A DNA stretch of 64,000 bases. Source: Falsirhodobacter halotolerans (lineage in GTDB: Bacteria; Pseudomonadota; Alphaproteobacteria; Rhodobacterales; Rhodobacteraceae). Below, piece by piece: positions 1 to 64,000 of the stretch (its first letter is position 1; each line of letters opens with the position of its first letter). A model generated the notes under the pieces. The model did no database searches and was not told the origin of the DNA. It saw nothing but the letters and a program-made list of their open reading frames with translations. The position numbers and the translations under genes are program-made. Location of the stretch: contig NZ_JALJAZ010000001.1 of the NCBI RefSeq assembly GCF_022899245.1, positions 476,501-540,500 of the forward strand, in the 5' to 3' direction.

Positions 1-1
1 G

Positions 2-259
2 ATCTGGGTGCTGATCCTGCGGCGGGGCTGGCTGCGCTGGCCGGGCGCGATCGCCGGGGTGTTCATCGCCGGCTATGGCGCGTCGCGGTTTCTGGTGGAG
101 TTCGTCCGCCAGCCCGACGCCCAGTTCGTGACCGAGGGCAACCCGCTGGGGCTGGCTTGGCAGATCGGCGGCTGGGGGCTGACGCAGGGGCAGGCGCTGT
201 CCCTGCCGATGGTGGCCGTGGGCCTGTGGCTGATCCTGCGGGCGCGGCGGGCGGCGTGA
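2..259 (+). CDS. lgt: Prolipoprotein diacylglyceryl transferase, C-terminal part (cut by window start)
   Basis: This is the 3' end of lgt. The enzyme transfers diacylglycerol from phosphatidylglycerol to the lipobox cysteine of prolipoproteins at the inner membrane, the first step of lipoprotein maturation. The frame is open from the first bases and ends at a TGA at 257-259. The visible part holds the family's late [11 protein letters not shown] segment, a [12 protein letters not shown]-like stretch and a last membrane helix ([14 protein letters not shown]). The catalytic N-terminal two thirds lie outside the window. Its stop overlaps the GTG start of the next gene, so the two are probably co-translated. 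Confidence 0.9.
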
Positions 260-1272
260 CCCCGCTGGCGCAGGCCTTGGTGCGGGAGATCGGGCTGGAC
301 GGTCCGATCAGCCTTGCCACCTTCATGCGGCGCGCGTTGCTGGACCCCGATCACGGCTATTACACGACGCGGATGCCCTTCGGGGCGGCGGGCGATTTCA
401 CCACCGCGCCGGAGATCAGCCAGATGTTCGGCGAGCTGATCGGCCTGTGTCTGGCGCAGCACTGGCTGGAATCGGGGGGCGGGGCCTTCACCTTGGCCGA
501 GCTTGGGCCGGGGCGCGGGACGCTGATGGCCGACATCCTGCGCGCCACCCGCAACGTGCCCGGATTTCACGCCGCCGCCGATGTGGTGCTGGTGGAGGCG
601 AGCCCCGCGCTGGCCGCGATGCAGGCCGGGCGCGTGCCGTGTCGCCATGTGGCCCGGGTGCAGGATCTGCCGGACGCCCCGCTGTGGCTGGTCGCGAACG
701 AGTTCTTCGACGCGCTGCCGATCCGCCAGTTCCACCGGCGGGGGGCGGCGTGGCATGAACGGATGGTCGGCGTGACCGAGGGGCGTCTGGCCTTTGGCCT
801 CTCGCCCCCTGTGGCGGGCACCTATGACGCCGATATCGTGGAGATCTGCCCCGACGCCGCCCCCATCATGGCCGAGATCGCCGCCCGTGTGACGGATCGC
901 GGTCTGGCGCTGATCGTGGATTATGGCGGCTGGGGCAGCGATGGCGACACGTTTCAGGCCGTCCGCAACCACGCCTTTGCCGATCCGCTGGCCGATGTGG
1001 GGCAGGCGGACCTGACCGCGCATGTCGATTTTCGCGCGCTGGCGGCGGCGGCGGCGGAGTGCACGATACGCTATACGACGCAGGGGGCGCTTCTGGGCGG
1101 GTTGGGCATCGCCACGCGGGCCGAACGGCTGGCGGCCACCCTCAGCGGGGCGGCGCTGGAGGCGCATGTGGCGGCGTTTCGGCGGTTGACCGAGGCGGGG
1201 CAGATGGGCGAACTGTTCAAGGCCATGGCGGTCACGGGCCGCACCTCACCACAACCACCGGGGTTTCCATGA
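256..1272 (+). CDS. SAM-dependent methyltransferase, MidA/NDUFAF7 family
   Basis: The 338-residue protein belongs to the MidA/NDUFAF7 family (COG1565). The mitochondrial member methylates an arginine of a complex I subunit during assembly, so a role in NADH dehydrogenase assembly is plausible but inferred. Family marks visible are the N-terminal [20 protein letters not shown] segment, the SAM-binding [14 protein letters not shown] motif and [13 protein letters not shown]. The GTG at 256 overlaps the lgt stop by four bases and places the family's conserved N-terminus correctly; upstream in-frame starts lie inside lgt. Its TGA overlaps the ATG of the next gene. Confidence 0.88.
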
Positions 1273-2015
1273 CACTCGAGATCATCACCTCCCGCGCGCT
1301 GCATCCCGTTCGCCACGGGTTCTTCACCCGCAAGGGGGGGGCGTCGTCGGGCATCTTTCACGGGCTGAACTGCGGCCCCGGAAGTTCGGATCTGGCGGAG
1401 GTGGTGGCCATCAACCGCGCCCGCGTGGCCGAGGCGATGGGCGTGGACAGGGCTGCGCTGGTGACGGTGCATCAGGTCCATTCCCCCGACGTGGCGGTGG
1501 TGGAGGGGGCGTTCGACACGGCCCCCCGCGCCGACGCGATGGTGACGCGCGAACCGGGGCTGGCCTTGGGCATCCTGACCGCCGATTGCCAGCCGGTGCT
1601 GCTCGCCGATGCGAAGGCGGGCGTGATCGGCGCGGCCCATGCGGGGTGGAAGGGCGCGCTGTCGGGCGTGTTGGAGGCGACGGTGCAGGCGATGCGCGAT
1701 CTGGGAGCCACGGACATCACCGCGGCGATCGGGCCGTGCATCAGCCAGCGCGCATATGAGGTCGGTCCCGAGATGCTGGACGCCTTCATGGCCGAGGATG
1801 ACGCCTACAGCCGGTTCTTCGCCCAAGGGCAGGGGGACCGGCTGCTGTTCGATCTGCCGGGCTTCGGCCTGTCACGTCTGCGGGCGGCAGGGGTGGAGGC
1901 CGAATGGACCGGCCATTGCACCTATTCCGATGCCGAGCGGTTCTATTCCTATCGCCGCACCACCCACGCGAACGAGGCCGATTACGGCCGCCTTATCGCG
2001 ACGATCCGGCTTTAG
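1269..2015 (+). CDS. pgeF: Peptidoglycan editing factor PgeF / YfiH-type (multicopper oxidase-like fold)
   Basis: The 248-residue protein matches the YfiH/PgeF (former DUF152) family. In E. coli PgeF removes wrongly incorporated L-Ser from UDP-MurNAc peptides; other members were reported as purine nucleoside or polyphenol-active enzymes. Visible family motifs are HGFFTRKGGASSGIF near the start, VHQVHSPDV, the TADCQP motif with its cysteine, AAHAGWKGAL with the metal-binding histidine, and SYRRTT near the C-terminus. The ATG overlaps the preceding stop (ATGA), so lgt, the methyltransferase and pgeF look like one operon. Its 3' end overlaps the convergent Lrp gene by 23 bases. Confidence 0.88.
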   Translation: MTLEIITSRALHPVRHGFFTRKGGASSGIFHGLNCGPGSSDLAEVVAINRARVAEAMGVDRAALVTVHQVHSPDVAVVEGAFDTAPRADAMVTREPGLALGILTADCQPVLLADAKAGVIGAAHAGWKGALSGVLEATVQAMRDLGATDITAAIGPCISQRAYEVGPEMLDAFMAEDDAYSRFFAQGQGDRLLFDLPGFGLSRLRAAGVEAEWTGHCTYSDAERFYSYRRTTHANEADYGRLIATIRL

Positions 2016-2502
2016 CGAGCCGCGCCTCAAGCACGTCGAAGGGCACGCCGGGTTCGTCCTTGGCGCCGCGAATCACCAGGCTGGTCTTGACGCTGGCGAC
2101 ATTCGCGGCCGAAGTCAGGTGCTGCGTCAGGAACGACTGGAAGGTGGACAGGTCGGGGGCCACGCATTTCAGGATGAAGTCGATCTCGCCGTTCAGCATG
2201 TGGCATTCGCGGACCAGCGACAGGCTGCGGCAATGATCCTCGAACGCGGCCAGATCGCGTTCGGCCTGGCTGTGCAGCCGCACCATGGCAAAGACCTGCA
2301 CCTCGAACCCCATTTCGCGCGGGTCGATTTCGGCATGGTATCCGCGGATATAGCCCGCCACCTCCAGCGCGCGCACGCGGCGCAGGCAGGGCGGGGCGGA
2401 TATGCCCACGCGCCGCGCCAGTTCCACGTTGGTCATGCGTCCGTCGGCCTGCAATTCGGCAAGGATCTGTCGGTCGATGGGATCCAGCTTCGATCCGGCC
2501 AT
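1993..2502 (-). CDS. Lrp/AsnC family transcriptional regulator
   Basis: This 169-residue protein has the two-part layout of Lrp/AsnC regulators: an N-terminal winged helix-turn-helix (residues about 5-60, starting LDPIDRQILAELQADGR) and a C-terminal RAM ligand-binding domain. Such proteins control amino-acid metabolism genes and often their own. The start at 2502 fits the family length; the open frame extends upstream without family similarity. It is divergent from trxB, and the shared 148-base region contains a perfect 15-bp inverted repeat, so control of trxB by this regulator is possible but not shown. Confidence 0.88.
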   Translation of the reverse strand: MAGSKLDPIDRQILAELQADGRMTNVELARRVGISAPPCLRRVRALEVAGYIRGYHAEIDPREMGFEVQVFAMVRLHSQAERDLAAFEDHCRSLSLVRECHMLNGEIDFILKCVAPDLSTFQSFLTQHLTSAANVASVKTSLVIRGAKDEPGVPFDVLEARLAKAGSSR

Positions 2503-2518
2503 GAAATGCTCCCTGTAA

Positions 2519-3601
<1,083 letters not shown>

Positions 3602-3610
3602 ACGCCCGAC

Positions 3611-3829
3611 CTAGTGGACGTTCACCGGGGCCAGATCGTTCTGGATCGCAAGCTGGAAGGCCATCTTGCGGTCCCGCACAAGGGCGATCTGTTCCCCCGA
3701 CGCGCTGTGCAGCGCATAGAGGATGTCCAGCCCCTCGGCCTGATCCTGCACTTCGGACGGCAGGTCGGCCACGGCGACGGGACGGACATAGACCATCCGG
3801 TCGGTTTGGGTGTTTTCAACATTCGGCAT
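3611..3829 (-). CDS. DUF1150 family small protein
   Basis: The 72-residue protein is of the DUF1150 family, which is common in alphaproteobacteria next to small heat-shock genes. The family function is unknown. It has no membrane segment or signal peptide and carries the family-like VYVRPVAVADLP segment and a C-terminal stretch ending DLAPVNVH. It starts 16 bases after the hsp20 stop, so it is most likely transcribed with hsp20 from the RpoH-like promoter at 4312-4340. Confidence 0.8.
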   Translation of the reverse strand: MPNVENTQTDRMVYVRPVAVADLPSEVQDQAEGLDILYALHSASGEQIALVRDRKMAFQLAIQNDLAPVNVH

Positions 3830-3845
3830 GATGGGTCTCCTGTTC

Positions 3846-4253
3846 TCAGGCGGATCGGATGGCGATGGTCTGCACCACCGTGTCCGGGACGACGCGCTTC
3901 AGGTCCACGTGAAGCAGTCCGTGCTTCAACTCGGCCCCCGCAACCTCCACCCCGTCGGCCAGCACGAAGCTGCGCTGAAAGGCGCGGCCGGCAATTCCAC
4001 GGTGCAGGAACACGCGGGGCACGGTTTCATCCGCCTGTCGGCCACGGATGACCAGCTGGCGGTCTTCGACCGTGATGGACAGGTCCGCATCGGCGAACCC
4101 CGCCACCGCAAGGGTGATGCGATAGGCGTTGTCGGCCACCGCCTCGATGTTGAACGGGGGATATCCATCGGTTTTCGAGGTCCGTTCCACCAGCCGTTCC
4201 AGCTGTTCGAACCCAAGAAGGTGGGGATGCGCCCCGAAGCTGAGTTTCGTCAT
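3846..4253 (-). CDS. Hsp20/alpha-crystallin family small heat-shock protein (IbpA-like)
   Basis: This 135-residue ATP-independent chaperone holds unfolding proteins in a refoldable state. The alpha-crystallin domain spans about residues 28-125, from PPFNIEAVADNAYRITLAVAG to the GLLHVDLKR end strand. The start at 4253 (MTKLSFG) matches the usual IbpA-like N-terminus and has an AAGGG ribosome binding site 8 bases upstream; nine further in-frame codons lie upstream but run into the predicted thermometer hairpin. It leads an operon with DUF1150. A second Hsp20 lies at 54639, and both genes carry the same promoter and leader signals. Confidence 0.93.
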   Translation of the reverse strand: MTKLSFGAHPHLLGFEQLERLVERTSKTDGYPPFNIEAVADNAYRITLAVAGFADADLSITVEDRQLVIRGRQADETVPRVFLHRGIAGRAFQRSFVLADGVEVAGAELKHGLLHVDLKRVVPDTVVQTIAIRSA

Positions 4254-4258
4254 TCCGC

Positions 4259-4280
4259 TTGCCCTTGCATGAAGCGACAA
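4259..4280 (-). promoter_or_regulatory. ROSE-like RNA thermometer hairpin before hsp20
   Basis: On the minus strand TTGTCGCTT (4272-4280) can pair with AAGGGCAA (4259-4266) around a 5-base loop. The pairing leaves one bulged G inside UCGCU, opposite the ribosome binding site AAGGG. A UYGCU motif with a bulged G facing the Shine-Dalgarno sequence is the hallmark of ROSE thermometers, which melt on heat shock. An alternative 5-bp pairing of CGCTT with AAGCG just before the start codon also exists. A GC-rich upstream stem in the leader (GCGGG with CCCGC, about 4281-4301) fits the multi-hairpin form. Confidence 0.6.
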
Positions 4281-4311
4281 ATCGCGGGCCCGTGCGGCAC
4301 CCGCAGGATCA

Positions 4312-4340
4312 ATATGGGCAAGACGGGGACGCGCCGCAAG
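4312..4340 (-). promoter_or_regulatory. RpoH (sigma-32)-like promoter for hsp20–DUF1150
   Basis: Reading the minus strand, CTTGCG (4335-4340) and CCCATAT (4312-4318) are separated by 16 bases. This resembles the heat-shock sigma factor consensus of CTTGAA and CCCCATnT. A start point about 4304 would give a leader of about 50 bases that includes the ROSE-like hairpin. The same spacing and elements occur before the second hsp20 gene. Confidence 0.55.
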
Positions 4341-4412
4341 ACGCGCAGAATTTTCCCCTCCCTTGCGTGAAACCCGCTATACTCCCCCCACGTCACATTT
4401 CCAGAGCAGACC

Positions 4413-4631
4413 ATGAACGCCCATTCCGAACTCGACACCGAGGAAATGCTGAAGATCAGGGTGGCGGTTCTGCGGCAGGAACACCGCGATCTGGATGAAG
4501 CCATTCTGGCGCTCACCGCCTCGCCCGCGCCGGACGCGCTGCGCCTGCAACGTCTGAAGCGGCGCAAGCTGTGCCTTAAGGATGAAATCGTGCGGATCGA
4601 GGATCGCCTTATCCCCGACATCATCGCCTGA
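4413..4631 (+). CDS. YdcH/DUF465 family protein
   Basis: The 72-residue, highly charged, helical protein fits the DUF465 (YdcH) family, whose function is not established. It shows the family pattern of a central HRDLDEAI segment, a [15 protein letters not shown] helix and the C-terminal [12 protein letters not shown]. No membrane segment is present. It is divergent from hsp20; a TATACT at 4378-4383 could serve as its -10 element, but no good -35 is placed at the right distance. Confidence 0.8.
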
Positions 4632-4692
4632 TCCCATTGCGGGCGGGCGCGATGGCGTTATGATGCCGCCCTTTCACGGACGGGGGTCGTAT

Positions 4693-5178
4693 ATGGGCAT
4701 CGAGGTCGGAATCATCATGGGCAGCCAGTCCGACTGGCCCACCCTGCGCGAGGCGGCGGTCATTCTGGACGACCTCGGGGTTCCGTATGAGGCCCGGATC
4801 GTGTCGGCCCACCGCACGCCCGACCGGCTGTGGACCTATGGCAAGGAGGCCGTGGGCCGAGGTCTGAAGGTCATCATCGCGGGCGCGGGCGGGGCGGCGC
4901 ATCTGCCAGGCATGATGGCGTCGAAAACCCGCGTGCCGGTGATCGGCGTGCCGGTGCTGACCAAGGCGCTGTCGGGTGTGGACAGCCTGTATTCCATCCT
5001 GCAGATGCCCAAGGGCTTTCCCGTGGCGACCATGGCCATCGGCGCGCCGGGGGCGGCCAATGCCGGGCTGATGGCGGCGGGGATCCTTGCCCTGTCCGAT
5101 CCGGCCCTGGCGCAGCGGCTGGACGCGTGGCGGGCGGCGCTGACCGCCTCCATCCCCGACATGCCGGAGGATGTGTGA
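4693..5178 (+). CDS. purE: N5-carboxyaminoimidazole ribonucleotide mutase
   Basis: PurE converts N5-CAIR, made by PurK, to CAIR in purine synthesis. The 161 residues carry the class I signature MGSQSDW near residue 9, the catalytic SAHRTP motif, and [11 protein letters not shown] and [12 protein letters not shown] substrate-binding loops. The ATG at 4693 is used because family similarity starts immediately; upstream in-frame sequence overlaps the DUF465 gene. Its stop overlaps the purK start (TGATG), which indicates translational coupling of the two partner enzymes. Confidence 0.96.
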
Positions 5179-6248
5179 TGGCGGCGCTGCATCCGGGGGC
5201 GGTGATCGGGATCCTTGGCGGGGGCCAGTTGGCGCGGATGCTGTCGGTCGCGGCCAGCCGTCTGGGCTTTCGCACCCATGTCTATGAACCCAGCCCCAAC
5301 CCGCCCGCGGGCGACGTGGCCCATGAGGTGACGACCGCCGCCTATGACGATGAGGCCGCCTTGCGCGCCTTTGCCGCATCCGTCGATGTCATCACCTATG
5401 AATTCGAGAACGTTCCGACCTCGGCCCTCGATCTGCTGGAGGCGCAGGTGGTCATCCGCCCGAACCGCCGCGCGCTGGCGGTCAGTCAGGACCGGATGGC
5501 GGAAAAGGAGTTCCTGTCGGGTCTGGGCCTGACCGTCGCGCCCTTCGCCCGCGTGACCGATGCCGCCAGCATGACGGCGGCGGTCGAGGCGATCGGGGCG
5601 CCGGCCATCCTCAAGACCACCCGTCTGGGATATGACGGTAAGGGGCAGGCCCGGCTGCGCGCGGCGGCGGATGCCGAAGCGGCACTCGCATCGATGAACG
5701 GGGCGGAGGCGGTGCTCGAAGGGTTCGTGACCTTCAGCCATGAGGTGTCGGTGATCGCCGCCCGCGGTCTTGACGGGGCCGTGGCCGCCTATGACCCCGG
5801 CGAGAACGTGCACCGCGACGGCATCCTGCACACGACCACCATCCCCGCCCGCCTGACGCCCGGCCAGCGCACCGATGCGGTGCTGATCGCGGCGCGCATC
5901 CTGAACGCGCTCGATTACGTGGGCGTCATGGGGGTGGAGCTGTTCGTGACCCAGAACGGGCTGATCGTGAACGAGATCGCGCCCCGGGTGCACAATTCCG
6001 GCCACTGGACACAGAACGGCTGCGCGGTGGACCAGTTCGAACAGCATATCCGCGCCGTGGCCGGCTGGCCCTTGGGCGACGGGGGGCGGCATTCGGACGT
6101 GGTGATGGAGAACCTGATCGGCGACGACATCCTGCGGGTGCCCGACATCGCAGGCGAGCGGGGCGCGGCGCTGCATCTCTATGGCAAGGCCGAGGCGCGT
6201 CCGGGCCGCAAGATGGGCCATGTAAACCGTGTGACGAAGGGGGCCTGA
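5178..6248 (+). CDS. purK: 5-(carboxyamino)imidazole ribonucleotide synthase
   Basis: PurK is an ATP-grasp enzyme that carboxylates AIR with ATP and bicarbonate to give N5-CAIR. The 356-residue protein opens with the GILGGGQLARML nucleotide-like motif, has KTTRLGYDGKGQ in the ATP-binding region, EGFVTFSHEVSVI, and the metal-binding NEIAPRVHNSGHWT near residue 275. The ATG overlaps the purE stop. It closes the purEK pair; the next gene starts 61 bases later. Confidence 0.96.
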   Translation: MAALHPGAVIGILGGGQLARMLSVAASRLGFRTHVYEPSPNPPAGDVAHEVTTAAYDDEAALRAFAASVDVITYEFENVPTSALDLLEAQVVIRPNRRALAVSQDRMAEKEFLSGLGLTVAPFARVTDAASMTAAVEAIGAPAILKTTRLGYDGKGQARLRAAADAEAALASMNGAEAVLEGFVTFSHEVSVIAARGLDGAVAAYDPGENVHRDGILHTTTIPARLTPGQRTDAVLIAARILNALDYVGVMGVELFVTQNGLIVNEIAPRVHNSGHWTQNGCAVDQFEQHIRAVAGWPLGDGGRHSDVVMENLIGDDILRVPDIAGERGAALHLYGKAEARPGRKMGHVNRVTKGA

Positions 6249-6309
6249 ACGGGGGGGGCCTAGCGGTTCGGCGCGCTTCCACCTAGCTTCAGGGCAAAGG
6301 AGACGCCTC

Positions 6310-8316
6310 ATGAACCCGCTTCTGTCCGACTGGACCGGCCCCTTCGGCCTTCCGCCCTTCGACCGCATCACCGATGCCGACTTCGCCCCCGCCATCGACG
6401 AAGGTCTGGCGGAGGCGCGGGCCAACATCGCGCGCATCAGCGCCGACCCTGCCGCCCCCACCTTCGCCAACACCATCGACGCGCTGGAACTGTCGGAGGA
6501 GGTGTTGGACCGCGTGGCGGGCGTTTTCTACACGCTGGCCGGGGCCGACAGCACCGACGCGCGTGAGGATCTGCAGCGTGAATTGGCGCCGAAGATGTCG
6601 GCCTTCTCGTCCGAGATCATCAACAACCACGCCCTGTTCGACCGGATCGACACCCTGTGGCAGGCGCGCGAAACGCTGGACCTCACGCCGGAACAGGCGC
6701 AGGTCCTGAAACTCTATCACCGCATGTTCGTGCGGGCGGGGGCGGAACTGACGGGGGCCGAGGCCGAACGTCTGACGGCGGTGAAGGCGCGGCTGGCGGT
6801 CCTTGGCACGCAGTTCGGCCAGAACCTGCTGGCCGAGGAAAAGGGCTGGTCCCGCGATCTGACGCCCGAAGATCTGGCGGGGCTGCCGGAGTTCGTGGTG
6901 GATGCGACCCGCGCCGCCGCCAGGGATCGGGGGCAGGCGGGGCACGTCCTGACGCTGGCGCGGTCGGTCATCACGCCGTTCCTGCAATTCTCGCCCGACC
7001 GCGATCTGCGGCGCGTGGCCTATGAGGCGTGGACCGCGCGCGGGGCCAACGGCAACGCGCAGGACAACCGCGCCATCGCGACCGAGATTCTGTCCCTGCG
7101 GGAGGAGCGGGCGCATCTTCTGGGCTATGCCAGCTTTGCCGATTACAAGCTGGCGCCGGAAATGGCCAAGACCCCGGCGGCGGTGCGCGATCTTTTGATG
7201 CAGGTCTGGGGCCCGGCAAAGGACGCCGCCGCCCGCGACGCCGAGGTTCTGACCCGCATGATGCACGAGGACGGGATCAACGGCGATCTGGAACCGTGGG
7301 ACTGGCTCTATTACACCGAACGCCGCCGCAAGGCCGAACACGATCTGGACGAGGCGGAGATCAAGCCCTTCTTCGCGCTGGACGCGATGATCGAGGCGGC
7401 GTTCGACGTGTCGCGCCGCCTGTTCGGGCTGGAGTTCAAGGCGCTGGACCTGCCGCTTTATCACCCCGATGCGCGCGCGTGGGAGGTGACGCGGAACGGC
7501 AAACATCTGGCCGTGTTCATCGGCGATTATTTCGCGCGGCCGTCCAAGCGGTCGGGCGCGTGGTGCACGGCGATGCGGGTGCAGCGCAAGCTGGGGGGCG
7601 ACCGCGCCCCCATCGTGATGAACGTCTGCAACTTCGCCAAGGGCGATCCCAGCCTTCTGTCCTATGACGATGCGCGGACCCTGTTTCACGAATTCGGCCA
7701 CGCGCTGCACCAGATGCTGTCGGACGTGACCTACGCCTATGTGTCGGGCACCTCGGTCGCGCGGGACTTCGTGGAACTGCCCAGCCAGCTTTACGAACAT
7801 TGGCTGGAGGTGCCGGAGGTTCTGCGCACACACGCCCGCCATGTGAAAACCGGCGCGCCGATGCCCGAGGATCTGATGGAGCGCCTTCTGGCGGCGGGCA
7901 CCTACGATCAGGGGCATTCGACGGTGGAATACGTGGCCTCCGCCCTTGTCGATCTGGCGTTTCACGAAGGTGCCGCCCCCGCCGATCCGATGGCCCGGCA
8001 GGCCGAGGTGCTGGCCCAACTGGGGATGCCCGACGCCATTCGTATGCGGCACGCGACGCCGCATTTCGCGCATATCTTCACGGGCGACGGATATTCCTCG
8101 GGCTATTACAGCTATATGTGGTCCGAGGTGATGGACGCCGATGCCTTCGCCGCCTTCACCGAAACGGGCGACGCCTTCGACCCCGCCACCGCCCGCGCGC
8201 TGGAGGAGCATATCCTGTCCAAGGGCGGGACCGAAGAGGCGGAGGCCCTTTACACCGCCTTCCGGGGCAAGATGCCGGATGTTGCGCCGCTGCTGCGCGG
8301 GCGGGGGCTGGCCTGA
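6310..8316 (+). CDS. M3 family zinc metallopeptidase (Dcp/oligopeptidase A-like)
   Basis: This 668-residue cytoplasmic peptidase degrades short peptides or removes dipeptides from C-termini. The zinc site HEFGH is at residues 460-464 (ligands His460 and His464, catalytic Glu461), and the third ligand is probably Glu489 in RDFVELPSQ. The late DGYSSGYYSYMWSEV segment is typical of the M3A branch. Sequence alone does not firmly separate peptidyl-dipeptidase Dcp from oligopeptidase A. The ATG at 6310 has an AGGAGAC ribosome binding site just upstream. Confidence 0.9.
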   Translation: MNPLLSDWTGPFGLPPFDRITDADFAPAIDEGLAEARANIARISADPAAPTFANTIDALELSEEVLDRVAGVFYTLAGADSTDAREDLQRELAPKMSAFSSEIINNHALFDRIDTLWQARETLDLTPEQAQVLKLYHRMFVRAGAELTGAEAERLTAVKARLAVLGTQFGQNLLAEEKGWSRDLTPEDLAGLPEFVVDATRAAARDRGQAGHVLTLARSVITPFLQFSPDRDLRRVAYEAWTARGANGNAQDNRAIATEILSLREERAHLLGYASFADYKLAPEMAKTPAAVRDLLMQVWGPAKDAAARDAEVLTRMMHEDGINGDLEPWDWLYYTERRRKAEHDLDEAEIKPFFALDAMIEAAFDVSRRLFGLEFKALDLPLYHPDARAWEVTRNGKHLAVFIGDYFARPSKRSGAWCTAMRVQRKLGGDRAPIVMNVCNFAKGDPSLLSYDDARTLFHEFGHALHQMLSDVTYAYVSGTSVARDFVELPSQLYEHWLEVPEVLRTHARHVKTGAPMPEDLMERLLAAGTYDQGHSTVEYVASALVDLAFHEGAAPADPMARQAEVLAQLGMPDAIRMRHATPHFAHIFTGDGYSSGYYSYMWSEVMDADAFAAFTETGDAFDPATARALEEHILSKGGTEEAEALYTAFRGKMPDVAPLLRGRGLA

Positions 8317-8321
8317 GGGCC

Positions 8322-8361
8322 CTGTCGCAAAACCTTCGCGGAACCGCCCCGAAACCGTGAC
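8322..8361 (+). promoter_or_regulatory. Possible Pho box-like direct repeats before phnC
   Basis: CTGTCGC (8322-8328), CCTTCGC (8333-8339), CCGCCCC (8344-8350) and CCGTGAC (8355-8361) follow an 11-base period with A-rich 4-base spacers. This has the form of a PhoB site (CTGTCAT repeats), but only the first repeat matches well. Phosphate control of phosphonate uptake is common, so the context fits; the match itself is weak. Confidence 0.25.
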
Positions 8362-8406
8362 GTTTCCGCCTTTATCTGGCCCCCGTGAACACATGAGGGG
8401 CCGGTC

Positions 8407-9225
8407 ATGCTGGAAGTCAGAAACGTCACGCGGATGTTTGGCGCGCGCGCGGCGGTGGACGATATCAGCTTCACCGTCGACGGGCCGGCCTTTGTCGGCG
8501 TGATCGGGCGGTCGGGGGCGGGCAAGTCCACCTTCCTGCGGATGATGAACCGCCTGACCGACGCGACCGCGGGCCGGATCCTGGTGGAGGGGCGCGACAT
8601 CCTCGCCCTGCGCGGCCCGCAGGCGCGGGCGTGGCAAAGCGATTGTGCGATGATCTTCCAGCAGTTCAACCTTGTCCCCCGCATGGATGTGGTGTCGAAC
8701 GTCCTGCATGGCATCCTGAACCGCCGCTCCACCCTTCAGACGATGTTCAACCTGTGGCCGCGCGCGGACATCCTGCGGGCGATCGACATTCTGGACCGGC
8801 TGGGCATCGCCGAACAGGCACCCAAACGGGCCGAGGCGCTGTCGGGCGGGCAGCAGCAGCGCGTGGCCATTGCCCGCGCCCTGATGCAGGATCCCCGCAT
8901 CATCCTGGCCGACGAACCCATCGCCAGCCTTGATCCGATGAACGCGCAGGTGGTGATGGACGCCCTTCGGCGCATCAACCTGGAGGATGGCCGCATGGTC
9001 ATCGCCAACCTGCACACGCTGGACACCGCGCGGCGGTATTGCGACCGCGTCATCGGTATGCGCGACGGGCGCATCGTGTTCGACGGCACGCCCGACCAGC
9101 TTTCGACCGGGGTCGCCCGCGACATCTATGGCGCGGATGCCAGCTTCAACGAGGCGGCGACCTCCACCTCCATTCCCACCGACACCTCATCCGACGACGC
9201 CTATGCCTTGCGGATGATGGCCTGA
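8407..9225 (+). CDS. phnC: Phosphonate ABC transporter, ATP-binding protein
   Basis: PhnC powers import of phosphonates with PhnD and the PhnE permeases. The 272-residue ATPase has Walker [10 protein letters not shown] at residues 34-42, the ABC signature [15 protein letters not shown] from about 145, and Walker B IILADEP around 166. The [12 protein letters not shown] segment near the C-terminus is common in PhnC proteins. It opens the transporter operon, 90 bases after the peptidase gene, so it probably has its own promoter. Confidence 0.95.
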
Positions 9226-9250
9226 CCCCTTCCATCCCTACGGAGAGACG

Positions 9251-10153
9251 ATGAAACACGCAGTTCTGGCCCTGATGGCCGCCACCGCCCTGTCCCCCCT
9301 CGCCGCCACGGCGCAGGAGATCACGCAGTTCAACATCGGCATTCTGGGCGGCGAGAACGCGCAGGACCGCATGAATTCCAACGAATGCTACCGCGTGGCC
9401 ATCGAAGAGGCGCTGGGCGTGCCGGTCAAGATCTTCACGCCCGCCGACTATGACGGCGTGATCCAGGGGCTGCTGGGCGGCACGCTGGACATGGCGTGGA
9501 TGGGGGCGTCGGGCTATGCCAAGATCTATCTGACGAACCCCGATGCGGTGACGCCGGTCCTGACCAAGCAGAACATGGACGGTTCCACCGGCTATTACGC
9601 CGTGGCCTTCGCCCGCGCCGACAGCGGCATCACCTCGATCGAGGATGCCAAGGGCACGTCCTTCGTCTTCGCCGATCCGAACTCCACCTCCGGCTATCTG
9701 GTGCCGGCGGCGGAACTGACCCAGACCTATGGCCCCTTGGACGACTACTTCTCCGAAGTGCGGTTTTCGGGCGGGCATGAACAGTCGATCGTCGCCGTGG
9801 CCGGTGGGGACGCCGATGCGGGCGTCAGCTGGGCCGACGGTCTGGGCGACTGGGAAGACGGCTACAACTCGGGCGCGTTCCGTCGCGCGGCCGATGCCGG
9901 GCTGGTCGACATGAACGACATCGTGCCGATCTGGCAGTCCAGGCTGATCCCCGAAGGTCCGATGGTGCTGCGCAACGCCCTGCCGCAGGGGGTGCGCGAC
10001 ACGGTGACCCAACTGACCGCCGACCTTCACGAAACCGACCGCGCCTGCGCCTATGGCGTGGCGGCGGGCGAGGCGCAGGATTTCGTCCCGGTCGATCATG
10101 CCGCCTATGACGGGATCGTCGCCGCGCGCGAGTTGGAACAGGCGAACCGCTGA
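9251..10153 (+). CDS. phnD: Phosphonate ABC transporter, periplasmic substrate-binding protein
   Basis: PhnD captures phosphonates in the periplasm. The 300-residue protein starts with a Sec signal peptide (MKHAVLALMAATALSPLAATAQ; likely cleavage after ATA or TAQ). The mature part has the PhnD pattern: FNIGILGGENAQDR, a conserved NECY segment, LGGTLDMAWMGASGYAK, FVFADPNSTSGYLVP and the second-domain EVRFSGGHEQSI. These loops bind the phosphonate group in the E. coli protein. A GGAGAG ribosome binding site precedes the ATG. Confidence 0.95.
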   Translation: MKHAVLALMAATALSPLAATAQEITQFNIGILGGENAQDRMNSNECYRVAIEEALGVPVKIFTPADYDGVIQGLLGGTLDMAWMGASGYAKIYLTNPDAVTPVLTKQNMDGSTGYYAVAFARADSGITSIEDAKGTSFVFADPNSTSGYLVPAAELTQTYGPLDDYFSEVRFSGGHEQSIVAVAGGDADAGVSWADGLGDWEDGYNSGAFRRAADAGLVDMNDIVPIWQSRLIPEGPMVLRNALPQGVRDTVTQLTADLHETDRACAYGVAAGEAQDFVPVDHAAYDGIVAARELEQANR

Positions 10154-10218
10154 TCCCACCCCGATGGACCGCCCCGACCCCGGGGCGGTCCCTTGTCCAT
10201 TCCGACCGTGAGGGGTTC

Positions 10219-11085
10219 ATGGCCGACACCGCGCCTTCCCATCCCGCGCCCGACATCCGCGGCGCCTATCTCGACATGGTGCGCCGCCGCCGGATGTATG
10301 GCGGCATCCTTCTGGTGTTCTTCGCGGCCCTGATGGTGTCGGGCTTCGATCTTGCCCAGTCGCGCAACGCGGGCGGGTTCCTGCCCGGCCTGCCCATGGT
10401 CTTCTCCTTCCCGTCCGAGGTCCTGTCCGAGGCGTGGCGCGAGCGGGCGGCCATTCCGGCCATGCTTCTGGGCCATCTGCCGTCCTTGATCGAGACGGTG
10501 AACATCGCCGCCGTCTCCACCCTGCTGGGCGGGCTGGCGGCGATGGGGCTGGCGCTTTTGTCCACGCACGGGCTGGCGCGCTGGCCCCGGCTGACGCCGG
10601 TGTTCCGCCGCATGATGGACACCACGCGCGCCATACCGGAGGTCGTGATCGCGCTGATGCTGATCTACATCCTGGGCGGCGGGCCGGTTCCGGCGGTGGC
10701 GGCCATCGCGCTGCACACGGCCGGCGCCTTGGGCAAGCTGTTTTCCGAAGTGGCCCAGAATGCCGACTTGAAACCGGTGGAGGGCCTGACCTCGGTCGGG
10801 GCCAACTGGGGGCAGCGGATGTGGCTGGGCGTCCTGCCGCAGGTCGCGCCGAACTGGACGTCCTATGCCCTGATGCGGTTCGAGATCAACGTGCGGGCCA
10901 GCGCGATCCTGGGCTTCGTCGGCTCGGGCGGGATCGGGTATGACCTGAAGATCGCGATGCAATGGGGGCAGGGGCGCTATGCCGAGGTGGTGGCGATCTT
11001 CCTGCTGCTGTTCCTGACCATCGTCGCGATCGACCGCCTGTCCGATCACGCCCGCGTCCGTTTGGTGAAGGGAGCCCTGCAATGA
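10219..11085 (+). CDS. phnE: Phosphonate ABC transporter permease 1
   Basis: The 288-residue inner-membrane permease forms half of the transport channel. It has a short cytoplasmic N-terminus, a first helix around residues 28-45 (GGILLVFFAALMVSGFDL), and the usual permease core with the coupling-loop sequence GALGKLFSEVAQNAD followed by PVEGLTSVGANWGQR. The conserved GFVGSGGIGYDL lies near the C-terminus. It is followed with a 4-base overlap by a second, longer permease gene, as in rhizobial phn clusters. Confidence 0.93.
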   Translation: MADTAPSHPAPDIRGAYLDMVRRRRMYGGILLVFFAALMVSGFDLAQSRNAGGFLPGLPMVFSFPSEVLSEAWRERAAIPAMLLGHLPSLIETVNIAAVSTLLGGLAAMGLALLSTHGLARWPRLTPVFRRMMDTTRAIPEVVIALMLIYILGGGPVPAVAAIALHTAGALGKLFSEVAQNADLKPVEGLTSVGANWGQRMWLGVLPQVAPNWTSYALMRFEINVRASAILGFVGSGGIGYDLKIAMQWGQGRYAEVVAIFLLLFLTIVAIDRLSDHARVRLVKGALQ

Positions 11086-12395
11086 CCGCCGCAATCATGG
11101 CCCCGCCGATCCTGCGCGGGTTCGCCCGTCGCCGCCTGACCGCCTTTGCCGTGCCGCTGGCGATCCTGGCCTATCTTCTCTATGCCGCGATCACCTTCGA
11201 CGTGGCGGGCCTTGCGGCCCGTGCGCGGATGGACAATGCCGCGCTGATGCTGTCGGATTTCTGGCAGCACAAGACGCATATCACCCGCGACAACCGCACC
11301 GGCGCCCTGACCGCCGCGGTGGAGGGGGAGAACAAGGGCCTCTATCCCGAAGGCCGTCTGCCCGATTATGTCACCGTGAACGGGTCCGTCACCACCATCG
11401 ATCTGGAGCGGGGCCATGTCGTCACCTATGACGCGGCGGGGGCGCGGTATCTGCATCCCGACCATGGCACCATCGACATCCGCCCCGAGGGCAACCGCCT
11501 GATCCTGACCGCGCCGCAGCCCTTGCCCGACTGGATCAACGCTTCGGACAGCCGCGTCAGCCTGACGACCGGGGCGGGCCGCTTCGCCTATACCCGATCC
11601 AAGGTGGAGACCTTCCGCTATTCCCCCGGCTGGCCGCTGTTCTTCTTCACGCTCGACAGCCCTTGGGCGTTCATGACCTGGGGGGAGATCGGCGCCGCCG
11701 CGCTGTGGGGCGAGCGGTTGGATCCGGCGCGATCCAACATCGCAAGCATGGCGCAGGATTTCTGGACCAACGCGATGTGGCGGCATGGCGACGTGTTCTG
11801 GGCGATCATGGAAACCATCCTGATGGCCTTTCTGGGCACGATGGGGGCGGCGATCCTGTCCCTGCCGCTGGCCTTCATGGCGGCGCGCAACATGAATCCG
11901 CTGGGGCCGGTGCGCTTCGGGCTGCGGCGGGTGTTCGATTTCATCCGCGGGGTGGACGCGCTGATCTGGACCATCGTTCTGGCCCGCGCCTTCGGCCCCG
12001 GCCCGATGACCGGCGCGCTGGCCATCCTGCTGACCGACACCGGCAGCTTCGGCAAGCTATTCTCCGAGGTGCTGGAAAACATCGACGAAAAGCAGGTGGA
12101 GGGCGTGCGGTCCACCGGCGCGGGGGCTGTGGCGCGGGCCCGGTTCGGGGTGATCCCGCAGGTGACGCCGGTGCTGCTGTCGCAGGTGCTGTATTTCCTT
12201 GAGGCCAACACCCGCGGGGCCACGGTGATCGGGGCCATCGTCGGCGGGGGGATCGGCCTGTTGTTGACGCAGGCGATCCAGACGCAGAAGGATTGGGAGG
12301 ATGTGGCCTATTACATGGTGCTGATCGTGCTGACCATCATCGCGATGGACAGCCTGTCGGGCTGGCTGCGCCGCAAGCTGATCCGGGGGCACTGA
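11082..12395 (+). CDS. phnE: Phosphonate ABC transporter permease 2 with large periplasmic insert
   Basis: This 437-residue permease is about 150 residues longer than PhnE1. The first helix (about residues 18-36) is followed by an extra hydrophilic region, roughly 40-205, before the permease core. The core repeats the PhnE signature GSFGKLFSEVLENID, then QVEGVRSTGAG, and ends with ATVIGAIVGGGIGLLL. The insert should lie in the periplasm and could contact PhnD. The ATG overlaps the phnE1 stop, and its own stop overlaps the next start. Confidence 0.9.
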   Translation: MTAAIMAPPILRGFARRRLTAFAVPLAILAYLLYAAITFDVAGLAARARMDNAALMLSDFWQHKTHITRDNRTGALTAAVEGENKGLYPEGRLPDYVTVNGSVTTIDLERGHVVTYDAAGARYLHPDHGTIDIRPEGNRLILTAPQPLPDWINASDSRVSLTTGAGRFAYTRSKVETFRYSPGWPLFFFTLDSPWAFMTWGEIGAAALWGERLDPARSNIASMAQDFWTNAMWRHGDVFWAIMETILMAFLGTMGAAILSLPLAFMAARNMNPLGPVRFGLRRVFDFIRGVDALIWTIVLARAFGPGPMTGALAILLTDTGSFGKLFSEVLENIDEKQVEGVRSTGAGAVARARFGVIPQVTPVLLSQVLYFLEANTRGATVIGAIVGGGIGLLLTQAIQTQKDWEDVAYYMVLIVLTIIAMDSLSGWLRRKLIRGH

Positions 12396-13012
12396 TGCCG
12401 AAACTTTCTGCCGACGTGCCGCTGATCCATCCGGGCGCGGTGGTGACCGCCTCCACCCTCGGGCGGTTCTGCGAGGTGGGGGAGGGCGCGCGCCTGCTTG
12501 CCACCGATCTGGGCGACTATGCCTATTGCGAACGGTTGTGCGACATCGCCAACGCGTCGGTGGGCAAATTCGCCAACATCGCCGCCCTGTGCCGCATCGG
12601 GCCGACCGATCACCCGATGCACACGGCCAGCCTGCATCACTTCCTGTATCGCGCCAGCTACTACTGGGACGACGCCGAGGATGACGCCGAGTTCTTCGCC
12701 GCCCGTGCGGCGCGGCGGACGGTGATCGGGCCGGACACCTGGCTGGGCCACGGCGCGATCGTGAAGCCGGACGTGACCATCGGCGCGGGGGCCATCGTCG
12801 CCTCGGGTGCGGTGGTGACGAAGGACGTGGCCCCCTACATGATCGTGGCGGGGGTGCCGGCGGTGCCGCTGCGCGCGCGGTTCACGGCCGATGTGGCCGA
12901 CCGCCTTTTGGCGCTGGCGTGGTGGGATTGGGATCACGCCCGCCTGCGCCGCGCCCTGACCGACTTCCGCAGCCTGCCGGCCGAGGCGTTTCTGGAGATG
13001 TATGGCGGTTAG
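12395..13012 (+). CDS. Hexapeptide-repeat acyltransferase of the phosphonate cluster
   Basis: The 205-residue protein is a left-handed beta-helix (hexapeptide repeat) transferase of the DapH/GlmU-like group often found in phn operons. The C-terminal half shows GAIVKPDVTIGAGAIVASG repeats, and HPMHTASLHHFLYRAS is typical of this phosphonate-associated subfamily. The acceptor is unknown; acetylation of an aminophosphonate would be an analogy with PhnO, not something shown here. The start overlaps the phnE2 stop (TGATG) and its 3' end overlaps phnF by 4 bases. Confidence 0.85.
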   Translation: MPKLSADVPLIHPGAVVTASTLGRFCEVGEGARLLATDLGDYAYCERLCDIANASVGKFANIAALCRIGPTDHPMHTASLHHFLYRASYYWDDAEDDAEFFAARAARRTVIGPDTWLGHGAIVKPDVTIGAGAIVASGAVVTKDVAPYMIVAGVPAVPLRARFTADVADRLLALAWWDWDHARLRRALTDFRSLPAEAFLEMYGG

Positions 13013-13719
13013 TCGGCGTTCACCGTCAGCGTCACGCGGTCGCCCGCGAACCAGGTCGTGCCGTATTCGACGGGGTGGCCGTCCGCATCCAGATTGATCG
13101 CCACCGTGCGCAGAACCGGCGCGCCCTGCGGCACCTCCAGCGCAAGGGCCATCGTGGCCGGGGCGATCTTGGCCGTCAGGCGGGTTTCGGCGCGGGTGTA
13201 ATCGGCCACCCCGCAGGCCGCAAGCGCCCGGGTGACGGAGGTGTCGGCGCGCAGGTGGTCGGCAAGGGTCGGAAACCGCGTGGCGTCGAACACCGACCGG
13301 AACACCGCCAGGGGCTGCCCATCGGCCAGCGACACCCCTTCCATCACATGCACGGGCGCGCCGGGGGGCAGGCGCAGGGCCGCCGCCTCTTCCGCGTCGC
13401 AGGCGCGGATGTCCAGCCGGGTCAGCCGCCGAGACGCCGTCCGCCCCGAGGCGGCCAAGTTCTGATGAAAGCGCACCCGTCGCCCCAGGGGATATTCGGT
13501 CGGGGTGGCCGTGACGAACACCCCCGCCCCTTGCCGCGTGCGCAGCGTCCCGGCGGCGACCAGCGACTTCACCGCGTGCCGCACCGTGTGGCGGTTGACG
13601 CCGAACCGGGTCGCAAGCTCCCCCTCGGTCGGCAGGCGGTCGCCGGGGCGGTAATGGCCGTCCGTGATGTCCGTCTGTAACGTGGCGGCGATGGAGGTCC
13701 AGATCGGTTTGCGTGTCAT
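13009..13719 (-). CDS. phnF: GntR/HutC-type phosphonate regulator
   Basis: PhnF is the local transcriptional repressor of phosphonate genes. The 236-residue protein has an N-terminal GntR winged helix (about residues 8-75, including LATRFGVNRHTVRHAVKSL) and a C-terminal UTRA effector-binding domain that senses a ligand. It is transcribed divergently from phnG, and the 102-base region between them holds HutC-like half sites and an inverted repeat (13768-13799). This position suggests control of both phnF itself and the phnG-M chain. Confidence 0.92.
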   Translation of the reverse strand: MTRKPIWTSIAATLQTDITDGHYRPGDRLPTEGELATRFGVNRHTVRHAVKSLVAAGTLRTRQGAGVFVTATPTEYPLGRRVRFHQNLAASGRTASRRLTRLDIRACDAEEAAALRLPPGAPVHVMEGVSLADGQPLAVFRSVFDATRFPTLADHLRADTSVTRALAACGVADYTRAETRLTAKIAPATMALALEVPQGAPVLRTVAINLDADGHPVEYGTTWFAGDRVTLTVNAD

Positions 13720-13767
13720 TGAATGTTCACAACTCGGCGCTTGAGCCGAATCCTCCTTCGCGCTATC

Positions 13768-13799
13768 ACTTGTCTAGTTGTATAGGAATCTGGACAAGT
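13768..13799. promoter_or_regulatory. Candidate PhnF operator
   Basis: Perfect 7-base inverted arms ACTTGTC (13768-13774) and GACAAGT (13793-13799) flank an 18-base centre. Two half sites, GTCTAG (13772-13777) and GTATAG (13780-13785), match the first six bases of the GTMTAKAC consensus known for HutC-type GntR regulators. The site ends 22 bases before the phnG ATG, a fitting place for repression. Confidence 0.5.
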
Positions 13800-13821
13800 C
13801 AGCAAGATGTCGAGGTGGAGC

Positions 13822-14256
13822 ATGGCACACGGGAACGAGATGCGAGCCAGTTGGATGGCCGTGCTGGCCAAGGCCCCCTCCGGGCGGTTGGCCGCGCTGA
13901 TGCCGGACCTGCCCGCCCATGATATCCTGCGCGCGCCGGAAATCGGGGCGATCATGGTCGAAGGGCGCATCGGCGGCACCGGCGCGCGGTTCAATCTGGG
14001 CGAGATGACCGTTACGCGCTGTTCGGTCCGGCTGGACGGGGCCGAGGGCCATGCCTGCATTCAGGGGCGCGACAAGGACCACGCCCGCCGGGCCGCGGTT
14101 CTGGACGCGCTGATGCAGGGGGGCGCTGCGGCGCGGATCCGGGCGGAGGTTCTGGATCCCTTGACCGGGGCCGCCACCGCCACCCGCCGCGCCCGCGCCG
14201 AAAAGGCCGCCGCAACCAAGGTGGAGTTCTTCACGATGATGCGGGGGGAGGATTGA
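13822..14256 (+). CDS. phnG: C–P lyase core subunit PhnG
   Basis: PhnG is part of the PhnGHIJ core complex; with PhnI, PhnH and PhnL it attaches phosphonate to the ribose of ATP. The 144-residue protein has family segments RASWMAVLAKAP, MVEGRIGGTGARFNLGEMTV and a C-terminal KVEFFTMMRGE. The ATG at 13822 is preferred over one at 13807 because GGTGGAG sits directly upstream at normal spacing. It is the first gene of the main phn chain and its stop overlaps phnH. Confidence 0.93.
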   Translation: MAHGNEMRASWMAVLAKAPSGRLAALMPDLPAHDILRAPEIGAIMVEGRIGGTGARFNLGEMTVTRCSVRLDGAEGHACIQGRDKDHARRAAVLDALMQGGAAARIRAEVLDPLTGAATATRRARAEKAAATKVEFFTMMRGED

Positions 14257-14822
14257 TGACCGCGCACACCCTGTCCGGCGGGTTCGCCGATCCCGCCCGC
14301 CAATCCGCCCACGCCTTTCGCGCGGTGATGGAGGCGATGGCCCGCCCCGGCACGTTGCACGACCTGACGGGGGCCGTCGCGCCGGGCCTGTCGGTGGCGG
14401 CGGCGACCGTGATCTTGACCCTGACCGACGGCACGACGCCCCTGCATCTGGCAGGGGCTGCGGACACCGAGGCGCTGCGCCGCTGGGTCGCGTTCCACAC
14501 CGGTGCGCCGCTGGTGGGGGCCGAGCAGGCGGCCTTTGCCGTCGGGCGCTGGGCGGATCTTCTGCCGGTGGACCGGTTTTCCGTGGGCGTCCCCGCCTAT
14601 CCCGACCGGTCGGCCACGCTGATCGTGGAGGTGCCGACCCTTTCGGCCATGGGGCCTCGCCTGACCGGGCCGGGGATCGCAACGGCGGCCACTCTGGCCC
14701 TGCCCGACATCGCCGCGTTTCAGGCCAACCGGGCGCTGTTCCCGCTGGGCTTCGACACGATCCTGACCTGCGGCGCGCGGCTGGCCGCCCTGACGCGCAG
14801 CACGAATGTGGAGGCCGTCTGA
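14256..14822 (+). CDS. phnH: C–P lyase core subunit PhnH
   Basis: PhnH is a PLP-transferase-fold protein without PLP that completes the core complex. The 188 residues include the opening GGFADPARQSAHAFRAVMEAMARPG, which is diagnostic, and a C-terminal FPLGFDTILTCG segment. The ATG at 14256 overlaps the phnG stop; a TTG three bases upstream is a weaker alternative. The stop overlaps the phnI start. Confidence 0.94.
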   Translation: MTAHTLSGGFADPARQSAHAFRAVMEAMARPGTLHDLTGAVAPGLSVAAATVILTLTDGTTPLHLAGAADTEALRRWVAFHTGAPLVGAEQAAFAVGRWADLLPVDRFSVGVPAYPDRSATLIVEVPTLSAMGPRLTGPGIATAATLALPDIAAFQANRALFPLGFDTILTCGARLAALTRSTNVEAV

Positions 14823-15907
14823 TGTATGTTGCCGTGAAAGGGGGCGAACGCGCGATCGACGCCGCCCACGCCTGGCTGGCCGAGGAACGTCGCGGCGACC
14901 GGGCGGTGGCCGACCTGACCGTCCCGCAGATCCGCGAACAGTTGGCGCTGGCGGTGGATCGGGTGATGGCCGAAGGCTCGCTCTATGATCCCGATCTGGC
15001 GGCGCTGGCGATCAAGCAGGCGCGGGGGGATCTGATCGAGGCGGTCTTCCTTATCCGCGCCTATCGCACCACCCTGCCGCGTTTCGGATCGTCCCGCCCG
15101 GTGGACACCGCCGCGATGGCGGTGGACCGGCGCGTGTCGGCCACGTTCAAGGATCTGCCCGGCGGGCAGGTTCTGGGCCCGACCTTCGATTACACCCACC
15201 GCCTGCTGGATTTCGCCCTGATGGCCGAAGGGGAGGCTCCCACCGCCGCCCCGACCGCGCCGCCCCGCGACGAACCCGTCCCCCATGTCATGGGCCTTCT
15301 GGACCGCGACGGCCTGATCGAGGCGGAGGCGCCGGACGACGCGCCGCCCACCGACCTGACCCGCACCCCGCTGGACCTGCCCGCCGACCGCGCGGTGCGG
15401 TTGCAGGCGTTGACGCGGGGGGATGAGGGGTTCGTCCTCTCGCTCGCCTATTCCACGCAGCGGGGATACGGGCGCACCCACGCCTTCGTGGGCGAATTGC
15501 GAATCGGGCGCGTGGCGGTCTGCGTCGATCTGCCCGAACTGGGCTTCGCGGTGGAGGTGGGCGAGATCGAACTGACCGAATGCGAGACGGTGAACCAGTT
15601 CAAGGGATCCAGGACCGAGCCGCCGCAATTCACCCGCGGCTATGGCCTCGTAATGGGGCAAAGCGAACGAAAGGCCATTTCCATGAGCTTGGTGGACCGC
15701 GCCCTGCGCTGGCAGGATCTGGGCGAGGATTTCGTCGGCGCGCCGGCGCAGGATCCTGAATTCGTCCTGTCCCATTGCGACAACATTCAGGCGACGGGGT
15801 TTCTGGAACATATCAAGCTGCCCCATTACGTCGATTTTCAGGCGGAACTGGAACTCGTCCGCCGGTTGCGCGCCGAGGCCATGGCGGGGCAGGAGGCTGC
15901 GGAATGA
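14822..15907 (+). CDS. phnI: C–P lyase core subunit PhnI
   Basis: PhnI acts as a nucleosidase that, with the other core proteins, exchanges adenine of ATP for methylphosphonate to form ribose 1-phosphonate 5-triphosphate. The 361-residue length is normal. Typical segments are MYVAVKGGERAIDAAHAWL at the N-terminus, DYTHRLLDFALMAEGE, GYGRTHAFVGELRIG and GYGLVMGQSERKAISMSLVDRAL. It is coupled to phnH by an overlapping stop and start, and to the HAD gene by ATGA. Confidence 0.95.
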   Translation: MYVAVKGGERAIDAAHAWLAEERRGDRAVADLTVPQIREQLALAVDRVMAEGSLYDPDLAALAIKQARGDLIEAVFLIRAYRTTLPRFGSSRPVDTAAMAVDRRVSATFKDLPGGQVLGPTFDYTHRLLDFALMAEGEAPTAAPTAPPRDEPVPHVMGLLDRDGLIEAEAPDDAPPTDLTRTPLDLPADRAVRLQALTRGDEGFVLSLAYSTQRGYGRTHAFVGELRIGRVAVCVDLPELGFAVEVGEIELTECETVNQFKGSRTEPPQFTRGYGLVMGQSERKAISMSLVDRALRWQDLGEDFVGAPAQDPEFVLSHCDNIQATGFLEHIKLPHYVDFQAELELVRRLRAEAMAGQEAAE

Positions 15908-16482
15908 ACATTGTTTTCGACATCGGCAACGTGCTGATCCGGTGGGATGCGGCGCTGGCCTTTCCGGATCACGACGCCGAGGCGTTTCTGGCCCGCATCG
16001 ATTTCCCCGCCCTGAACCTGCGCGGCGACGGGGGGGAGAGCTTTGCCGATCTGGCGCAAGAGATCGCGGACCCGGACGACCGTGCGCTGTTCCTGACCTA
16101 TCTGGCCAATTACGCCCGCACCATCGCCCAACCGATCGAGGGGACATGGGCGCTGATGGACCGCCTGCGGGCCCGCGGTCATGCGATCCACGCCATCACC
16201 AACTGGTCGGCAGAGACATGGCCGACGGGCGTCGCCACCCATCCGCGCCTTGCCACCAGCTTTGCCACCACCATCGTGTCGGGAGAGGAGGGGGTGGTCA
16301 AACCCGCCCCCGCGATCTTCGCCGCGTTATGCGCGCGCGCGGGCGTGGCCCCCGACACCTGCGTCTTCATCGACGACAGCGCGGCCAATGCGGCCGGGGC
16401 GCGCGCCTTCGGGATGGACGCCATCCATTTCACCACGCCCGAGGCGTTGGAAGCCGCGCTGATCGAAAGGGGTTTGCTGTGA
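15904..16482 (+). CDS. HAD family hydrolase inside the phn operon
   Basis: The 192-residue protein is a HAD phosphatase of the YihX/haloacid dehalogenase-like branch. Motif I is FDIGNVL (nucleophile Asp6, with Gly in place of the usual second Asp, as in YihX-type enzymes), motif II is the ITNWS region, motif III includes the lysine in GVVKPAP, and motif IV is FIDDSAAN. It overlaps phnI by four bases and phnJ by four bases, so it is made together with the C–P lyase core. Its substrate is unknown; a sugar phosphate of the phosphonate pathway is the natural guess. Confidence 0.85.
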   Translation: MNIVFDIGNVLIRWDAALAFPDHDAEAFLARIDFPALNLRGDGGESFADLAQEIADPDDRALFLTYLANYARTIAQPIEGTWALMDRLRARGHAIHAITNWSAETWPTGVATHPRLATSFATTIVSGEEGVVKPAPAIFAALCARAGVAPDTCVFIDDSAANAAGARAFGMDAIHFTTPEALEAALIERGLL

Positions 16483-17318
16483 GCGATTACAACTTCGCCT
16501 ATCTGGACGAACAGACCAAGCGCATGATCCGCCGCGCCCTGCTGAAGGCGCTGGCGATCCCCGGATATCAGGTGCCCTTCGCCAGCCGCGAGATGCCGAT
16601 GCCTTACGGCTGGGGCACGGGCGGGGTGCAGGTGACGGCGGCCTGCCTGACCCCCGACGACCGGTTGAAGGTGATCGACCAGGGCGCGGACGACACGACG
16701 AACGCCGTGTCCATCCGCCGCTTCTTCCAGCGCACGGCGGGCGTGGCCGTGACCGAGGCGACGGCGGATGCCACGGTGATCCAGACCCGCCACCGCATCC
16801 CCGAACGCCCGCTGACCGAAGGGCAGATCCTTGTCTATCAGGTGCCGATCCCCGAACCCCTGCGCTTTCTGGAACCGCGCGAGACCGAGACCCGCAAGAT
16901 GCACGAGCTGGAGGAATACGGCCTGATGCATGTCAAACTCTATGAGGACATCGCCCGGCACGGCGCGATCGCGACCAGCTATGCCTATCCGGTGAAGGTG
17001 GAGGGGCGCTATGTCATGGACCCGTCGCCGATCCCGAAGTTCGACAATCCGAAACTGGGCGGCAATGCGGCGATCCAGCTGTTCGGGGCGGGGCGCGAAA
17101 GCCGCATCTATGCCCTGCCGCCCTATACCGACGTGGTCAGCCTGGATTTCGAGGATCATCCCTTCGTGGCCTCCAAGGCCGATCACGCCTGCGATCTGTG
17201 CGGGGCCACGGACAGCTATCTGGACGAGGTGATCACCGACGATCAGGGCCGCCGGATGTATGTCTGCTCCGACACCGATTTCTGCGGCGGGCGCGTGGCC
17301 CTGCGGGAGGTGGCGTGA
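16479..17318 (+). CDS. phnJ: Alpha-D-ribose 1-methylphosphonate 5-phosphate C–P lyase
   Basis: PhnJ is the radical SAM enzyme that breaks the carbon–phosphorus bond. The 279-residue protein keeps all residues known to matter in E. coli with a constant offset of three: the Fe-S ligands Cys238, Cys241, Cys263 and Cys269, and Gly29, the glycyl-radical position in IPGYQ. The GTG start overlaps the HAD stop and fits that numbering; there is no closer ATG. The stop overlaps the phnK start, so HAD, PhnJ and PhnK are translationally linked. Confidence 0.96.
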   Translation: MSDYNFAYLDEQTKRMIRRALLKALAIPGYQVPFASREMPMPYGWGTGGVQVTAACLTPDDRLKVIDQGADDTTNAVSIRRFFQRTAGVAVTEATADATVIQTRHRIPERPLTEGQILVYQVPIPEPLRFLEPRETETRKMHELEEYGLMHVKLYEDIARHGAIATSYAYPVKVEGRYVMDPSPIPKFDNPKLGGNAAIQLFGAGRESRIYALPPYTDVVSLDFEDHPFVASKADHACDLCGATDSYLDEVITDDQGRRMYVCSDTDFCGGRVALREVA

Positions 17319-18091
17319 TGGACGGTGCGCACATGGCCCGGCCGCTGCTGCGGGTCGAGGGGCTGACCAAACGTTATGGCCCGCGCATCGGCTGCGCGGA
17401 TGTGGGGTTCGATCTGTGGCCGGGCGAGGTTCTGGGCATCGTGGGAGAAAGCGGGTCGGGAAAGTCCACGCTTTTGTCCTGCCTGTCGGGCATGGCGCGC
17501 CCTGATGAGGGACGGATCCTGTGGGACGGGCGCGACGTGCTGACCTTTTCCGAGGCGGAGCGGCGGCGTCTGCTGCGCGGCGACTGGGCCTATGTCCACC
17601 AGAACCCGCGCGACGGGCTGCGGATGGGCGTCAGCGCGGGCGGCAATGTGGGCGAGCGGCTGATGGCCGTGGGCCAGCGCCATTACGGCGACATCCGCGC
17701 CACCGCCACCGACTGGCTGGGCCGGGTGGAGATCGCGGCCGACCGGATGGACGACCGGCCTTCGGCCTTTTCCGGCGGGATGCAGCAACGGTTGCAGATC
17801 GCCCGCAATCTGGTGACCGGCCCGCGTCTGGTGTTCATGGACGAACCCACGGGGGGGCTGGATGTCAGCGTGCAGGCGCGTCTTCTGGACCTGCTGCGCG
17901 GGCTGGTGCGCGACCTGGGCCTGTCGGTGGTGATCGTGACGCACGATCTGGCGGTGGTGCGGCTGCTGGCCGACCGGCTGATGGTGATGAAATCGGGCCG
18001 TGTGGTGGAAACGGGCCTGACCGATCAGGTGCTGGACGATCCGCAGCACGCCTATACCCAACTTCTCGTATCTTCCGTATTGCAGGTGTGA
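17318..18091 (+). CDS. phnK: Phosphonate C–P lyase system ABC-type protein PhnK
   Basis: PhnK resembles an ABC transporter ATPase but binds the C–P lyase core and drives its opening with ATP. The 257-residue protein has Walker [10 protein letters not shown] at 43-51, the signature [14 protein letters not shown], Walker [13 protein letters not shown], and a final switch histidine in VTHDLAVVR. The ATG at 17318 overlaps the phnJ stop; an internal ATG at 17333 is the alternative. The stop overlaps the phnL start. Confidence 0.94.
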
Positions 18092-18777
18092 TGATGATCC
18101 GGATCGAAAACGTCACCAAGACCTTCACCCTGCACAATCAGGGCGGCACCGCGCTGTCGGTGATGGAGGGGGCGCATCTGTCCGTCGCGGCGGGGGAATG
18201 CGTGGGCCTGATCGGGCAGTCCGGGGCGGGGAAATCGACGCTGATGCGGATGATCTACGGCAACTATCTTGCCGCGTCGGGCGTGATCGAGGTGGCGGGG
18301 GTGGACGTGGTCCGCGCCCCCCCGCGCGCGATATTGGCCCTGCGACGCGGGACGCTGGGCTATGTCAGCCAGTTCCTGCGCGTGGTCCCGCGCGTGCCCA
18401 CGCGGGAGGTGGTGGCCGAACCGCTGCTGCGTCTGGGCGTGCCGGCGGATGAGGCAGACGCCCGCGCGGCGGATCTTCTGGCCCGCGTGAACATTCCCGA
18501 ACGTCTGTGGGGCCTGTCGCCCACCACGTTTTCGGGCGGGGAACAGCAGCGGGTGAACATCGCGCGCGGCTTCGCCCACCCCTATCCCGTCCTGCTGTTG
18601 GACGAACCCACCGCCAGTCTGGACGCGACCAACCGCGCGGTCGTGCTCGATCTGATCGACGCCGCCAAGGCGCGGGGGGCAGCCATCGTCGGCATCTTCC
18701 ATGACGAGGCGGCCCGCGCCCGGGTCTGCGACCGGCTGGTCGATGTGACGGGCTTCACGCCGGGGCTTGCGGCATGA
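18091..18777 (+). CDS. phnL: Phosphonate C–P lyase system protein PhnL
   Basis: PhnL is the second ABC-type ATPase of the pathway and is needed for the coupling step on the core complex. The 228-residue protein has Walker [10 protein letters not shown] at 42-50, the signature [14 protein letters not shown], and Walker [13 protein letters not shown] followed by FHDEAAR. Start choice lies among GTG 18088, ATG 18091 and ATG 18094; 18091 overlaps the phnK stop. Its stop overlaps the phnN start (ATGA). Confidence 0.93.
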
Positions 18778-20474
18778 CGCGGCTGGTGGCGGTGGTCGGG
18801 CCCTCCGGGGCGGGCAAGGATCTGCTGATGGCGATGGCCTGCGCCGCCCGCCCCGACCTGCGCTGCGTGCGGCGGGTCATCACCCGTCCTGCCGATGCCG
18901 GGGGGGAGGAGTTCGACGGCGTGACCGAGGCGGAGTTCGCCCGCCGCCGCGATGCGGGCGAGTTCGCGCTGCACTGGCGGGCGCACGGGTTGGGATATGC
19001 CCTGCCGCGGGCGCAGATGGGGGGCGGGGGCGTGGTTCTGTTCAACGCCTCACGCGCCGCGCTGGCCGAGGCGGCGCGGATCTATCCCGATCTGACCGTG
19101 GTGCTGGTGACCGCACCGCCCGACATTCTGGCCGCCCGTCTGGCCCATCGCGGGCGGGAGAGTGCGCAGGACCAGGCCCGCCGTCTGGACCGCGCCGCCT
19201 TCGCCATGCCAGATGCGGTGACCTGGCGGACGGTCGCCAACGACACCACACCGGAGACGGGGCTTGCCCGCTTTCTTGCCGCTCTGCCCGCCCCGCGCCC
19301 CTTATCACCGCCCGCCCGACAGGAGCCTGCCATGACCGAGACGATCCTTGCCAACGCAACGCTGGTGCTGCCGGACGGGGTTGTGCGCGGCAGCCTGCGC
19401 CTGTCGGACGGGCGGATCGCAGACATCGCCGCCGGGGCCTCGGTGCCCGCCGGGGCGCTTGATTGCGATGGCGATCTGATCCTGCCCGGCCTGATCGAAC
19501 TGCACACCGACAATCTGGAGCGCCATCTGCAACCCCGCCCCAAGGTCGCATGGCCGCATCAGGCCGCCATCATGGCGCATGACGCGGAGCTGGCCTCGGT
19601 CGGGATCACCACGGTGTTCGACGCGCTGCGGGTGGGGTCGATCTTTTCCAGTTCCAACGCGGGTTACGGCGAATATGCCCGCGCGCTGGCGACCGAGATC
19701 CTTGCCATGCGCACCGAGGGGGCCTTGCGCATCGACCACCGCCTGCATCTGCGGGCCGAGATCTGTTCGGAAACCCTGATCGAGGAAATGGCCAAGTTCG
19801 GCCCGGACGATGCGGTCGGCATCGTCAGCCTGATGGACCACACGCCCGGCGAGCGTCAGTTCCGCGACATCGGCAAGCTGCGCGATTACGTCATGGGCAA
19901 GCGCGGGATGAACGCGGCGGAATTCGACACGCATGTCGCCAGCCAGCAGGCCCTGCGCGCCCGCGTGGGCGCCGCGCATGAGGCGACCGCCGTGGCCGAG
20001 GCCCGCCGCTATGGCGCGGTGCTGGCCAGCCATGACGACACCACGGCGGCGCAGGTCGCGACCTCGGGCCGCCACGGGGTGCGGTTCGCGGAGTTTCCCA
20101 CGACGCCCGAGGCCGCCCGCGCCTGCCGCGGCGCCGGGATTGCGGTGATGATGGGGGCGCCGAACCTGGTGCGCGGCGGATCGCATTCGGGCAATGTCGC
20201 GGCGCATGATCTGGCCGAGGCGGGTCTTCTGGATATCCTGTCGTCCGACTATATCCCGTCTTCGCTTCTGACGGCGGCGCTGATGCTGGGGGATCTGTGG
20301 GATGACATGCCGCGCGCGGTGGCCACCGTCACCTCGGCCCCCGCCGGGGCGACCGGCCTGACCGATCGCGGGGCGCTGACCGTGGGCCGGCGCGGGGACG
20401 TGATCCGGGTGAAGCGGCTGACCATGTCCAGCGCCGTGCGGGGCGTGTGGGTTCAGGGGCGTCGCGTCGGCTGA
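18774..20474 (+). CDS. phnN-phnM: PhnN–PhnM continuous reading frame (ribose 1,5-bisphosphokinase fused to triphosphate diphosphatase)
   Basis: This 566-codon frame joins two enzymes without a stop. Residues 1 to about 175 are PhnN, the kinase that turns ribose 1,5-bisphosphate into PRPP: P-loop GPSGAGKD at 9-16, [18 protein letters not shown], and a length equal to free PhnN. A proline-rich joint (about 175-186) leads into PhnM, an amidohydrolase that removes pyrophosphate from ribose 1-phosphonate 5-triphosphate: HTDNLERH near the start, [19 protein letters not shown] and [16 protein letters not shown] ribosome binding site and ATG at 19332 at the joint would also permit separate PhnM (380 residues). 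I checked the joint codons by eye and found no stop. Confidence 0.85.
19332..20474 (+). CDS. phnM: PhnM as an internal start product of the fused frame
   Basis: If internal initiation occurs at ATG 19332, a normal 380-residue PhnM is made. Evidence for this start is CAGGAG at 19320-19325 with 6-base spacing, and the fact that PhnM family similarity starts exactly here ([20 protein letters not shown]). Metal ligands His58 and Asp60 lie in ELHTDNLER. This entry nests in the PhnN–PhnM frame and is an alternative or additional product, not a second copy. Confidence 0.6.
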   Translation: MTETILANATLVLPDGVVRGSLRLSDGRIADIAAGASVPAGALDCDGDLILPGLIELHTDNLERHLQPRPKVAWPHQAAIMAHDAELASVGITTVFDALRVGSIFSSSNAGYGEYARALATEILAMRTEGALRIDHRLHLRAEICSETLIEEMAKFGPDDAVGIVSLMDHTPGERQFRDIGKLRDYVMGKRGMNAAEFDTHVASQQALRARVGAAHEATAVAEARRYGAVLASHDDTTAAQVATSGRHGVRFAEFPTTPEAARACRGAGIAVMMGAPNLVRGGSHSGNVAAHDLAEAGLLDILSSDYIPSSLLTAALMLGDLWDDMPRAVATVTSAPAGATGLTDRGALTVGRRGDVIRVKRLTMSSAVRGVWVQGRRVG

Positions 20475-20499
20475 TCCCCCGCGCACCGGCCCCGGGGGG

Positions 20500-22149
20500 T
20501 CATTCGGCCGGTTCCACCGTGGTGGGGATGTTGGCCTGTTCGCGCATGTTGTCCTTGATGATGGCCTTCACAAGGGCCACCCCCATCAGGACCATCACGA
20601 TGGAGAACGGCAGCGCCCCCACGACCATCGCGCTTTGGATCGCGGAAATGCCCCCCGCGATCAGCAGCGCGCCCACCATCACGATCAGGGCGATACCCCA
20701 GAACAGCACGTGCAACCGTGTCTTCGGGCCATCATCCCCGGCGGCGTTGATGGTGTTGACGATCAGGATCGCGGAATCCGCCGTCGTCACCAGATAGGTG
20801 AGCAACAGCACCAGCGTGATGGCGGACAGGATGACGGCCATCGCCGGCGGGAACATGACGGCCAGCGCCGCGAACAGCTGATCCGACAGGACGCTGTTGA
20901 TGATCGTGCCCTGCGCCAGCCCCGACAATTCCAGATCGATCGCCGTCCCGCCCACCAGCGCGAACCAGATGAAGCACATCAGCGATGGCATCACCATCGC
21001 GCCGAACACGAATTCCCGGATCGTCCGCCCGCGCGAGATCCGGGCCAGGAACAGGCCCACGAACGGGGCCACCGCGATCCACCACGCCCAGTAGAACACC
21101 GACCACGCCCCCTGCCAGGCCGACAGCGCGTCGCCCGTGGGCGTGCTGTCGGGTTGCCAGACGGCGAACATCCGCATCGGCAGCGACCAAAGGTAGTCGA
21201 CGATGCCGAAGCCCAACGCCTGAAGCCCCGCCAGCGTGCTGCCGAAGATCAGGAACACCGCCAGAAGAAGGAAGCTGAGCCCGATGTTGAGGTTCGACAG
21301 CCACTTGATCCCGCGCCCGACACCCGACACCGCCGACAGGGTGGACGCGCCGACGATGATCAGCAGTCCCAGGATGATCGCGGTGGCCGAGGCCGATCCC
21401 TCCACGTTCAAAAGCCAGCCTGCGCCGGTGACGCGGTAGAGGCCCGACACGAACTGTTCCACCCCGAACCCCAGCGTCTGCGCCACGCCGACCACGGTCG
21501 CGACGACGGCCACGATGTCGACGACATGGCCCAACCAGCCCGACAGGCGCGTGCCGAAGAGCGGCGTCAGGGCCGACCGAATGGTCAGCGGCAGCCCGCG
21601 CCGATAGCTGAGATAGGCCAAGGCCATACCTGTGATCGCATATCCCGCCCACGCGGTCAGGCCCCAGTGCAGGAACGACCATTCGAAGGCCGGGCGAACG
21701 CTGCCCGCCGAGGCGGCGGCGACCTGTCCCGTGATGATCTCCGGGCTGTTGGAGAAGTGCGAAATCGGCTCTCCGGTGGCATAGGTCAGCATGCCCACCC
21801 CGATGCCCGCGCCGAACATCATCGAGAACCACGAGAAGGTGCCGAATTCGGGCCTGTCCTCCTCGGTTCCCAGCTTCATCCGGCCGGCCGCCGGGATCAG
21901 CGCCAGCGCGACGCACAGAAGCAGGAAGATCGAGGTGACATAGATGTACCAGCGGCTGAAGATGGTCAGGATGCCCGCGTTGATCGCGTTCAGGACGTTT
22001 CCGGCGTTTTGCGGGAACACGATGGCCCACAGGATCAACGCCCCGATCAGGATTTTCGCCGTGACGGCGACGGTGCGGCTGAACCCGTCGTAAAATCCGG
22101 TGTCGGCGGTCTTGATGTCAAGTTCGGTCAGGGGGGGCTTCAGGGTCAT
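20500..22149 (-). CDS. BCCT family betaine/choline/carnitine-type transporter
   Basis: The 549-residue inner-membrane protein has about twelve hydrophobic segments and imports a quaternary-ammonium solute such as glycine betaine, choline or carnitine. Family motifs are MMFGAGIGVGMLTYATGEP in the third helix and the signature FYWAWWIAVAPFVGLF followed by ARISRGRTIREF. The substrate cannot be read from sequence. It is convergent with phnM (25 bases apart) and divergent from the SLC13 transporter; the 438-base gap carries two symmetric sequences that could be regulator sites. Confidence 0.92.
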   Translation of the reverse strand: MTLKPPLTELDIKTADTGFYDGFSRTVAVTAKILIGALILWAIVFPQNAGNVLNAINAGILTIFSRWYIYVTSIFLLLCVALALIPAAGRMKLGTEEDRPEFGTFSWFSMMFGAGIGVGMLTYATGEPISHFSNSPEIITGQVAAASAGSVRPAFEWSFLHWGLTAWAGYAITGMALAYLSYRRGLPLTIRSALTPLFGTRLSGWLGHVVDIVAVVATVVGVAQTLGFGVEQFVSGLYRVTGAGWLLNVEGSASATAIILGLLIIVGASTLSAVSGVGRGIKWLSNLNIGLSFLLLAVFLIFGSTLAGLQALGFGIVDYLWSLPMRMFAVWQPDSTPTGDALSAWQGAWSVFYWAWWIAVAPFVGLFLARISRGRTIREFVFGAMVMPSLMCFIWFALVGGTAIDLELSGLAQGTIINSVLSDQLFAALAVMFPPAMAVILSAITLVLLLTYLVTTADSAILIVNTINAAGDDGPKTRLHVLFWGIALIVMVGALLIAGGISAIQSAMVVGALPFSIVMVLMGVALVKAIIKDNMREQANIPTTVEPAE

Positions 22150-22333
22150 CGGCTCTTTTTGCTTATGGGTCGTCCGGCACCGAAATGCCGGAACGGGGGG
22201 GAGGGGGAAGGTGTATGGCTGCGGGGCGTCACGGCCCCAAGGGTGCAGTCCGTGTCTGGCTGTCTTCGGCAGGGGCGCGCCGGCGGGGGAACGAGGTCAG
22301 GCGTTCGGCGTGGCGCAGGGACATCCATCTTGT

Positions 22334-22347
22334 GTGCCGATCGGCAC
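22334..22347. repeat. Perfect 14-bp palindrome, candidate operator
   Basis: GTGCCGATCGGCAC is its own reverse complement. It lies in the middle of the BCCT–SLC13 intergenic region and has the size of a dimeric repressor site. No regulator gene is adjacent, so the binding protein is unknown. Confidence 0.5.
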
Positions 22348-22411
22348 CGGTTTCGAGGCCGCCCGCAAATGGGCGAAACAACAAGGCAGGCCAGACATAG
22401 CCCGACCGCCC

Positions 22412-22442
22412 CCGAAGACAAATTCGCGGGGTGCGTCTTCGG
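22412..22442. repeat. 8-bp inverted repeat with 15-base spacer
   Basis: CCGAAGAC (22412-22419) and GTCTTCGG (22435-22442) are perfect reverse complements. The repeat lies 146 bases before the SLC13 start and could be an operator or an RNA stem in its leader. Confidence 0.45.
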
Positions 22443-22587
22443 ACAGGGCCGGATATGGGTCCCCCTGCGACATATGGACCGGGGCGCGTCAGGCCCTTGC
22501 GCCAGAAGGGACGGGCCGTAGAGTAGCCGGTTCGAGAAAAGACGCCCCCGCCGCAGGCCGGCCGGGGCAGGGGAGGAGGACGCGATC

Positions 22588-24159
22588 ATGTCAGAGAGGC
22601 CGGAGCTGAACCATCAGGGGCAGTATAACGAACAACGATCCTGGCGGGAGTGGAACATCTGGATCATGCGCGCGGCCGGGCTGATCGCCGCCGGGGTGGT
22701 CTATGCCCTGTTGGGCGGGGCCGAAGGGCTGGGACCGGATGCGCGCACCGTGGCCGCCATCGCCACCCTCATGGCGATCTGGTGGATGACCGAGGCGGTG
22801 CCGCTGTCGGTCACCTCGCTGTTGCCCATCGTGCTGATCCCGGCGCTGAGCGGGCAGACCGTGGGGCAGATCACCGCGCCCTATGCCAGCCCCATCGTGT
22901 TCCTGTTTCTGGGCGGGTTCCTGATCGCCATCGCGATGGAGAAGTGGAACCTGCACCGCCGCATCGCCCTTCTGACCATTTCCCGCATCGGGATGCAGCC
23001 GCGCCGGATCATCCTGGGGGTCATGATCTCCACCGGGTTCCTGTCGATGTGGGTGTCCAACACCGCGACGGCGCTGATGATGCTGCCGATCGGCACGTCC
23101 ATCCTCGCCCTGTTCCTTGACCGCAAGGACGGCGCGGCGCAGCTGGCCGAGGATCAGCCGATCACCGACGCGATCCGCGATCCCAACGTCGCGGCCTTCG
23201 GGGTCTGCCTGATGCTCTCCATTGCCTGGGCCGCCTCCATCGGGGGTCTTGGGACGCTGCTGGGCAGCCCGCCCAACGCCATCGTCGCGGGCTATGCCGC
23301 GGATGAGATGGGCGTGACGATCAGCTTCCTGCAGTGGATGATCATCGGCACGCCGCTGGCCGCCGTGTTCCTGCTGGTCGCGTGGTGGCTGATGACGCAT
23401 GTCCTTTATCGTTTCGATCTGCCGGAACTTCCGGGCGGGCGGACGATGATCGACCGCCAGATCGCCGATCTTGGCCCCATGAGCCAGGGCGAGAAGATGG
23501 TGCTTGCGGTGTTCGTCGGTGCCGCCACGCTGTGGATCCTGCCCAGCCTGTTGACCAACATCCCCTTCATCGCCGCCGCCTTCCCGTGGCTGGGCGGGTT
23601 CAACGACACGGTCATCGCCATTCTGGCCGGGGTGGTCATGTTCATCCTGCCCGCCAAGGGCAAGACGACGATGGTCCTGAACTGGAAGGATGCCGAGGAC
23701 GGGTTGCCCTGGGGGGTGCTTCTGTTGTTCGGGGGCGGTCTGAGCCTGGCCTCCGCCGTCGGGGCTTCGGGTCTGGACGACTGGTTCGGCGCGCAGGTTT
23801 CGGGTCTGGGCGGGTTGCCGACGCTGCTGCTGGTGGCCGCCGTGGTGACGATCATCCTGTTTTTGACCGAGGTGACGTCCAACACCGCGACCGCCGCCAC
23901 CTTCATCCCGATCCTGGGGGGCGTCGCGCTGGGCATCGGCGTGGATGCGATGCTGCTGATCATTCCCGCAGCCCTGGCCGCGACCTGCGCCTTCATGCTG
24001 CCGGTCGGAACCCCGCCCAATGCCATCGTCTTCGGATCGGGCAAGGTGACGATCGGTCAGATGGCCCGTGGGGGCGTGGTGCTGAACATCATCGGCATCA
24101 TGATGATCACCGGCGTGATCTATCTGCTGGGGGGGCTGGCCTTCGGGCTGACGTTCTGA
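22588..24159 (+). CDS. SLC13/DASS family anion:sodium symporter
   Basis: The 523-residue protein has about a dozen membrane segments and the two repeated SNT signatures of the divalent-anion/sodium symporter family: VSNTATALMMLP in the first half and TSNTATAATFIPI in the second. The late LPVGTPPNAIVFGSGK motif is also typical. Family members carry dicarboxylates, citrate or sulfate; the substrate cannot be decided here. A strong GGGGAGGAGG ribosome binding site precedes the ATG. Confidence 0.92.
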   Translation: MSERPELNHQGQYNEQRSWREWNIWIMRAAGLIAAGVVYALLGGAEGLGPDARTVAAIATLMAIWWMTEAVPLSVTSLLPIVLIPALSGQTVGQITAPYASPIVFLFLGGFLIAIAMEKWNLHRRIALLTISRIGMQPRRIILGVMISTGFLSMWVSNTATALMMLPIGTSILALFLDRKDGAAQLAEDQPITDAIRDPNVAAFGVCLMLSIAWAASIGGLGTLLGSPPNAIVAGYAADEMGVTISFLQWMIIGTPLAAVFLLVAWWLMTHVLYRFDLPELPGGRTMIDRQIADLGPMSQGEKMVLAVFVGAATLWILPSLLTNIPFIAAAFPWLGGFNDTVIAILAGVVMFILPAKGKTTMVLNWKDAEDGLPWGVLLLFGGGLSLASAVGASGLDDWFGAQVSGLGGLPTLLLVAAVVTIILFLTEVTSNTATAATFIPILGGVALGIGVDAMLLIIPAALAATCAFMLPVGTPPNAIVFGSGKVTIGQMARGGVVLNIIGIMMITGVIYLLGGLAFGLTF

Positions 24160-24193
24160 CGGGCGCGGCGCGGGGGGGGACCTCCGCGCCCGT
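24159..24193. terminator. Hairpin between converging SLC13 and glycosyltransferase-like genes
   Basis: ACGGGCGCGG (24159-24168) and CCGCGCCCGT (24184-24193) form a perfect 10-bp stem with a 15-base loop just after the SLC13 stop. It could serve both converging genes as a terminator. The following bases are not a clear T-run, which lowers confidence. Confidence 0.4.
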
Positions 24194-24208
24194 TCCCTGC
24201 CGGGCGGG

Positions 24209-25072
24209 TCAGACCCATTGCCCCGGTTCCATCAGCCCCAGATCCATGAGTTGCTGCGATTTCCACTGGAACGGCACCGAATAATGGCAGCGGAAATCGT
24301 GGATGTCATAACGGGATCCGGGGTTGGACTTCAGGGCCTTGGCCGCGCGGAACGAACAGACGGCGGTGGTGGCGCTGTGGTGCCACGGACAGGAATAGGT
24401 GTTGTATTCCTCGTCGTTGAAGGTGAAATCGGGGCGCATCTCCAGCCCCGCCTTGGCCTGGAACAGGCCGATCCGGTCGATCCGCCGCCGTTCGGCGGGC
24501 ACATGTTCCTCGAACCGCCAGCGGATGCCGCCGAAGAAATCCAGCTGGCGGTCCTTGGGGTGCCCGTGATTGGCGGGGTCGGGACGGCCAAGGGCGTAAT
24601 ATCCGGCCCGGTCCAGAAACGCCTCCTCCAGCGAGACGGCCTTGGGGTTGCGCGACAGATCGCCTGCGTAAAGATCGACGACATAGGACAGGAAGGCATA
24701 GCGCCGTTCCTCGGTATGAAAGGCGATCAGTTCGCGCACGTCGCGCGTTTCGCAGAACGGGAAGAACAGGTATTCGCCGTTGAAGCAGTAGTGGAACCAG
24801 ATCCCCGGCGCGGCGGCGATGAGCGTGTTCATCGCCCGCATCATCGCCCCTTCGGCATGGACGTTGTAGGCGATGCGGTGAACCCGCGCCTCATCCTCGG
24901 GGGGGACGGCGATGTCGTCATGGGCCAGCAGCAGGATGCAGCCGAAGCCCAGACGTCCGGCACGGCGCAGGCTGGACACGATCTCGGTCGCGTCTTCGGC
25001 CATGATGACGGCAACGGGGCCCTTCTTGAAGATGTCCGCATTGATCGCGTCGTCCAGGGTGCGGTATCGCAT
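24209..25072 (-). CDS. Glycosyltransferase-like protein of unknown function
   Basis: This 287-residue soluble protein resembles GT-A fold, family 2-type glycosyltransferases annotated near miaB in related bacteria, but I cannot name a function. The N-terminal part (residues about 15-60, KGPVAVIMAEDATEI, then LLLAHDDIAVP) looks like the nucleotide-sugar domain with a DD pair. A middle EYLFFPFCETRDVREL segment, a His/Cys-rich SCPWHHSATTAVCSF stretch and a C-terminal HYSVPFQWKSQQLMDLG are distinctive. No signal peptide or membrane segment is seen. It is divergent from miaB. Confidence 0.65.
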   Translation of the reverse strand: MRYRTLDDAINADIFKKGPVAVIMAEDATEIVSSLRRAGRLGFGCILLLAHDDIAVPPEDEARVHRIAYNVHAEGAMMRAMNTLIAAAPGIWFHYCFNGEYLFFPFCETRDVRELIAFHTEERRYAFLSYVVDLYAGDLSRNPKAVSLEEAFLDRAGYYALGRPDPANHGHPKDRQLDFFGGIRWRFEEHVPAERRRIDRIGLFQAKAGLEMRPDFTFNDEEYNTYSCPWHHSATTAVCSFRAAKALKSNPGSRYDIHDFRCHYSVPFQWKSQQLMDLGLMEPGQWV

Positions 25073-25189
25073 ACGTCCATCCTTGCCGTTCGGGCGCAGA
25101 ATGCGGGAAGCGGGGGCGTCAGGGCAAGAGGCTCGATTGCCCCGCCACGGGTTTTTCTGTAGAAGGCGCGGATTCCGCGAGGGGCCACC

Positions 25190-26479
25190 ATGACCAAGAA
25201 GCTTTTCATCAAGACCTACGGCTGTCAGATGAACGTCTATGACAGCGAGCGGATGGCCGAGGCCATGGGCGCCGAAGGCTATGTCATGACTGACACGGCC
25301 GAGGATGCGGACATGGTGCTTCTGAACACCTGTCACATTCGCGAAAAGGCGTCGGAGAAGCTGTATTCCGATCTTGGCCGCCTGCGCCCGCTGAAGACCG
25401 CCAAGCCCGATCTGAAGATCGGCGTGGCGGGCTGCGTGGCCCAGGCCGAGGGGCCGGAGATCATCCGCCGTATGCCGCTGGTCGATCTGGTGGTGGGCCC
25501 GCAAACCTATCACCGGCTGCCCGACATGGTGGCGGGGCGTGCGCCCGCCGTGGACACCGAATTTCCGACCGAGGACAAGTTCGACCACCTGCCCAAGCGC
25601 AAGGCCCTGCGCGGGCCGACCGCGTTCCTGACGGTGCAGGAAGGGTGCGACAAGTTCTGCGCGTTCTGCGTCGTGCCCTATACCCGCGGGGCGGAAGTCA
25701 GCCGCGACCCGCAGCGCCTTCTGACCGAAGCGCGCGATCTGGTGGAACGCGGCGTGCGCGAGGTGACGCTGCTGGGCCAGAACGTCAACGCCTATCACGG
25801 GGGCGACTGGACGCTGGCGCAGCTGGTGCGCGAGATGGCGAAGATCGACGGGTTGGAGCGCATCCGCTATACCACCAGCCACCCCAACGACATGGACGAT
25901 GCCCTGATCGCCGCCCATGGGGAGGAGCCCAAGCTCATGCCCTATCTGCATCTTCCGGTGCAGTCGGGATCGGACCGCATCCTGAAGGCGATGAACCGCA
26001 AGCACACCGCCGAACACTACATCCGCCTGATCGAGCGCATTCGCGCCGCCCGGCCCGATCTGATCCTGTCGTCGGATTTCATCGTGGCCTTCCCGGGCGA
26101 GACGGAGGCCGACCATCAGGCCACGCTCGACCTGATCCGCGAGGTTCATTACGGATCGGCCTTCAGCTTCAAGTATTCCGCGCGTCCGGGCACCCCGGCG
26201 GCCGAAAAGCCCGAACTTCCCGCAGCGGTGGGCGACGCCCGCCTGCAGGAGCTTCAGGCCCTGATCACCCAGCAGCAGCGCGCGACGCAGGATGCCATGG
26301 TCGGGCGCGAGGTGGGCGTTCTGTATGAAAAGGCCGGACGTCTGCCGGGGCAGATGGTGGGCAAGTCCGACCATCTGCACGCGGTGCATGTCGATGACGC
26401 GAACGGCACGGTGGGCGATCTGGTGCGGGTGCGCATCACCGCGGCCTCCACCAACTCGCTCGCGGCGGTGCGGCTCTAG
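25190..26479 (+). CDS. miaB: tRNA-2-methylthio-N6-dimethylallyladenosine synthase
   Basis: MiaB adds a methylthio group to i6A37 of tRNAs. The 429-residue radical SAM protein has the UPF0004 domain with cluster cysteines Cys12, Cys48 and Cys82, the radical SAM motif CDKFCAFC (Cys153, Cys157, Cys160), and a C-terminal TRAM domain from about 370. It starts the miaB–phoH–ybeY–corC–lnt series, an order widely conserved in proteobacteria. Confidence 0.97.
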
Positions 26480-26603
26480 ATTTCGGCGGGGAATACGGGG
26501 CTGTCGCAATATCTTCACCCCCTTGGGCTGCAAAATGCTTGCCTCGGGGGGATGATGCCCCCACATTCAAGGGGCAGCCACCGCCTTGAAAAGGGAGATT
26601 TCC

Positions 26604-27614
26604 TTGGGCATCAGCGCTCTGACCCCCCCGAAACGTGCCGATGAGGCCATCGAGTCGCATCTGGAATTTCCCGACAACCGCCTGCTGATCGACCTGTGCG
26701 GCGAATATGACCGCAATCTGGCGCAGATCGAACATCAGTTGGGCATCCAGATCGTGCGCCGGGGCAACCGGCTGGTGATCCTGGGGGAAAAGACGTTGCG
26801 GGATCAGGCGATGGCGGTGCTGAAAGGCATGTATGCCCGTTTGGAATCGGGCCGGGGCCTTGTGTCGGGCGACATCGAAGGGGCCTTGCGCATGTCGGGC
26901 AACGTCTTCGGCGACACCGCCCTGCAGATGGAGATGTTCCAGCCCGGCCAGCACGAGATCCGCACCCGCAAGAAGCCGGTGGAGCCGCGGACCGACGCGC
27001 AGAAGGCCTATGTCGCGAACCTGTTCGACAATGAACTGGTCTTCGGCATCGGACCGGCGGGCACGGGCAAGACCTATCTGGCCGTGGCCGTGGGCGTGAC
27101 CATGCTTCTGTCGGGCGCGGTGGAGAAGATCATCCTGTCCCGTCCGGCGGTGGAGGCGGGGGAACGGCTCGGCTTCCTTCCCGGCGACATGAAGGAGAAG
27201 GTCGATCCCTACATGCAGCCGCTTTATGACGCGCTGAACGATTTCCTGCCGCAGAAGCAGTTGGCCAAGCTGATGGAGGACAAGCGGATCGAGATCGCGC
27301 CGCTGGCCTTCATGCGCGGGCGGACCTTGGCCAACGCCTTCGTGGTGCTGGATGAGGCGCAGAACGCCACGACCATGCAGATGAAGATGTTCCTGACCCG
27401 TCTGGGCGAGGGCAGCCGCATGGTCATCACCGGCGACCGGACGCAGATCGACCTGCCGCGCGGCACCGCGTCGGGGTTGCAGGACGCCGAGCGTATCCTG
27501 AAGGACGTGCGGGGCGTGTCCTTCAACTACTTCAATTCCAAAGATGTGGTGCGGCACCCGCTTGTGGCCCGCATCATCGAGGCGTATGACGCCGCCGATG
27601 GAACCGCTGGTTGA
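26604..27614 (+). CDS. phoH: PhoH-like ATPase (YbeZ type)
   Basis: The 336-residue protein is a YbeZ/PhoH P-loop ATPase that works with YbeY in RNA and ribosome maturation. The N-terminal region (DNRLLIDLCGEYDRNLAQIE) is typical; Walker A is GPAGTGKTYL and Walker B is VVLDEAQNAT. I place the start at TTG 26604: AGGGAGA at 26592-26598 is spaced 5 bases from it, whereas the earlier TTG at 26586 lacks a ribosome binding site. Its 3' end overlaps ybeY by 17 bases, which supports joint translation. Confidence 0.93.
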   Translation: MGISALTPPKRADEAIESHLEFPDNRLLIDLCGEYDRNLAQIEHQLGIQIVRRGNRLVILGEKTLRDQAMAVLKGMYARLESGRGLVSGDIEGALRMSGNVFGDTALQMEMFQPGQHEIRTRKKPVEPRTDAQKAYVANLFDNELVFGIGPAGTGKTYLAVAVGVTMLLSGAVEKIILSRPAVEAGERLGFLPGDMKEKVDPYMQPLYDALNDFLPQKQLAKLMEDKRIEIAPLAFMRGRTLANAFVVLDEAQNATTMQMKMFLTRLGEGSRMVITGDRTQIDLPRGTASGLQDAERILKDVRGVSFNYFNSKDVVRHPLVARIIEAYDAADGTAG

Positions 27615-28098
27615 TACCGTAATCGAAGATGACCGCTGGGAGGCCTTTGGCCTTCCGGCCCTTGCCACGCGCGCGGCGGAGGCGACCTTCGCCACCTTGG
27701 GCGTTCATGGCGTGACGTTGGCGCTGATGGGCTGCGACGACGCGGAAATCGCCCGCCTGAACGGCGAATTCCGCGACAAGGCCAAGCCCACCAACGTCCT
27801 GTCCTGGCCGTCCGAAGATCGCGCGGCCGGAGAGCCGGGGGGCCTTCCCGACCTGTCGGGCGGCGATGACGACGATCCCGACGAATTGGGCGACATCGCC
27901 ATCGCCTGGGACACCTGCATGGCCGAGGCGGAGGCGCAGGGCAAATCCCCGCAGGATCACGTGACGCATCTGGTCGTCCACGGCATCCTGCATCTTCTGG
28001 GATACGACCACGAAACCGATGCGGATGCCGAGCTGATGGAGGGGACGGAAACCCGCATCCTCGCCACGCTTCACATCAAGGATCCCTACGTGACGTAG
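27598..28098 (+). CDS. ybeY: Endoribonuclease YbeY (rRNA maturation factor)
   Basis: YbeY is a zinc-dependent RNase acting in 16S rRNA 3' end maturation and ribosome quality control. In this 166-residue protein the zinc motif HGILHLLGYDH gives ligands His128, His132 and His138. The substrate-groove segment KPTNVLSWP precedes an acidic loop (DLSGGDDDDPDE) longer than in E. coli. The ATG at 27598 lies within the phoH end; this overlap with its partner gene is common. Confidence 0.95.
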   Translation: MEPLVDTVIEDDRWEAFGLPALATRAAEATFATLGVHGVTLALMGCDDAEIARLNGEFRDKAKPTNVLSWPSEDRAAGEPGGLPDLSGGDDDDPDELGDIAIAWDTCMAEAEAQGKSPQDHVTHLVVHGILHLLGYDHETDADAELMEGTETRILATLHIKDPYVT

Positions 28099-28175
28099 GT
28101 CTTGCCAGACGGCCCCCCTATGCCCCATATTGGACCTGTCGCCCATCTGGGGCGTCGCATCCGTCAGAAGGACCA

Positions 28176-29132
28176 ATGGGAAGCAGCATCGACGGCTCTC
28201 CTGCGGCGCAACGCGCGCAGGACACCGCAGAGGACATATCGCGACGTAACGTCGTGGACACTCTCACCTCACCCCCCCCGCCCACCGAACGCGACGGCCA
28301 TCCCGAACGGGATACGGCCTCTGAAAAGGAGGGGCGCGGCTTTTTCGGCCGCCTGTTCAGCGCCTTTTCGCCCGACGATACGGACGAACTGAGCGATGAC
28401 GCGGACGAAGACACCTCCGGCATCGCCAATCTTCGCCGCCTTCGGGTGGATGATGTGGCCGTCCCCAAGGCCGAGATCGTGGCCGTTTCGGTGGATATCG
28501 GCCTGTCCGATCTGGTGGCCACCTTCCGGCGCGAGGGGTATTCGCGGCTTCCGGTCTTTGACGGGTCGCTGGACAATCCGCTGGGCATGATCCTCTTGAA
28601 GGATCTGGCGCTGAAGCACGACTTCACCTCGGACGAACCGTTCGATCTGCGCGCCCTGCTGCGCCCGATCATGTTCGCGCCGCCGTCGATGACCTTGGGC
28701 ACCCTGCTGCAGAAGATGCAGCGCGAACGGATGCATCTGGCGCTGGTGATCGACGAATATGGCGGGGTGGACGGTCTGGTCACGATCGAGGATCTGATCG
28801 AGACGGTCATCGGCGAGATCGACGACGAGCATGACGAGGTGGCGGGCGCCCTGTGGGTGCAGGACCGTCAGGGCGATTACATCGTGCAGTCGCGCGCGTC
28901 GGTCGATGCGTTCCGCAAGGCCACGGGCATCGACCTGCGCGGGGCCGAGGATGACGAGGACGTCAACACCATCGGTGGCCTGATCTTCGTGCGGGCCGGC
29001 CGCGTGCCCAAGAAGGGCGAGGTGGTGGAGCACGAAAGCGGCGTCCGGTTCGAGGTTCTGGACGGCGATCCCCGCCGCATCAAGCGTCTGCGCGTGCATC
29101 TGCCCAAGGGCGATGCGGTGCCGTCGGTCTGA
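28176..29132 (+). CDS. CorC/HlyC-type CBS-pair protein
   Basis: The 318-residue protein has a low-complexity acidic N-terminus (residues 1-75), two CBS domains (about 85-210, with RLPVFDGSLDNPLGMI and DEYGGVDGLVTIEDLIE) and a C-terminal CorC/HlyC domain (235-310). No membrane domain is present, so it is the cytosolic CorC (YbeX) type found between ybeY and lnt. CorC is linked to magnesium/cobalt efflux and, as YbeX, to ribosome maturation. A separate membrane-bound relative is at 55127. Confidence 0.9.
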   Translation: MGSSIDGSPAAQRAQDTAEDISRRNVVDTLTSPPPPTERDGHPERDTASEKEGRGFFGRLFSAFSPDDTDELSDDADEDTSGIANLRRLRVDDVAVPKAEIVAVSVDIGLSDLVATFRREGYSRLPVFDGSLDNPLGMILLKDLALKHDFTSDEPFDLRALLRPIMFAPPSMTLGTLLQKMQRERMHLALVIDEYGGVDGLVTIEDLIETVIGEIDDEHDEVAGALWVQDRQGDYIVQSRASVDAFRKATGIDLRGAEDDEDVNTIGGLIFVRAGRVPKKGEVVEHESGVRFEVLDGDPRRIKRLRVHLPKGDAVPSV

Positions 29133-29140
29133 TCCCACCC

Positions 29141-30625
29141 GTGCGGCGCCTGTTCCGGCACGTTCCCGATTGGCCGCGCACATGCGCGGCCTTCGCGCTT
29201 GGTGCCGCCATGGCGGTCGGGCAGGCCCCCTTGGGCTGGTGGTTCGTGACGCTGGCGGCGCTGGGCGGCCTGTGTGTCCTCATCGGGCAGGGGGGCGTGG
29301 GCCGTGGCTGGTGGATCGGGCATCTGGCGGGGGCGGGCTATTTCGCGGTGTCCCTGAACTGGATCGTCGAGCCGTTTCTGGTCGATCCGCTGACCTATGG
29401 CTGGATGGCCCCGTTCGCGGTGGTGCTGATCTCGGTCGGGTTGGGGCTGTTCTGGGGGGGGGCGGGGGCCGTGTCGGCCCTCGTGCGTCCCGCGCTGCGG
29501 CCCGTGGCCTTTGCCGTGGCCCTGACGGCGATGGAATGGGTGCGCGGCCATATCCTGACGGGGTTCCCCTGGGCGCTGGTCGGGCATGTCTGGATCGGGT
29601 GGGCCCCGGCGCAGCTGGCGGCCTGGGTGGGGCCGGTGGGTCTTACGCTGATGACGGCGCTTCTGGCGGCGTTGCAGGTGGCGTTCCGGTGGCGGGGGGC
29701 GGCGGCGGCGGTCCTCGGGCTGGCGGCGGCCTTCGGGGCGGGGACGTGGCGGCTGGACCAGCCGGACCCTGCCGCGCCGGGGCAGACCGTCCGCCTGATC
29801 CAGCCGAACGCCGCGCAGGCGATGAAATGGGACCCCGACCGCGCCGCAACCTTGCTCCAGCGCGGGCTGGAACTCAGCGCCGCGCCGGGGTCGCCCGACC
29901 TGATCGTCTGGCCCGAAACCTCCATCCCCTATCTGCTGGACGACACCCTCTCGGCGGAGGTGGCCTTTGCCGCGCAGGGCGCGATTTCGGTCGTGGGCAT
30001 TCAGCGGCTGGAGGGGGAGCGGGCGTTCAATTCGCTGGCCGTGATCGCGCCGGACGGGCAGGTGGGTCCGATCTATGACAAGCACCACCTCGTGCCGTTC
30101 GGCGAATACATCCCCTTCGGCGATACGCTGGCGCGGGTGGGCATCCGCGCCTTCGCCGCCCAGCTTGGCAATGGCTACAGCGCGGGGCCGGGGCCGGAGG
30201 TGCTGACCTTGGGGGCCACGCGGGCCTTGCCGCTGATCTGCTATGAGGCGGTGTTTCCGCAGGATGTGGCCGCCGCGCCGGTGCGTCCCGACTGGCTGCT
30301 GCAGGCCACGAACGACGCGTGGTTCGGCACGTTGACCGGCCCCTATCAGCATCTGGCGCAGGCGCGATTGCGCGCGATCGAGCAGGGGCTGCCGCTGCTG
30401 CGCGCCGCCAATACCGGCGTATCGGCGGTGATCGACGCGCGGGGTCGCATCCTGTCGGACCTGCCGATGGGGGTGGCGGGAAAGCTGGATGCGGCCCTGC
30501 CGGGGGCCTTGCCCCCCACCCTTTATTCCCGCACGGGCGACGTGCCTGTTCTGGTTCTTCTGGCGCTGATGGCTGCGCTGCTTGCAACGCGGCCCTGCCG
30601 AAACGAACGGTTGACGCCCCTGTGA
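29141..30625 (+). CDS. lnt: Apolipoprotein N-acyltransferase
   Basis: Lnt adds the third acyl chain to lipoproteins at the inner membrane. The 494-residue protein has about six N-terminal helices (residues 10-195), then the nitrilase domain with the catalytic triad recognisable as Glu in VWPETSIPY, Lys in YDKHHLVPFGEYIPFG and Cys in LICYE. A last helix lies near the C-terminus. The GTG at 29141, 8 bases after corC, fits the family N-terminus; there is no nearby ATG. Confidence 0.95.
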   Translation: MRRLFRHVPDWPRTCAAFALGAAMAVGQAPLGWWFVTLAALGGLCVLIGQGGVGRGWWIGHLAGAGYFAVSLNWIVEPFLVDPLTYGWMAPFAVVLISVGLGLFWGGAGAVSALVRPALRPVAFAVALTAMEWVRGHILTGFPWALVGHVWIGWAPAQLAAWVGPVGLTLMTALLAALQVAFRWRGAAAAVLGLAAAFGAGTWRLDQPDPAAPGQTVRLIQPNAAQAMKWDPDRAATLLQRGLELSAAPGSPDLIVWPETSIPYLLDDTLSAEVAFAAQGAISVVGIQRLEGERAFNSLAVIAPDGQVGPIYDKHHLVPFGEYIPFGDTLARVGIRAFAAQLGNGYSAGPGPEVLTLGATRALPLICYEAVFPQDVAAAPVRPDWLLQATNDAWFGTLTGPYQHLAQARLRAIEQGLPLLRAANTGVSAVIDARGRILSDLPMGVAGKLDAALPGALPPTLYSRTGDVPVLVLLALMAALLATRPCRNERLTPL

Positions 30626-30652
30626 TAGGGGGATAGCGATGCGGTCATCGAA

Positions 30653-30698
30653 CCGTCACAACGGCTTCCTGACGTGACGGGGATCATTCATCGGAGCA
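30653..30698 (+). promoter_or_regulatory. SAM/SAH riboswitch before metK
   Basis: CCGTCAC (30653-30659) and GTGACGG (30674-30680) form a perfect 7-bp stem. The loop contains ACGGCTTCCTGAC, and its GCTTCC (30664-30669) can pair with GGAGC (30693-30697), the metK ribosome binding site, as a pseudoknot with one bulge. The sequence and layout match the small SAM/SAH riboswitch class described from Rhodobacterales metK leaders. Ligand binding would stabilise the pseudoknot and block translation of metK. The identification comes from remembered consensus; a covariance-model search was not run. Confidence 0.85.
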
Positions 30699-30703
30699 TT
30701 TTC

Positions 30704-31870
30704 ATGTCACGCAAGAATTACGTCTTCACCTCCGAATCCGTGTCGGAGGGGCACCCGGACAAGGTCTGCGACCGCATCTCGGATGCGATCCTCGACGCGT
30801 TCCTTGAGGCGGAACCCATGGCGCGCGTGGCGTGTGAGACGTTCGCCACCACCAATCAGGTCGTGGTGGGGGGCGAAGTCGGGTTGGCCGATCAGACCCG
30901 CCTGCACGACTATCTGGGCCGGATCGACGGGATCGTGCGCGATTGCGTCAAGGATATCGGATACGAGCAGGACAAGTTCCACTGGAACACGGTCAATGTC
31001 CTGAACCTGCTGCATCCGCAATCGGCGCATATCAGTCAGGGCGTGGACAAGGACGGCGCGGGCGATCAGGGCATCATGTTCGGCCATGCCGTGAACGAAA
31101 CGCCGGAGCTGATGCCCGCCCCGATCCTTTATTCCCACGCGATCCTGCGCCGTCTGGCCGAGGCGCGGAAATCGGGCGCGGCCCCGACGCTCGGGCCGGA
31201 TGCGAAATCGCAGATCTCGCTGCGGTACGAGGATGGCAAGCCGGTGGAGGTGACCTCGCTGGTGCTGTCCACCCAGCATCTGCATGAGGATCAGACCTCG
31301 GACGATATTCGCGCGATCATCGAACCGTATATCCGCGAGGTTCTGCCCGCGGGCTGGCTGACCGACAAGACCGAATGGTGGGTCAACCCGACGGGCACCT
31401 TCGTCATCGGCGGGCCGGACGGGGATGCGGGCCTGACGGGCCGCAAGATCATCGTCGACACCTATGGCGGGGCGGCCCCCCATGGCGGCGGCGCGTTTTC
31501 GGGCAAGGATCCGACCAAGGTGGACCGTTCGGCCGCCTATGCCGCGCGCTATCTGGCCAAGAACGTGGTCGCGGCGGGACTGGCCAAGAAGTGCACGATC
31601 CAGATTTCCTATGCCATCGGGGTCGCCAAGCCCCTGTCGGTCTATGTCGACACCTATGGCACGGGCGCGGTCGATCCGGCGGCGATCGAGGCGGCGATCC
31701 CCAAGGTCATGGACCTGTCGCCCCGCGGCATCCGCGAGCATCTGGACCTGAACCGTCCGATTTATGCCCGCACCGCTGCCTATGGCCATTTCGGGCGCGC
31801 GCCCGAGGCGGATGGCGGTTTCAGCTGGGAGCGGACCGATCTGGCCCGCGCGCTGGCCGCCGCCCTTTGA
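30704..31870 (+). CDS. metK: S-adenosylmethionine synthase
   Basis: MetK makes SAM from methionine and ATP in the cytoplasm. The 388-residue enzyme shows [11 protein letters not shown] at the start, the [13 protein letters not shown]-binding signature, the P-loop-like [16 protein letters not shown] and [15 protein letters not shown] at the end. ATG 30704 is chosen because CGGAGC lies 6-11 bases upstream and the family N-terminus ([11 protein letters not shown]) begins there. The leader holds a SAM/SAH riboswitch, giving feedback control by product. A hairpin terminator follows. Confidence 0.98.
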
Positions 31871-31890
31871 CATCCGCGCCCTCGGGCGCC

Positions 31891-31919
31891 GCCCGTCCGG
31901 GACGATCCGGGCGGGCTTT
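31891..31919 (+). terminator. Intrinsic terminator-like hairpin after metK
   Basis: GCCCGTCCGG (31891-31900) pairs with CCGGGCGGGC (31907-31916), ten base pairs with one U·G pair and a 6-base loop. TTT and CCCTT follow. It lies 20 bases after the metK stop and 19 bases before the ptsN start, so it separates the two transcripts at least in part. Confidence 0.55.
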
Positions 31920-31938
31920 CCCTTATGACAGGTCGTTC

Positions 31939-32427
31939 ATGGCACTTTCCGATCTTCTCCGCCCCGAGGGGCTGCTTCTGGACATCGCCGCCGAAAACAA
32001 GGCGGACCTTCTGACGCAACTTTCGGCCCGCGTGGCGGATATATGGGATCTGGACGCCACACGTGTCCTGAAAAAACTGACCCAGCGGGAAGAGCTGGGG
32101 TCCACCGGCATCGGTCGGGGCATCGCCCTGCCGCATTGCACCTGCGACGGGGTGCAGACGCCGATGGTGGTCTTTGCCCGCGTGACGCCGGGGGTGGATT
32201 ACAAGGCGGTGGACGGCGACAAGGTCGATCTGGTCATGGCGCTGCTTCTGCCCAAGGACAACACCAGTCAGCATCTGTCGGCCCTGGCGCAGGCGGCGCG
32301 CATCCTGCGGCAGCCGGCGGTGGTCAAGGCCCTGCGCCGCGCCAGCGCCCCCGAGGAGGTCATGGCCATCTTCCGCGCCGCCCAATCCACCGCCGAGGAA
32401 GAGCGGCGGGTGGAACAGGGCGCCTGA
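31939..32427 (+). CDS. ptsN: PTS IIA-type nitrogen regulatory protein
   Basis: EIIA-Ntr is a phospho-carrier of the nitrogen-related phosphotransferase system with regulatory rather than transport function. The 162-residue protein has the PTS EIIA fructose-type fold; the phosphorylated residue is His66 in GIALPHC. PtsN is usually beside rpoN and hpf; here it lies between metK and trmD, with one base between its stop and the trmD ATG. Confidence 0.93.
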   Translation: MALSDLLRPEGLLLDIAAENKADLLTQLSARVADIWDLDATRVLKKLTQREELGSTGIGRGIALPHCTCDGVQTPMVVFARVTPGVDYKAVDGDKVDLVMALLLPKDNTSQHLSALAQAARILRQPAVVKALRRASAPEEVMAIFRAAQSTAEEERRVEQGA

Positions 32428-32428
32428 C

Positions 32429-33241
32429 ATGACCGACCCCACCCCCAAATCCCACGGCCGCCTGTCCATCCGCGCCTCGGTTCAGCCGCGCGATCTGATG
32501 GCGGATGTGCGCGTGGTGGGGGCGTGGCGCGCGCAGATCATCACCCTGTTCCCCGAGGCGTTTCCGGGCACGCTGGGCCTGTCGCTGACCGGCAAGGCGC
32601 TGGATCTGGGGCTTTGGGCGCTGGACACGATCGACCTGCGCCCCTTCGGCGAAGGGCGGCACCGCAATGTGGACGACACGCCGGCGGGGGGCGGGGCCGG
32701 GATGGTGCTGCGCCCCGACGTGGTGTCGCGCGCCCTGGACCAGGCGGCGGCGCAGGCCGCGCCGGGATCGCCCGTGATCTATCTGTCGCCCCGCGGCAAG
32801 CCCTTCGATCAGGCCATGGCGCAGCGCTGGTCGGAAGGGCCGGGGGTGACCCTGCTGTGCGGCCGGTTCGAAGGGGTGGATCAGCGCGTCATCGATCATT
32901 ACGGGATCGAGGAGGTGAGCCTTGGCGATTTCGTCATGACGGGGGGCGAGATTGCGGCGCAGGCCTTGATCGACGCCACCGTTCGCCTTATACCGCGCGT
33001 CATCGGGAATCATGCGTCGACCGAGGAAGAGTCTTTCTCGGCCGGTCTTCTTGAATTTCCGCAATACACGAAACCTTCGGTCTGGCAGGACCGCGAGATC
33101 CCGGAAGTGCTTCTGTCCGGCCATCACGCGAACATCTCCCGCTGGCGGAAGGATCTGGCCGAAAGGCTGACAAAGGAACGCAGGCCTGATCTCTGGCGGG
33201 CTTACTGTGCGCGACACGGTAGGGACCCGGGCGAAGACTGA
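32429..33241 (+). CDS. trmD: tRNA (guanine-N1-)-methyltransferase
   Basis: TrmD methylates G37 of tRNAs to prevent frameshifting. The 270-residue SPOUT enzyme has the DDTPAGGGAGMVLRPD segment, LLCGRFEGVDQR and the knot motif LGDFVMTGGE, followed by RVIGNHASTEEESF. Compared with E. coli it has about 30 extra N-terminal residues before AQIITLFPE; ATG 32498 would shorten these. I keep 32429 because it lies one base after the ptsN stop. Confidence 0.95.
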   Translation: MTDPTPKSHGRLSIRASVQPRDLMADVRVVGAWRAQIITLFPEAFPGTLGLSLTGKALDLGLWALDTIDLRPFGEGRHRNVDDTPAGGGAGMVLRPDVVSRALDQAAAQAAPGSPVIYLSPRGKPFDQAMAQRWSEGPGVTLLCGRFEGVDQRVIDHYGIEEVSLGDFVMTGGEIAAQALIDATVRLIPRVIGNHASTEEESFSAGLLEFPQYTKPSVWQDREIPEVLLSGHHANISRWRKDLAERLTKERRPDLWRAYCARHGRDPGED

Positions 33242-33262
33242 GAGCGCTCAGGCGGCATCACA

Positions 33263-33278
33263 TCGTGGAATACCACGA
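33263..33278 (+). repeat. Small hairpin before rplS
   Basis: TCGTGG (33263-33268) and CCACGA (33273-33278) form a 6-bp stem with an AATA loop in the 56 bases between trmD and rplS. It ends 19 bases before the rplS start. It might be a ribosomal protein leader element or a processing site; the stem alone is short. Confidence 0.35.
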
Positions 33279-33297
33279 GATTTGAAAAGGATATGCG

Positions 33298-33669
33298 ATG
33301 AACCTGATCGCACAGATCGAAGCGGAACAGATCGCCGAACTTGGCAAGACCATTCCCGACTTCAAGGCTGGCGACACCGTGCGCGTCGGCTTCAAGGTGA
33401 CCGAGGGCACCCGGACCCGCGTGCAGAACTATGAAGGCGTCTGCATCTCGCGCAAGGGCGGCGCCACGCTGGCGGCCTCGTTCACCGTTCGCAAGATTTC
33501 GTTCGGCGAAGGCGTGGAGCGTATGTTCCCGCTCTATTCGACGAACATCGATTCGATCGAGGTGGTTCGCCGTGGCCGCGTGCGCCGCGCGAAACTCTAC
33601 TACCTCCGGTCGCGTCGCGGCAAATCGGCCCGTATCGCCGAGGTCACGAACTACAAAGCCAAGGCCTGA
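33298..33669 (+). CDS. rplS: 50S ribosomal protein L19
   Basis: L19 sits at the 30S–50S interface. The 123-residue protein has the family pattern [22 protein letters not shown], a [17 protein letters not shown] segment and [29 protein letters not shown] ribosome binding site precedes the ATG. It follows trmD, as in most bacteria, but rpsP and rimM are absent from this locus. Confidence 0.98.
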
Positions 33670-33680
33670 GGAGCGGATCC

Positions 33681-33902
33681 ATGCAAAAAGACATCCATCC
33701 CGACTATCACTTCATCGACGTGAAGATGACCGACGGCAGCGTGCACAAGTTCCGCTCCACCTGGGGCAAGGAAGGCGAGCAGATGGCGCTGGACATCGAC
33801 CCGCTGGCGCACCCGGCCTGGACCGGCGGCAACAGCCGCCTGATGGACACCGGCGGCCGCGTGTCGAAGTTCAAGAACAAATACGCCGGTCTGGGCTTCT
33901 GA
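33681..33902 (+). CDS. rpmE: 50S ribosomal protein L31
   Basis: The 73-residue L31 starts [16 protein letters not shown]. It lacks the four zinc-binding cysteines of the C+ form, and so is a zinc-independent (C-) type. It begins 11 bases after rplS with a GAGGAGCGG ribosome binding site and is followed by a strong terminator, so it ends the transcript. Confidence 0.96.
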
Positions 33903-33925
33903 TCCGATCTGCATCGTGTTGCACA

Positions 33926-33953
33926 GGGCGCGGGGGAAACCTCGCGCCCTTTT
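33926..33953 (+). terminator. Intrinsic terminator after rpmE
   Basis: GGGCGCGGGG (33926-33935) pairs with CCTCGCGCCC (33940-33949) around a GAAA tetraloop, with one G·U pair, followed by TTTT. This is a standard Rho-independent terminator 24 bases after the rpmE stop. Confidence 0.85.
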
Positions 33954-34050
33954 GCTTTGCGCGCCACAGGCCGTGGCGGATCGGTCCCCCGCCCCTTGCA
34001 CGGGAACGTGACAACCGATAGCCGGTTGGGAAAAGTTCGGGGGACGCGTC

Positions 34051-34860
34051 ATGGCGCATATCATCGTCGTGGGCAACGAGAAGGGCGGGTCGGGGAAATC
34101 CACGACCTGCATGCATGTGGCGACCGCGCTGGTCCGGTCGGGGCATCGCGTGGGGGCGCTGGATCTGGACGTGCGGCAGCGCAGCTTCGGCCGTTATACC
34201 GAAAACCGGCTGGCCTTCCTGAACCGCACGGGGACCGACCTGCCATCCCCGACCTATCTCCCCCTGCCGGAGGTGGACGAGGCGACGCTGGCCCCCGGCG
34301 AGAATGTCATGGATCGACGGCTGGCCGAGGGTGTGGCGCGGCTGGAGCCGGATTCGGATTTCATCATCATCGATTGCCCCGGATCGTATACGCGGCTGAG
34401 CCAGGTCGCGCATACGCTGGCCGACACGCTGATCACGCCGCTGAACGACAGTTTCGTGGATTTCGACCTTCTGGCCCGGATCGACCCGGAAACCGGCAAG
34501 GTGAAGGGGCCGTCGATCTATTCCGAGATGGTTTGGAACGCGCGGCAGACGCGGGCGCAGGCGGGGCTGAAGCCGATTGACTGGATCGTGCTGCGCAACC
34601 GTCTGGGCGCGCAGCAGATGCACAACAAGAAGAAGGTGGGGGCCGCGCTTGAGGATCTGTCGCGCCGCATCGGCTTTCGCGTGGCGCCGGGGTTTTCGGA
34701 ACGGGTGGTGTTCCGCGAATTGTTTCCGCGCGGCCTGACGCTGCTGGACCTGAAGGATATGGGGGTCGGCAGCCTCAACCTCTCCAACATCGCGGCGCGG
34801 CAGGAGGTGCGGGACCTCATGGACGAATTGCAGCTTCCGGGCGTGACCGTCAGCTTCTGA
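34051..34860 (+). CDS. mipZ: Division-plane positioning ATPase MipZ
   Basis: MipZ is a ParA-like ATPase that binds ParB near the chromosome origins and keeps FtsZ away from the poles. The 269-residue protein has the deviant Walker A NEKGGSGKST (signature Lys11, catalytic Lys16), DLDVRQRSFGRYTENR with the MipZ-type conserved Arg/Gln region, and IIIDCPGSYTRLS. MipZ is characteristic of alphaproteobacteria. Its 3' end overlaps the convergent ArsR-type gene by 11 bases. Confidence 0.92.
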   Translation: MAHIIVVGNEKGGSGKSTTCMHVATALVRSGHRVGALDLDVRQRSFGRYTENRLAFLNRTGTDLPSPTYLPLPEVDEATLAPGENVMDRRLAEGVARLEPDSDFIIIDCPGSYTRLSQVAHTLADTLITPLNDSFVDFDLLARIDPETGKVKGPSIYSEMVWNARQTRAQAGLKPIDWIVLRNRLGAQQMHNKKKVGAALEDLSRRIGFRVAPGFSERVVFRELFPRGLTLLDLKDMGVGSLNLSNIAARQEVRDLMDELQLPGVTVSF

Positions 34861-35173
34861 GCTCGGCCGCAAGAAAGCGTTCGAAGGCGTCCAGATCCAG
34901 AGGATCGACCTGACCGAAGGCCCGCATCCACACCGACGCCGCACGCAGGGCGTCCGGTTCCAGCCGACACCAGCGCAGACGGCCCCGGCGTTCCTGGGTG
35001 ATCAGCCCCGCATCGACCAGAACCTGAAGGTGCTTCGACACCGCCGCCAGCGACATCTGGAACGGGGCGGCCACATCGGTCACCGCCATGTCATCCTCCA
35101 GCAGCATCGCAAGAATGCCGCGCCGGGTGGGGTCGGCCAGCGCCGCGAAGACTTTGTCCAGATTGTCGTTCAT
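34850..35173 (-). CDS. ArsR family transcriptional regulator
   Basis: The 107-residue winged-helix protein has the ArsR/SmtB pattern: FAALADPTRRGILAMLLEDDMAVTDV, the recognition helix MSLAAVSKHLQVLVDAGLI, and a wing with RRGRLRWCRL. It has no CXC metal site, so it is more like the YgaV/SufR-type subgroup often paired with SRPBCC proteins than a metal sensor. No SRPBCC gene is adjacent. ATG 35173 fits the family length. Confidence 0.88.
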   Translation of the reverse strand: MNDNLDKVFAALADPTRRGILAMLLEDDMAVTDVAAPFQMSLAAVSKHLQVLVDAGLITQERRGRLRWCRLEPDALRAASVWMRAFGQVDPLDLDAFERFLAAELRS

Positions 35174-35375
35174 CCATCCGGTATGGGGCCGGAAGGGGCG
35201 GGCGGTCAATCGACGTTCAACCTTCGGGTTGACGAAGGGGCGGTGCGACATTCGCGCGCAGATCGACGCGGGTGGGGAATTTGTTGCATTCTCAGTGGCT
35301 TGCACCCTTGCCCCTGATGCTTGACTTGAGGGGGAGGGAGGGTTAATCCCTCTCGGGACTGTGAAGGGACGTGCC

Positions 35376-35726
35376 ATGTCCGACAACCCCGATCCCGAAC
35401 GGCTGCGCGCGCTTGAGGCGCGGCTGACGAAATTGAGGGGCCCCGAGGCGGAGCGCAACTCCGGTGAGGTGGGCAAGGCATTCTCGGCGGGCGAGGTCGG
35501 CTGGCGGATGGTGACGGAACTGGTCGCCGGATTGCTGATCGGGTTCGGACTGGGATACGGGTTGGATGTGCTGCTCGGCACTTTGCCCCTGTTCCTGATC
35601 ATCTTCACGCTTCTTGGCTTCATCGCCGGGGTGCGGACGATGATGCGAAGCGCCCGCGACGTGCAGGCGAAACAGATTTCGGGCGAAGGTGCCCGCAAGG
35701 ATGAGGATGGACGGCGTGGCAGTTGA
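35376..35726 (+). CDS. atpI: F-ATPase assembly protein AtpI
   Basis: AtpI helps assemble the c-ring of the ATP synthase. The 116-residue protein has a charged N-terminus and two membrane segments (about residues 47-65 and 70-88: [32 protein letters not shown]). It heads the Fo operon and its 3' end overlaps the atpB start region. AAGGGAC lies upstream of the ATG. Confidence 0.88.
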
Positions 35727-36468
35727 AACGGACGGAAGCGGTTTCAAGATCGACCCGATGGGGCAATTCGTCGTCCGCCCGCTGTTCAGCGACGGGCCGA
35801 TCCAGTGGTACACCGTCACCAACGTGACGCTGTGGCTGGCGCTGGCCGTGGTCTGCGTTCTGGCGCTGATGGTGCTGGGCACGCGCCGCCGCGCCATGAT
35901 CCCGACCCGCAGCCAGTCCGTGGCCGAGATGGCCTATGGCCTGATCCACAACATGGTGCATGACGTCGTGGGCAAGGATGGGGCGAAATACTTCCCCTAC
36001 ATCATGACGTTGTTCCTGTTCGTGCTGTTCGCGAACCTGCTTGGCCTTGTCCCCGCCTCCTTCACCACCACCAGCCATGTGGCCGTGACGGCGACGCTGG
36101 CGCTGATGGTGTTCGTGTCGGTCACCGTCATCGGGTTCGTCCGCAAGGGTCCGGGCTTTCTGAAGCTCTTCTGGGTCGAGGCGGCGCCGCTGCCGGTGCG
36201 CCCGATCCTCGCCGTGATCGAGCTTATCTCCTATTTCGTGCGTCCCGTCAGCCATTCCGTCCGTCTTGCGGGCACGATGATGGCCGGGCACGCGGTTCTG
36301 AAAGTGTTCGCGGGCTTTGCGTCGATCGTCCTGATCTCGCCCGTGGCCATCGGGGCCGTCACCGCCATCTACGGGCTGGAGCTTCTGGTCTCGCTCGTTC
36401 AGGCGTATGTTTTCACCATTCTGACCTGTGTGTATCTGCGCGACGCCGTCGGCGAAGCCCATCACTGA
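35707..36468 (+). CDS. atpB: F0F1 ATP synthase subunit a
   Basis: Subunit a provides the proton half-channels next to the c-ring. The 253-residue membrane protein has the conserved helix with essential Arg186 in [14 protein letters not shown], and a late [18 protein letters not shown] helix. Start choice is among ATG 35701, ATG 35707 and GTG 35716; 35707 is favoured by AAGGA five bases upstream. Fo genes form their own operon, separate from F1 genes, as usual in this group. Confidence 0.94.
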
Positions 36469-36513
36469 CACCGGTTCGACTTTTTAATACCCAATTCCAT
36501 AAGGAGAATGACT

Positions 36514-36759
36514 ATGGAAGGCGATCTCGTTCAATTTGCACTGATGGGCAAGTTCATTGGCGCCGGTCTGGCCGCCATCGGTTGTGGCGCGGCCGGTATC
36601 GGTGTGGGTCACATCGCGGGCAACTTCCTGTCGGGCGCCCTGCGCAACCCGTCGGCAGCCCCGGGCCAGCTGGCCAACCTGTTCGTCGGCATCGCGTTCG
36701 CGGAAGCTCTCGGGATCTTCTCGTTCCTGATCGCCCTGCTGCTGATGTTCGCGGTCTGA
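36514..36759 (+). CDS. atpE: F0F1 ATP synthase subunit c
   Basis: The 81-residue proteolipid forms the rotor ring. It is a hairpin of two membrane helices joined by the polar loop ALRNPSA; the proton-carrying acid is Glu64 in [11 protein letters not shown] 36514 is preferred over 36508 because AAGGAG (36501-36506) is then seven bases away instead of one. The AT-rich stretch before it may raise translation, since many more c than a subunits are needed. Confidence 0.96.
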
Positions 36760-36781
36760 TCACCGCCGTCATCTGTTCTTG

Positions 36782-36810
36782 GGCCGAAGGGGTGCAACGC
36801 CCCTTCGGCC
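36782..36810 (+). terminator. Stem-loop between atpE and atpF'
   Basis: GGCCGAAGGGG (36782-36792) and CCCCTTCGGCC (36800-36810) form a perfect 11-bp stem with a 7-base loop. No T-run follows, and the operon continues. It likely stabilises the 3' end of an atpE transcript or ends part of transcription, which would help produce excess subunit c. Confidence 0.55.
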
Positions 36811-36837
36811 TGATCCTTGCTGACGCGGAGGGTATTC

Positions 36838-37380
36838 ATGCAACATGACGTTGAAACGGTGACCGAAGCGGCCGCCACCGATGCACCCGTCGTGCAAGGG
36901 ATGCCGCAACTCGACTTTTCCAGCTATCCCAACCAGATTTTCTGGCTGCTGGTGGCGCTGGTCGCGATCTATCTGATCCTGACCCGCGTGGGTCTGCCCC
37001 GTGTCGCCTCGGTCTTGTCCGAGCGGCGTGGCGCGATCACCAACGACCTGCTGGCGGCGGAAGAGCTGAAGCAGAAGGCCAAGGATGCCGAGGCCGCTTA
37101 TAACGCGGCGCTGGCCAAGGCACGGGCGGACGCGGCGGACATCGCCGCCGAAACGAAGGCGTCGATCGACGCGCAACTGCAGCAGGCGATCGCGCAGGCG
37201 GATGCCGAGATCGCCACGCGCGCCGCCGAATCCGAGGTTCGGATTTCGGAAATCCGGGCCGGAATGCGTCAAAGCGTGTCCGAGGTGGCAACCGACACCG
37301 CGCAGGCGCTGGTCGCGGCCTTGGGTGGCAAGGCCGATGCGTCGGTCGATGCGGCTGTCGCCGCCCGCGTGAAAGGATAA
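36838..37380 (+). CDS. atpF': F0F1 ATP synthase subunit b'
   Basis: The 180-residue b' subunit forms half of the peripheral stalk. A charged N-terminus is followed by one membrane helix (about residues 35-52, [18 protein letters not shown]) and a long alanine-rich coiled coil. Having both b' and b is typical of alphaproteobacteria and phototrophs. GGAGGG precedes the ATG at 36838. It sits directly before atpF (3-base gap). Confidence 0.93.
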
Positions 37381-37383
37381 GCC

Positions 37384-37938
37384 ATGAAGACCCTTGCCAT
37401 TCTTCTGACGCTTGTCGCGACACCGGCCCTTGCGGCGGGGGGCGAGTTCCTGTCCCTGGGCAATTCCAACTTCGTCGTTCTTCTCGGCTTCCTCGTTTTT
37501 GTCGGGATCCTGGTCTGGTTCAAGGTTCCCAGCAAGATCGTGGGCGTTCTGGACAAGCGCGCGACGGATATCCGCAGCGAGCTGGAGGAAGCCCGCGCGC
37601 TGCGCGAAGAAGCGAAGGCGCTGCTGGCCTCTTATGAGCGCAAGCAGAAAGATGTGATGGAGCAATCCGAGCGCATCGTCGCCAAGGCCCGGCAGCACGC
37701 CATGGCGGCGGCCGATCAGGCCAAGCTTGCGCTGAAGGACGCGGTGGATCGCCGGATGCAGGCGGCGGCGGACCAGATCGCCTCGGCCGAAGCCGGCGCG
37801 GTCAAGGAAGTGCGCGAGCGGGCCATTGCGGTGGCCGTGGCCGCCGCGACCGAGGTTCTTTCCAAGCAAATGACGCCAGAGGCGCGATCCGCCTCGATCG
37901 ATCGGTCGATCGATCAGGTGGCTGCGAAACTGCATTAA
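37384..37938 (+). CDS. atpF: F0F1 ATP synthase subunit b
   Basis: The 184-residue b subunit has a signal-like hydrophobic N-terminus (LAILLTLVATPALA), a membrane helix at about 26-46 (FVVLLGFLVFVGILVWF), the conserved FKVPSKIVGVLDKRA segment and a long coiled coil reaching F1. It is the last gene of the Fo operon; an intrinsic terminator begins at its stop codon. Confidence 0.93.
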   Translation: MKTLAILLTLVATPALAAGGEFLSLGNSNFVVLLGFLVFVGILVWFKVPSKIVGVLDKRATDIRSELEEARALREEAKALLASYERKQKDVMEQSERIVAKARQHAMAAADQAKLALKDAVDRRMQAAADQIASAEAGAVKEVRERAIAVAVAAATEVLSKQMTPEARSASIDRSIDQVAAKLH

Positions 37939-37967
37939 AAAAGGCCGGTCGAAAGACCGGCCTTTTT
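37938..37967 (+). terminator. Intrinsic terminator after atpF
   Basis: AAAAAGGCCGGTC (37938-37950) pairs perfectly with GACCGGCCTTTTT (37955-37967) around a GAAA tetraloop. The T-run on the plus strand makes it a terminator for the Fo operon. The A-run on the other arm lets it serve the converging lipoprotein gene as well. Confidence 0.9.
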
Positions 37968-37985
37968 CCTGTCCGTGGCCCGCGC

Positions 37986-38648
37986 TTATTGCGTCGGGCG
38001 GATCACGATGTCCACGCGGCGGTTCTGTGCGCGGCCCGCAGCCGTCGCGTTCGAGGCCACCGGCTGGTTGAAGCCCATGCCATAGGACGACACGCGGTTG
38101 GACGGCACACCGCTGGAGATCAGCGTCTGGGCCACCGCACCGGCGCGGCGTTCCGACAGGTTCTGGTTCAGCGATGCGCTGCCCGTGTTGTCGGTATGGC
38201 CCACGATCTGGATGTTGGAGTTCGGATACTGGATCAGGTTCTGGGCCACGGCGCGCAGGTCGGCCTGCAGGTCCGGACGCAGCGAGGCGCTGTTCGTGGC
38301 GAACAGGATGTCCTGCGGCATGGTCACGACCAGTTCGTTGCCCGTGTTGCGCACACCGACGTTGGAGCTGGTGGAGGCGCGCAGCGCTGCGGCCTGACGG
38401 TCCATCTGTGCGCCGATCGCGCTGCCCAGAATGCCGCCGACGATGGCGCCGCCGGCAATCTTGGCGTCACGGTTGCTGCCCGATTGCGCGCCCAGCACGC
38501 CGCCGATGATGGCGCCGGTTGCGGCCCCCGCGGTCGTGCGCTGGTTGGCATAGGCCGAATTGCCGACGCCCGTGCCATAGGGATCCTGGCACGCGGCCAG
38601 ACCCAGAAACGCCACGGCGCCGATTGCGATAGGTGTCTTGAACTTCAT
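37986..38648 (-). CDS. OmpA-like lipoprotein (YiaD/Pal type)
   Basis: This 220-residue envelope protein has a lipoprotein signal ending in the lipobox GLAAC (lipidated Cys20), a glycine-rich region that may form membrane-inserting helices (GAIIGGVLGAQSG and GAIVGGILGSAIGAQM, about 45-80), and a C-terminal OmpA peptidoglycan-binding domain (about 110-215) with GHTDNTGSASLNQNLSERRA. It probably anchors the outer membrane to the cell wall. It converges on the atp operon at a shared terminator. Confidence 0.9.
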   Translation of the reverse strand: MKFKTPIAIGAVAFLGLAACQDPYGTGVGNSAYANQRTTAGAATGAIIGGVLGAQSGSNRDAKIAGGAIVGGILGSAIGAQMDRQAAALRASTSSNVGVRNTGNELVVTMPQDILFATNSASLRPDLQADLRAVAQNLIQYPNSNIQIVGHTDNTGSASLNQNLSERRAGAVAQTLISSGVPSNRVSSYGMGFNQPVASNATAAGRAQNRRVDIVIRPTQ

Positions 38649-38783
38649 GATGTCGCCTCGTCTTCGCGAATGCGCCTGAAATGGCGCGTGAAACTCTTAT
38701 AGAACGGCGATGGGCGGGGGAAGGTTCCGCCGGTGCCTCGGCGGGGACTTGCCGTGAATGTGTCCGGCTGCCATACCCTTGGG

Positions 38784-39428
38784 ATGGCGCGCCAACTTCC
38801 CTATCACGATATTCACGCGATCTTTGCGATCCTGCACGGCATCGACCCCGAACCGAAGGGCGAGCTGGAGCATGTGAACGCCTATACGCTGCTGGTCGCG
38901 GTCGCCCTGTCGGCGCAGGCGACGGATGCGGGGGTGAACAAGGCCACGCGGGGGCTGTTCGCCCGCGTCACCACCCCCCAGCAGATGCTGGATCTGGGCG
39001 AAGACGCGCTGCTGGACGCGATCAAGACCATCGGCCTGTTTCGTCAGAAGGCCAGGAACGTCATGAAGCTCAGCCGCATCCTCGTGGATGTCCATGGGGG
39101 GGAGGTGCCGTCCTCGCGTGCGGCGCTGCAGGCGCTGCCGGGGGTGGGGCGCAAGACGGCGAATGTCGTTCTGAACATGTGGTTCCACCAGCCCGTCATG
39201 GCGGTGGACACGCATGTGTTCCGCGTGGCCAACCGCACCGGCATGGCGCCGGGCAAGGATGTGGAGGCGGTGGAGCGGCATCTGGAGGACCAAATCCCCG
39301 CGCAATTCGCGCTTCACGCCCATCACTGGCTGATCCTGCACGGGCGGTATATCTGTCTGGCGCGCAAGCCGCGCTGTGGCATCTGCCCCATCAACGACCA
39401 CTGCCTGTTCGAGGAAAAAACCGCATGA
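38784..39428 (+). CDS. nth: Endonuclease III
   Basis: Nth removes oxidised pyrimidines from DNA and cuts the abasic site. The 214-residue enzyme has the helix-hairpin-helix LPGVGRKTA with catalytic Lys124, catalytic Asp142 in VDTHVFRV, and a [4Fe-4S] cluster from Cys191, Cys198, Cys201 and Cys207 with the standard C-x6-C-x2-C-x5-C spacing. ATG 38784 fits the family start. The stop overlaps the next gene's ATG. Confidence 0.96.
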   Translation: MARQLPYHDIHAIFAILHGIDPEPKGELEHVNAYTLLVAVALSAQATDAGVNKATRGLFARVTTPQQMLDLGEDALLDAIKTIGLFRQKARNVMKLSRILVDVHGGEVPSSRAALQALPGVGRKTANVVLNMWFHQPVMAVDTHVFRVANRTGMAPGKDVEAVERHLEDQIPAQFALHAHHWLILHGRYICLARKPRCGICPINDHCLFEEKTA

Positions 39429-40414
39429 AACGCTTTCAGGTCGCCGGCATCGGCAACGCGATGGTCGATGTTCTGGCCCCTACGCCGGACGATTTCCTGG
39501 CCCGTCACGGGATCCAGAAGGGGATCATGCAGCTGATCGATCAGGAGCGGGCGGTCGCGCTTTACGATGCCCTGGGCCCGACGCGGCAGATTTCCGGCGG
39601 ATCGGCGGCGAACACCATCGCGGGGCTGGCGCATATGGGGGCCCGCACGACCTATGTCGGCAAGGTGCGCGATGACCAGTTGGGCGCGATCTTCGCCCAT
39701 GACCTGCGGGCGCAGGGCGCGGTGTTCGACACCCCGCTCGCCCCCGCCACGACCGAGCAGGAGACGGGCCGCTGCCTGGTCTGCGTGACGGCGGATGGGG
39801 AGCGGTCGATGAACACCTATCTTGGCGTGTCGGAATTCCTTGGGCCGGACGACATCGACCCCGGCGCGATGGCCGATGCCGACTGGCTGTATCTGGAAGG
39901 CTATCGTTTCGACGGGCCGGACAGCAAGGAGGCGTTCGCCAAGGCCATCGCCGCGACGAAACAGGGCGGGGGCCGCGTTTCGGTCACCCTGTCCGATCCG
40001 TTCTGCGTGGAGCGTCACCGCGCGGCGTTCCGCGCGCTGGTGCGGGACGACGTGGACCTGCTGTTCGCCAACCGGGCCGAGATGATCTCGCTTTATCAGA
40101 CCGACGATCTGGACGCGGCCCTGGATCAGGCGGCGGCCGAGGCGGCGATCGTGGCCTGCACCGACGGCGCGAACGGCGCGCATATCCTGACGGGGGGCGA
40201 GCGGTGGCACGTTCCGGCCGAACCGACGACCGTGGTGGACGCCACCGGCGCGGGCGATCTGTTCGCGGCGGGCTTCCTGTGGGGGCTGGTCAACGGGCGC
40301 ACGCCGGCCGAGTGCGGACGGATGGGCTGCCTGGCCGCGGCCGAGGTGATTTCCCACATCGGCGCCCGGCCGGAGGTGGACCTGCGCGACATCTACCGCG
40401 CGCAGGGCCTGTAG
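39425..40414 (+). CDS. PfkB family sugar/nucleoside kinase (adenosine kinase-like)
   Basis: The 329-residue protein is a ribokinase-fold enzyme closest in layout to adenosine kinases. It has the ISGGSAANTIAGLA sugar-binding motif at about 57-70 and the ATP/anion-hole motif DATGAGD at 272-278 with catalytic Asp278. Adenosine or another nucleoside is the likely substrate, but the family is broad. It overlaps nth by four bases (ATGA). Confidence 0.88.
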   Translation: MKRFQVAGIGNAMVDVLAPTPDDFLARHGIQKGIMQLIDQERAVALYDALGPTRQISGGSAANTIAGLAHMGARTTYVGKVRDDQLGAIFAHDLRAQGAVFDTPLAPATTEQETGRCLVCVTADGERSMNTYLGVSEFLGPDDIDPGAMADADWLYLEGYRFDGPDSKEAFAKAIAATKQGGGRVSVTLSDPFCVERHRAAFRALVRDDVDLLFANRAEMISLYQTDDLDAALDQAAAEAAIVACTDGANGAHILTGGERWHVPAEPTTVVDATGAGDLFAAGFLWGLVNGRTPAECGRMGCLAAAEVISHIGARPEVDLRDIYRAQGL

Positions 40415-40417
40415 GCA

Positions 40418-41236
40418 TCAGTCGCCCAGACGGCGGTGGACCTCTTTCAGGTCCACCTCGGCCTTGGGCATCTTGTTGCCCGGATTGTCGAAGTCGTATT
40501 TGAACAGCTGGAAATCCTTCTTGTAGATTTCCCACATCAGATGCATCGACAGGTCGTCGAAATAATCCTCCACCGGGTGCGCCCGTTTCGGCCCGTGGCC
40601 TTCGGATTCGTTGAAGCGCGGGATGGTTTTCAGATCGACCTTGTGCTTGGTCTCCGCCGAATCCAGAACCTTCTGCATCCCGTCGTTGAACTTTTCGGTG
40701 AAGAAGATCTGGTCGTATTTCCCGCCATTCACGATGAAGGTGGAGATGTGGCCCGACATGGCCGACCAGTGGATGTCCGGGTCCATCGGCTTTTTCCAGC
40801 GGATGGTGTCGCGCGCGAACAGCAAAAAGCGGCGGAAGCTCTTGATCTGGTCGAACTCCTCCGTGCCGTCCGGCCCGCCCACTTCGATCCCGTAACGCTG
40901 GATCAAGAGCGGCACCATGTTCCCGCGATAGCGTTTGCCGTTGCGCTGGATGCCGCAGATCTTGTCGAAGAACGACGACAGGATGCGGGTATAGGGGTTG
41001 CGGACGACGGTGAAGGTCGGGCTGCGATGCGCCTTGGCGTTCGCCTCGATCAGCGGCTGGCTTTCAGGCTGGGACCACTTGTGCAGCCCGCTGGTCGAAT
41101 CGTGGATGTCCCCGTCGAAGAATTCGCCGTGATCGGAATAGAACATGATCTGACCGATGGTCGAACACGCACATTTCGGCACGACGCGATAGACGAGGCT
41201 TTCGCTTTCGGTCATCCATGTTCCAGGGAATCCCAT
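40418..41236 (-). CDS. Sulfotransferase family protein
   Basis: The 272-residue protein looks like a PAPS-dependent sulfotransferase of the carbohydrate (family 2) type. The 5'-phosphosulfate loop is VPKCACST at 19-26 and the 3'-phosphate site is VRNPYTRILSSF at 78-89 (Arg79, Ser87). No signal peptide or membrane helix is visible. Its codon and residue use (many Lys, Asn, Phe) looks less GC-rich than the neighbours. CAGGAGAAGG precedes the start. It is divergent from a GT14-type glycosyltransferase, hinting at joint work on a sulfated surface glycan. Confidence 0.82.
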   Translation of the reverse strand: MGFPGTWMTESESLVYRVVPKCACSTIGQIMFYSDHGEFFDGDIHDSTSGLHKWSQPESQPLIEANAKAHRSPTFTVVRNPYTRILSSFFDKICGIQRNGKRYRGNMVPLLIQRYGIEVGGPDGTEEFDQIKSFRRFLLFARDTIRWKKPMDPDIHWSAMSGHISTFIVNGGKYDQIFFTEKFNDGMQKVLDSAETKHKVDLKTIPRFNESEGHGPKRAHPVEDYFDDLSMHLMWEIYKKDFQLFKYDFDNPGNKMPKAEVDLKEVHRRLGD

Positions 41237-41354
41237 GGCCTTCTCCTGCTAAGGTCCTTGCCAGAAAAGAAGAAGCAGAGGACGCGAGACATTTCAATCA
41301 CTGTGAAACCGATTTAATCATTCCGGGTCATCAAGGCTACCAAAAGGGCGCGCC

Positions 41355-42932
41355 ATGGCGAAAATTGCGTTCATCCTGCTTTGTCACAAGGATCCCGTCG
41401 GGATCATCGCGCAGGCGCGGCGTCTGACCGCCTCGGGCGATTGCGTGGCGATCCATTTCGACCGTCGTGCCCGCCCCGAGGATTACGACATGCTGCGGCG
41501 GGAACTGGGGGCCAATCCGGGCGTGGTCTTCACGAAGAAGCGGTTGAAATGCGGCTGGGGGGAATATTCGCTGGTGGATGCGACCCTGCAGGCGGTGCGC
41601 GCCGCCTTTGCCGCGTTTCCCGATGCCACGCATTTCTACATGCTGTCGGGCGACTGCATGCCCATCAAATCGGCCGAATACGCCAAGACGTTCCTGGACC
41701 GCGACGATGTCGACTACATCGAGTCCTTCGATTTCTTCAAATCGAGTTGGATCAAGACGGGGATCAAGGAAGAACGGCTGATCTATCGCCATTATTTCAA
41801 CGAACGCACCCAGAAGTGGCTGTTCTATGCCTCAATGGGGCTGCAGGAGCGGTTGGGCCTGGCGCGGCAGGTGCCGGCGGGTCTGGACATCCAGATCGGC
41901 AGCCAGTGGTGGGCGCTGCGGCGCGGCACGGTGCAGAAGGTTCTGAACTATTGCGATGCCAACCCCGCTGTCCTGCGGTTCTTCGCCACGACCTGGATCC
42001 CGGATGAGACGATGTTCCAGACGCTGGTCCGCCATCTGGTGCCCGACGCCGAGATTCGGACCCGCACCCTGACATTCCTGATGTTTTCCGACTATGGCCT
42101 GCCGCTGACCTTCTACAACGACCATTTCGATCTTCTGGTGTCGCAGGATTACCTGTTCGCCCGCAAGATCTCCCCCCAGGCGTTGGAGCTGAAGCAGCAG
42201 CTGGGCGATCTGTGGGCCGAGGAGGGGCGGACCTTCCACATCTCGAACGAGGGGCGGACGCTCTTGACCTTTCTGCGGCAGCGGGGCCGGATCGGGCGGC
42301 GTTTCGCCCCGCGCTTTTGGGAAACGGAATCGAGCATCGGGCGTGATCGGCAGCTGACCATCGTCGTGTGCAAGAAGTGGCACGTGGCCAAGCGGCTGGT
42401 GGACCGGATCGAGGAGGTGCTGGGCATCAAGGGTGTGCACTACCTGTTCAACGAGGCGGATTCGCCCCTGCCCGCCTTGGGGGGGATCGAGACGACGCTG
42501 GCCAAACGCACACGCCACCGGCGCGCGTTGGTGCGGATGCTGTTCGATTACTGGAACACCGACCGGATGGTCGTCTGCCTCGATCCGTCCAATCTGGACC
42601 TGATGCAGGACTTCGCGTCCGACAAGGGGCTGATTCGCATTCTGGAACTGGAATGCGAATTCAACGACGATTACCTGCAGGGCCATGCCCTGCGCGTCGG
42701 CCTGGCGGGCGAAGGGACGCCGGCCGAGACGATGGCCCGCATCCTGCCCACCGTGCGGTATGACTTCCGCTTCGAAAGCGACCGTATCCGCGACGCGGGC
42801 TTTGCCCGCTATCGCCGCCTGCGCCAGAAGCACGACCCCGCGCGCAACGCGCGGGTGCTGGCCGAATTCCTGTCGGTGCCCGAGGAGAAGGCGCTGGAGA
42901 TCACCTCCACCCACTATCTGTTCATGGATTGA
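41355..42932 (+). CDS. GT14-type (core-2/I-branching) glycosyltransferase with DUF5928 C-terminus
   Basis: The 525-residue protein has an N-terminal domain (about 1-250) like beta-1,6-N-acetylglucosaminyltransferases: IAFILLCHKDP at the start, LKCGWGEYSLVDATLQA, FYMLSGDCMPIKS, and GSQWWALRR with TWIPDETMFQTL. The C-terminal part (about 260-525) corresponds to DUF5928, a domain mostly attached to this enzyme in Rhodobacterales. No membrane segment is seen, so it likely acts on the cytoplasmic face. It is divergent from the sulfotransferase. Confidence 0.83.
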   Translation: MAKIAFILLCHKDPVGIIAQARRLTASGDCVAIHFDRRARPEDYDMLRRELGANPGVVFTKKRLKCGWGEYSLVDATLQAVRAAFAAFPDATHFYMLSGDCMPIKSAEYAKTFLDRDDVDYIESFDFFKSSWIKTGIKEERLIYRHYFNERTQKWLFYASMGLQERLGLARQVPAGLDIQIGSQWWALRRGTVQKVLNYCDANPAVLRFFATTWIPDETMFQTLVRHLVPDAEIRTRTLTFLMFSDYGLPLTFYNDHFDLLVSQDYLFARKISPQALELKQQLGDLWAEEGRTFHISNEGRTLLTFLRQRGRIGRRFAPRFWETESSIGRDRQLTIVVCKKWHVAKRLVDRIEEVLGIKGVHYLFNEADSPLPALGGIETTLAKRTRHRRALVRMLFDYWNTDRMVVCLDPSNLDLMQDFASDKGLIRILELECEFNDDYLQGHALRVGLAGEGTPAETMARILPTVRYDFRFESDRIRDAGFARYRRLRQKHDPARNARVLAEFLSVPEEKALEITSTHYLFMD

Positions 42933-42934
42933 CG

Positions 42935-43285
42935 ATGACCTACGACCCCGAAAACATCTTCGCCCGCATCCTGCGCGGCGACATCCCCAACAAGACCGTG
43001 GCGGAGACGGCGCATACGCTGGCCTTTCACGACATCGCCCCCCACGCCCCGCACCATGTTCTGGTGATCCCCAAGGGGCCCTATGTCGATTTCGCGGATT
43101 TCGCCGCCCATGCCAGCGTGGAGGAGATCACCGATTTCCACCGCACCGCCGCCCAGATCTGCGAAGGGTTGGGCGAGGGGTATCGCACCATCTCCAATTC
43201 CGGCGGCCACGGGGGGCAGGAGGTGCCGCATTACCACCTGCACATCCTGGGCGGGCGTCCCTTGGGCCCGATGCTGACGCGTTAA
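42935..43285 (+). CDS. HIT family hydrolase
   Basis: The 116-residue protein is a histidine-triad (Hint-like) nucleotide hydrolase or transferase. The triad is His99, His101, His103 in PHYHLHILGG, and the N-terminal IFARILRGDIP is typical. Substrates are usually nucleoside phosphoramidates. ATG 42935 starts two bases after the previous stop. The 3' end overlaps polA by four bases, tail to tail. Confidence 0.93.
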   Translation: MTYDPENIFARILRGDIPNKTVAETAHTLAFHDIAPHAPHHVLVIPKGPYVDFADFAAHASVEEITDFHRTAAQICEGLGEGYRTISNSGGHGGQEVPHYHLHILGGRPLGPMLTR

Positions 43286-46068
43286 TGCGCGGCGGCCCAG
43301 TTCGGGCCGCGCCCGGCATCGACGATCAGCGGCACCGACAGCTTGACCACCGGATCGCAGGCCCCCTCCATCACGTCCCGCGCGCGGGCGATCAGGTCGT
43401 CCGCCGCCGTCTCCGCCACCTCGAACAGCAGTTCGTCATGGACCTGCAACAGCATGGTGGCGGGCAAATCCTTGATCGCGTCGGGCATCCGAATCATCGC
43501 GCGGCGGATGATGTCGGCCGCCGTGCCCTGGATGGGGGCGTTGATCGCCGCGCGGCGCGCGAACCCCGCGCCGGGGCCCTTGGCGTTGATCTCGGGCGTG
43601 TTGATGCGGCGCCCGAACAGCGTCTCCACATGGCCGTTGGCCTTCGCGAAGGCGATGGTCGCGTCCATGTAATCGCGGATGCCGGGGAAACGTTCAAAAT
43701 AGCGGTCGATGAACCCCTGCGCATCGGCGCGGGGAATCCGCAGGTTCCGCGCAAGGCCGAAGCCCGAGATGCCGTAGATCACCCCGAAGTTGATCGCCTT
43801 GGCCTGACGGCGGATCATCGGGTCCATCCCCTCCAGCGGGGTGTTGAACATTTCGGCCGCCGTCATGGCGTGAATGTCGTGCCCCTCGCGGAACGCCTCC
43901 TTCAAGGCCGGAATGTCGGCGATATGCGCCAAGATCCGCAATTCGATCTGGCTGTAGTCGAGAGAGACCAAAACCTTCCCCTCGGGGGCCACGAAGGCCT
44001 CGCGGATGCGGCGGCCCTCCTCGCTCCGCACGGGGATGTTCTGAAGGTTCGGGTCGGTGGAGGCGAGTCGCCCCGTGTTCGCCCCGGCGATGGAATAGGA
44101 GGTGTGGACCCTGTGCGTGTCGGGGTGGATGTGATCCTGCAGCGCGTCGGTATAGGTGGATTTCAGCTTCGACACCTGACGCCAGTCCAGCACGCGGGCG
44201 GGCAGGTCGTGCCCCTCCGCCGCCAGATCCTCCAGAATGTCGGCCCCGGTGCCATAGGCGCCGGTCTTGCCCTTCTGCCCGCCCTGAAGGCCCAGTTCAT
44301 CAAACAGGATCTCGCCCAGCTGCTTGGGTGATCCGACGTTGAACGACCGGCCCGCAAGCTGGTGGATTTCCTCCTCCAGCATGGCCATCTTCTGGGCGAA
44401 GGCGTTGGACATGCGCGACAGCACATCGCGGTCCACCCGCACCCCGGTCATCTCCATCTCGGCCAGCACCGGCACCAGCGGGCGTTCCAGCGTTTCATAG
44501 ACGGTCGTGACGCGGGCGCGGTGCAGTTGCGGCTTGAACAATTCCCACAGGCGCAGGGTGATGTCGGCGTCTTCCGCCGCGTAAGGCGCGGCCTTGTCCA
44601 GCGGCACGCGGTCGAAGGTGATCTGGCTTTTGCCCGATCCGATCAGCCCCTTGATCGGGATGGGGGTGTGGCGCAGATACTGCTCGGACAGGGCGTCCAT
44701 GCCGTGATTGTGCAGACCCGCATGCATGGCATAGGACATGAGCATCGTGTCATCGACCGGCGCGGGCGTCACGCCATGGCGCATCAGCATCTTGCAATCG
44801 TATTTCGCGTTATGCGCGATCTTCAGGATGGCGGGGTCTTCCATCACCGGCTTCAACTGGGCCAGAACCTCGGCCACCAGCATCTGGCCGGGGACAAGGT
44901 CGGCCCCCCCGAACAGATCGTCCGCCCCCGTCCGGTGCGCCAGCGGGATATAGCACGCCCGCCCCGCCACCACCGACAGCGAGATGCCCACGAGATCGGC
45001 CCGCATTTCGTCCAGGCCCGTGGTTTCGGTGTCGAAGGCCACATGCCCGACCTCGTGGATCAGGGCGATCCATTCGGCCAGCTGCGCAGGTTCGGTCACG
45101 ATCTCATAGGCGGCGTGGTCGAAGGGCAGGGCCTCGGTCTCCTCCAACGGCGCTTCGGCCACGGGCGCGGGCAAGGGCATGTCCACCCCGCGCTTTTCCG
45201 CGATGCGGCGGGTCAGCGTGCGGAATTCCATGGCATTCAGGAACTCCATCAGGCTGTCGTCCGGCTCCCGCACCTCAAGACTGTCCAAAGTGAAATCCAG
45301 CGGCGTGTCGCAGTCCAACTGCACCAGCCGCTTGGAGATGCGGATCTGATCGGCATGGTCGATCAGGACCTGACGGCGCTTGGGCTGCTTGATCTCGCCC
45401 GCCCGCTCCAGCAACGTCTCCAGATCGCCGTATTCCTGGATGAGCAGCGCCGCCGTCTTGATGCCGATGCCGGGGGCGCCGGGCACGTTGTCCACCGAAT
45501 CGCCCGCCAGCGCCTGCACGTCGACCACGCGGTCGGGACCGACGCCGAACTTCGCCTCCACCTCATCGCGTCCGATGCGCTTGTTCTTCATCGGGTCCAG
45601 CATCTCGACCCCGTCGCCCACAAGCTGCATCAGGTCCTTGTCCGAACTGATGATCGTGACCCGCGCGCCCGCATCCCGCGCCTTGCACGACATCGAGGCG
45701 ATCAGATCGTCGGCCTCATACCCCTCGGTCTCGATGCAGGCGATGTTGAAGGCGCGCGTCGCCTCGCGCGTCAGGGGGAATTGCGGCTTCAGATCCTCGG
45801 GCAGGTCTGGGCGATTGGCCTTGTAGGCGGGATAGATGTCGTTGCGGAAGGTTTTCGACGAATGATCGAAGATCACTGCCACATGCGTCGGCGCGTCGGA
45901 GGCTTTCGAATCCTCCACATACCGGAACAGCATGTTGCAGAACCCCGCCACCGCGCCGATGGGCAGGCCGTCGGATTTCCGCGTCAGTGGCGGCAGCGCA
46001 TGATAGGCGCGAAAGATGAAGGCCGATCCGTCGATCAGATGCAGGTGATGGCCTTTGCCGAATGTCAT
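43282..46068 (-). CDS. polA: DNA polymerase I
   Basis: PolA processes Okazaki fragments and fills repair gaps. The 928-residue protein has the 5'-3' exonuclease domain (about 1-290; DGSAFIFRAYHALPPL, SSDKDLMQLV), a 3'-5' exonuclease domain that keeps DTET in VAFDTETTGLD, and the polymerase domain with motif A LDYSQIELRILAHIA, motif B RRQAKAINFGVIYG and motif C LLQVHDELLFE. Both exonucleases look intact. Start 46068 has AAGGAG at 6-base spacing; a further ATG 21 bases upstream lacks one. Confidence 0.97.
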   Translation of the reverse strand: MTFGKGHHLHLIDGSAFIFRAYHALPPLTRKSDGLPIGAVAGFCNMLFRYVEDSKASDAPTHVAVIFDHSSKTFRNDIYPAYKANRPDLPEDLKPQFPLTREATRAFNIACIETEGYEADDLIASMSCKARDAGARVTIISSDKDLMQLVGDGVEMLDPMKNKRIGRDEVEAKFGVGPDRVVDVQALAGDSVDNVPGAPGIGIKTAALLIQEYGDLETLLERAGEIKQPKRRQVLIDHADQIRISKRLVQLDCDTPLDFTLDSLEVREPDDSLMEFLNAMEFRTLTRRIAEKRGVDMPLPAPVAEAPLEETEALPFDHAAYEIVTEPAQLAEWIALIHEVGHVAFDTETTGLDEMRADLVGISLSVVAGRACYIPLAHRTGADDLFGGADLVPGQMLVAEVLAQLKPVMEDPAILKIAHNAKYDCKMLMRHGVTPAPVDDTMLMSYAMHAGLHNHGMDALSEQYLRHTPIPIKGLIGSGKSQITFDRVPLDKAAPYAAEDADITLRLWELFKPQLHRARVTTVYETLERPLVPVLAEMEMTGVRVDRDVLSRMSNAFAQKMAMLEEEIHQLAGRSFNVGSPKQLGEILFDELGLQGGQKGKTGAYGTGADILEDLAAEGHDLPARVLDWRQVSKLKSTYTDALQDHIHPDTHRVHTSYSIAGANTGRLASTDPNLQNIPVRSEEGRRIREAFVAPEGKVLVSLDYSQIELRILAHIADIPALKEAFREGHDIHAMTAAEMFNTPLEGMDPMIRRQAKAINFGVIYGISGFGLARNLRIPRADAQGFIDRYFERFPGIRDYMDATIAFAKANGHVETLFGRRINTPEINAKGPGAGFARRAAINAPIQGTAADIIRRAMIRMPDAIKDLPATMLLQVHDELLFEVAETAADDLIARARDVMEGACDPVVKLSVPLIVDAGRGPNWAAAH

Positions 46069-46127
46069 GATCCGCTCCTTCTTGCCCAAGGCTACGGATA
46101 TGGCACGAAGCCCCTCAGGCTTCCAGC

Positions 46128-46343
46128 CTAGTGGCCGCCCTCGGCATGGTCACGGTCGATGACATAGCGTTTGTCGCAATAGCCGCATTCGACAAAGCCC
46201 GTCTCCTCGGGGATGGTCAGCCAGACGCGCGGATGGCCAAGCGCGCCCTGTCCCCCGTCGCAGGGAATGGTCCAGCGGGTGACGGTCTCGGTTTCCGGCG
46301 GAAGGGGGGGCATGGCGCGTCCTGTTGGCTTTTGTCGCGTCAT
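46128..46343 (-). CDS. Zinc-finger domain protein (NDUFS6-like)
   Basis: This 71-residue protein matches the CHCC zinc-finger family related to the complex I subunit NDUFS6. Likely ligands are Cys28, His37, Cys53 and Cys56. In alphaproteobacteria it is associated with respiratory complex I. An internal ATG (Met11) is an alternative start. It lies 59 bases upstream of polA on the same strand. Confidence 0.8.
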
Positions 46344-46373
46344 TCTATCCCCTGCGGCGGCGGCTTCAAGCCA

Positions 46374-46598
46374 TCACGCGGGAATCGTCAGGCGGGTCAC
46401 GATCCGGCGGGCGATGGGGGCAATGACCAGAACGCAGGGAAACGCCACCGCCCAGGAGGGAAGCCAGCCGCCGATCCATTCGTCGGCCAGATGGGCCATC
46501 CCCCGCGCGCGGGCGATGGCCACGCCCGAGACGATGAACGACATCATCCCCGACAGCAGGAAGGCAAAGGCGACATGGGCGTAGCGTGCGGGAATCAT
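46374..46598 (-). CDS. DUF2798 family small membrane protein
   Basis: The 74-residue protein has two membrane helices (residues about 8-28 and 42-60) and the family opening IPARYAHVAFAFLLSGMMSF. Its function is unknown. Start 46598 is chosen because family similarity begins there; the longer frame upstream is not conserved-looking. It lies between the zinc-finger and DUF1285 genes on the same strand. Confidence 0.75.
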   Translation of the reverse strand: MIPARYAHVAFAFLLSGMMSFIVSGVAIARARGMAHLADEWIGGWLPSWAVAFPCVLVIAPIARRIVTRLTIPA

Positions 46599-46630
46599 GG
46601 CGGCGGTCCGATTCAGGGGGGGCTGCGGCA

Positions 46631-47149
46631 TCATGCCCCAAGCGGAACCGGATGACCATCTATGTCGAGCATCCATTGCCCGTCCCGTTCCTCGGCCATG
46701 TCCATGAGGCGATAGAAGGTCTTGCGGTCGATCCGCGCCTCCATCCCGCCGCGCACATGGATATAAGGGGTGGGGGTGCCGTTCGGGTCCGCCACGCGCA
46801 ACGGATGATCGGGGCCGGGCACGACACGGTCGCCGGTCGCCGTGATCAGGGTCGTGCCGTCCAGATCGGTCACCAGAAGCGGCGTATCCTCCACCACGAT
46901 TCCCAGCTTTTCCACGGGCGTCACCAGATAATACCGATCCCCCTCGCGTTTCAGGATGGAGGCGAAGAGCTGCACCAGCCCCTCGCGGCGGATGGGTGCG
47001 CCCTCATGCCACCACGATCCGTCCCGCCGGATGACGATGTCGATCTCGCCGCAATAGGGCGGGGTCCACAGATGCACGGGCGCGGGGGTGCGGGTCGCAT
47101 GGCCCAGCAGGTTTTTCACGGCATTTTGTCCCGTTTCGTCGTTTGCCAT
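46631..47149 (-). CDS. DUF1285 family protein
   Basis: The 172-residue protein matches DUF1285: the N-terminal TPAPVHLWTPPYCGEIDIVI, the RRDGSWWHEGAPIRREGLVQLFASIL core and RYYLVTPVEKLGI. The fold resembles stress-sensor-like beta domains, but no function is established. It is divergent from the MoxR operon, 62 bases apart, and DUF1285 genes are commonly found beside moxR–DUF58 loci in alphaproteobacteria, which hints at a shared role. Confidence 0.85.
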   Translation of the reverse strand: MANDETGQNAVKNLLGHATRTPAPVHLWTPPYCGEIDIVIRRDGSWWHEGAPIRREGLVQLFASILKREGDRYYLVTPVEKLGIVVEDTPLLVTDLDGTTLITATGDRVVPGPDHPLRVADPNGTPTPYIHVRGGMEARIDRKTFYRLMDMAEERDGQWMLDIDGHPVPLGA

Positions 47150-47211
47150 TTGAGCCTGCCTTGCAAAACCGCTTCTATGGGGCCGAACCTATCACGCCCC
47201 GAAGGATTGTC

Positions 47212-48210
47212 ATGGACACGCGCGAGACCCTCATCCCCCGGATCGACGCGCTGGGCGCGCAACTGGCCTTGGCCAAGGCCAGCATCGCGCGCCGCTTTAT
47301 CGGGCAGGAAGCGGTGGTCGATCTCGTGCTGGGCGCGATCCTGTGCGGGGGGCACGCGCTTCTGGTGGGGCTGCCGGGTCTGGGCAAGACGCGGCTGGTC
47401 GATACGCTGGCCACCGTTCTGGGGCTGGACGGGGGGCGCGTCCAATTCACGCCCGATCTGATGCCCGCCGACATTCTGGGGTCGGAGGTGCTGGACAATG
47501 CGGGCGGCACCCGCGCCTTCCGCTTCATCGAAGGGCCGATCTTCTGCCAGCTTCTTCTGGCGGACGAGATCAACCGCGCCAGCCCGCGCACGCAATCGGC
47601 GCTTTTGCAGGCGATGCAGGAACGCGAGGTGACGGTGGCGGGCGTGCACCGCCCCCTCGGCCCCCCGTTCCATGTTCTGGCAACGCAGAACCCGATCGAT
47701 CAGGAGGGGACCTATCCCTTGCCCGAGGCGCAGTTGGACCGGTTCCTCGTGCAGATCGACGTGACCTATCCCGACCGGGCGACCGAGCGCGACATCCTGA
47801 TCGCCACCACGGGCGCTGCCGAGGATGCCGTCCATCCCGTCCTGACGGCGGCGGAGCTGATGGAGGCGCAGCGCCTGATCCGCCGGATGCCGGTGGGGGA
47901 GGGGGTGGTGGACGCGATCCTCGATCTGGTCCGCGCCTGCCGCCCGGGCGAGGCGGAGGGTGCGGATTTGGCCGGAACGCTGGCCTGGGGGCCGGGGCCG
48001 CGCGCGGCGCAGGCCCTGATGCTGATGGTGCGGGCGCGGGCGCTTCTGGACGGGCGGCTGGCCCCGTCGATATCCGATGTGGCGGCGCTGGCGCGGCCCG
48101 TCCTGATCCACCGCATGGCGCTGGGCTTTGCTGCGCGCGCGCGGGGTGAGACGCTGGGCGGGGTCATCGACGGGGTGGTGGCGCGGCTGGATCAGGGCCG
48201 CGCGGCGTGA
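47212..48210 (+). CDS. MoxR family AAA+ ATPase
   Basis: The 332-residue AAA+ chaperone-like ATPase has Walker A GLPGLGKT at 53-60, Walker B LLLADE at 114-119, and the MoxR motifs EGPIFCQLL and ATQNPIDQEGTYPLPEAQ. MoxR proteins act with vWA-type partners to mature or activate protein complexes. ATG 47212 fits the family start. It begins a four-gene chain with overlapping stops and starts. Confidence 0.93.
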   Translation: MDTRETLIPRIDALGAQLALAKASIARRFIGQEAVVDLVLGAILCGGHALLVGLPGLGKTRLVDTLATVLGLDGGRVQFTPDLMPADILGSEVLDNAGGTRAFRFIEGPIFCQLLLADEINRASPRTQSALLQAMQEREVTVAGVHRPLGPPFHVLATQNPIDQEGTYPLPEAQLDRFLVQIDVTYPDRATERDILIATTGAAEDAVHPVLTAAELMEAQRLIRRMPVGEGVVDAILDLVRACRPGEAEGADLAGTLAWGPGPRAAQALMLMVRARALLDGRLAPSISDVAALARPVLIHRMALGFAARARGETLGGVIDGVVARLDQGRAA

Positions 48211-49061
48211 CGCTCCTTTCCCGCTCCGAAGGTCTGGCGCAGGCGCTGCCGCCGCTGCTTGCGGCGGCCGAACGTCTGGCACAAACCGTGCGCCTTGGCG
48301 GACATGGCCGCCGACAAGCGGGCGCGGGGGATGAGTTCTGGCAATACCGCCCTGCGGGGTCGGGCGATGCGGCGCGGATGATCGACTGGCGACGTTCGGC
48401 CCGGTCGGACGGCCATGTGGTGCGCGACCGGGAATGGCAGGGGGCGCAAAGCGTGACCCTCTGGGTCGATGCGGGCCGGTCGATGACCTTTACCGGCGAT
48501 CCGGCGCGGGGCAGCAAGGGCGACCGGGCGGGGCTTCTGGCGCTTGCGCTGGCGGTTTTGCTGCTGCGCGGCGGGGAACGGGTGGCGCTGGACGGGGCGG
48601 CCCCCCGTGCGGGGCGGGGCCATGCGGTGGCCTTGGCAGCAGGGCTGGCGGGGCGCGCGGCGCAGGATCATGCCGTGCCGGATTTCGGCGTGTTGCCCGC
48701 GCATGGGCAGGCGGTGATGCTGTCGGATTTCCTCGGGCCGCTGGACGGGGTGACGGCGGCGCTGGACCGCGCCGTGGCGCAGGATGTGCGCGGCGCGTTG
48801 GTGCAGGTGCTGGACCCGGTGGAGGACGCCTTCCCCTATGACGGGCGCACCCTGTTCGAATCGGTCAGCGGCCATCTGCGGTTCGAGACGCGCGAGGCGG
48901 GGGCCTTGCGCGATCGCTATCTGGACCGGCTTGCCGAACGGCGGGCCGAGCTGGAGGTGATGGCCCGTGCCGCCGGGTGGCATCTGCACGCGCATCATAC
49001 GGGCGATGCGCCGCAGCCGGCGCTTTTGTGGCTCTATCGCGCCATCGGCCGGGACATGTGA
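48207..49061 (+). CDS. DUF58 domain protein
   Basis: The 284-residue protein has the DUF58 signature FWQYRPAGSGDAARMIDWRRSARSD near residue 45-70 and a vWA-like fold with LWVDAGRSMTF. It is the usual partner of MoxR. No membrane helix is visible in this member, so it may be soluble or associate with the two membrane proteins downstream. The GTG at 48207 overlaps the moxR stop and the stop overlaps the next ATG. Confidence 0.9.
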   Translation: MTLLSRSEGLAQALPPLLAAAERLAQTVRLGGHGRRQAGAGDEFWQYRPAGSGDAARMIDWRRSARSDGHVVRDREWQGAQSVTLWVDAGRSMTFTGDPARGSKGDRAGLLALALAVLLLRGGERVALDGAAPRAGRGHAVALAAGLAGRAAQDHAVPDFGVLPAHGQAVMLSDFLGPLDGVTAALDRAVAQDVRGALVQVLDPVEDAFPYDGRTLFESVSGHLRFETREAGALRDRYLDRLAERRAELEVMARAAGWHLHAHHTGDAPQPALLWLYRAIGRDM

Positions 49062-51739
49062 TGCCCGTCATCGGTTTCGCCCAACCCCTGATCCTGCTGG
49101 CGCTGATCGCGCTGCCGCTGCTGTGGTGGCTGCTGCGCGCCACCCCGCCCGCGCCGATCCGCCGCCGCTTTCCCGCCGTGGCGCTGCTTCTGGGCCTGCG
49201 CGACGATCAGGTGCAGGCCGACCGCACCCCGTGGTGGCTGATGGCACTGCGGATGCTGGCGGTGGCGGCGGTGATCGTGGGCTTTGCGGGCCCTGTCCTG
49301 AACCCGCGCGCCCCGTCGGGCGAGGACGGCCCGCTTCTGGTGGTGGTGGACGCGACATGGGCCGATGCGCCGGGATGGACCAACCGTCTGGCCGAATTGC
49401 GGCAGGTGGTCGAAGGGGCGGGGCGGGCCGGTCGCCCCGTGGCGCTGGTGCCCGCGACGGACCCGCCGGGCGCGGCCCCGTTCCAGACCGCCGACGCGCT
49501 GTTGCCCCGCCTCTCGGGCCTGATCCCCCGCGCGTGGGGGCCGGATTATGCCGGATGGGCGACCGCGCTGCCCGAAGGTCCGTTCGCCACGCTGTGGATC
49601 TCGGACGGCTTGGACCATCCCGGGCGGGCCGAGTTCCTGAGCGCGCTGGAAGATCGCGGCCCCGTGCGGGTGATGGAGGCACCGGACGCCACCCTGGCGC
49701 TGCGCCCCGCCCGGCGGGAGGGGGAGGCGCTGATCGTTCCCGCCGCGCGCCGTCCGGTCCTGACGGGGGCGGAGGCGGTGGTGCTGGCCCTTGGTCCCGA
49801 CCCGTCGGGGGCGGAAACGGTGCTGGCCCGCACCCCCCTGCGGTTCGACGCGGACGCCACCGAGGCCGCCGCCCGTTTCACCCTGCCACCCGAATTGCGC
49901 AACCGCGTCACCCGTTTCCAGATCGAGGGCGTGCGGTCGGCGGGCGCGGTGACGCTGGCGGGCGATGCCCTGCGGCGGCGCGAGGTGGCGCTGATCCCCA
50001 CCGGGCCGCAGGACGAAGGCGCGGACGTGCTGGCCCCCCTGTTCTATATCCGGCAGGCGCTGGCCCCCCATGCCGACCTGATCGAGGTGCCGCTGGATCA
50101 GGCGCTGCCCGCCAATCCCGACGTGATCGTCCTGACCGACGCCGCCCCGGCCGATGTGACCGCGCTGGAGGGGTGGGTGCGGGCGGGCGGCACGCTGCTG
50201 CGCTTTGCCGGCCCCCGGATGGCCGCCGCCCCCGACGATCCGCTGCTGCCCGTGCCGTTGCGCGTGGGCGGGCGCGAGATGGGCGGCGCGCTCAGCTGGG
50301 ATGCGCCGCGCCGTCTGGCGCCGTTCCCCGAAAGCTCCCCCTTCCACGGCCTGCCCGTGCCGGAGGAGGTGACGGTGACGCGGCAGGTGCTGGCCGACCC
50401 CGGCCCCGATCTGGCCACCCGCACCCTGGCGGCGCTGGAGGACGGGACGCCTTTCGTCACCCGTCGCACGTTGGGGCAGGGGCAGGTGATCCTGTTCCAT
50501 GCGACCGCCAATGCCGACTGGTCCAACCTGCCGCTGTCGGGCCTGTTCGTGGGGATGCTCACACGCCTGACCCAAGGGGCGGGGACGGGCACGCCCGAGG
50601 ATCTGGCGGGCCGCATCTGGACCCCGGATCAGGCGCTGGACGCGTTCGGCCGCCTGACGCCCGCCCCCGCCTTGTCCGGCGTGGCGGGGGAGGCGCTGGC
50701 CACGGCCCCCCCTTCGGCCACCATGCCGCCGGGGATCTATGCCGACGGCGACGCCCGCGCGGCGCTGAACACATTGCGCGCCGATACGCCGCTGGAGGCG
50801 GCGGTCTGGCCCGACGGTCAGGTGGTGGAGGGCTTGACCGACACGCCCGAACGCAGCCTGAAGGGCGCGCTGCTGACGGTGGCCCTTCTGGCGCTGATGG
50901 TGGATGCGATCGCGGCGCTGGCCGTGTCCGGGCGGCTGGCCAGGGTGGCGTGGGTGGCCGCGCTGCTTTTGCTGCCCGTGGCGGAATCGCGGGCCGATCC
51001 GGTGGCCGACACGCAGGTCTTGCGGTTGGCCCATGTGCTGACGGGCGATGCGCGGGTGGACGATCTGGCGCAGCAAGGCCTTCTGGGCCTGTCGCGCCGC
51101 CTGTCCGAACGCACCACGGTGGAGCCGGGGGCCCCGGTGGGCGTGGACCCGGACCGGGACGATCTGGCGTTCTTTCCCCTGCTGTATTGGCCTGTCACCG
51201 CCGACGCGCCCACCCCGTCCCCGGCGGCGCTGGCCCGCCTGAACGATTTCCTGCGCACGGGCGGGATGATCCTGTTCGACACGCGCGACGGCGATCTGCC
51301 AAGCACTACCACGCCCGAGGCGCAGGCTCTGCAGCGCATCGCCGCCGGTCTGGACATCCCGCCGCTGGAACAGGTGCCCGAGGATCATGTCCTGACCCGC
51401 ACCTTCTATCTGTTGCAGGATTTTCCCGGCCGCTACACCAATCGCGCCCTGTGGGTGGAGGCCGCACCCGACCCCGGCGCGGTCGAGGAGGGGCAGCCCT
51501 TTCGCCACCTGAACGACGGGGTGACGCCCGTGGTCATCGGCGGCAACGACTGGGCCGCCGCCTGGGCCGTGGATGAGACGGGCTTTCCCGCCCTGCCCGT
51601 GGGGCGGGGGTTCGCGGGCGAACGTCAACGCGAAATCGCCGTGCGTTTCGGCATCAACCTGGTGATTCACGTGCTGACCGGAAATTACAAGAACGACCAG
51701 ATCCATGTCCCCGCCCTTTTGGAAAGGCTGGGGAATTGA
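49061..51739 (+). CDS. BatA-like membrane protein with C-terminal DUF4159 domain
   Basis: The 892-residue protein starts with two membrane helices (about 8-23 and 60-80), joined by RRFPAVALLLGLRD, as in BatA/aerotolerance proteins. A large periplasmic or extracytoplasmic region follows, with a glutamine amidotransferase-like segment (IVLTDAAPADVTALEGWVRAGG). Two more helices lie near 605-645 and the DUF4159 domain covers about 650-892 (FFPLLYWPVTAD, FLRTGGMILFDTRDGD). Function is unknown; the layout suggests an envelope complex with MoxR and DUF58. Confidence 0.87.
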   Translation: MPVIGFAQPLILLALIALPLLWWLLRATPPAPIRRRFPAVALLLGLRDDQVQADRTPWWLMALRMLAVAAVIVGFAGPVLNPRAPSGEDGPLLVVVDATWADAPGWTNRLAELRQVVEGAGRAGRPVALVPATDPPGAAPFQTADALLPRLSGLIPRAWGPDYAGWATALPEGPFATLWISDGLDHPGRAEFLSALEDRGPVRVMEAPDATLALRPARREGEALIVPAARRPVLTGAEAVVLALGPDPSGAETVLARTPLRFDADATEAAARFTLPPELRNRVTRFQIEGVRSAGAVTLAGDALRRREVALIPTGPQDEGADVLAPLFYIRQALAPHADLIEVPLDQALPANPDVIVLTDAAPADVTALEGWVRAGGTLLRFAGPRMAAAPDDPLLPVPLRVGGREMGGALSWDAPRRLAPFPESSPFHGLPVPEEVTVTRQVLADPGPDLATRTLAALEDGTPFVTRRTLGQGQVILFHATANADWSNLPLSGLFVGMLTRLTQGAGTGTPEDLAGRIWTPDQALDAFGRLTPAPALSGVAGEALATAPPSATMPPGIYADGDARAALNTLRADTPLEAAVWPDGQVVEGLTDTPERSLKGALLTVALLALMVDAIAALAVSGRLARVAWVAALLLLPVAESRADPVADTQVLRLAHVLTGDARVDDLAQQGLLGLSRRLSERTTVEPGAPVGVDPDRDDLAFFPLLYWPVTADAPTPSPAALARLNDFLRTGGMILFDTRDGDLPSTTTPEAQALQRIAAGLDIPPLEQVPEDHVLTRTFYLLQDFPGRYTNRALWVEAAPDPGAVEEGQPFRHLNDGVTPVVIGGNDWAAAWAVDETGFPALPVGRGFAGERQREIAVRFGINLVIHVLTGNYKNDQIHVPALLERLGN

Positions 51740-53787
51740 CCGGCGTCGTCTTCGATCCGCTTTTGCCCTTGTGGGGCATCTGGCTTCTGGCGGCGCTGGC
51801 GGTGGCGGCGTCGGGGCTGGCCTTCTGGCGGGCGCGGCGGGGGGCGGTGCTGCGGGCCGGGGCGGTGTCGGCGCTGCTTCTGGCGCTGGTCAATCCGTCC
51901 TTTCAGTCGGAAACCCGCGCGCCGCTGTCGGATATCGTCATCGCCGTGGTGGACGGCACCGCCAGCCAATCCCTGCGCGACCGCCCCGATCAGACGCAGG
52001 CCGCCCTGATGCGTCTGCGGGCCGAGGTTGCGGCCCTTGCGAACACCGAACTGCGGGTGATCCCGCTGGGCGATGCGCCCGAGGATGGCGGCACCCGCGC
52101 GATGGAGGCCTTGGGTCAGGCCATGGCGAACGAGCCGCGGGGCCGGATCGCGGGGGCGTTCCTGATCTCGGACGGGCGGGTGCATGACGTGGCGGCGGCC
52201 CCGGACATGCCCGCGCCGCTGCACCTGCTGCAAACCGGGCGGGCGGCGGATTGGGACCGTCGCCTGACCCTCCGAAACGCCCCCGCCTTCGCCATCGTGG
52301 GCGAGGAGACGCGCCTGACCCTGCGGATCGAGGAGGAGGGCGCGGTGCCGGATACCCTGCCGCAGACCGCGCGCGTGACCCTGTCGCTGGATGCCGAACC
52401 GCCGGTCACGACCGAGGTGCCGGTGGGGCAGGACATCGACCTGCCCATCACCCTGACGCATGGGGGGATGAACATCCTTCACGCCGCCATCGCCCCGGTG
52501 GAGGGGGAGATGACGGACCGCAACAACGCGCAGATCGTGCAGATCAACGGGGTGCGCGACCGGCTGCGGGTGTTGCTGGTGTCGGGCGAGCCTCATGCGG
52601 GGGAACGGGTGTGGCGCAATCTTCTGACCTCCGATCCGTCGGTCGATCTTGTCCATTTTACGATCCTGCGCCCGCCGGAAAAGCAGGACGGCACCCCGAT
52701 CGAGGAACTGGCCCTCATCGCCTTTCCCACCCGCGAATTGTTCATGGAGAAGATCGACGCCTTCGATCTGATCATCTTCGACCGATATCGTCTGCGCGGC
52801 ATCCTGCCCTACGACTATCTGGAAAACATGCGCGATTATGTCCGGCGCGGGGGCACGGTCCTGGTCGCGGCGGGGCCGGAATTCGCGGGCGTGGACAGCC
52901 TTGCCCGCTCCCCCCTGGGAGAGATCATGCCCGCCCGCCCCACGGGCCGCGTGCTGGAGGAGGCGTTCGTTCCCGGCCTGACCGACACGGGCCGCCGGCA
53001 TCCGGTGACGGCCCCGCTGTCGGGCGATTGGGGGCCGTGGCTGCGGCAGGTGGAACTGACCCCCGCCGGATCGGGCGAGGTGCTGATGGACGGCATCGAC
53101 GGGCGACCCCTTCTGGTTCTGGACCGCGTGGGCGAGGGGCGGATCGCGGTCCTCGGCTCGGACCAGATCTGGCTGTGGGGGCGCGGGTATGAGGGGGGCG
53201 GGCCGCAACTGGACCTGACCCGCCGTCTGGCGCATTGGATGCTGAAGGAACCGGAGCTGGAGGAGGAGGCGCTGACCGCCACCGCCTCGGGCGCGCAGGT
53301 GGCGATCGAACGCCGCAGCGTGGCCGACGCGCCGCCGGGCCCCCTGACCGTTACGGGGCCGGAGGGGGAGGAGACCGTCCTGACCCTGACCGAGGCGGCG
53401 CCGGGCCGTTTCGCCGCCCGCTGGGACGCGACCGGTCCGGGGCTTTACCGGATGCGGCAGGACAATCTGGAGGCGGTGTTCGCCGTGGGCCCCCCCGCGC
53501 CGCGCGAGTTTGCTGAGACCGTGGCGGGGACGGACACGCTGGCGCCGGTGCTTACGGGCAGCTTGCGGCTGGAGGAGGCGCCCGATTTCGACATTCGCGC
53601 CATCGGCGCGGGCCGCACGGCGCAGGGGCGGGGCTGGTTGGGCATCACCCCGCGCGGGGCCCATGACACCGAAGGCGTGCGGGTTCTGCCGATCCTGCCC
53701 GCCTGGGGCTGGCTGGCGCTGGCGCTTGCGTTGATCCTGGGGGCGTGGCTGCGCGAGGGGCGGTTCACCCCTCGTCGCGCTGGCTGA
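51736..53787 (+). CDS. Large vWA/glutamine-amidotransferase-like membrane protein, last gene of the moxR operon
   Basis: The 683-residue protein has two N-terminal helices (about 7-50), a vWA-like segment (DIVIAVVDGTASQSL and GAFLISDGRVHD), a GATase1-like domain (RLRVLLVSGEPHAGERVWRNLL to about 470) and a C-terminal helix (LPILPAWGWLALALALILG). The TTG start overlaps the previous stop and is needed to keep the first helix. It fits the BatB-like position of the locus. The end overlaps DUF599 by 23 bases. Confidence 0.83.
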   Translation: MTGVVFDPLLPLWGIWLLAALAVAASGLAFWRARRGAVLRAGAVSALLLALVNPSFQSETRAPLSDIVIAVVDGTASQSLRDRPDQTQAALMRLRAEVAALANTELRVIPLGDAPEDGGTRAMEALGQAMANEPRGRIAGAFLISDGRVHDVAAAPDMPAPLHLLQTGRAADWDRRLTLRNAPAFAIVGEETRLTLRIEEEGAVPDTLPQTARVTLSLDAEPPVTTEVPVGQDIDLPITLTHGGMNILHAAIAPVEGEMTDRNNAQIVQINGVRDRLRVLLVSGEPHAGERVWRNLLTSDPSVDLVHFTILRPPEKQDGTPIEELALIAFPTRELFMEKIDAFDLIIFDRYRLRGILPYDYLENMRDYVRRGGTVLVAAGPEFAGVDSLARSPLGEIMPARPTGRVLEEAFVPGLTDTGRRHPVTAPLSGDWGPWLRQVELTPAGSGEVLMDGIDGRPLLVLDRVGEGRIAVLGSDQIWLWGRGYEGGGPQLDLTRRLAHWMLKEPELEEEALTATASGAQVAIERRSVADAPPGPLTVTGPEGEETVLTLTEAAPGRFAARWDATGPGLYRMRQDNLEAVFAVGPPAPREFAETVAGTDTLAPVLTGSLRLEEAPDFDIRAIGAGRTAQGRGWLGITPRGAHDTEGVRVLPILPAWGWLALALALILGAWLREGRFTPRRAG

Positions 53788-54460
53788 TCACCACCCGCGA
53801 TTGCGAGGCGAATTCCTGCCGCAGCACCGTCAGCGCGGTGATCAGCGTGGTCAGCATCAGCGTCCACGGCCCAAGCAGCCAGCCCAAGGCCGCCAGCGCG
53901 AAATAGATCGACCGCAGCCCGCGATTGTAGGCCTTGGCCCCCGTCACGTTCACCTCCGCCGCCTGATCGGTGCGGCGATAGGCGTCGTCATCCTCGGCGT
54001 TGTGCATGGAGGCCATCAGGACGGCGCAATACCCGAACAGCCGATGCGACCACATGAATTTCAACAGCGCGTTGGCCAGAAACAGCAGGACGACGATAAC
54101 CTTGATCTCCACCACCACGGCCTGCGCGCCGATGGTCAGATCCTCGGCCACCAGGATCAGGCGTTCGGGGTTGCCGACCAGCGCGATCCCCGCCCCAAGC
54201 GCGATCATCGTGCCGGAGATGTAGAAGGACGTGGCCTGCCGCAGGCTGGTGATGACGGTGGCGTCGAAGATCTTCTGCTGGCGCGTCACGAAATGGCGCA
54301 TCCAGTCGCGCCGGTAATCCGCCATCAGGACCGAGGTGGAGGGCCGCCCGCGCGGCGGGTTTTCCACGATCCAGCCGATGCCCGCGAACAGGATCACCAG
54401 AAGGGCGACGGCGATGTAATCGGCGGGCCCAAGCGGGCTGAGTCGGGGCAGGAGTTCCAT
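53765..54460 (-). CDS. DUF599 family membrane protein
   Basis: The 231-residue protein has four predicted membrane segments (about 15-32, 78-98, 110-130 and 185-215) and the family signature MADYRRDWMRHFVTRQQKIFDATVI in pieces around residue 45-70. Its function is unknown. It converges on the moxR operon. The upstream region is shared with the divergent second hsp20. Confidence 0.83.
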   Translation of the reverse strand: MELLPRLSPLGPADYIAVALLVILFAGIGWIVENPPRGRPSTSVLMADYRRDWMRHFVTRQQKIFDATVITSLRQATSFYISGTMIALGAGIALVGNPERLILVAEDLTIGAQAVVVEIKVIVVLLFLANALLKFMWSHRLFGYCAVLMASMHNAEDDDAYRRTDQAAEVNVTGAKAYNRGLRSIYFALAALGWLLGPWTLMLTTLITALTVLRQEFASQSRVVISQRDEG

Positions 54461-54510
54461 ACCCGTCCCCTAGCACACCCCCCCCGCGCGCCGGAAACGA
54501 AAAGGCACCG

Positions 54511-54539
54511 CTTGACGCGCGGGCGCGCGGTTCCCACAT
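54511..54539 (+). promoter_or_regulatory. RpoH (sigma-32)-like promoter before the second hsp20
   Basis: CTTGAC (54511-54516) and CCCACAT (54533-54539) are 16 bases apart, the same spacing as before the first hsp20. Transcription from about 54546 would give a leader of about 93 bases with three hairpins. Confidence 0.55.
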
Positions 54540-54589
54540 CCCTGTGGTGCCGATGCCGCTGTTCGGGTCGGCGCATTCGAACCGCCCCG

Positions 54590-54633
54590 CCGGACCCATC
54601 CGGGGGGCCACCCACATCGCTTGAACAAGGATG
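54590..54633 (+). promoter_or_regulatory. ROSE-like RNA thermometer before the second hsp20
   Basis: CATCGCTT (54615-54622) pairs with AAGGATG (54627-54633) around a GAAC loop with one bulged G at 54619. The UCGCU motif (54617-54621) thus faces the AAGGA ribosome binding site, as in ROSE elements. A second hairpin, CCGGA (54590-54594) with TCCGG (54599-54603), lies just upstream. The start codon at 54639 follows five bases after the stem. Confidence 0.62.
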
Positions 54634-54638
54634 ACACC

Positions 54639-55091
54639 ATGCGTGGTTATGACTTCGCCCCCCTGTATCGGGCCACGGTCGGCTTTGATCGCATCACCGA
54701 CCTGATGGACCGTGCGCTGAGCGCCGACGTGGCGCAGCCCAGCTATCCCCCCTACAACATCGAAAAGACGGCCGAGAACGCGTATCGCATTTCCCTCGCC
54801 GTGGCCGGGTTCACCCCCGACGATCTGTCGGTGGAGGTGAAGGACAACGCGCTGCACATCTCCGCCCGCCGCAAGGATGAGGACGGGGACCGCGCGTTCC
54901 TGCATCGCGGCATCGCCACCCGCGCCTTCGACCGCCGTTTTGCGTTGGCCGATCATGTCCGCGTTTCGGGGGCCACCCATGAACACGGGATGCTGCATAT
55001 CGACCTGGTGCGCGAGATGCCGGAGGCGCTGAAGCCCCGCCGGATCGAGATCGCGTCCAGCCGCCCGGCGCTGGAAAGCCAGGTGCAGTAA
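54639..55091 (+). CDS. Second Hsp20/alpha-crystallin small heat-shock protein
   Basis: The 150-residue chaperone opens MRGYDFAPLYRATVGFDRI, typical of rhizobial-type class A small heat-shock proteins, with the alpha-crystallin domain at about 38-140 (PPYNIEKTAENAYRISLAVAG to GMLHIDLVRE). It is similar to the Hsp20 at 3846 but has a different N-terminus, so the two may form mixed oligomers. ATG 54639 follows AAGGATG. Its 3' end has a strong terminator. Confidence 0.94.
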   Translation: MRGYDFAPLYRATVGFDRITDLMDRALSADVAQPSYPPYNIEKTAENAYRISLAVAGFTPDDLSVEVKDNALHISARRKDEDGDRAFLHRGIATRAFDRRFALADHVRVSGATHEHGMLHIDLVREMPEALKPRRIEIASSRPALESQVQ

Positions 55092-55094
55092 TCG

Positions 55095-55127
55095 AAAACC
55101 CCCCGGTCCTGCGACCGGGGGGTTTTT
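55095..55127. terminator. Bidirectional terminator between hsp20 and the CNNM gene
   Basis: AAAACCCCCCGGTC (55095-55108) pairs perfectly with GACCGGGGGGTTTT (55113-55126) around CTGC. The plus strand ends in a T-run and the minus strand likewise, so it can stop both converging genes. The minus-strand gene's stop codon begins at its edge. Confidence 0.9.
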
Positions 55128-56404
55128 CAGTCTTCCGCGACGCGGGCGATAAGGATCTTGTCGATGCGCCGGTCGTCCAGATCCACCACTTCGAACCGCC
55201 AGCCTTCGCGTGTGAAGCAATCGCCCTGCGCGGGCATCCGGCGCAGCTGGTTCAGCATCAGGCCCGCCACCGTCTCGTAATCCCCGGCCAGATCCTGCGG
55301 AATCTTCAGCATCTCGCAAAACTCGTCGACCGGCATCCAGCCCGACACGAGATAGGACCCGTCCTCGCGTTCGGTGATGGCGGGTTCATCGGCAATGTCT
55401 TCCCGGAACACGCCGGTGATCGCCTCAAGGATGTCCCCGGTGGTGATGATCCCCTCGAAGCTGCCATATTCGTCATAGACCAGCGCCATGTGGTTGGGCG
55501 AGGCGCGCAGGATCTCGATCACGTTCAGCGCATCCGCCGCGTCCGAGATCACGGGAACCTCACGCAGCAGGGCGCCGACGTTCAGCGTCTCGCCCCGCGA
55601 CAGGGCGGCGAAGGCGTCGGTCACATAAAGGACGCCGACATATTCGTCCGTCTCGCGCCGCCGCACGGGCAGGCGGGCGCGGCGCGAGGTGCGGATGACC
55701 TCCAGCACCTCCTCGGACGCCGCCTCAAGATCGACGGAGATCACGTCGCGCCGCTGGGTCATCAACTGCGAGGCGGCCCGGTCGGCCAGACGCATGACCC
55801 CGGTCAGCATGTGCCGTTCGCCCGTCTCGATCACCCCGTCCACATGCGCCTCGGCCAGGATGGTGCGGACCTCTTCCTCGGTCACGCGGTTCTTTTCCTC
55901 GGATTCCACGCGCAGCAGCTTCAGGACGGTGCGGCCCGACAAATCGAGGACGAACACGACCGGGGCCGCCACCCGCGACAGGATGTTCATGGCAGGGGCC
56001 ACCTTGGCCGCCACCGCCTCGGGGTTTTTCAGCGCGATCTGCTTGGGAACCAGTTCCCCCACGATCAGCGAAAGATAGGTCAGCAGCACCACCACCGCGC
56101 CCACGCCCAGCGTGTCGGCGGCGGGCACGCCCTGTTCGCCCAGAAACCGCGCGAACCGCGCGCCCAGCGTCGCGCCGGAAAACGCGCCCGACAGAACCCC
56201 CACCAGCGTGATGCCGATCTGCACGGTGGACAGGAACCGCCCTGGATCGGCGGCCAGCCGCATGGCCGTTTCGGCCCCCGTGCTGCCGCCTTCGGCCATG
56301 CCGCGCAGGCGGGCGGGGCGGGCGGACACGACGGCCAGTTCCGACATGGCCAAGGCGCCGTTGATGACGATCAGGGCGGCAACGATCAGGATTTCAAGAT
56401 ACAC
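55127..56404 (-). CDS. CNNM/CorC family membrane transporter-like protein (hemolysin family)
   Basis: The 425-residue protein has an N-terminal DUF21/CNNM membrane domain (about 1-175, with STVQIGITLVGVLSGAFSG and LIVGELVPKQIALKNPE), two CBS domains (about 205-335, DEYGSFEGIITTGDILEAI) and a CorC/HlyC domain (345-420). The family is linked to magnesium or cobalt export and metal balance. It converges on hsp20 across a shared terminator. Confidence 0.93.
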   Translation of the reverse strand: MYLEILIVAALIVINGALAMSELAVVSARPARLRGMAEGGSTGAETAMRLAADPGRFLSTVQIGITLVGVLSGAFSGATLGARFARFLGEQGVPAADTLGVGAVVVLLTYLSLIVGELVPKQIALKNPEAVAAKVAPAMNILSRVAAPVVFVLDLSGRTVLKLLRVESEEKNRVTEEEVRTILAEAHVDGVIETGERHMLTGVMRLADRAASQLMTQRRDVISVDLEAASEEVLEVIRTSRRARLPVRRRETDEYVGVLYVTDAFAALSRGETLNVGALLREVPVISDAADALNVIEILRASPNHMALVYDEYGSFEGIITTGDILEAITGVFREDIADEPAITEREDGSYLVSGWMPVDEFCEMLKIPQDLAGDYETVAGLMLNQLRRMPAQGDCFTREGWRFEVVDLDDRRIDKILIARVAED

Positions 56405-56479
56405 GGGGTGGGAAAGCCTATGGGGGATGACCCGGAAAGAGTAGGGCCGATGCCGCCCCCCGTCGAGGGGAATCCGCCG

Positions 56480-56803
56480 TCAGGCCTGAAGGCGCTCGAT
56501 CTCGGTCTGCATCGCCTCGACCTCGGCCCGCGATTCGCCCAAGGCTTCCATGACGGCGCGGAACTCCGCCTCGGCCTGACCGACCTGGGCCATCAGTTCG
56601 CGTTCCCGCTCCTGGGCATAGACGATGGCCTGATCGCGGGTTTCCTCGGCGTCGTGCAGGGCCTGCGCCAGCCGGTCCACCTCATCGATGCGGCCGTTCT
56701 CGATGGGCGACAGGCGGGTCATGAGCCAGCGGGCGAACCACCCCAGGGCGAAGGCCACGAAAAGAATGGCCGTCGTGGAAAGGATCAGGGTGGATCGGTC
56801 CAA
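56480..56803 (-). CDS. Small single-pass membrane protein with coiled coil
   Basis: I do not recognise the family. The 107-residue protein has one N-terminal membrane helix (about 5-27, LILSTTAILFVAFALGWFARW) and a long glutamate/alanine-rich helix (about 35-107) with heptad-like spacing, reaching into the cytoplasm if oriented N-out. It starts 15 bases after the stop of the upstream OmpA-like gene on the same strand, so the two are probably one operon. Confidence 0.75.
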   Translation of the reverse strand: MDRSTLILSTTAILFVAFALGWFARWLMTRLSPIENGRIDEVDRLAQALHDAEETRDQAIVYAQERERELMAQVGQAEAEFRAVMEALGESRAEVEAMQTEIERLQA

Positions 56804-56818
56804 GGGGCGCCTCGTGCG

Positions 56819-58912
56819 TCAGTTGTCGTCCTCGGGCCTGCGTTCGGGCCGGTCGGTCTGTTCTGTTGGCGCGAAAGAGGGTTCGGCGTCAACCGATTCC
56901 GCGTCCGAAGCCTCCCCGTCCGCCGGCGTGTCGTCGAACTCGGTGGCGGTGGGGTCGCCATCGCCCGACCCGTCCACCAGTTCGGCGGGGATGCTCAGCA
57001 ACTCCTCCTCCGGCAGGACAAGACCCGTCACGCCCGCCACGGCGGCGGCGGCGCCGCGCGGCTCTTGGGGCATGGGTTCGGGCGGCAGGGGCGCGGCGTT
57101 GGGGTCGGGGGCCACATCGGTCAGGTGGAACTCGATCCGCCGGTTCGCCTCGCGTCCGTCCTCGGTCGCGTTGTCGGCAATGGGGTCCGCCTCGCCATAG
57201 CCGACGGCCGTCAGGCGCTCGGCGGGCACGCGGCGGCCCTGCAGGGCGACCATCACCGCCTCGGCCCGCGCTTGGCTCAGGGCCTGATTGCCCGCGTCGC
57301 TGCCCTGACTGTCGGTATAGCCGCGCACCTCGAAGCTGAGATTGCTGCAATCCAGAAGCGTCTGGGTCAGGGCGTCGAGCGTGGGATAGGCCGCGCCCTC
57401 GATTTCCGCCGATCCGGGGGCGAAGCTGATCTTCTGGCGGGCCATCGCGCTGGCGATCCGGTCCAGACACACCTCGGGCAGAGGCAGCGCGGCATAAGGG
57501 TCGAGATCCTCGTCATAGGTGGCGTTCACCTCGAACCCCGCCATGTCGCCCAGTTCCTGCGTCAGAAGGCGGGTGATCTCGCCTTCCGCCGCGCGCGATC
57601 CGGTGATGCCCGCGATGTCCAGCCGGTCGGGGGTGACGGTCAGGGTGCCGTGCTCCAGAAGCGCCAGTCCCTGAAGGCCCGCCAGCACGCGTTTGGTCCA
57701 GCCGGACGGCACGTCGGCCTTCACCGCCGGCTCTCCTGTCACGACATCCGCGCCGAATTGCGCGCGGGCGAAGGACAGCACGGCTTCCTGCCCCAGCGCG
57801 TCGCGGACGGGGCCGTCGATCCGCGCCTCGCCCGTGGGTGTGACCTCGGCGGTGAAGCGGTCCGCCATCTCGGCCACCGCTTCGGGCGCGGGCGGCAGGG
57901 TGGAGGTGAGCGAGAAACCCGCCGGAAGGGCGCGGGTCAGATCGGCCACCACGGTGTCGAAGGCGGCGCGGTCCATTCCCGGTTGGCCGGTCAGCAGGAT
58001 GTCGGCATCCGACATCTGCAGATCGCCCTGCGGCAGACGGGCAAGCGCGGCCAGCCCCGCCACCGCCGCATCCCCCCATTGGGCCGACGGCGCGCCCAGC
58101 CCGATCGTGCAGGCCGCATCTCCCAGACCCAGCGGCTCGGCCGCGGCCAGGATCGTGTCGCGCTGGCTTTCGTCCGTGGCGGAACAGACCTGCAGGGTGC
58201 TGGCCTTCTCGCCCTTTTCCACATGCAGCGCGAAGGGGGTCAGCACCGGGCGCGGGGCGGCGATGTCGATGTCGATGGTGATGGCGTCCGAGGCCAGCGC
58301 GGCCAGCCGCGTCTCGAACTGGGCCTTCTGCTGGGCGTCGTCGGCAATCGCCTCCACCCGCACGTGATCCGGCCCGACCGAGATCTTGGAACGGGGGAGA
58401 AGCTTCAACGCCTCGATACCAAAGTTCATCGCCGCGTTCCACGTGTCGGGCGCGGCGTGATCGGCGGTTTCCAGCATGTCCGACACCTGCACGCCGCCGC
58501 CGACCAGCGCGGCCGTGTCGGCCAGCATCGCCTCGGACGATTTGGGGATCAGGCCGATCAGGGACACGCCCTCGTCGTTGCGCAGCATCTCCATCAGGAA
58601 GGGGGGTGCCTCCACCGCGCGGGTGGGCAGGACCGACATCTCATCGCGGATGCGCGCGCTGTCGACCACGCCGCCCGCGACCGACACGGCGCGAAAGCGC
58701 GTCGCCTCATCCGGGGCCGTGCCGGTCAGGTGGACGTTCAGCCCGTCGGCGCGCGCTTGGGCGAAGGTCAGCCCCTCTTCGGCCAGCCGTTCGGTGACGG
58801 CGGTCTGCGACCGGTCGCCCAGAATGTTCGCCGCAACCGTCGCCCCCCCGGCGGCCAGACCCGCGGCCCCCAGAAAGAAGGCGGGAATGATCACTTTGCG
58901 GGATATGGGCAT
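56819..58912 (-). CDS. Large OmpA-domain protein with BON-like repeats
   Basis: The 697-residue protein has an N-terminal membrane anchor or signal (about 5-30, ISRKVIIPAFFLGAAGLAAG), several BON-like segments of pattern "L...G L.V.L.G...D" (about 38-85, 165-215, 290-345 and 435-490), then an OmpA peptidoglycan-binding domain (about 505-625, RGYTDSQGSDAGNQALSQ) and an acidic, proline-rich tail. BON domains bind membrane or lipid surfaces, so it may bridge cell wall and membrane. Start 58912 has AAAGGAG at 7-base spacing; an earlier ATG at 58969 does not. Confidence 0.82.
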   Translation of the reverse strand: MPISRKVIIPAFFLGAAGLAAGGATVAANILGDRSQTAVTERLAEEGLTFAQARADGLNVHLTGTAPDEATRFRAVSVAGGVVDSARIRDEMSVLPTRAVEAPPFLMEMLRNDEGVSLIGLIPKSSEAMLADTAALVGGGVQVSDMLETADHAAPDTWNAAMNFGIEALKLLPRSKISVGPDHVRVEAIADDAQQKAQFETRLAALASDAITIDIDIAAPRPVLTPFALHVEKGEKASTLQVCSATDESQRDTILAAAEPLGLGDAACTIGLGAPSAQWGDAAVAGLAALARLPQGDLQMSDADILLTGQPGMDRAAFDTVVADLTRALPAGFSLTSTLPPAPEAVAEMADRFTAEVTPTGEARIDGPVRDALGQEAVLSFARAQFGADVVTGEPAVKADVPSGWTKRVLAGLQGLALLEHGTLTVTPDRLDIAGITGSRAAEGEITRLLTQELGDMAGFEVNATYDEDLDPYAALPLPEVCLDRIASAMARQKISFAPGSAEIEGAAYPTLDALTQTLLDCSNLSFEVRGYTDSQGSDAGNQALSQARAEAVMVALQGRRVPAERLTAVGYGEADPIADNATEDGREANRRIEFHLTDVAPDPNAAPLPPEPMPQEPRGAAAAVAGVTGLVLPEEELLSIPAELVDGSGDGDPTATEFDDTPADGEASDAESVDAEPSFAPTEQTDRPERRPEDDN

Positions 58913-58969
58913 CGACGGACTCCTTTGGGCGCGGGGGGAAGGTTTACGCCCCGCCCGTTCGCCCTTCAA

Positions 58970-59902
58970 TTACACCAGGGCGGCACCGGCGAGAAACAGC
59001 GCAGCGACCAATCCCGCATCACGATTGGATCGAAAAAGCGTGAGGCAGGTGTGTGGGTCGTCGATATCCAGCCGCGTCATCTGCCAGACCATGTGCGCGG
59101 CGAAGGCCGCCGCCGCCAGAAGCCCCGCAGCCAACGCCGCCCCCGTCAGCGCCAGCAGCGCCGCCACGGCCATCAACCCCGACGACAGGATCAGGAACGC
59201 CACGAGCCACAGGGGCGAGGCCGCCCCGAACAGGCGCGCGGTGGATTTCACCCCGATCAGGGCGTCATCCTCGGTGTCCTGATGGGCATAGATCGTGTCG
59301 TAGAACAGCGTCCAGACAAGGCCCGAGGCGTAAAGCGCCAGCGTCCCCCAGCCCAGCGGCGTTCCATGCGCGGCCCAGGCCAGCAGGATGCCCCAGTTGA
59401 AGGCGATGCCCAGAAACACCTGCGGCCACCAGGTGAACCGTTTGGCGAAGGGATAGACCGCGACGGGGATCAGCGCCGCCAGCCCCAAAAGGATCGCCGT
59501 GCCGCCCAGCGTCAGAAGGATCGCCCCGGCGATGGCGGTCTGCACCACCATCCAGACCGCCGCCTGTTTCGGCGTGACCTGACCCGAGGGCAGGGGGCGC
59601 GAGCGGGTGCGCGCCACGGCGGCGTCGAAATCGCGGTCGGTCAGGTCGTTCCAGGTGCAGCCCGCCCCCCGCATCAGGAAGGCCCCCGCCGCGCAGGCGA
59701 CCGCGATCCACAGGTCGAACAGGCGCAGCCCGTCGATGCCCGCCGCCATGGCCAAGCCCCACCAGCACGGGATCAGCAGCAGCCACGTGCCCGCCGGGCG
59801 GTCGGCCCGCGACAGGCGCAGATAGGGGCGCCAGCGGGCGGGGGCGTTGCGATCCACCCAGTTGCCCATCACGGCGTCGGCCACCTGTCCGCTGTTCGTC
59901 AT
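58970..59902 (-). CDS. ubiA: 4-hydroxybenzoate polyprenyltransferase
   Basis: UbiA prenylates 4-hydroxybenzoate in ubiquinone synthesis. The 310-residue membrane protein has the first Asp-rich motif NDLTDRDFD at 85-93 and the second in YDTIYAHQDTEDD, with about eight helices. Start 59902 has GGGAG seven bases upstream. It is divergent from rsmE with a 70-base gap, and is the most upstream gene of a minus-strand run with the OmpA-like and coiled-coil genes. Confidence 0.94.
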   Translation of the reverse strand: MTNSGQVADAVMGNWVDRNAPARWRPYLRLSRADRPAGTWLLLIPCWWGLAMAAGIDGLRLFDLWIAVACAAGAFLMRGAGCTWNDLTDRDFDAAVARTRSRPLPSGQVTPKQAAVWMVVQTAIAGAILLTLGGTAILLGLAALIPVAVYPFAKRFTWWPQVFLGIAFNWGILLAWAAHGTPLGWGTLALYASGLVWTLFYDTIYAHQDTEDDALIGVKSTARLFGAASPLWLVAFLILSSGLMAVAALLALTGAALAAGLLAAAAFAAHMVWQMTRLDIDDPHTCLTLFRSNRDAGLVAALFLAGAALV

Positions 59903-59972
59903 GCTCGTCTCCCGCAGTTCGCCCATGGTCTAGGCTATGGCGCGCGCCGCGCCAAGGCGTTAGCAAGGGGGC

Positions 59973-60707
59973 ATGAGCGAGCCAAAGATCCGATTGCATG
60001 TCCTGGCCCCCCTGCAGGAGGGGGCCGAAATCGACCTGACCGCCGATCAGGCCCATTACCTGTTCGGGGTGATGCGTCAGCCGGTCGGCGCGGCGATTCT
60101 GCTGTTCAACGGGCGCGACGGCGAATGGCGCGCGGTGGTGACCCGTGCGGGCAAGCGGGGCGGCACCCTGCGGGCCGAGGCGCGGACCCGGCCCCTTCAG
60201 ACCCCGCCCGACCTGTGGCTTCTGTTCGCGCCCATCAAGAAGGCCCGCACCGATTTCATCGTCGAAAAGGCGGCCGAGATGGGGGCCGCGCGGATCGTGC
60301 CGGTGCAGACCCGGTTCACCAACGCCGACCGCATCCGGCAGGACCGGCTTCAGGCCCATGCGGTGGAGGCGGCGGAGCAATGCGGCGGCACCTTCGTGCC
60401 CGAGGTGGCGGACCTGACCCCGCTGGACCGGCTGCTGGACGGGTGGGACGACCGCCGGATCCTGTGGGCGGATGAGACGCTGACCCCGGACCCTGCGGGG
60501 CTGCGGGCAGCGGGGGCCGGGCCGTGGGCCATCCTGATCGGGCCGGAGGGCGGTTTCTCGGACGCCGAACGCACACGATTGCGTGGGATGGCGCAGGTCG
60601 TGCCGGTGGGTCTTGGCCCACGAATCCTGCGCGCCGACACGGCGGCGGTGGCGGCGATGACCCTTTGGCAGATGGCATTGGGCGATTGGCGGGCCGCGGG
60701 GGCTTGA
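59973..60707 (+). CDS. rsmE: 16S rRNA (uracil(1498)-N(3))-methyltransferase
   Basis: RsmE methylates U1498 of 16S rRNA. The 244-residue protein has a PUA-like N-terminal domain (QAHYLFGVMRQPVG) and a SPOUT knot with LLFAPIKKARTDFIVEKAAEMG and LIGPEGGFSDAE, then LRADTAAVAAM. AGCAAGGGGGC precedes the ATG. It leads into gshA, 54 bases downstream. Confidence 0.93.
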   Translation: MSEPKIRLHVLAPLQEGAEIDLTADQAHYLFGVMRQPVGAAILLFNGRDGEWRAVVTRAGKRGGTLRAEARTRPLQTPPDLWLLFAPIKKARTDFIVEKAAEMGAARIVPVQTRFTNADRIRQDRLQAHAVEAAEQCGGTFVPEVADLTPLDRLLDGWDDRRILWADETLTPDPAGLRAAGAGPWAILIGPEGGFSDAERTRLRGMAQVVPVGLGPRILRADTAAVAAMTLWQMALGDWRAAGA

Positions 60708-60761
60708 CTTGCCCCCTCCGAAGCGACAGGTCAGTCACTCCATGATGTGATCGAGGCCCAG

Positions 60762-62087
60762 ATGTCCATTCCCCAGCAGGGCGGCGGCCCGATCGAAGAT
60801 TTCTCCCAACTCGCCGCCTTGATGGAGACGGGCTGCAAGCCCGCCGACCGTTGGCGCATCGGCACCGAGCATGAGAAGTTCGGCATCACCCCCGACCAGC
60901 GCCCGCTGCCCTATGACACGATCCGCGACCTGATGGAGGCGCTGACCCGCTTCGGCTGGAACCGGGTGGAGGAGGGCGGCAAGCTGATCGGCCTGAACCG
61001 CAACGGGGCCAGCATCTCGCTCGAACCCGGCGGGCAGTTCGAACTGTCGGGCGCGCCGCTGGCAACCCTGCACGAGACGCAGGCCGAGATCGACACGCAT
61101 CTGGCCGAATTGGCCGAGGTGCAGGGCGACAGCCGGTTTCTTGGCATCGGGGCCGCGCCCATCTGGCGGCACGAGGATATGCCGGTCATGCCCAAGGGCC
61201 GCTATCGCCTGATGACCGATTACATGGGCCGCGTGGGCACGCATGGCACGCAGATGATGTATCGGACCGCCACGGTCCAGGTGAACCTCGATTTCGCGTC
61301 CGAGGCGGACATGGTGAAGAAGCTGCGCGTCGGATTGGCGTTGCAGCCGGTGGCGACGGCGCTGTTCGCGTCCTCGCCCTTCTTCGACGGCGCGCTGAAC
61401 GGGCATAAAAGCTGGCGGTCGCGCATTTGGCGCGGTCTCGACGATTCGCGCACCGGCATGATCCCCTTCGCGTTCGAAGACGGGATGGGCTTTCAGCGCT
61501 ATGTCGATTGGGTGCTCGATGTGCCGATGTATTTCGTCTATCGCGACGGGCGGTATATCGACGCGCTGGGCCAGTCGTTCCGCGACTTCCTGAAAGGCGA
61601 ACTGCCCGCCCTGCCGGGGGAGAAGCCCACCCTGTCGGACTGGGCCGACCACATGACGACGGTGTTCCCCGAGGCGCGGGTGAAAACCTATATCGAGATG
61701 CGGGGCGCCGATTGTGGCCCGCTGGACCGGATGACCGCGCTGCCCGCCTTCTGGGTTGGGCTGATGTATGACGGGGCCGCGCTGGATGCGGCCTGGGATC
61801 TGGTGAAGCATTTCGACGCCGCCACGCGCGAGGGGCTGCGGGTTGCAGCCTCCGTCTCGGCCCTGCAGGGGGAGGCGGGGGGCGTGCGCCTGCACGATCT
61901 GGCGCGCGAGGCGCTGCGCCTGTCCATCGGCGGCCTTGCCGCGCGGGGCTTGGGGGAGGAGGCGTTCCTTGCGCCTTTGGAGGATAGCATCGCCACGGGC
62001 CGCGTTCCGGCGGACGATCTGATCGCCGCCTATCGCGGGGAATGGGACGGCGATCTGACCCGCGTCTACGCCGCCACGGTTCTGTAG
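60762..62087 (+). CDS. gshA: Glutamate–cysteine ligase (plant/alphaproteobacterial type)
   Basis: GshA makes gamma-glutamylcysteine, the first step of glutathione synthesis. The 441-residue enzyme is the type shared by plants and alphaproteobacteria: RIGTEHEKFG near the start, ISLEPGGQFELSGAPL, MMYRTATVQVNLDF and FFDGALNGHKSWRSRIW. ATG 60762 gives the usual MSIPQQGGGP N-terminus; a GTG 15 bases earlier is less likely. It converges on plsY. Confidence 0.95.
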   Translation: MSIPQQGGGPIEDFSQLAALMETGCKPADRWRIGTEHEKFGITPDQRPLPYDTIRDLMEALTRFGWNRVEEGGKLIGLNRNGASISLEPGGQFELSGAPLATLHETQAEIDTHLAELAEVQGDSRFLGIGAAPIWRHEDMPVMPKGRYRLMTDYMGRVGTHGTQMMYRTATVQVNLDFASEADMVKKLRVGLALQPVATALFASSPFFDGALNGHKSWRSRIWRGLDDSRTGMIPFAFEDGMGFQRYVDWVLDVPMYFVYRDGRYIDALGQSFRDFLKGELPALPGEKPTLSDWADHMTTVFPEARVKTYIEMRGADCGPLDRMTALPAFWVGLMYDGAALDAAWDLVKHFDAATREGLRVAASVSALQGEAGGVRLHDLAREALRLSIGGLAARGLGEEAFLAPLEDSIATGRVPADDLIAAYRGEWDGDLTRVYAATVL

Positions 62088-62096
62088 GTCGGGGCG

Positions 62097-62708
62097 TTAC
62101 CTCTTCGCGCCGATCTTCGGTTCGGTGCCGGCGCGCAGGCGGGCGATGTTGGTGTGGTGGCGCAAAACGACCAGCGCCGCCAGCAGGACCGCCAGCGCGA
62201 TCATGTGCACCTCTCCGATCACCACCATCCAGACCGGCGCCATCGCCGCCGCGACCAATGCGGCGAGCGAGGAGATGCGGAACAGCATCGCCATCACCAG
62301 CCACGTCCCGCAGCACAAAAGCCCCACCGGCCAGCACAGCGCCAGAAACGTGCCAAGGAAGGTCGCGACCCCCTTGCCGCCGCGAAAGCCCAGCCACACG
62401 GGATAAAGGTGGCCGAGGAACGCCGCGAAGGCCGCCACCTGCGCCGCATCCGGCCCGATGACCGCGCGCACGATCAGCACCGCGATCCCGCCTTTGGCGG
62501 CATCAAGGATCAACGTTGCGGCGGCGGCGGGTTTGTTGCCCGTCCGCAGCACGTTCGTGGCCCCGATATTGCCCGACCCGATCTTGCGCAGATCGCCCAG
62601 GCCGAAGGCGCGGGTGATGACGATGCCGAACGGCACCGACCCCAGAAGATAGCCGAAAACGGCCGCCGCGATCAGCAGCGACAGGGCGGTTTCAAAGATC
62701 GGCATCAT
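62097..62708 (-). CDS. plsY: Glycerol-3-phosphate acyltransferase PlsY
   Basis: PlsY acylates glycerol 3-phosphate from acyl-phosphate to start phospholipid synthesis. The 203-residue membrane protein has five helices, the active-site loop GSGNIGATNVLRTG and the second loop GFRGGKGVAT. Start may be at Met1 or the adjacent Met2. It overlaps the upstream dihydroorotase-like gene by 17 bases, so the two are co-translated. Confidence 0.95.
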   Translation of the reverse strand: MMPIFETALSLLIAAAVFGYLLGSVPFGIVITRAFGLGDLRKIGSGNIGATNVLRTGNKPAAAATLILDAAKGGIAVLIVRAVIGPDAAQVAAFAAFLGHLYPVWLGFRGGKGVATFLGTFLALCWPVGLLCCGTWLVMAMLFRISSLAALVAAAMAPVWMVVIGEVHMIALAVLLAALVVLRHHTNIARLRAGTEPKIGAKR

Positions 62709-63963
62709 AGACCTTTCGTCCGGCGACGAAGGTGGCCAGAACCCGCCCCTCCATCCGTTGCCCGTCGAAGGGCGTGTTCTTGGATTTCGACCGCAGGGCG
62801 AACCGGTCCAGCACGAAGGGCGCGTCGGGATCGAACAGCACCAGATCGGCGGGGCTGTCCACGGCCAGCCGCCCCTGCGGCAACCCCAGACGGCGCGCGG
62901 GGTTCAGCGCCATCGCCCGGAACAGCTCCGGCAGGGTCAGCGCGCCCGCGTGGTAAAGGCGCATCGCCGCCGGCAGCAAGGTCTCCAGCCCCACCGCGCC
63001 CGCCGCCGCATCCTCGAACGGCAGGCGTTTGGATTCCTCGTCCTGCGGCATGTGATGCGATCCGATGATGTCGATCAGGCCCGACGCCACCGCCGCGATC
63101 AACGCCGTGCGGTCATCCTCGGACCGCAGGGGCGGGGTCAGCTTGAAGAAGGTGCGGTAATCGCCGACGTCCAACTCGTTCAGCGTCAGGTGGTGGATCG
63201 ACACGCCCGCCGTCACGTCCAACCCGTTGGCTTTGGCGCGTTCCAGTGCGGGCAGGGCGCGGGCGGTGGTGATCTGATCGGCGTGATAGCGCGCGCCCGT
63301 CATCTCCACCAGCGCCATGTCGCGGTCGAACCCCATGCGTTCGGCCATCGGATGCACGTCGGGCAGGCCGCGCAGCGACGCGAACTTGCCCTTCGTCGCC
63401 ACCGCGCCCCTGGACAGGCCCGGTTCCTGCGGATGGCCGATCACCAGCGCGCCAAGGCTGCGGGCATAGGTCAGCGCGCGGTTCAGAACCTTCGTGTCGG
63501 TGCAGACCGCCTCGGCATCGGTGAAGGCGACGGCGCCCGCGTCCAGCAGAAAGCCGATCTCGGTCATCTCGCGCCCTGCGCGGCCCTTGGTCAAAGCGGC
63601 CATGTGGCGGACACGCACGGGCGAGGCTTCGGCCGCGCGTCGCGTCACGAATTCCAGCAGTTCCGGCGTGTCGATCACGGGGGCGGTGTCGGGGCGGGCG
63701 ATCAGGGTGGTGACCCCGCCCTTGGCCGCCGCCATGCCCGCGCTGCGAAAGCTTTCCTTGTGGCGCGCGCCGGGTTCCCCGATATGCACGCCCATGTCGA
63801 TCAGGCCGGGGGCCAGGCATTTGCCGCCGCAGTCCATCACCTCCGCCCCGTCGGGGGCAGAGGCGTTGCGGGCAACGATCATCCCACCCTCAAGGGTGAG
63901 CGATCCGATCGCGTCGGTCATCCCCTCGGGGTCGATCAGGCGGGCGTTGGTCAGGTGAATCAT
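62692..63963 (-). CDS. pyrC: Dihydroorotase-like protein, probably non-catalytic
   Basis: The 423-residue protein has the dihydroorotase/amidohydrolase fold (family opening LTNARLIDPEG, barrel to about 390). Key metal ligands are missing: the HxH of active enzymes reads Gly58-Val-His60 in LIDMGVHIGEPG, and the catalytic DHAPH region reads HHMPQ (His303, Gln307) in place of Asp and His. Such pyrC' proteins usually serve as structural partners of aspartate transcarbamoylase. In another frame, codons before the start (TGA at 63965-63967, open to the window edge) may be the end of a coupled pyrB. ATG 63978 is an alternative start. Confidence 0.85.
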   Translation of the reverse strand: MIHLTNARLIDPEGMTDAIGSLTLEGGMIVARNASAPDGAEVMDCGGKCLAPGLIDMGVHIGEPGARHKESFRSAGMAAAKGGVTTLIARPDTAPVIDTPELLEFVTRRAAEASPVRVRHMAALTKGRAGREMTEIGFLLDAGAVAFTDAEAVCTDTKVLNRALTYARSLGALVIGHPQEPGLSRGAVATKGKFASLRGLPDVHPMAERMGFDRDMALVEMTGARYHADQITTARALPALERAKANGLDVTAGVSIHHLTLNELDVGDYRTFFKLTPPLRSEDDRTALIAAVASGLIDIIGSHHMPQDEESKRLPFEDAAAGAVGLETLLPAAMRLYHAGALTLPELFRAMALNPARRLGLPQGRLAVDSPADLVLFDPDAPFVLDRFALRSKSKNTPFDGQRMEGRVLATFVAGRKVYDADL

Positions 63964-64000
63964 GTCATTGCGCCGCATCGTTGGTAAGTGCCGGTTGATC

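Follow-up and report, generated by a model that had tools for sequence, protein, structure and literature searches.

The phn operon of the window (the whole stretch of DNA that was analysed, 64,000 nucleotides) ends in one open frame that encodes PhnN followed by PhnM (Table 1). The DNA holds an in-frame fusion of the two genes, with both halves apparently intact. The ATG of the fused gene overlaps the stop codon of phnL (ATGA), and the frame closes with the TGA at 20472-20474. The first-pass annotation had described PhnN and PhnM as sharing one frame without a stop, 566 residues in length, and a reading-frame check confirmed the frame, its start and its coordinates.

Table 1. Coordinates of the fused gene, its parts and the surrounding phn operon.
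Feature	Position in the window	Strand	Basis or remark
Fused phnN-phnM frame, 566 aa	18774..20474	+	Reading frame and profiles
PhnN part, residues 1-171	18774..19286	+	Alignment to free PhnN proteins; the final 4-10 residues typical of these, with the stop (e.g. QPDRA-stop), are absent
Joint, 15 codons	19287..19331	+	Poor codon score, TTA; 3′ part like the phnM leader of some relatives
CAGGAG, Shine-Dalgarno-like	19320..19325	+	6 nt before ATG 19332
PhnM part, 380 aa	19332..20474	+	ATG at the usual start of free PhnM proteins
phnL	18091..18777 (start 18091 or 18094)	+	Stop overlaps the fusion start (ATGA)
phnK	17318..18091 (start 17318 by TGATG overlap; scanned from 17327)	+	Profile match
phnJ, GTG start	16479..17318 (scanned from 16482)	+	Profile match
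HAD-family hydrolase gene between phnI and phnJ	15904..16482	+	Partial profile matches
phnI	14822..15907	+	Profile match
phnH	14253..14822	+	Profile match
phnG	13807..14256	+	Profile match
phnF, GntR-type regulator	13009..13719	-	Profile match
Hexapeptide transferase of phn operons (TIGR03308)	12386..13012	+	Profile match
phnC, phnD, phnE1 and phnE2 transporter genes	8407..12395	+	Profile matches

The PhnN part matches TIGR02322 at 163.4 bits (cut-off 156) over residues 2-169, while under a second PhnN model, NF007485, it scores 100.8 and does not reach the cut-off of 153. The PhnM part exceeds the cut-offs of both of its models over residues 187-565, with 433.3 bits for TIGR02318 (cut-off 390.55) and 537.6 bits for NF011984 (cut-off 260). 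All 28 near-invariant residues of PhnN are kept, where near-invariant denotes the same residue in at least 97% of 38 other sequences, and so are 146 of 148 in the PhnM half, where one V is replaced by I and one A by G. With a conserved domain in each half, a chance open frame in GC-rich DNA is ruled out and the fused frame is not accidental. Among solved structures found by sequence, the PhnN part matches eight guanylate kinases and the start of PhnM two hydantoinases. The genome, a single assembly of 3 contigs and 3.08 Mb that is rated 100% complete, contains the fusion as its sole full match, and two other matches are short and weak.

Every other phn gene of the operon reads without a stop, and the operon genes match their families over nearly the whole profile, except for phnE2 (from position 26) and the HAD-family gene. 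From phnG to phnN, all seven junctions are stop/start overlaps, and phnN-phnM is the sole fusion. The HAD-family gene shares this arrangement in having overlapping ends, and a similar gene stands at the same place in L047, L048, L050, L057, L060, L072, L073 and L080.

In its gene set, its lack of phnP, its extra phnE2 and its hexapeptide transferase gene, the operon resembles Rhodobacteraceae phn clusters that carry a 2H phosphoesterase (RcsF) and no phnP, such as that of fosmid B3_TF_MPn_2 (PMC3840354). It differs from these clusters in that DUF1045 lies outside the operon and phnN and phnM form one frame. In an isolate, phnM, rcsF and phnNL are placed on one contig by another report (PMC5649143). 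The E. coli operon phnCDEFGHIJKLMNOP encodes the same enzymes, PhnM and PhnN, but as separate genes in the order phnM-phnN and together with PhnP, whereas the window has the order N-M, fused, and no PhnP above the family cut-off. The first-pass annotation placed PhnM before and PhnN after C-P cleavage, and three papers agree (PMC3840354, PMC10574752, PMC9947105).

The joint and the internal start

In the fused frame, the joint scores -0.90 bits per codon, compared with -0.33 and -0.09 in the other two frames. Not one of 335 in-gene segments of 15 codons, taken from 17 family-confirmed gene stretches, is as low (mean 0.63), and 33% of 670 out-of-frame segments score at least the value of the joint. 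The joint has a G+C content of 80%, contains runs of C and carries a TTA codon, which accounts for 2 of 541 leucine codons in the reference genes. In the 15 rows of free PhnN from the set that groups with the PhnM of the window, the protein ends 4-10 residues after position 171, and here 15 other codons follow. The motif ACAGGA occupies the 3′ end of the joint; it is found no more than 30 nt from the phnM start in 7 of the 30 loci that have DUF1045 between the two genes, and, in the PhnM set, before phnM in 6 of 16 rows, the window counted in. Because of its low codon score, the TTA codon and the ACAGGA at its 3′ end, the joint reads like an old phnM leader, which is suggestive of descent from one.

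An open joint alone is unremarkable. The last 36 nt before phnM are free of stops in the phnM frame in 26 of the 30 relatives with DUF1045 between; the rarity here is that the PhnN stop is gone and that PhnN stands in the frame of phnM.

A second proposal of the first-pass annotation, that CAGGAG and an ATG at 19332 could give free PhnM, also finds support. Both elements are present, and the ATG lies in frame 558 nt (186 codons) downstream of the fusion start, so that a plausible internal start, and with it a plausible supply of free PhnM, may be read from the DNA. A bifunctional protein would nevertheless be what ribosomes starting at 18774 most likely make, because both halves keep their near-invariant residues.

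Gene order and fusions in relatives

A gene of family DUF1045 (TIGR03223) often lies antisense between phnN and phnM in relatives, and does so in 30 of the 40 loci of our PhnM tree, which were picked by score and not at random. The gap between phnN and phnM in the family is bimodal in size: 600-1500 bp in 104 of 136 genomes and 224 bp or less in the remaining 32. One of these genomes, G071, has the two genes fused. These 136 genomes have both genes on one contig and strand; the PhnM row was used for 143 genomes, 7 of which were set aside for having no PhnN on that contig and strand, and 27 other positive genomes, with PhnM rows beyond the listing limit, were left out. The adjacent, unfused pairs of G122, G384, G124, G357, G147, G406, G218 and Roseovarius lutimaris are like the window in that DUF1045 is not between the genes, but differ from it in that a stop or an ATGA overlap keeps PhnN and PhnM apart. 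The overlap of the latter kind is seen in R. lutimaris (L052) and G406 (L073).

The first-pass annotation suggested looking for the same fused frame in relatives, and it proved not to be a shared trait. While 171 of 394 family genomes match the fusion at E 1e-150 or better, with the match list reaching down to about 4e-154, among the matches listed a single alignment spans both halves in 7 of the 394 genomes and is free of stops in 2, this genome and G071. The family thus holds at least one other case, which lies on a separate branch. A PhnN search that covered 144 of the remaining 170 positive genomes gave a match in 139, and among these 139 G071 is the only one whose match sits in an open frame exceeding 560 codons (678). 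None of six genomes of other members of the genus has the fusion, and this result, with the family searches, refutes a common family feature. In 385 genomes of the class, no further fusion appeared at E 1e-115, a threshold that would hide distant ones. A literature search, which covered subscription papers only in part, returned no published PhnN-PhnM fusion.

Several candidates were set aside. In plasmid records, 1 of 173 and 1 of 172 cover at least 80% of the query, both being the same record from Qingshengfaniella alkalisoli, and this match has a TGA inside it. Long phnM frames or alignments in G351, G313, G268, G251, G154, G360, G331 and G267 were rejected as fusions because DUF1045 lies between the genes, and these alignments are taken as spurious extensions; G372 was rejected likewise, with DUF1045 again between the genes.

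The fusion of G071, which belongs to another genus of the family, is encoded at L056:8081-9787 and has 569 aa. It passes the cut-offs of TIGR02322, TIGR02318 and NF011984, and its PhnN (...AAHAPAAPALTKAEDR) runs into MHEKVFAN... of PhnM. The two fusions are alike in domain order and in the position of the linker (...AAHAPAAPALTKAEDR-M in G071), but they stand on separate PhnM branches, and the linker of G071 has ordinary codons where that of the window has poor ones: the G071 joint scores 0.14 bits per codon in frame versus -0.84 and -0.86 in the other frames. In the other species examined of the genus of G071, no orthologous PhnM was found, the matches being of 34-38% identity (one species).

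We placed both fusions in a tree of this single gene, PhnM, built from 40 sequences by a quick method with SH-aLRT as the support measure. The PhnM of the window falls under a branch with support 98 that unites 16 rows, of which 14 have DUF1045 between the genes, one has adjacent genes, and one is the window itself; in the 14, the phnN stop and the phnM start are 721-1018 bp apart. The PhnM of G071 lies apart from it, beside the adjacent but unfused G406 and G218 (support 87). One origin for both fusions is rejected by this tree and by an AU test (p = 0.0002), and a second AU test, in which the window was held with five genus members, rejects the operon PhnM as the genus's own lineage (p = 0.0004); the groups for these tests were named after the fusions were known. 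The PhnM of the operon (8407-20474) resembles that of Paracoccus and other genera. Since it is not of the genus lineage and has this resemblance, horizontal replacement of the operon in the window is likely, the other operon genes having been compared with the genus by identity only.

The intergenic region of these relatives often contains a Pho-box-like 11-bp direct repeat. Within the 120 nt before phnM, such a repeat with 0 or 1 mismatch is present in 20 of the 30 loci with DUF1045 between, including 13 of the 14 in the PhnM set of the window; it has no mismatch in L042, L046-L050, L063-L067, L079 and L080 and one mismatch in seven more loci. An example is TGTCAC-N5-TGTGAC, located between the divergent DUF1045 and phnM. 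This suggests that phnM in those relatives has a phosphate-controlled promoter of its own. The best 11-bp repeat of the joint has 4 mismatches, and no perfect repeat of this type occurs in the 64-kb window. Because the joint is without it, phnM here probably relies on transcription from upstream.

The unlinked DUF1045 gene

The genome of the window has a single DUF1045 match, at C1:2520680-2521309, 2.02 Mb from the operon along the contig or, should the contig be a closed circle, 0.55 Mb in the opposite direction. It is flanked by a gene whose match to cardiolipin synthase is weak (below the cut-off) and by a 2′,3′-cyclic-nucleotide phosphodiesterase gene. The match scores 219 bits against a family cut-off of 249, and 11 of 19 genomes searched, this one among them, have no DUF1045 match above the cut-off. 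The protein shares 67-73% identity with five copies from four members of the genus, 53-54% with two others, and 42-54% with those of other genera. Among genus members, G005 (L034, L035) carries DUF1045 twice, once between phnN and phnM and once at another site. Another, at L039 (G006:C1:1358000-1374000), has DUF1045 and phnM with no phnN or phnG-L match in 16 kb, possibly an operon remnant. In G028:C52:1104-1773, DUF1045 is matched in two pieces and is perhaps broken or frameshifted.

All nine adjacent-gene genomes checked, this one included, have exactly one DUF1045 match, located away from phnN-phnM (L033:9992-10660, minus strand, G000:C1:2520680-2521309; L082-L090); the nine come from 33 sampled adjacent-gene genomes (32 plus this one). 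DUF1045 is present in one of 19 genomes that lack a match to the fusion, 8 of which are in the same family. The family member G019, which has no fusion match at E 0.001, carries DUF1045 at C1:404524-405186. The co-occurrence in these genomes is evidence that the unlinked DUF1045 may belong to the C-P lyase pathway.

None of 13 genomes has a PhnP that exceeds the cut-off of 272.25 bits, the best match scoring 69.5. Since all 13 have a weaker PhnP-like match, several of them over the full model, an unlinked PhnP-like enzyme could still be present in these genomes. The same search in controls gave a match in 11 of 14 genomes, above the cut-off in one. A 2H-superfamily protein has been proposed as a stand-in for PhnP (PMC3840354, PMC10574752, PMC8235418, PMC5649143), and in three of these papers it is the position of DUF1045/RcsF within phn operons that connects it with C-P lyase (PMC10574752, PMC8235418, PMC3840354). 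We infer that the RcsF of these papers and DUF1045 (TIGR03223) are one family, and the pattern of unlinked DUF1045 genes fits the published proposal of a PhnP substitute.

Origin and products of the fused gene

The fusion most likely arose when a gene that stands between phnN and phnM in many relatives was lost, a point that the first-pass annotation missed. In the ancestral layout, phnN and phnM would have been read in one direction with DUF1045 reversed between them. A deletion of roughly 0.7-0.8 kb would have removed DUF1045, the last few codons of phnN and its stop, along with the upstream part of the phnM leader and probably phnM's own promoter, in the region of the Pho-box-like repeat. 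By chance, the cut would have left phnN in the frame of phnM, and what remained of the leader, with its Shine-Dalgarno sequence, would have become the proline-rich linker. The predicted products are the 566-residue PhnN-PhnM, most likely with both enzymes active, and some free 380-residue PhnM from 19332. DUF1045 would act from the unlinked gene, at a step that falls after PhnJ and before PhnN and is proposed to open the 1,2-cyclic phosphate. Taken as a whole, deletion of DUF1045 followed by a chance in-frame fusion, with two working enzymes and some free PhnM, is an account that we hold with good though not full confidence. The five genus members in the PhnM tree have another PhnM lineage, and the search returned no close sister with the pre-deletion state, so that loci at a greater distance serve to reconstruct the deletion. 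The fusion itself is real and rare, and the deletion is probably fairly recent.

A broader reading extends to both fusions: the joining of PhnN to PhnM would have occurred at least twice in the family, after the antisense DUF1045 had left its place between them, and the fused protein would be bifunctional and active, coupling the hydrolysis that precedes C-P cleavage with the last, kinase step, with the distant DUF1045 performing the PhnP step. We put this forward tentatively, and regard it as more doubtful than not.

Selection for the fusion itself appears unlikely. Under this explanation, the fusion would be adaptive, either fixing the ratio of PhnM, which acts before C-P cleavage, to PhnN, which acts last, or holding both at the C-P lyase core complex. 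The first-pass annotation suggested both effects, and neither gained support from the analysis. That G071 joins these two genes as well, in this order and on a separate branch, speaks for it, as do the conservation of both halves here and the coding-like joint of G071, which looks older and kept. The joint of the window, however, looks unadapted by its codon score, and the two stop-free cases among the matches listed are few for 394 family genomes. The intermediates of PhnM and PhnN are also not consecutive, with PhnJ and the opener of the cyclic phosphate acting between them (PMC10574752, PMC3840354), and the retained internal Shine-Dalgarno sequence and ATG would loosen any ratio, as the first-pass annotation partly foresaw. 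Chance is moreover sufficient: once the phnN stop is lost, the odds of landing in frame are about one in three, and because phnM leaders are so commonly open over 36 nt, a fusion by chance has fair odds. Since an in-frame cut that removes the phnN stop is reasonably likely by chance, selection need not be invoked.

A one-base sequencing or assembly error is very improbable. In that event, translation of phnN and phnM would in truth be coupled through a 4-nt ATGA overlap, as at the overlapping junctions from phnG to phnN and as in R. lutimaris and G406. Consistent with such an error, the +1 frame of the joint ends at a TGA that overlaps ATG 19332 and scores better than the fused frame (-0.33), and the C-rich joint is one 45-nt stretch from a single assembly. 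However, PhnM begins with MT in 20 of the 30 relatives with DUF1045 between, so ATGA at the phnM start need not mean an overlap. The other phn genes in the window are unbroken, the assembly is complete in few contigs, and an error within these 45 nt is estimated to be much less probable than a genuine in-frame cut, for which the odds are one in three.

Slimmer still is the chance that no stable fusion product exists, through cutting in the proline-rich linker or through synthesis of most PhnM from the internal start, for although the Shine-Dalgarno-like sequence and ATG are retained at 19332 and the region of the start is predicted to fold no more strongly than shuffled sequences do (z -0.11), there is no stop between the halves, so ribosomes from 18774 should continue.

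On the favoured account of a deletion and a chance fusion, the locus looks like a rare rearrangement of known parts and not a new system, because a copy of DUF1045 exists elsewhere in the genome. If the fused protein works, then PhnN tolerates the loss of its C-terminal tail together with a C-terminal extension, and PhnM tolerates an N-terminal one. The fusion is in this sense a natural experiment, and we rate the side result on the unlinked DUF1045 gene as more useful: since DUF1045 persists at a distance from the operon, its proposed replacement of PhnP can be tested directly.
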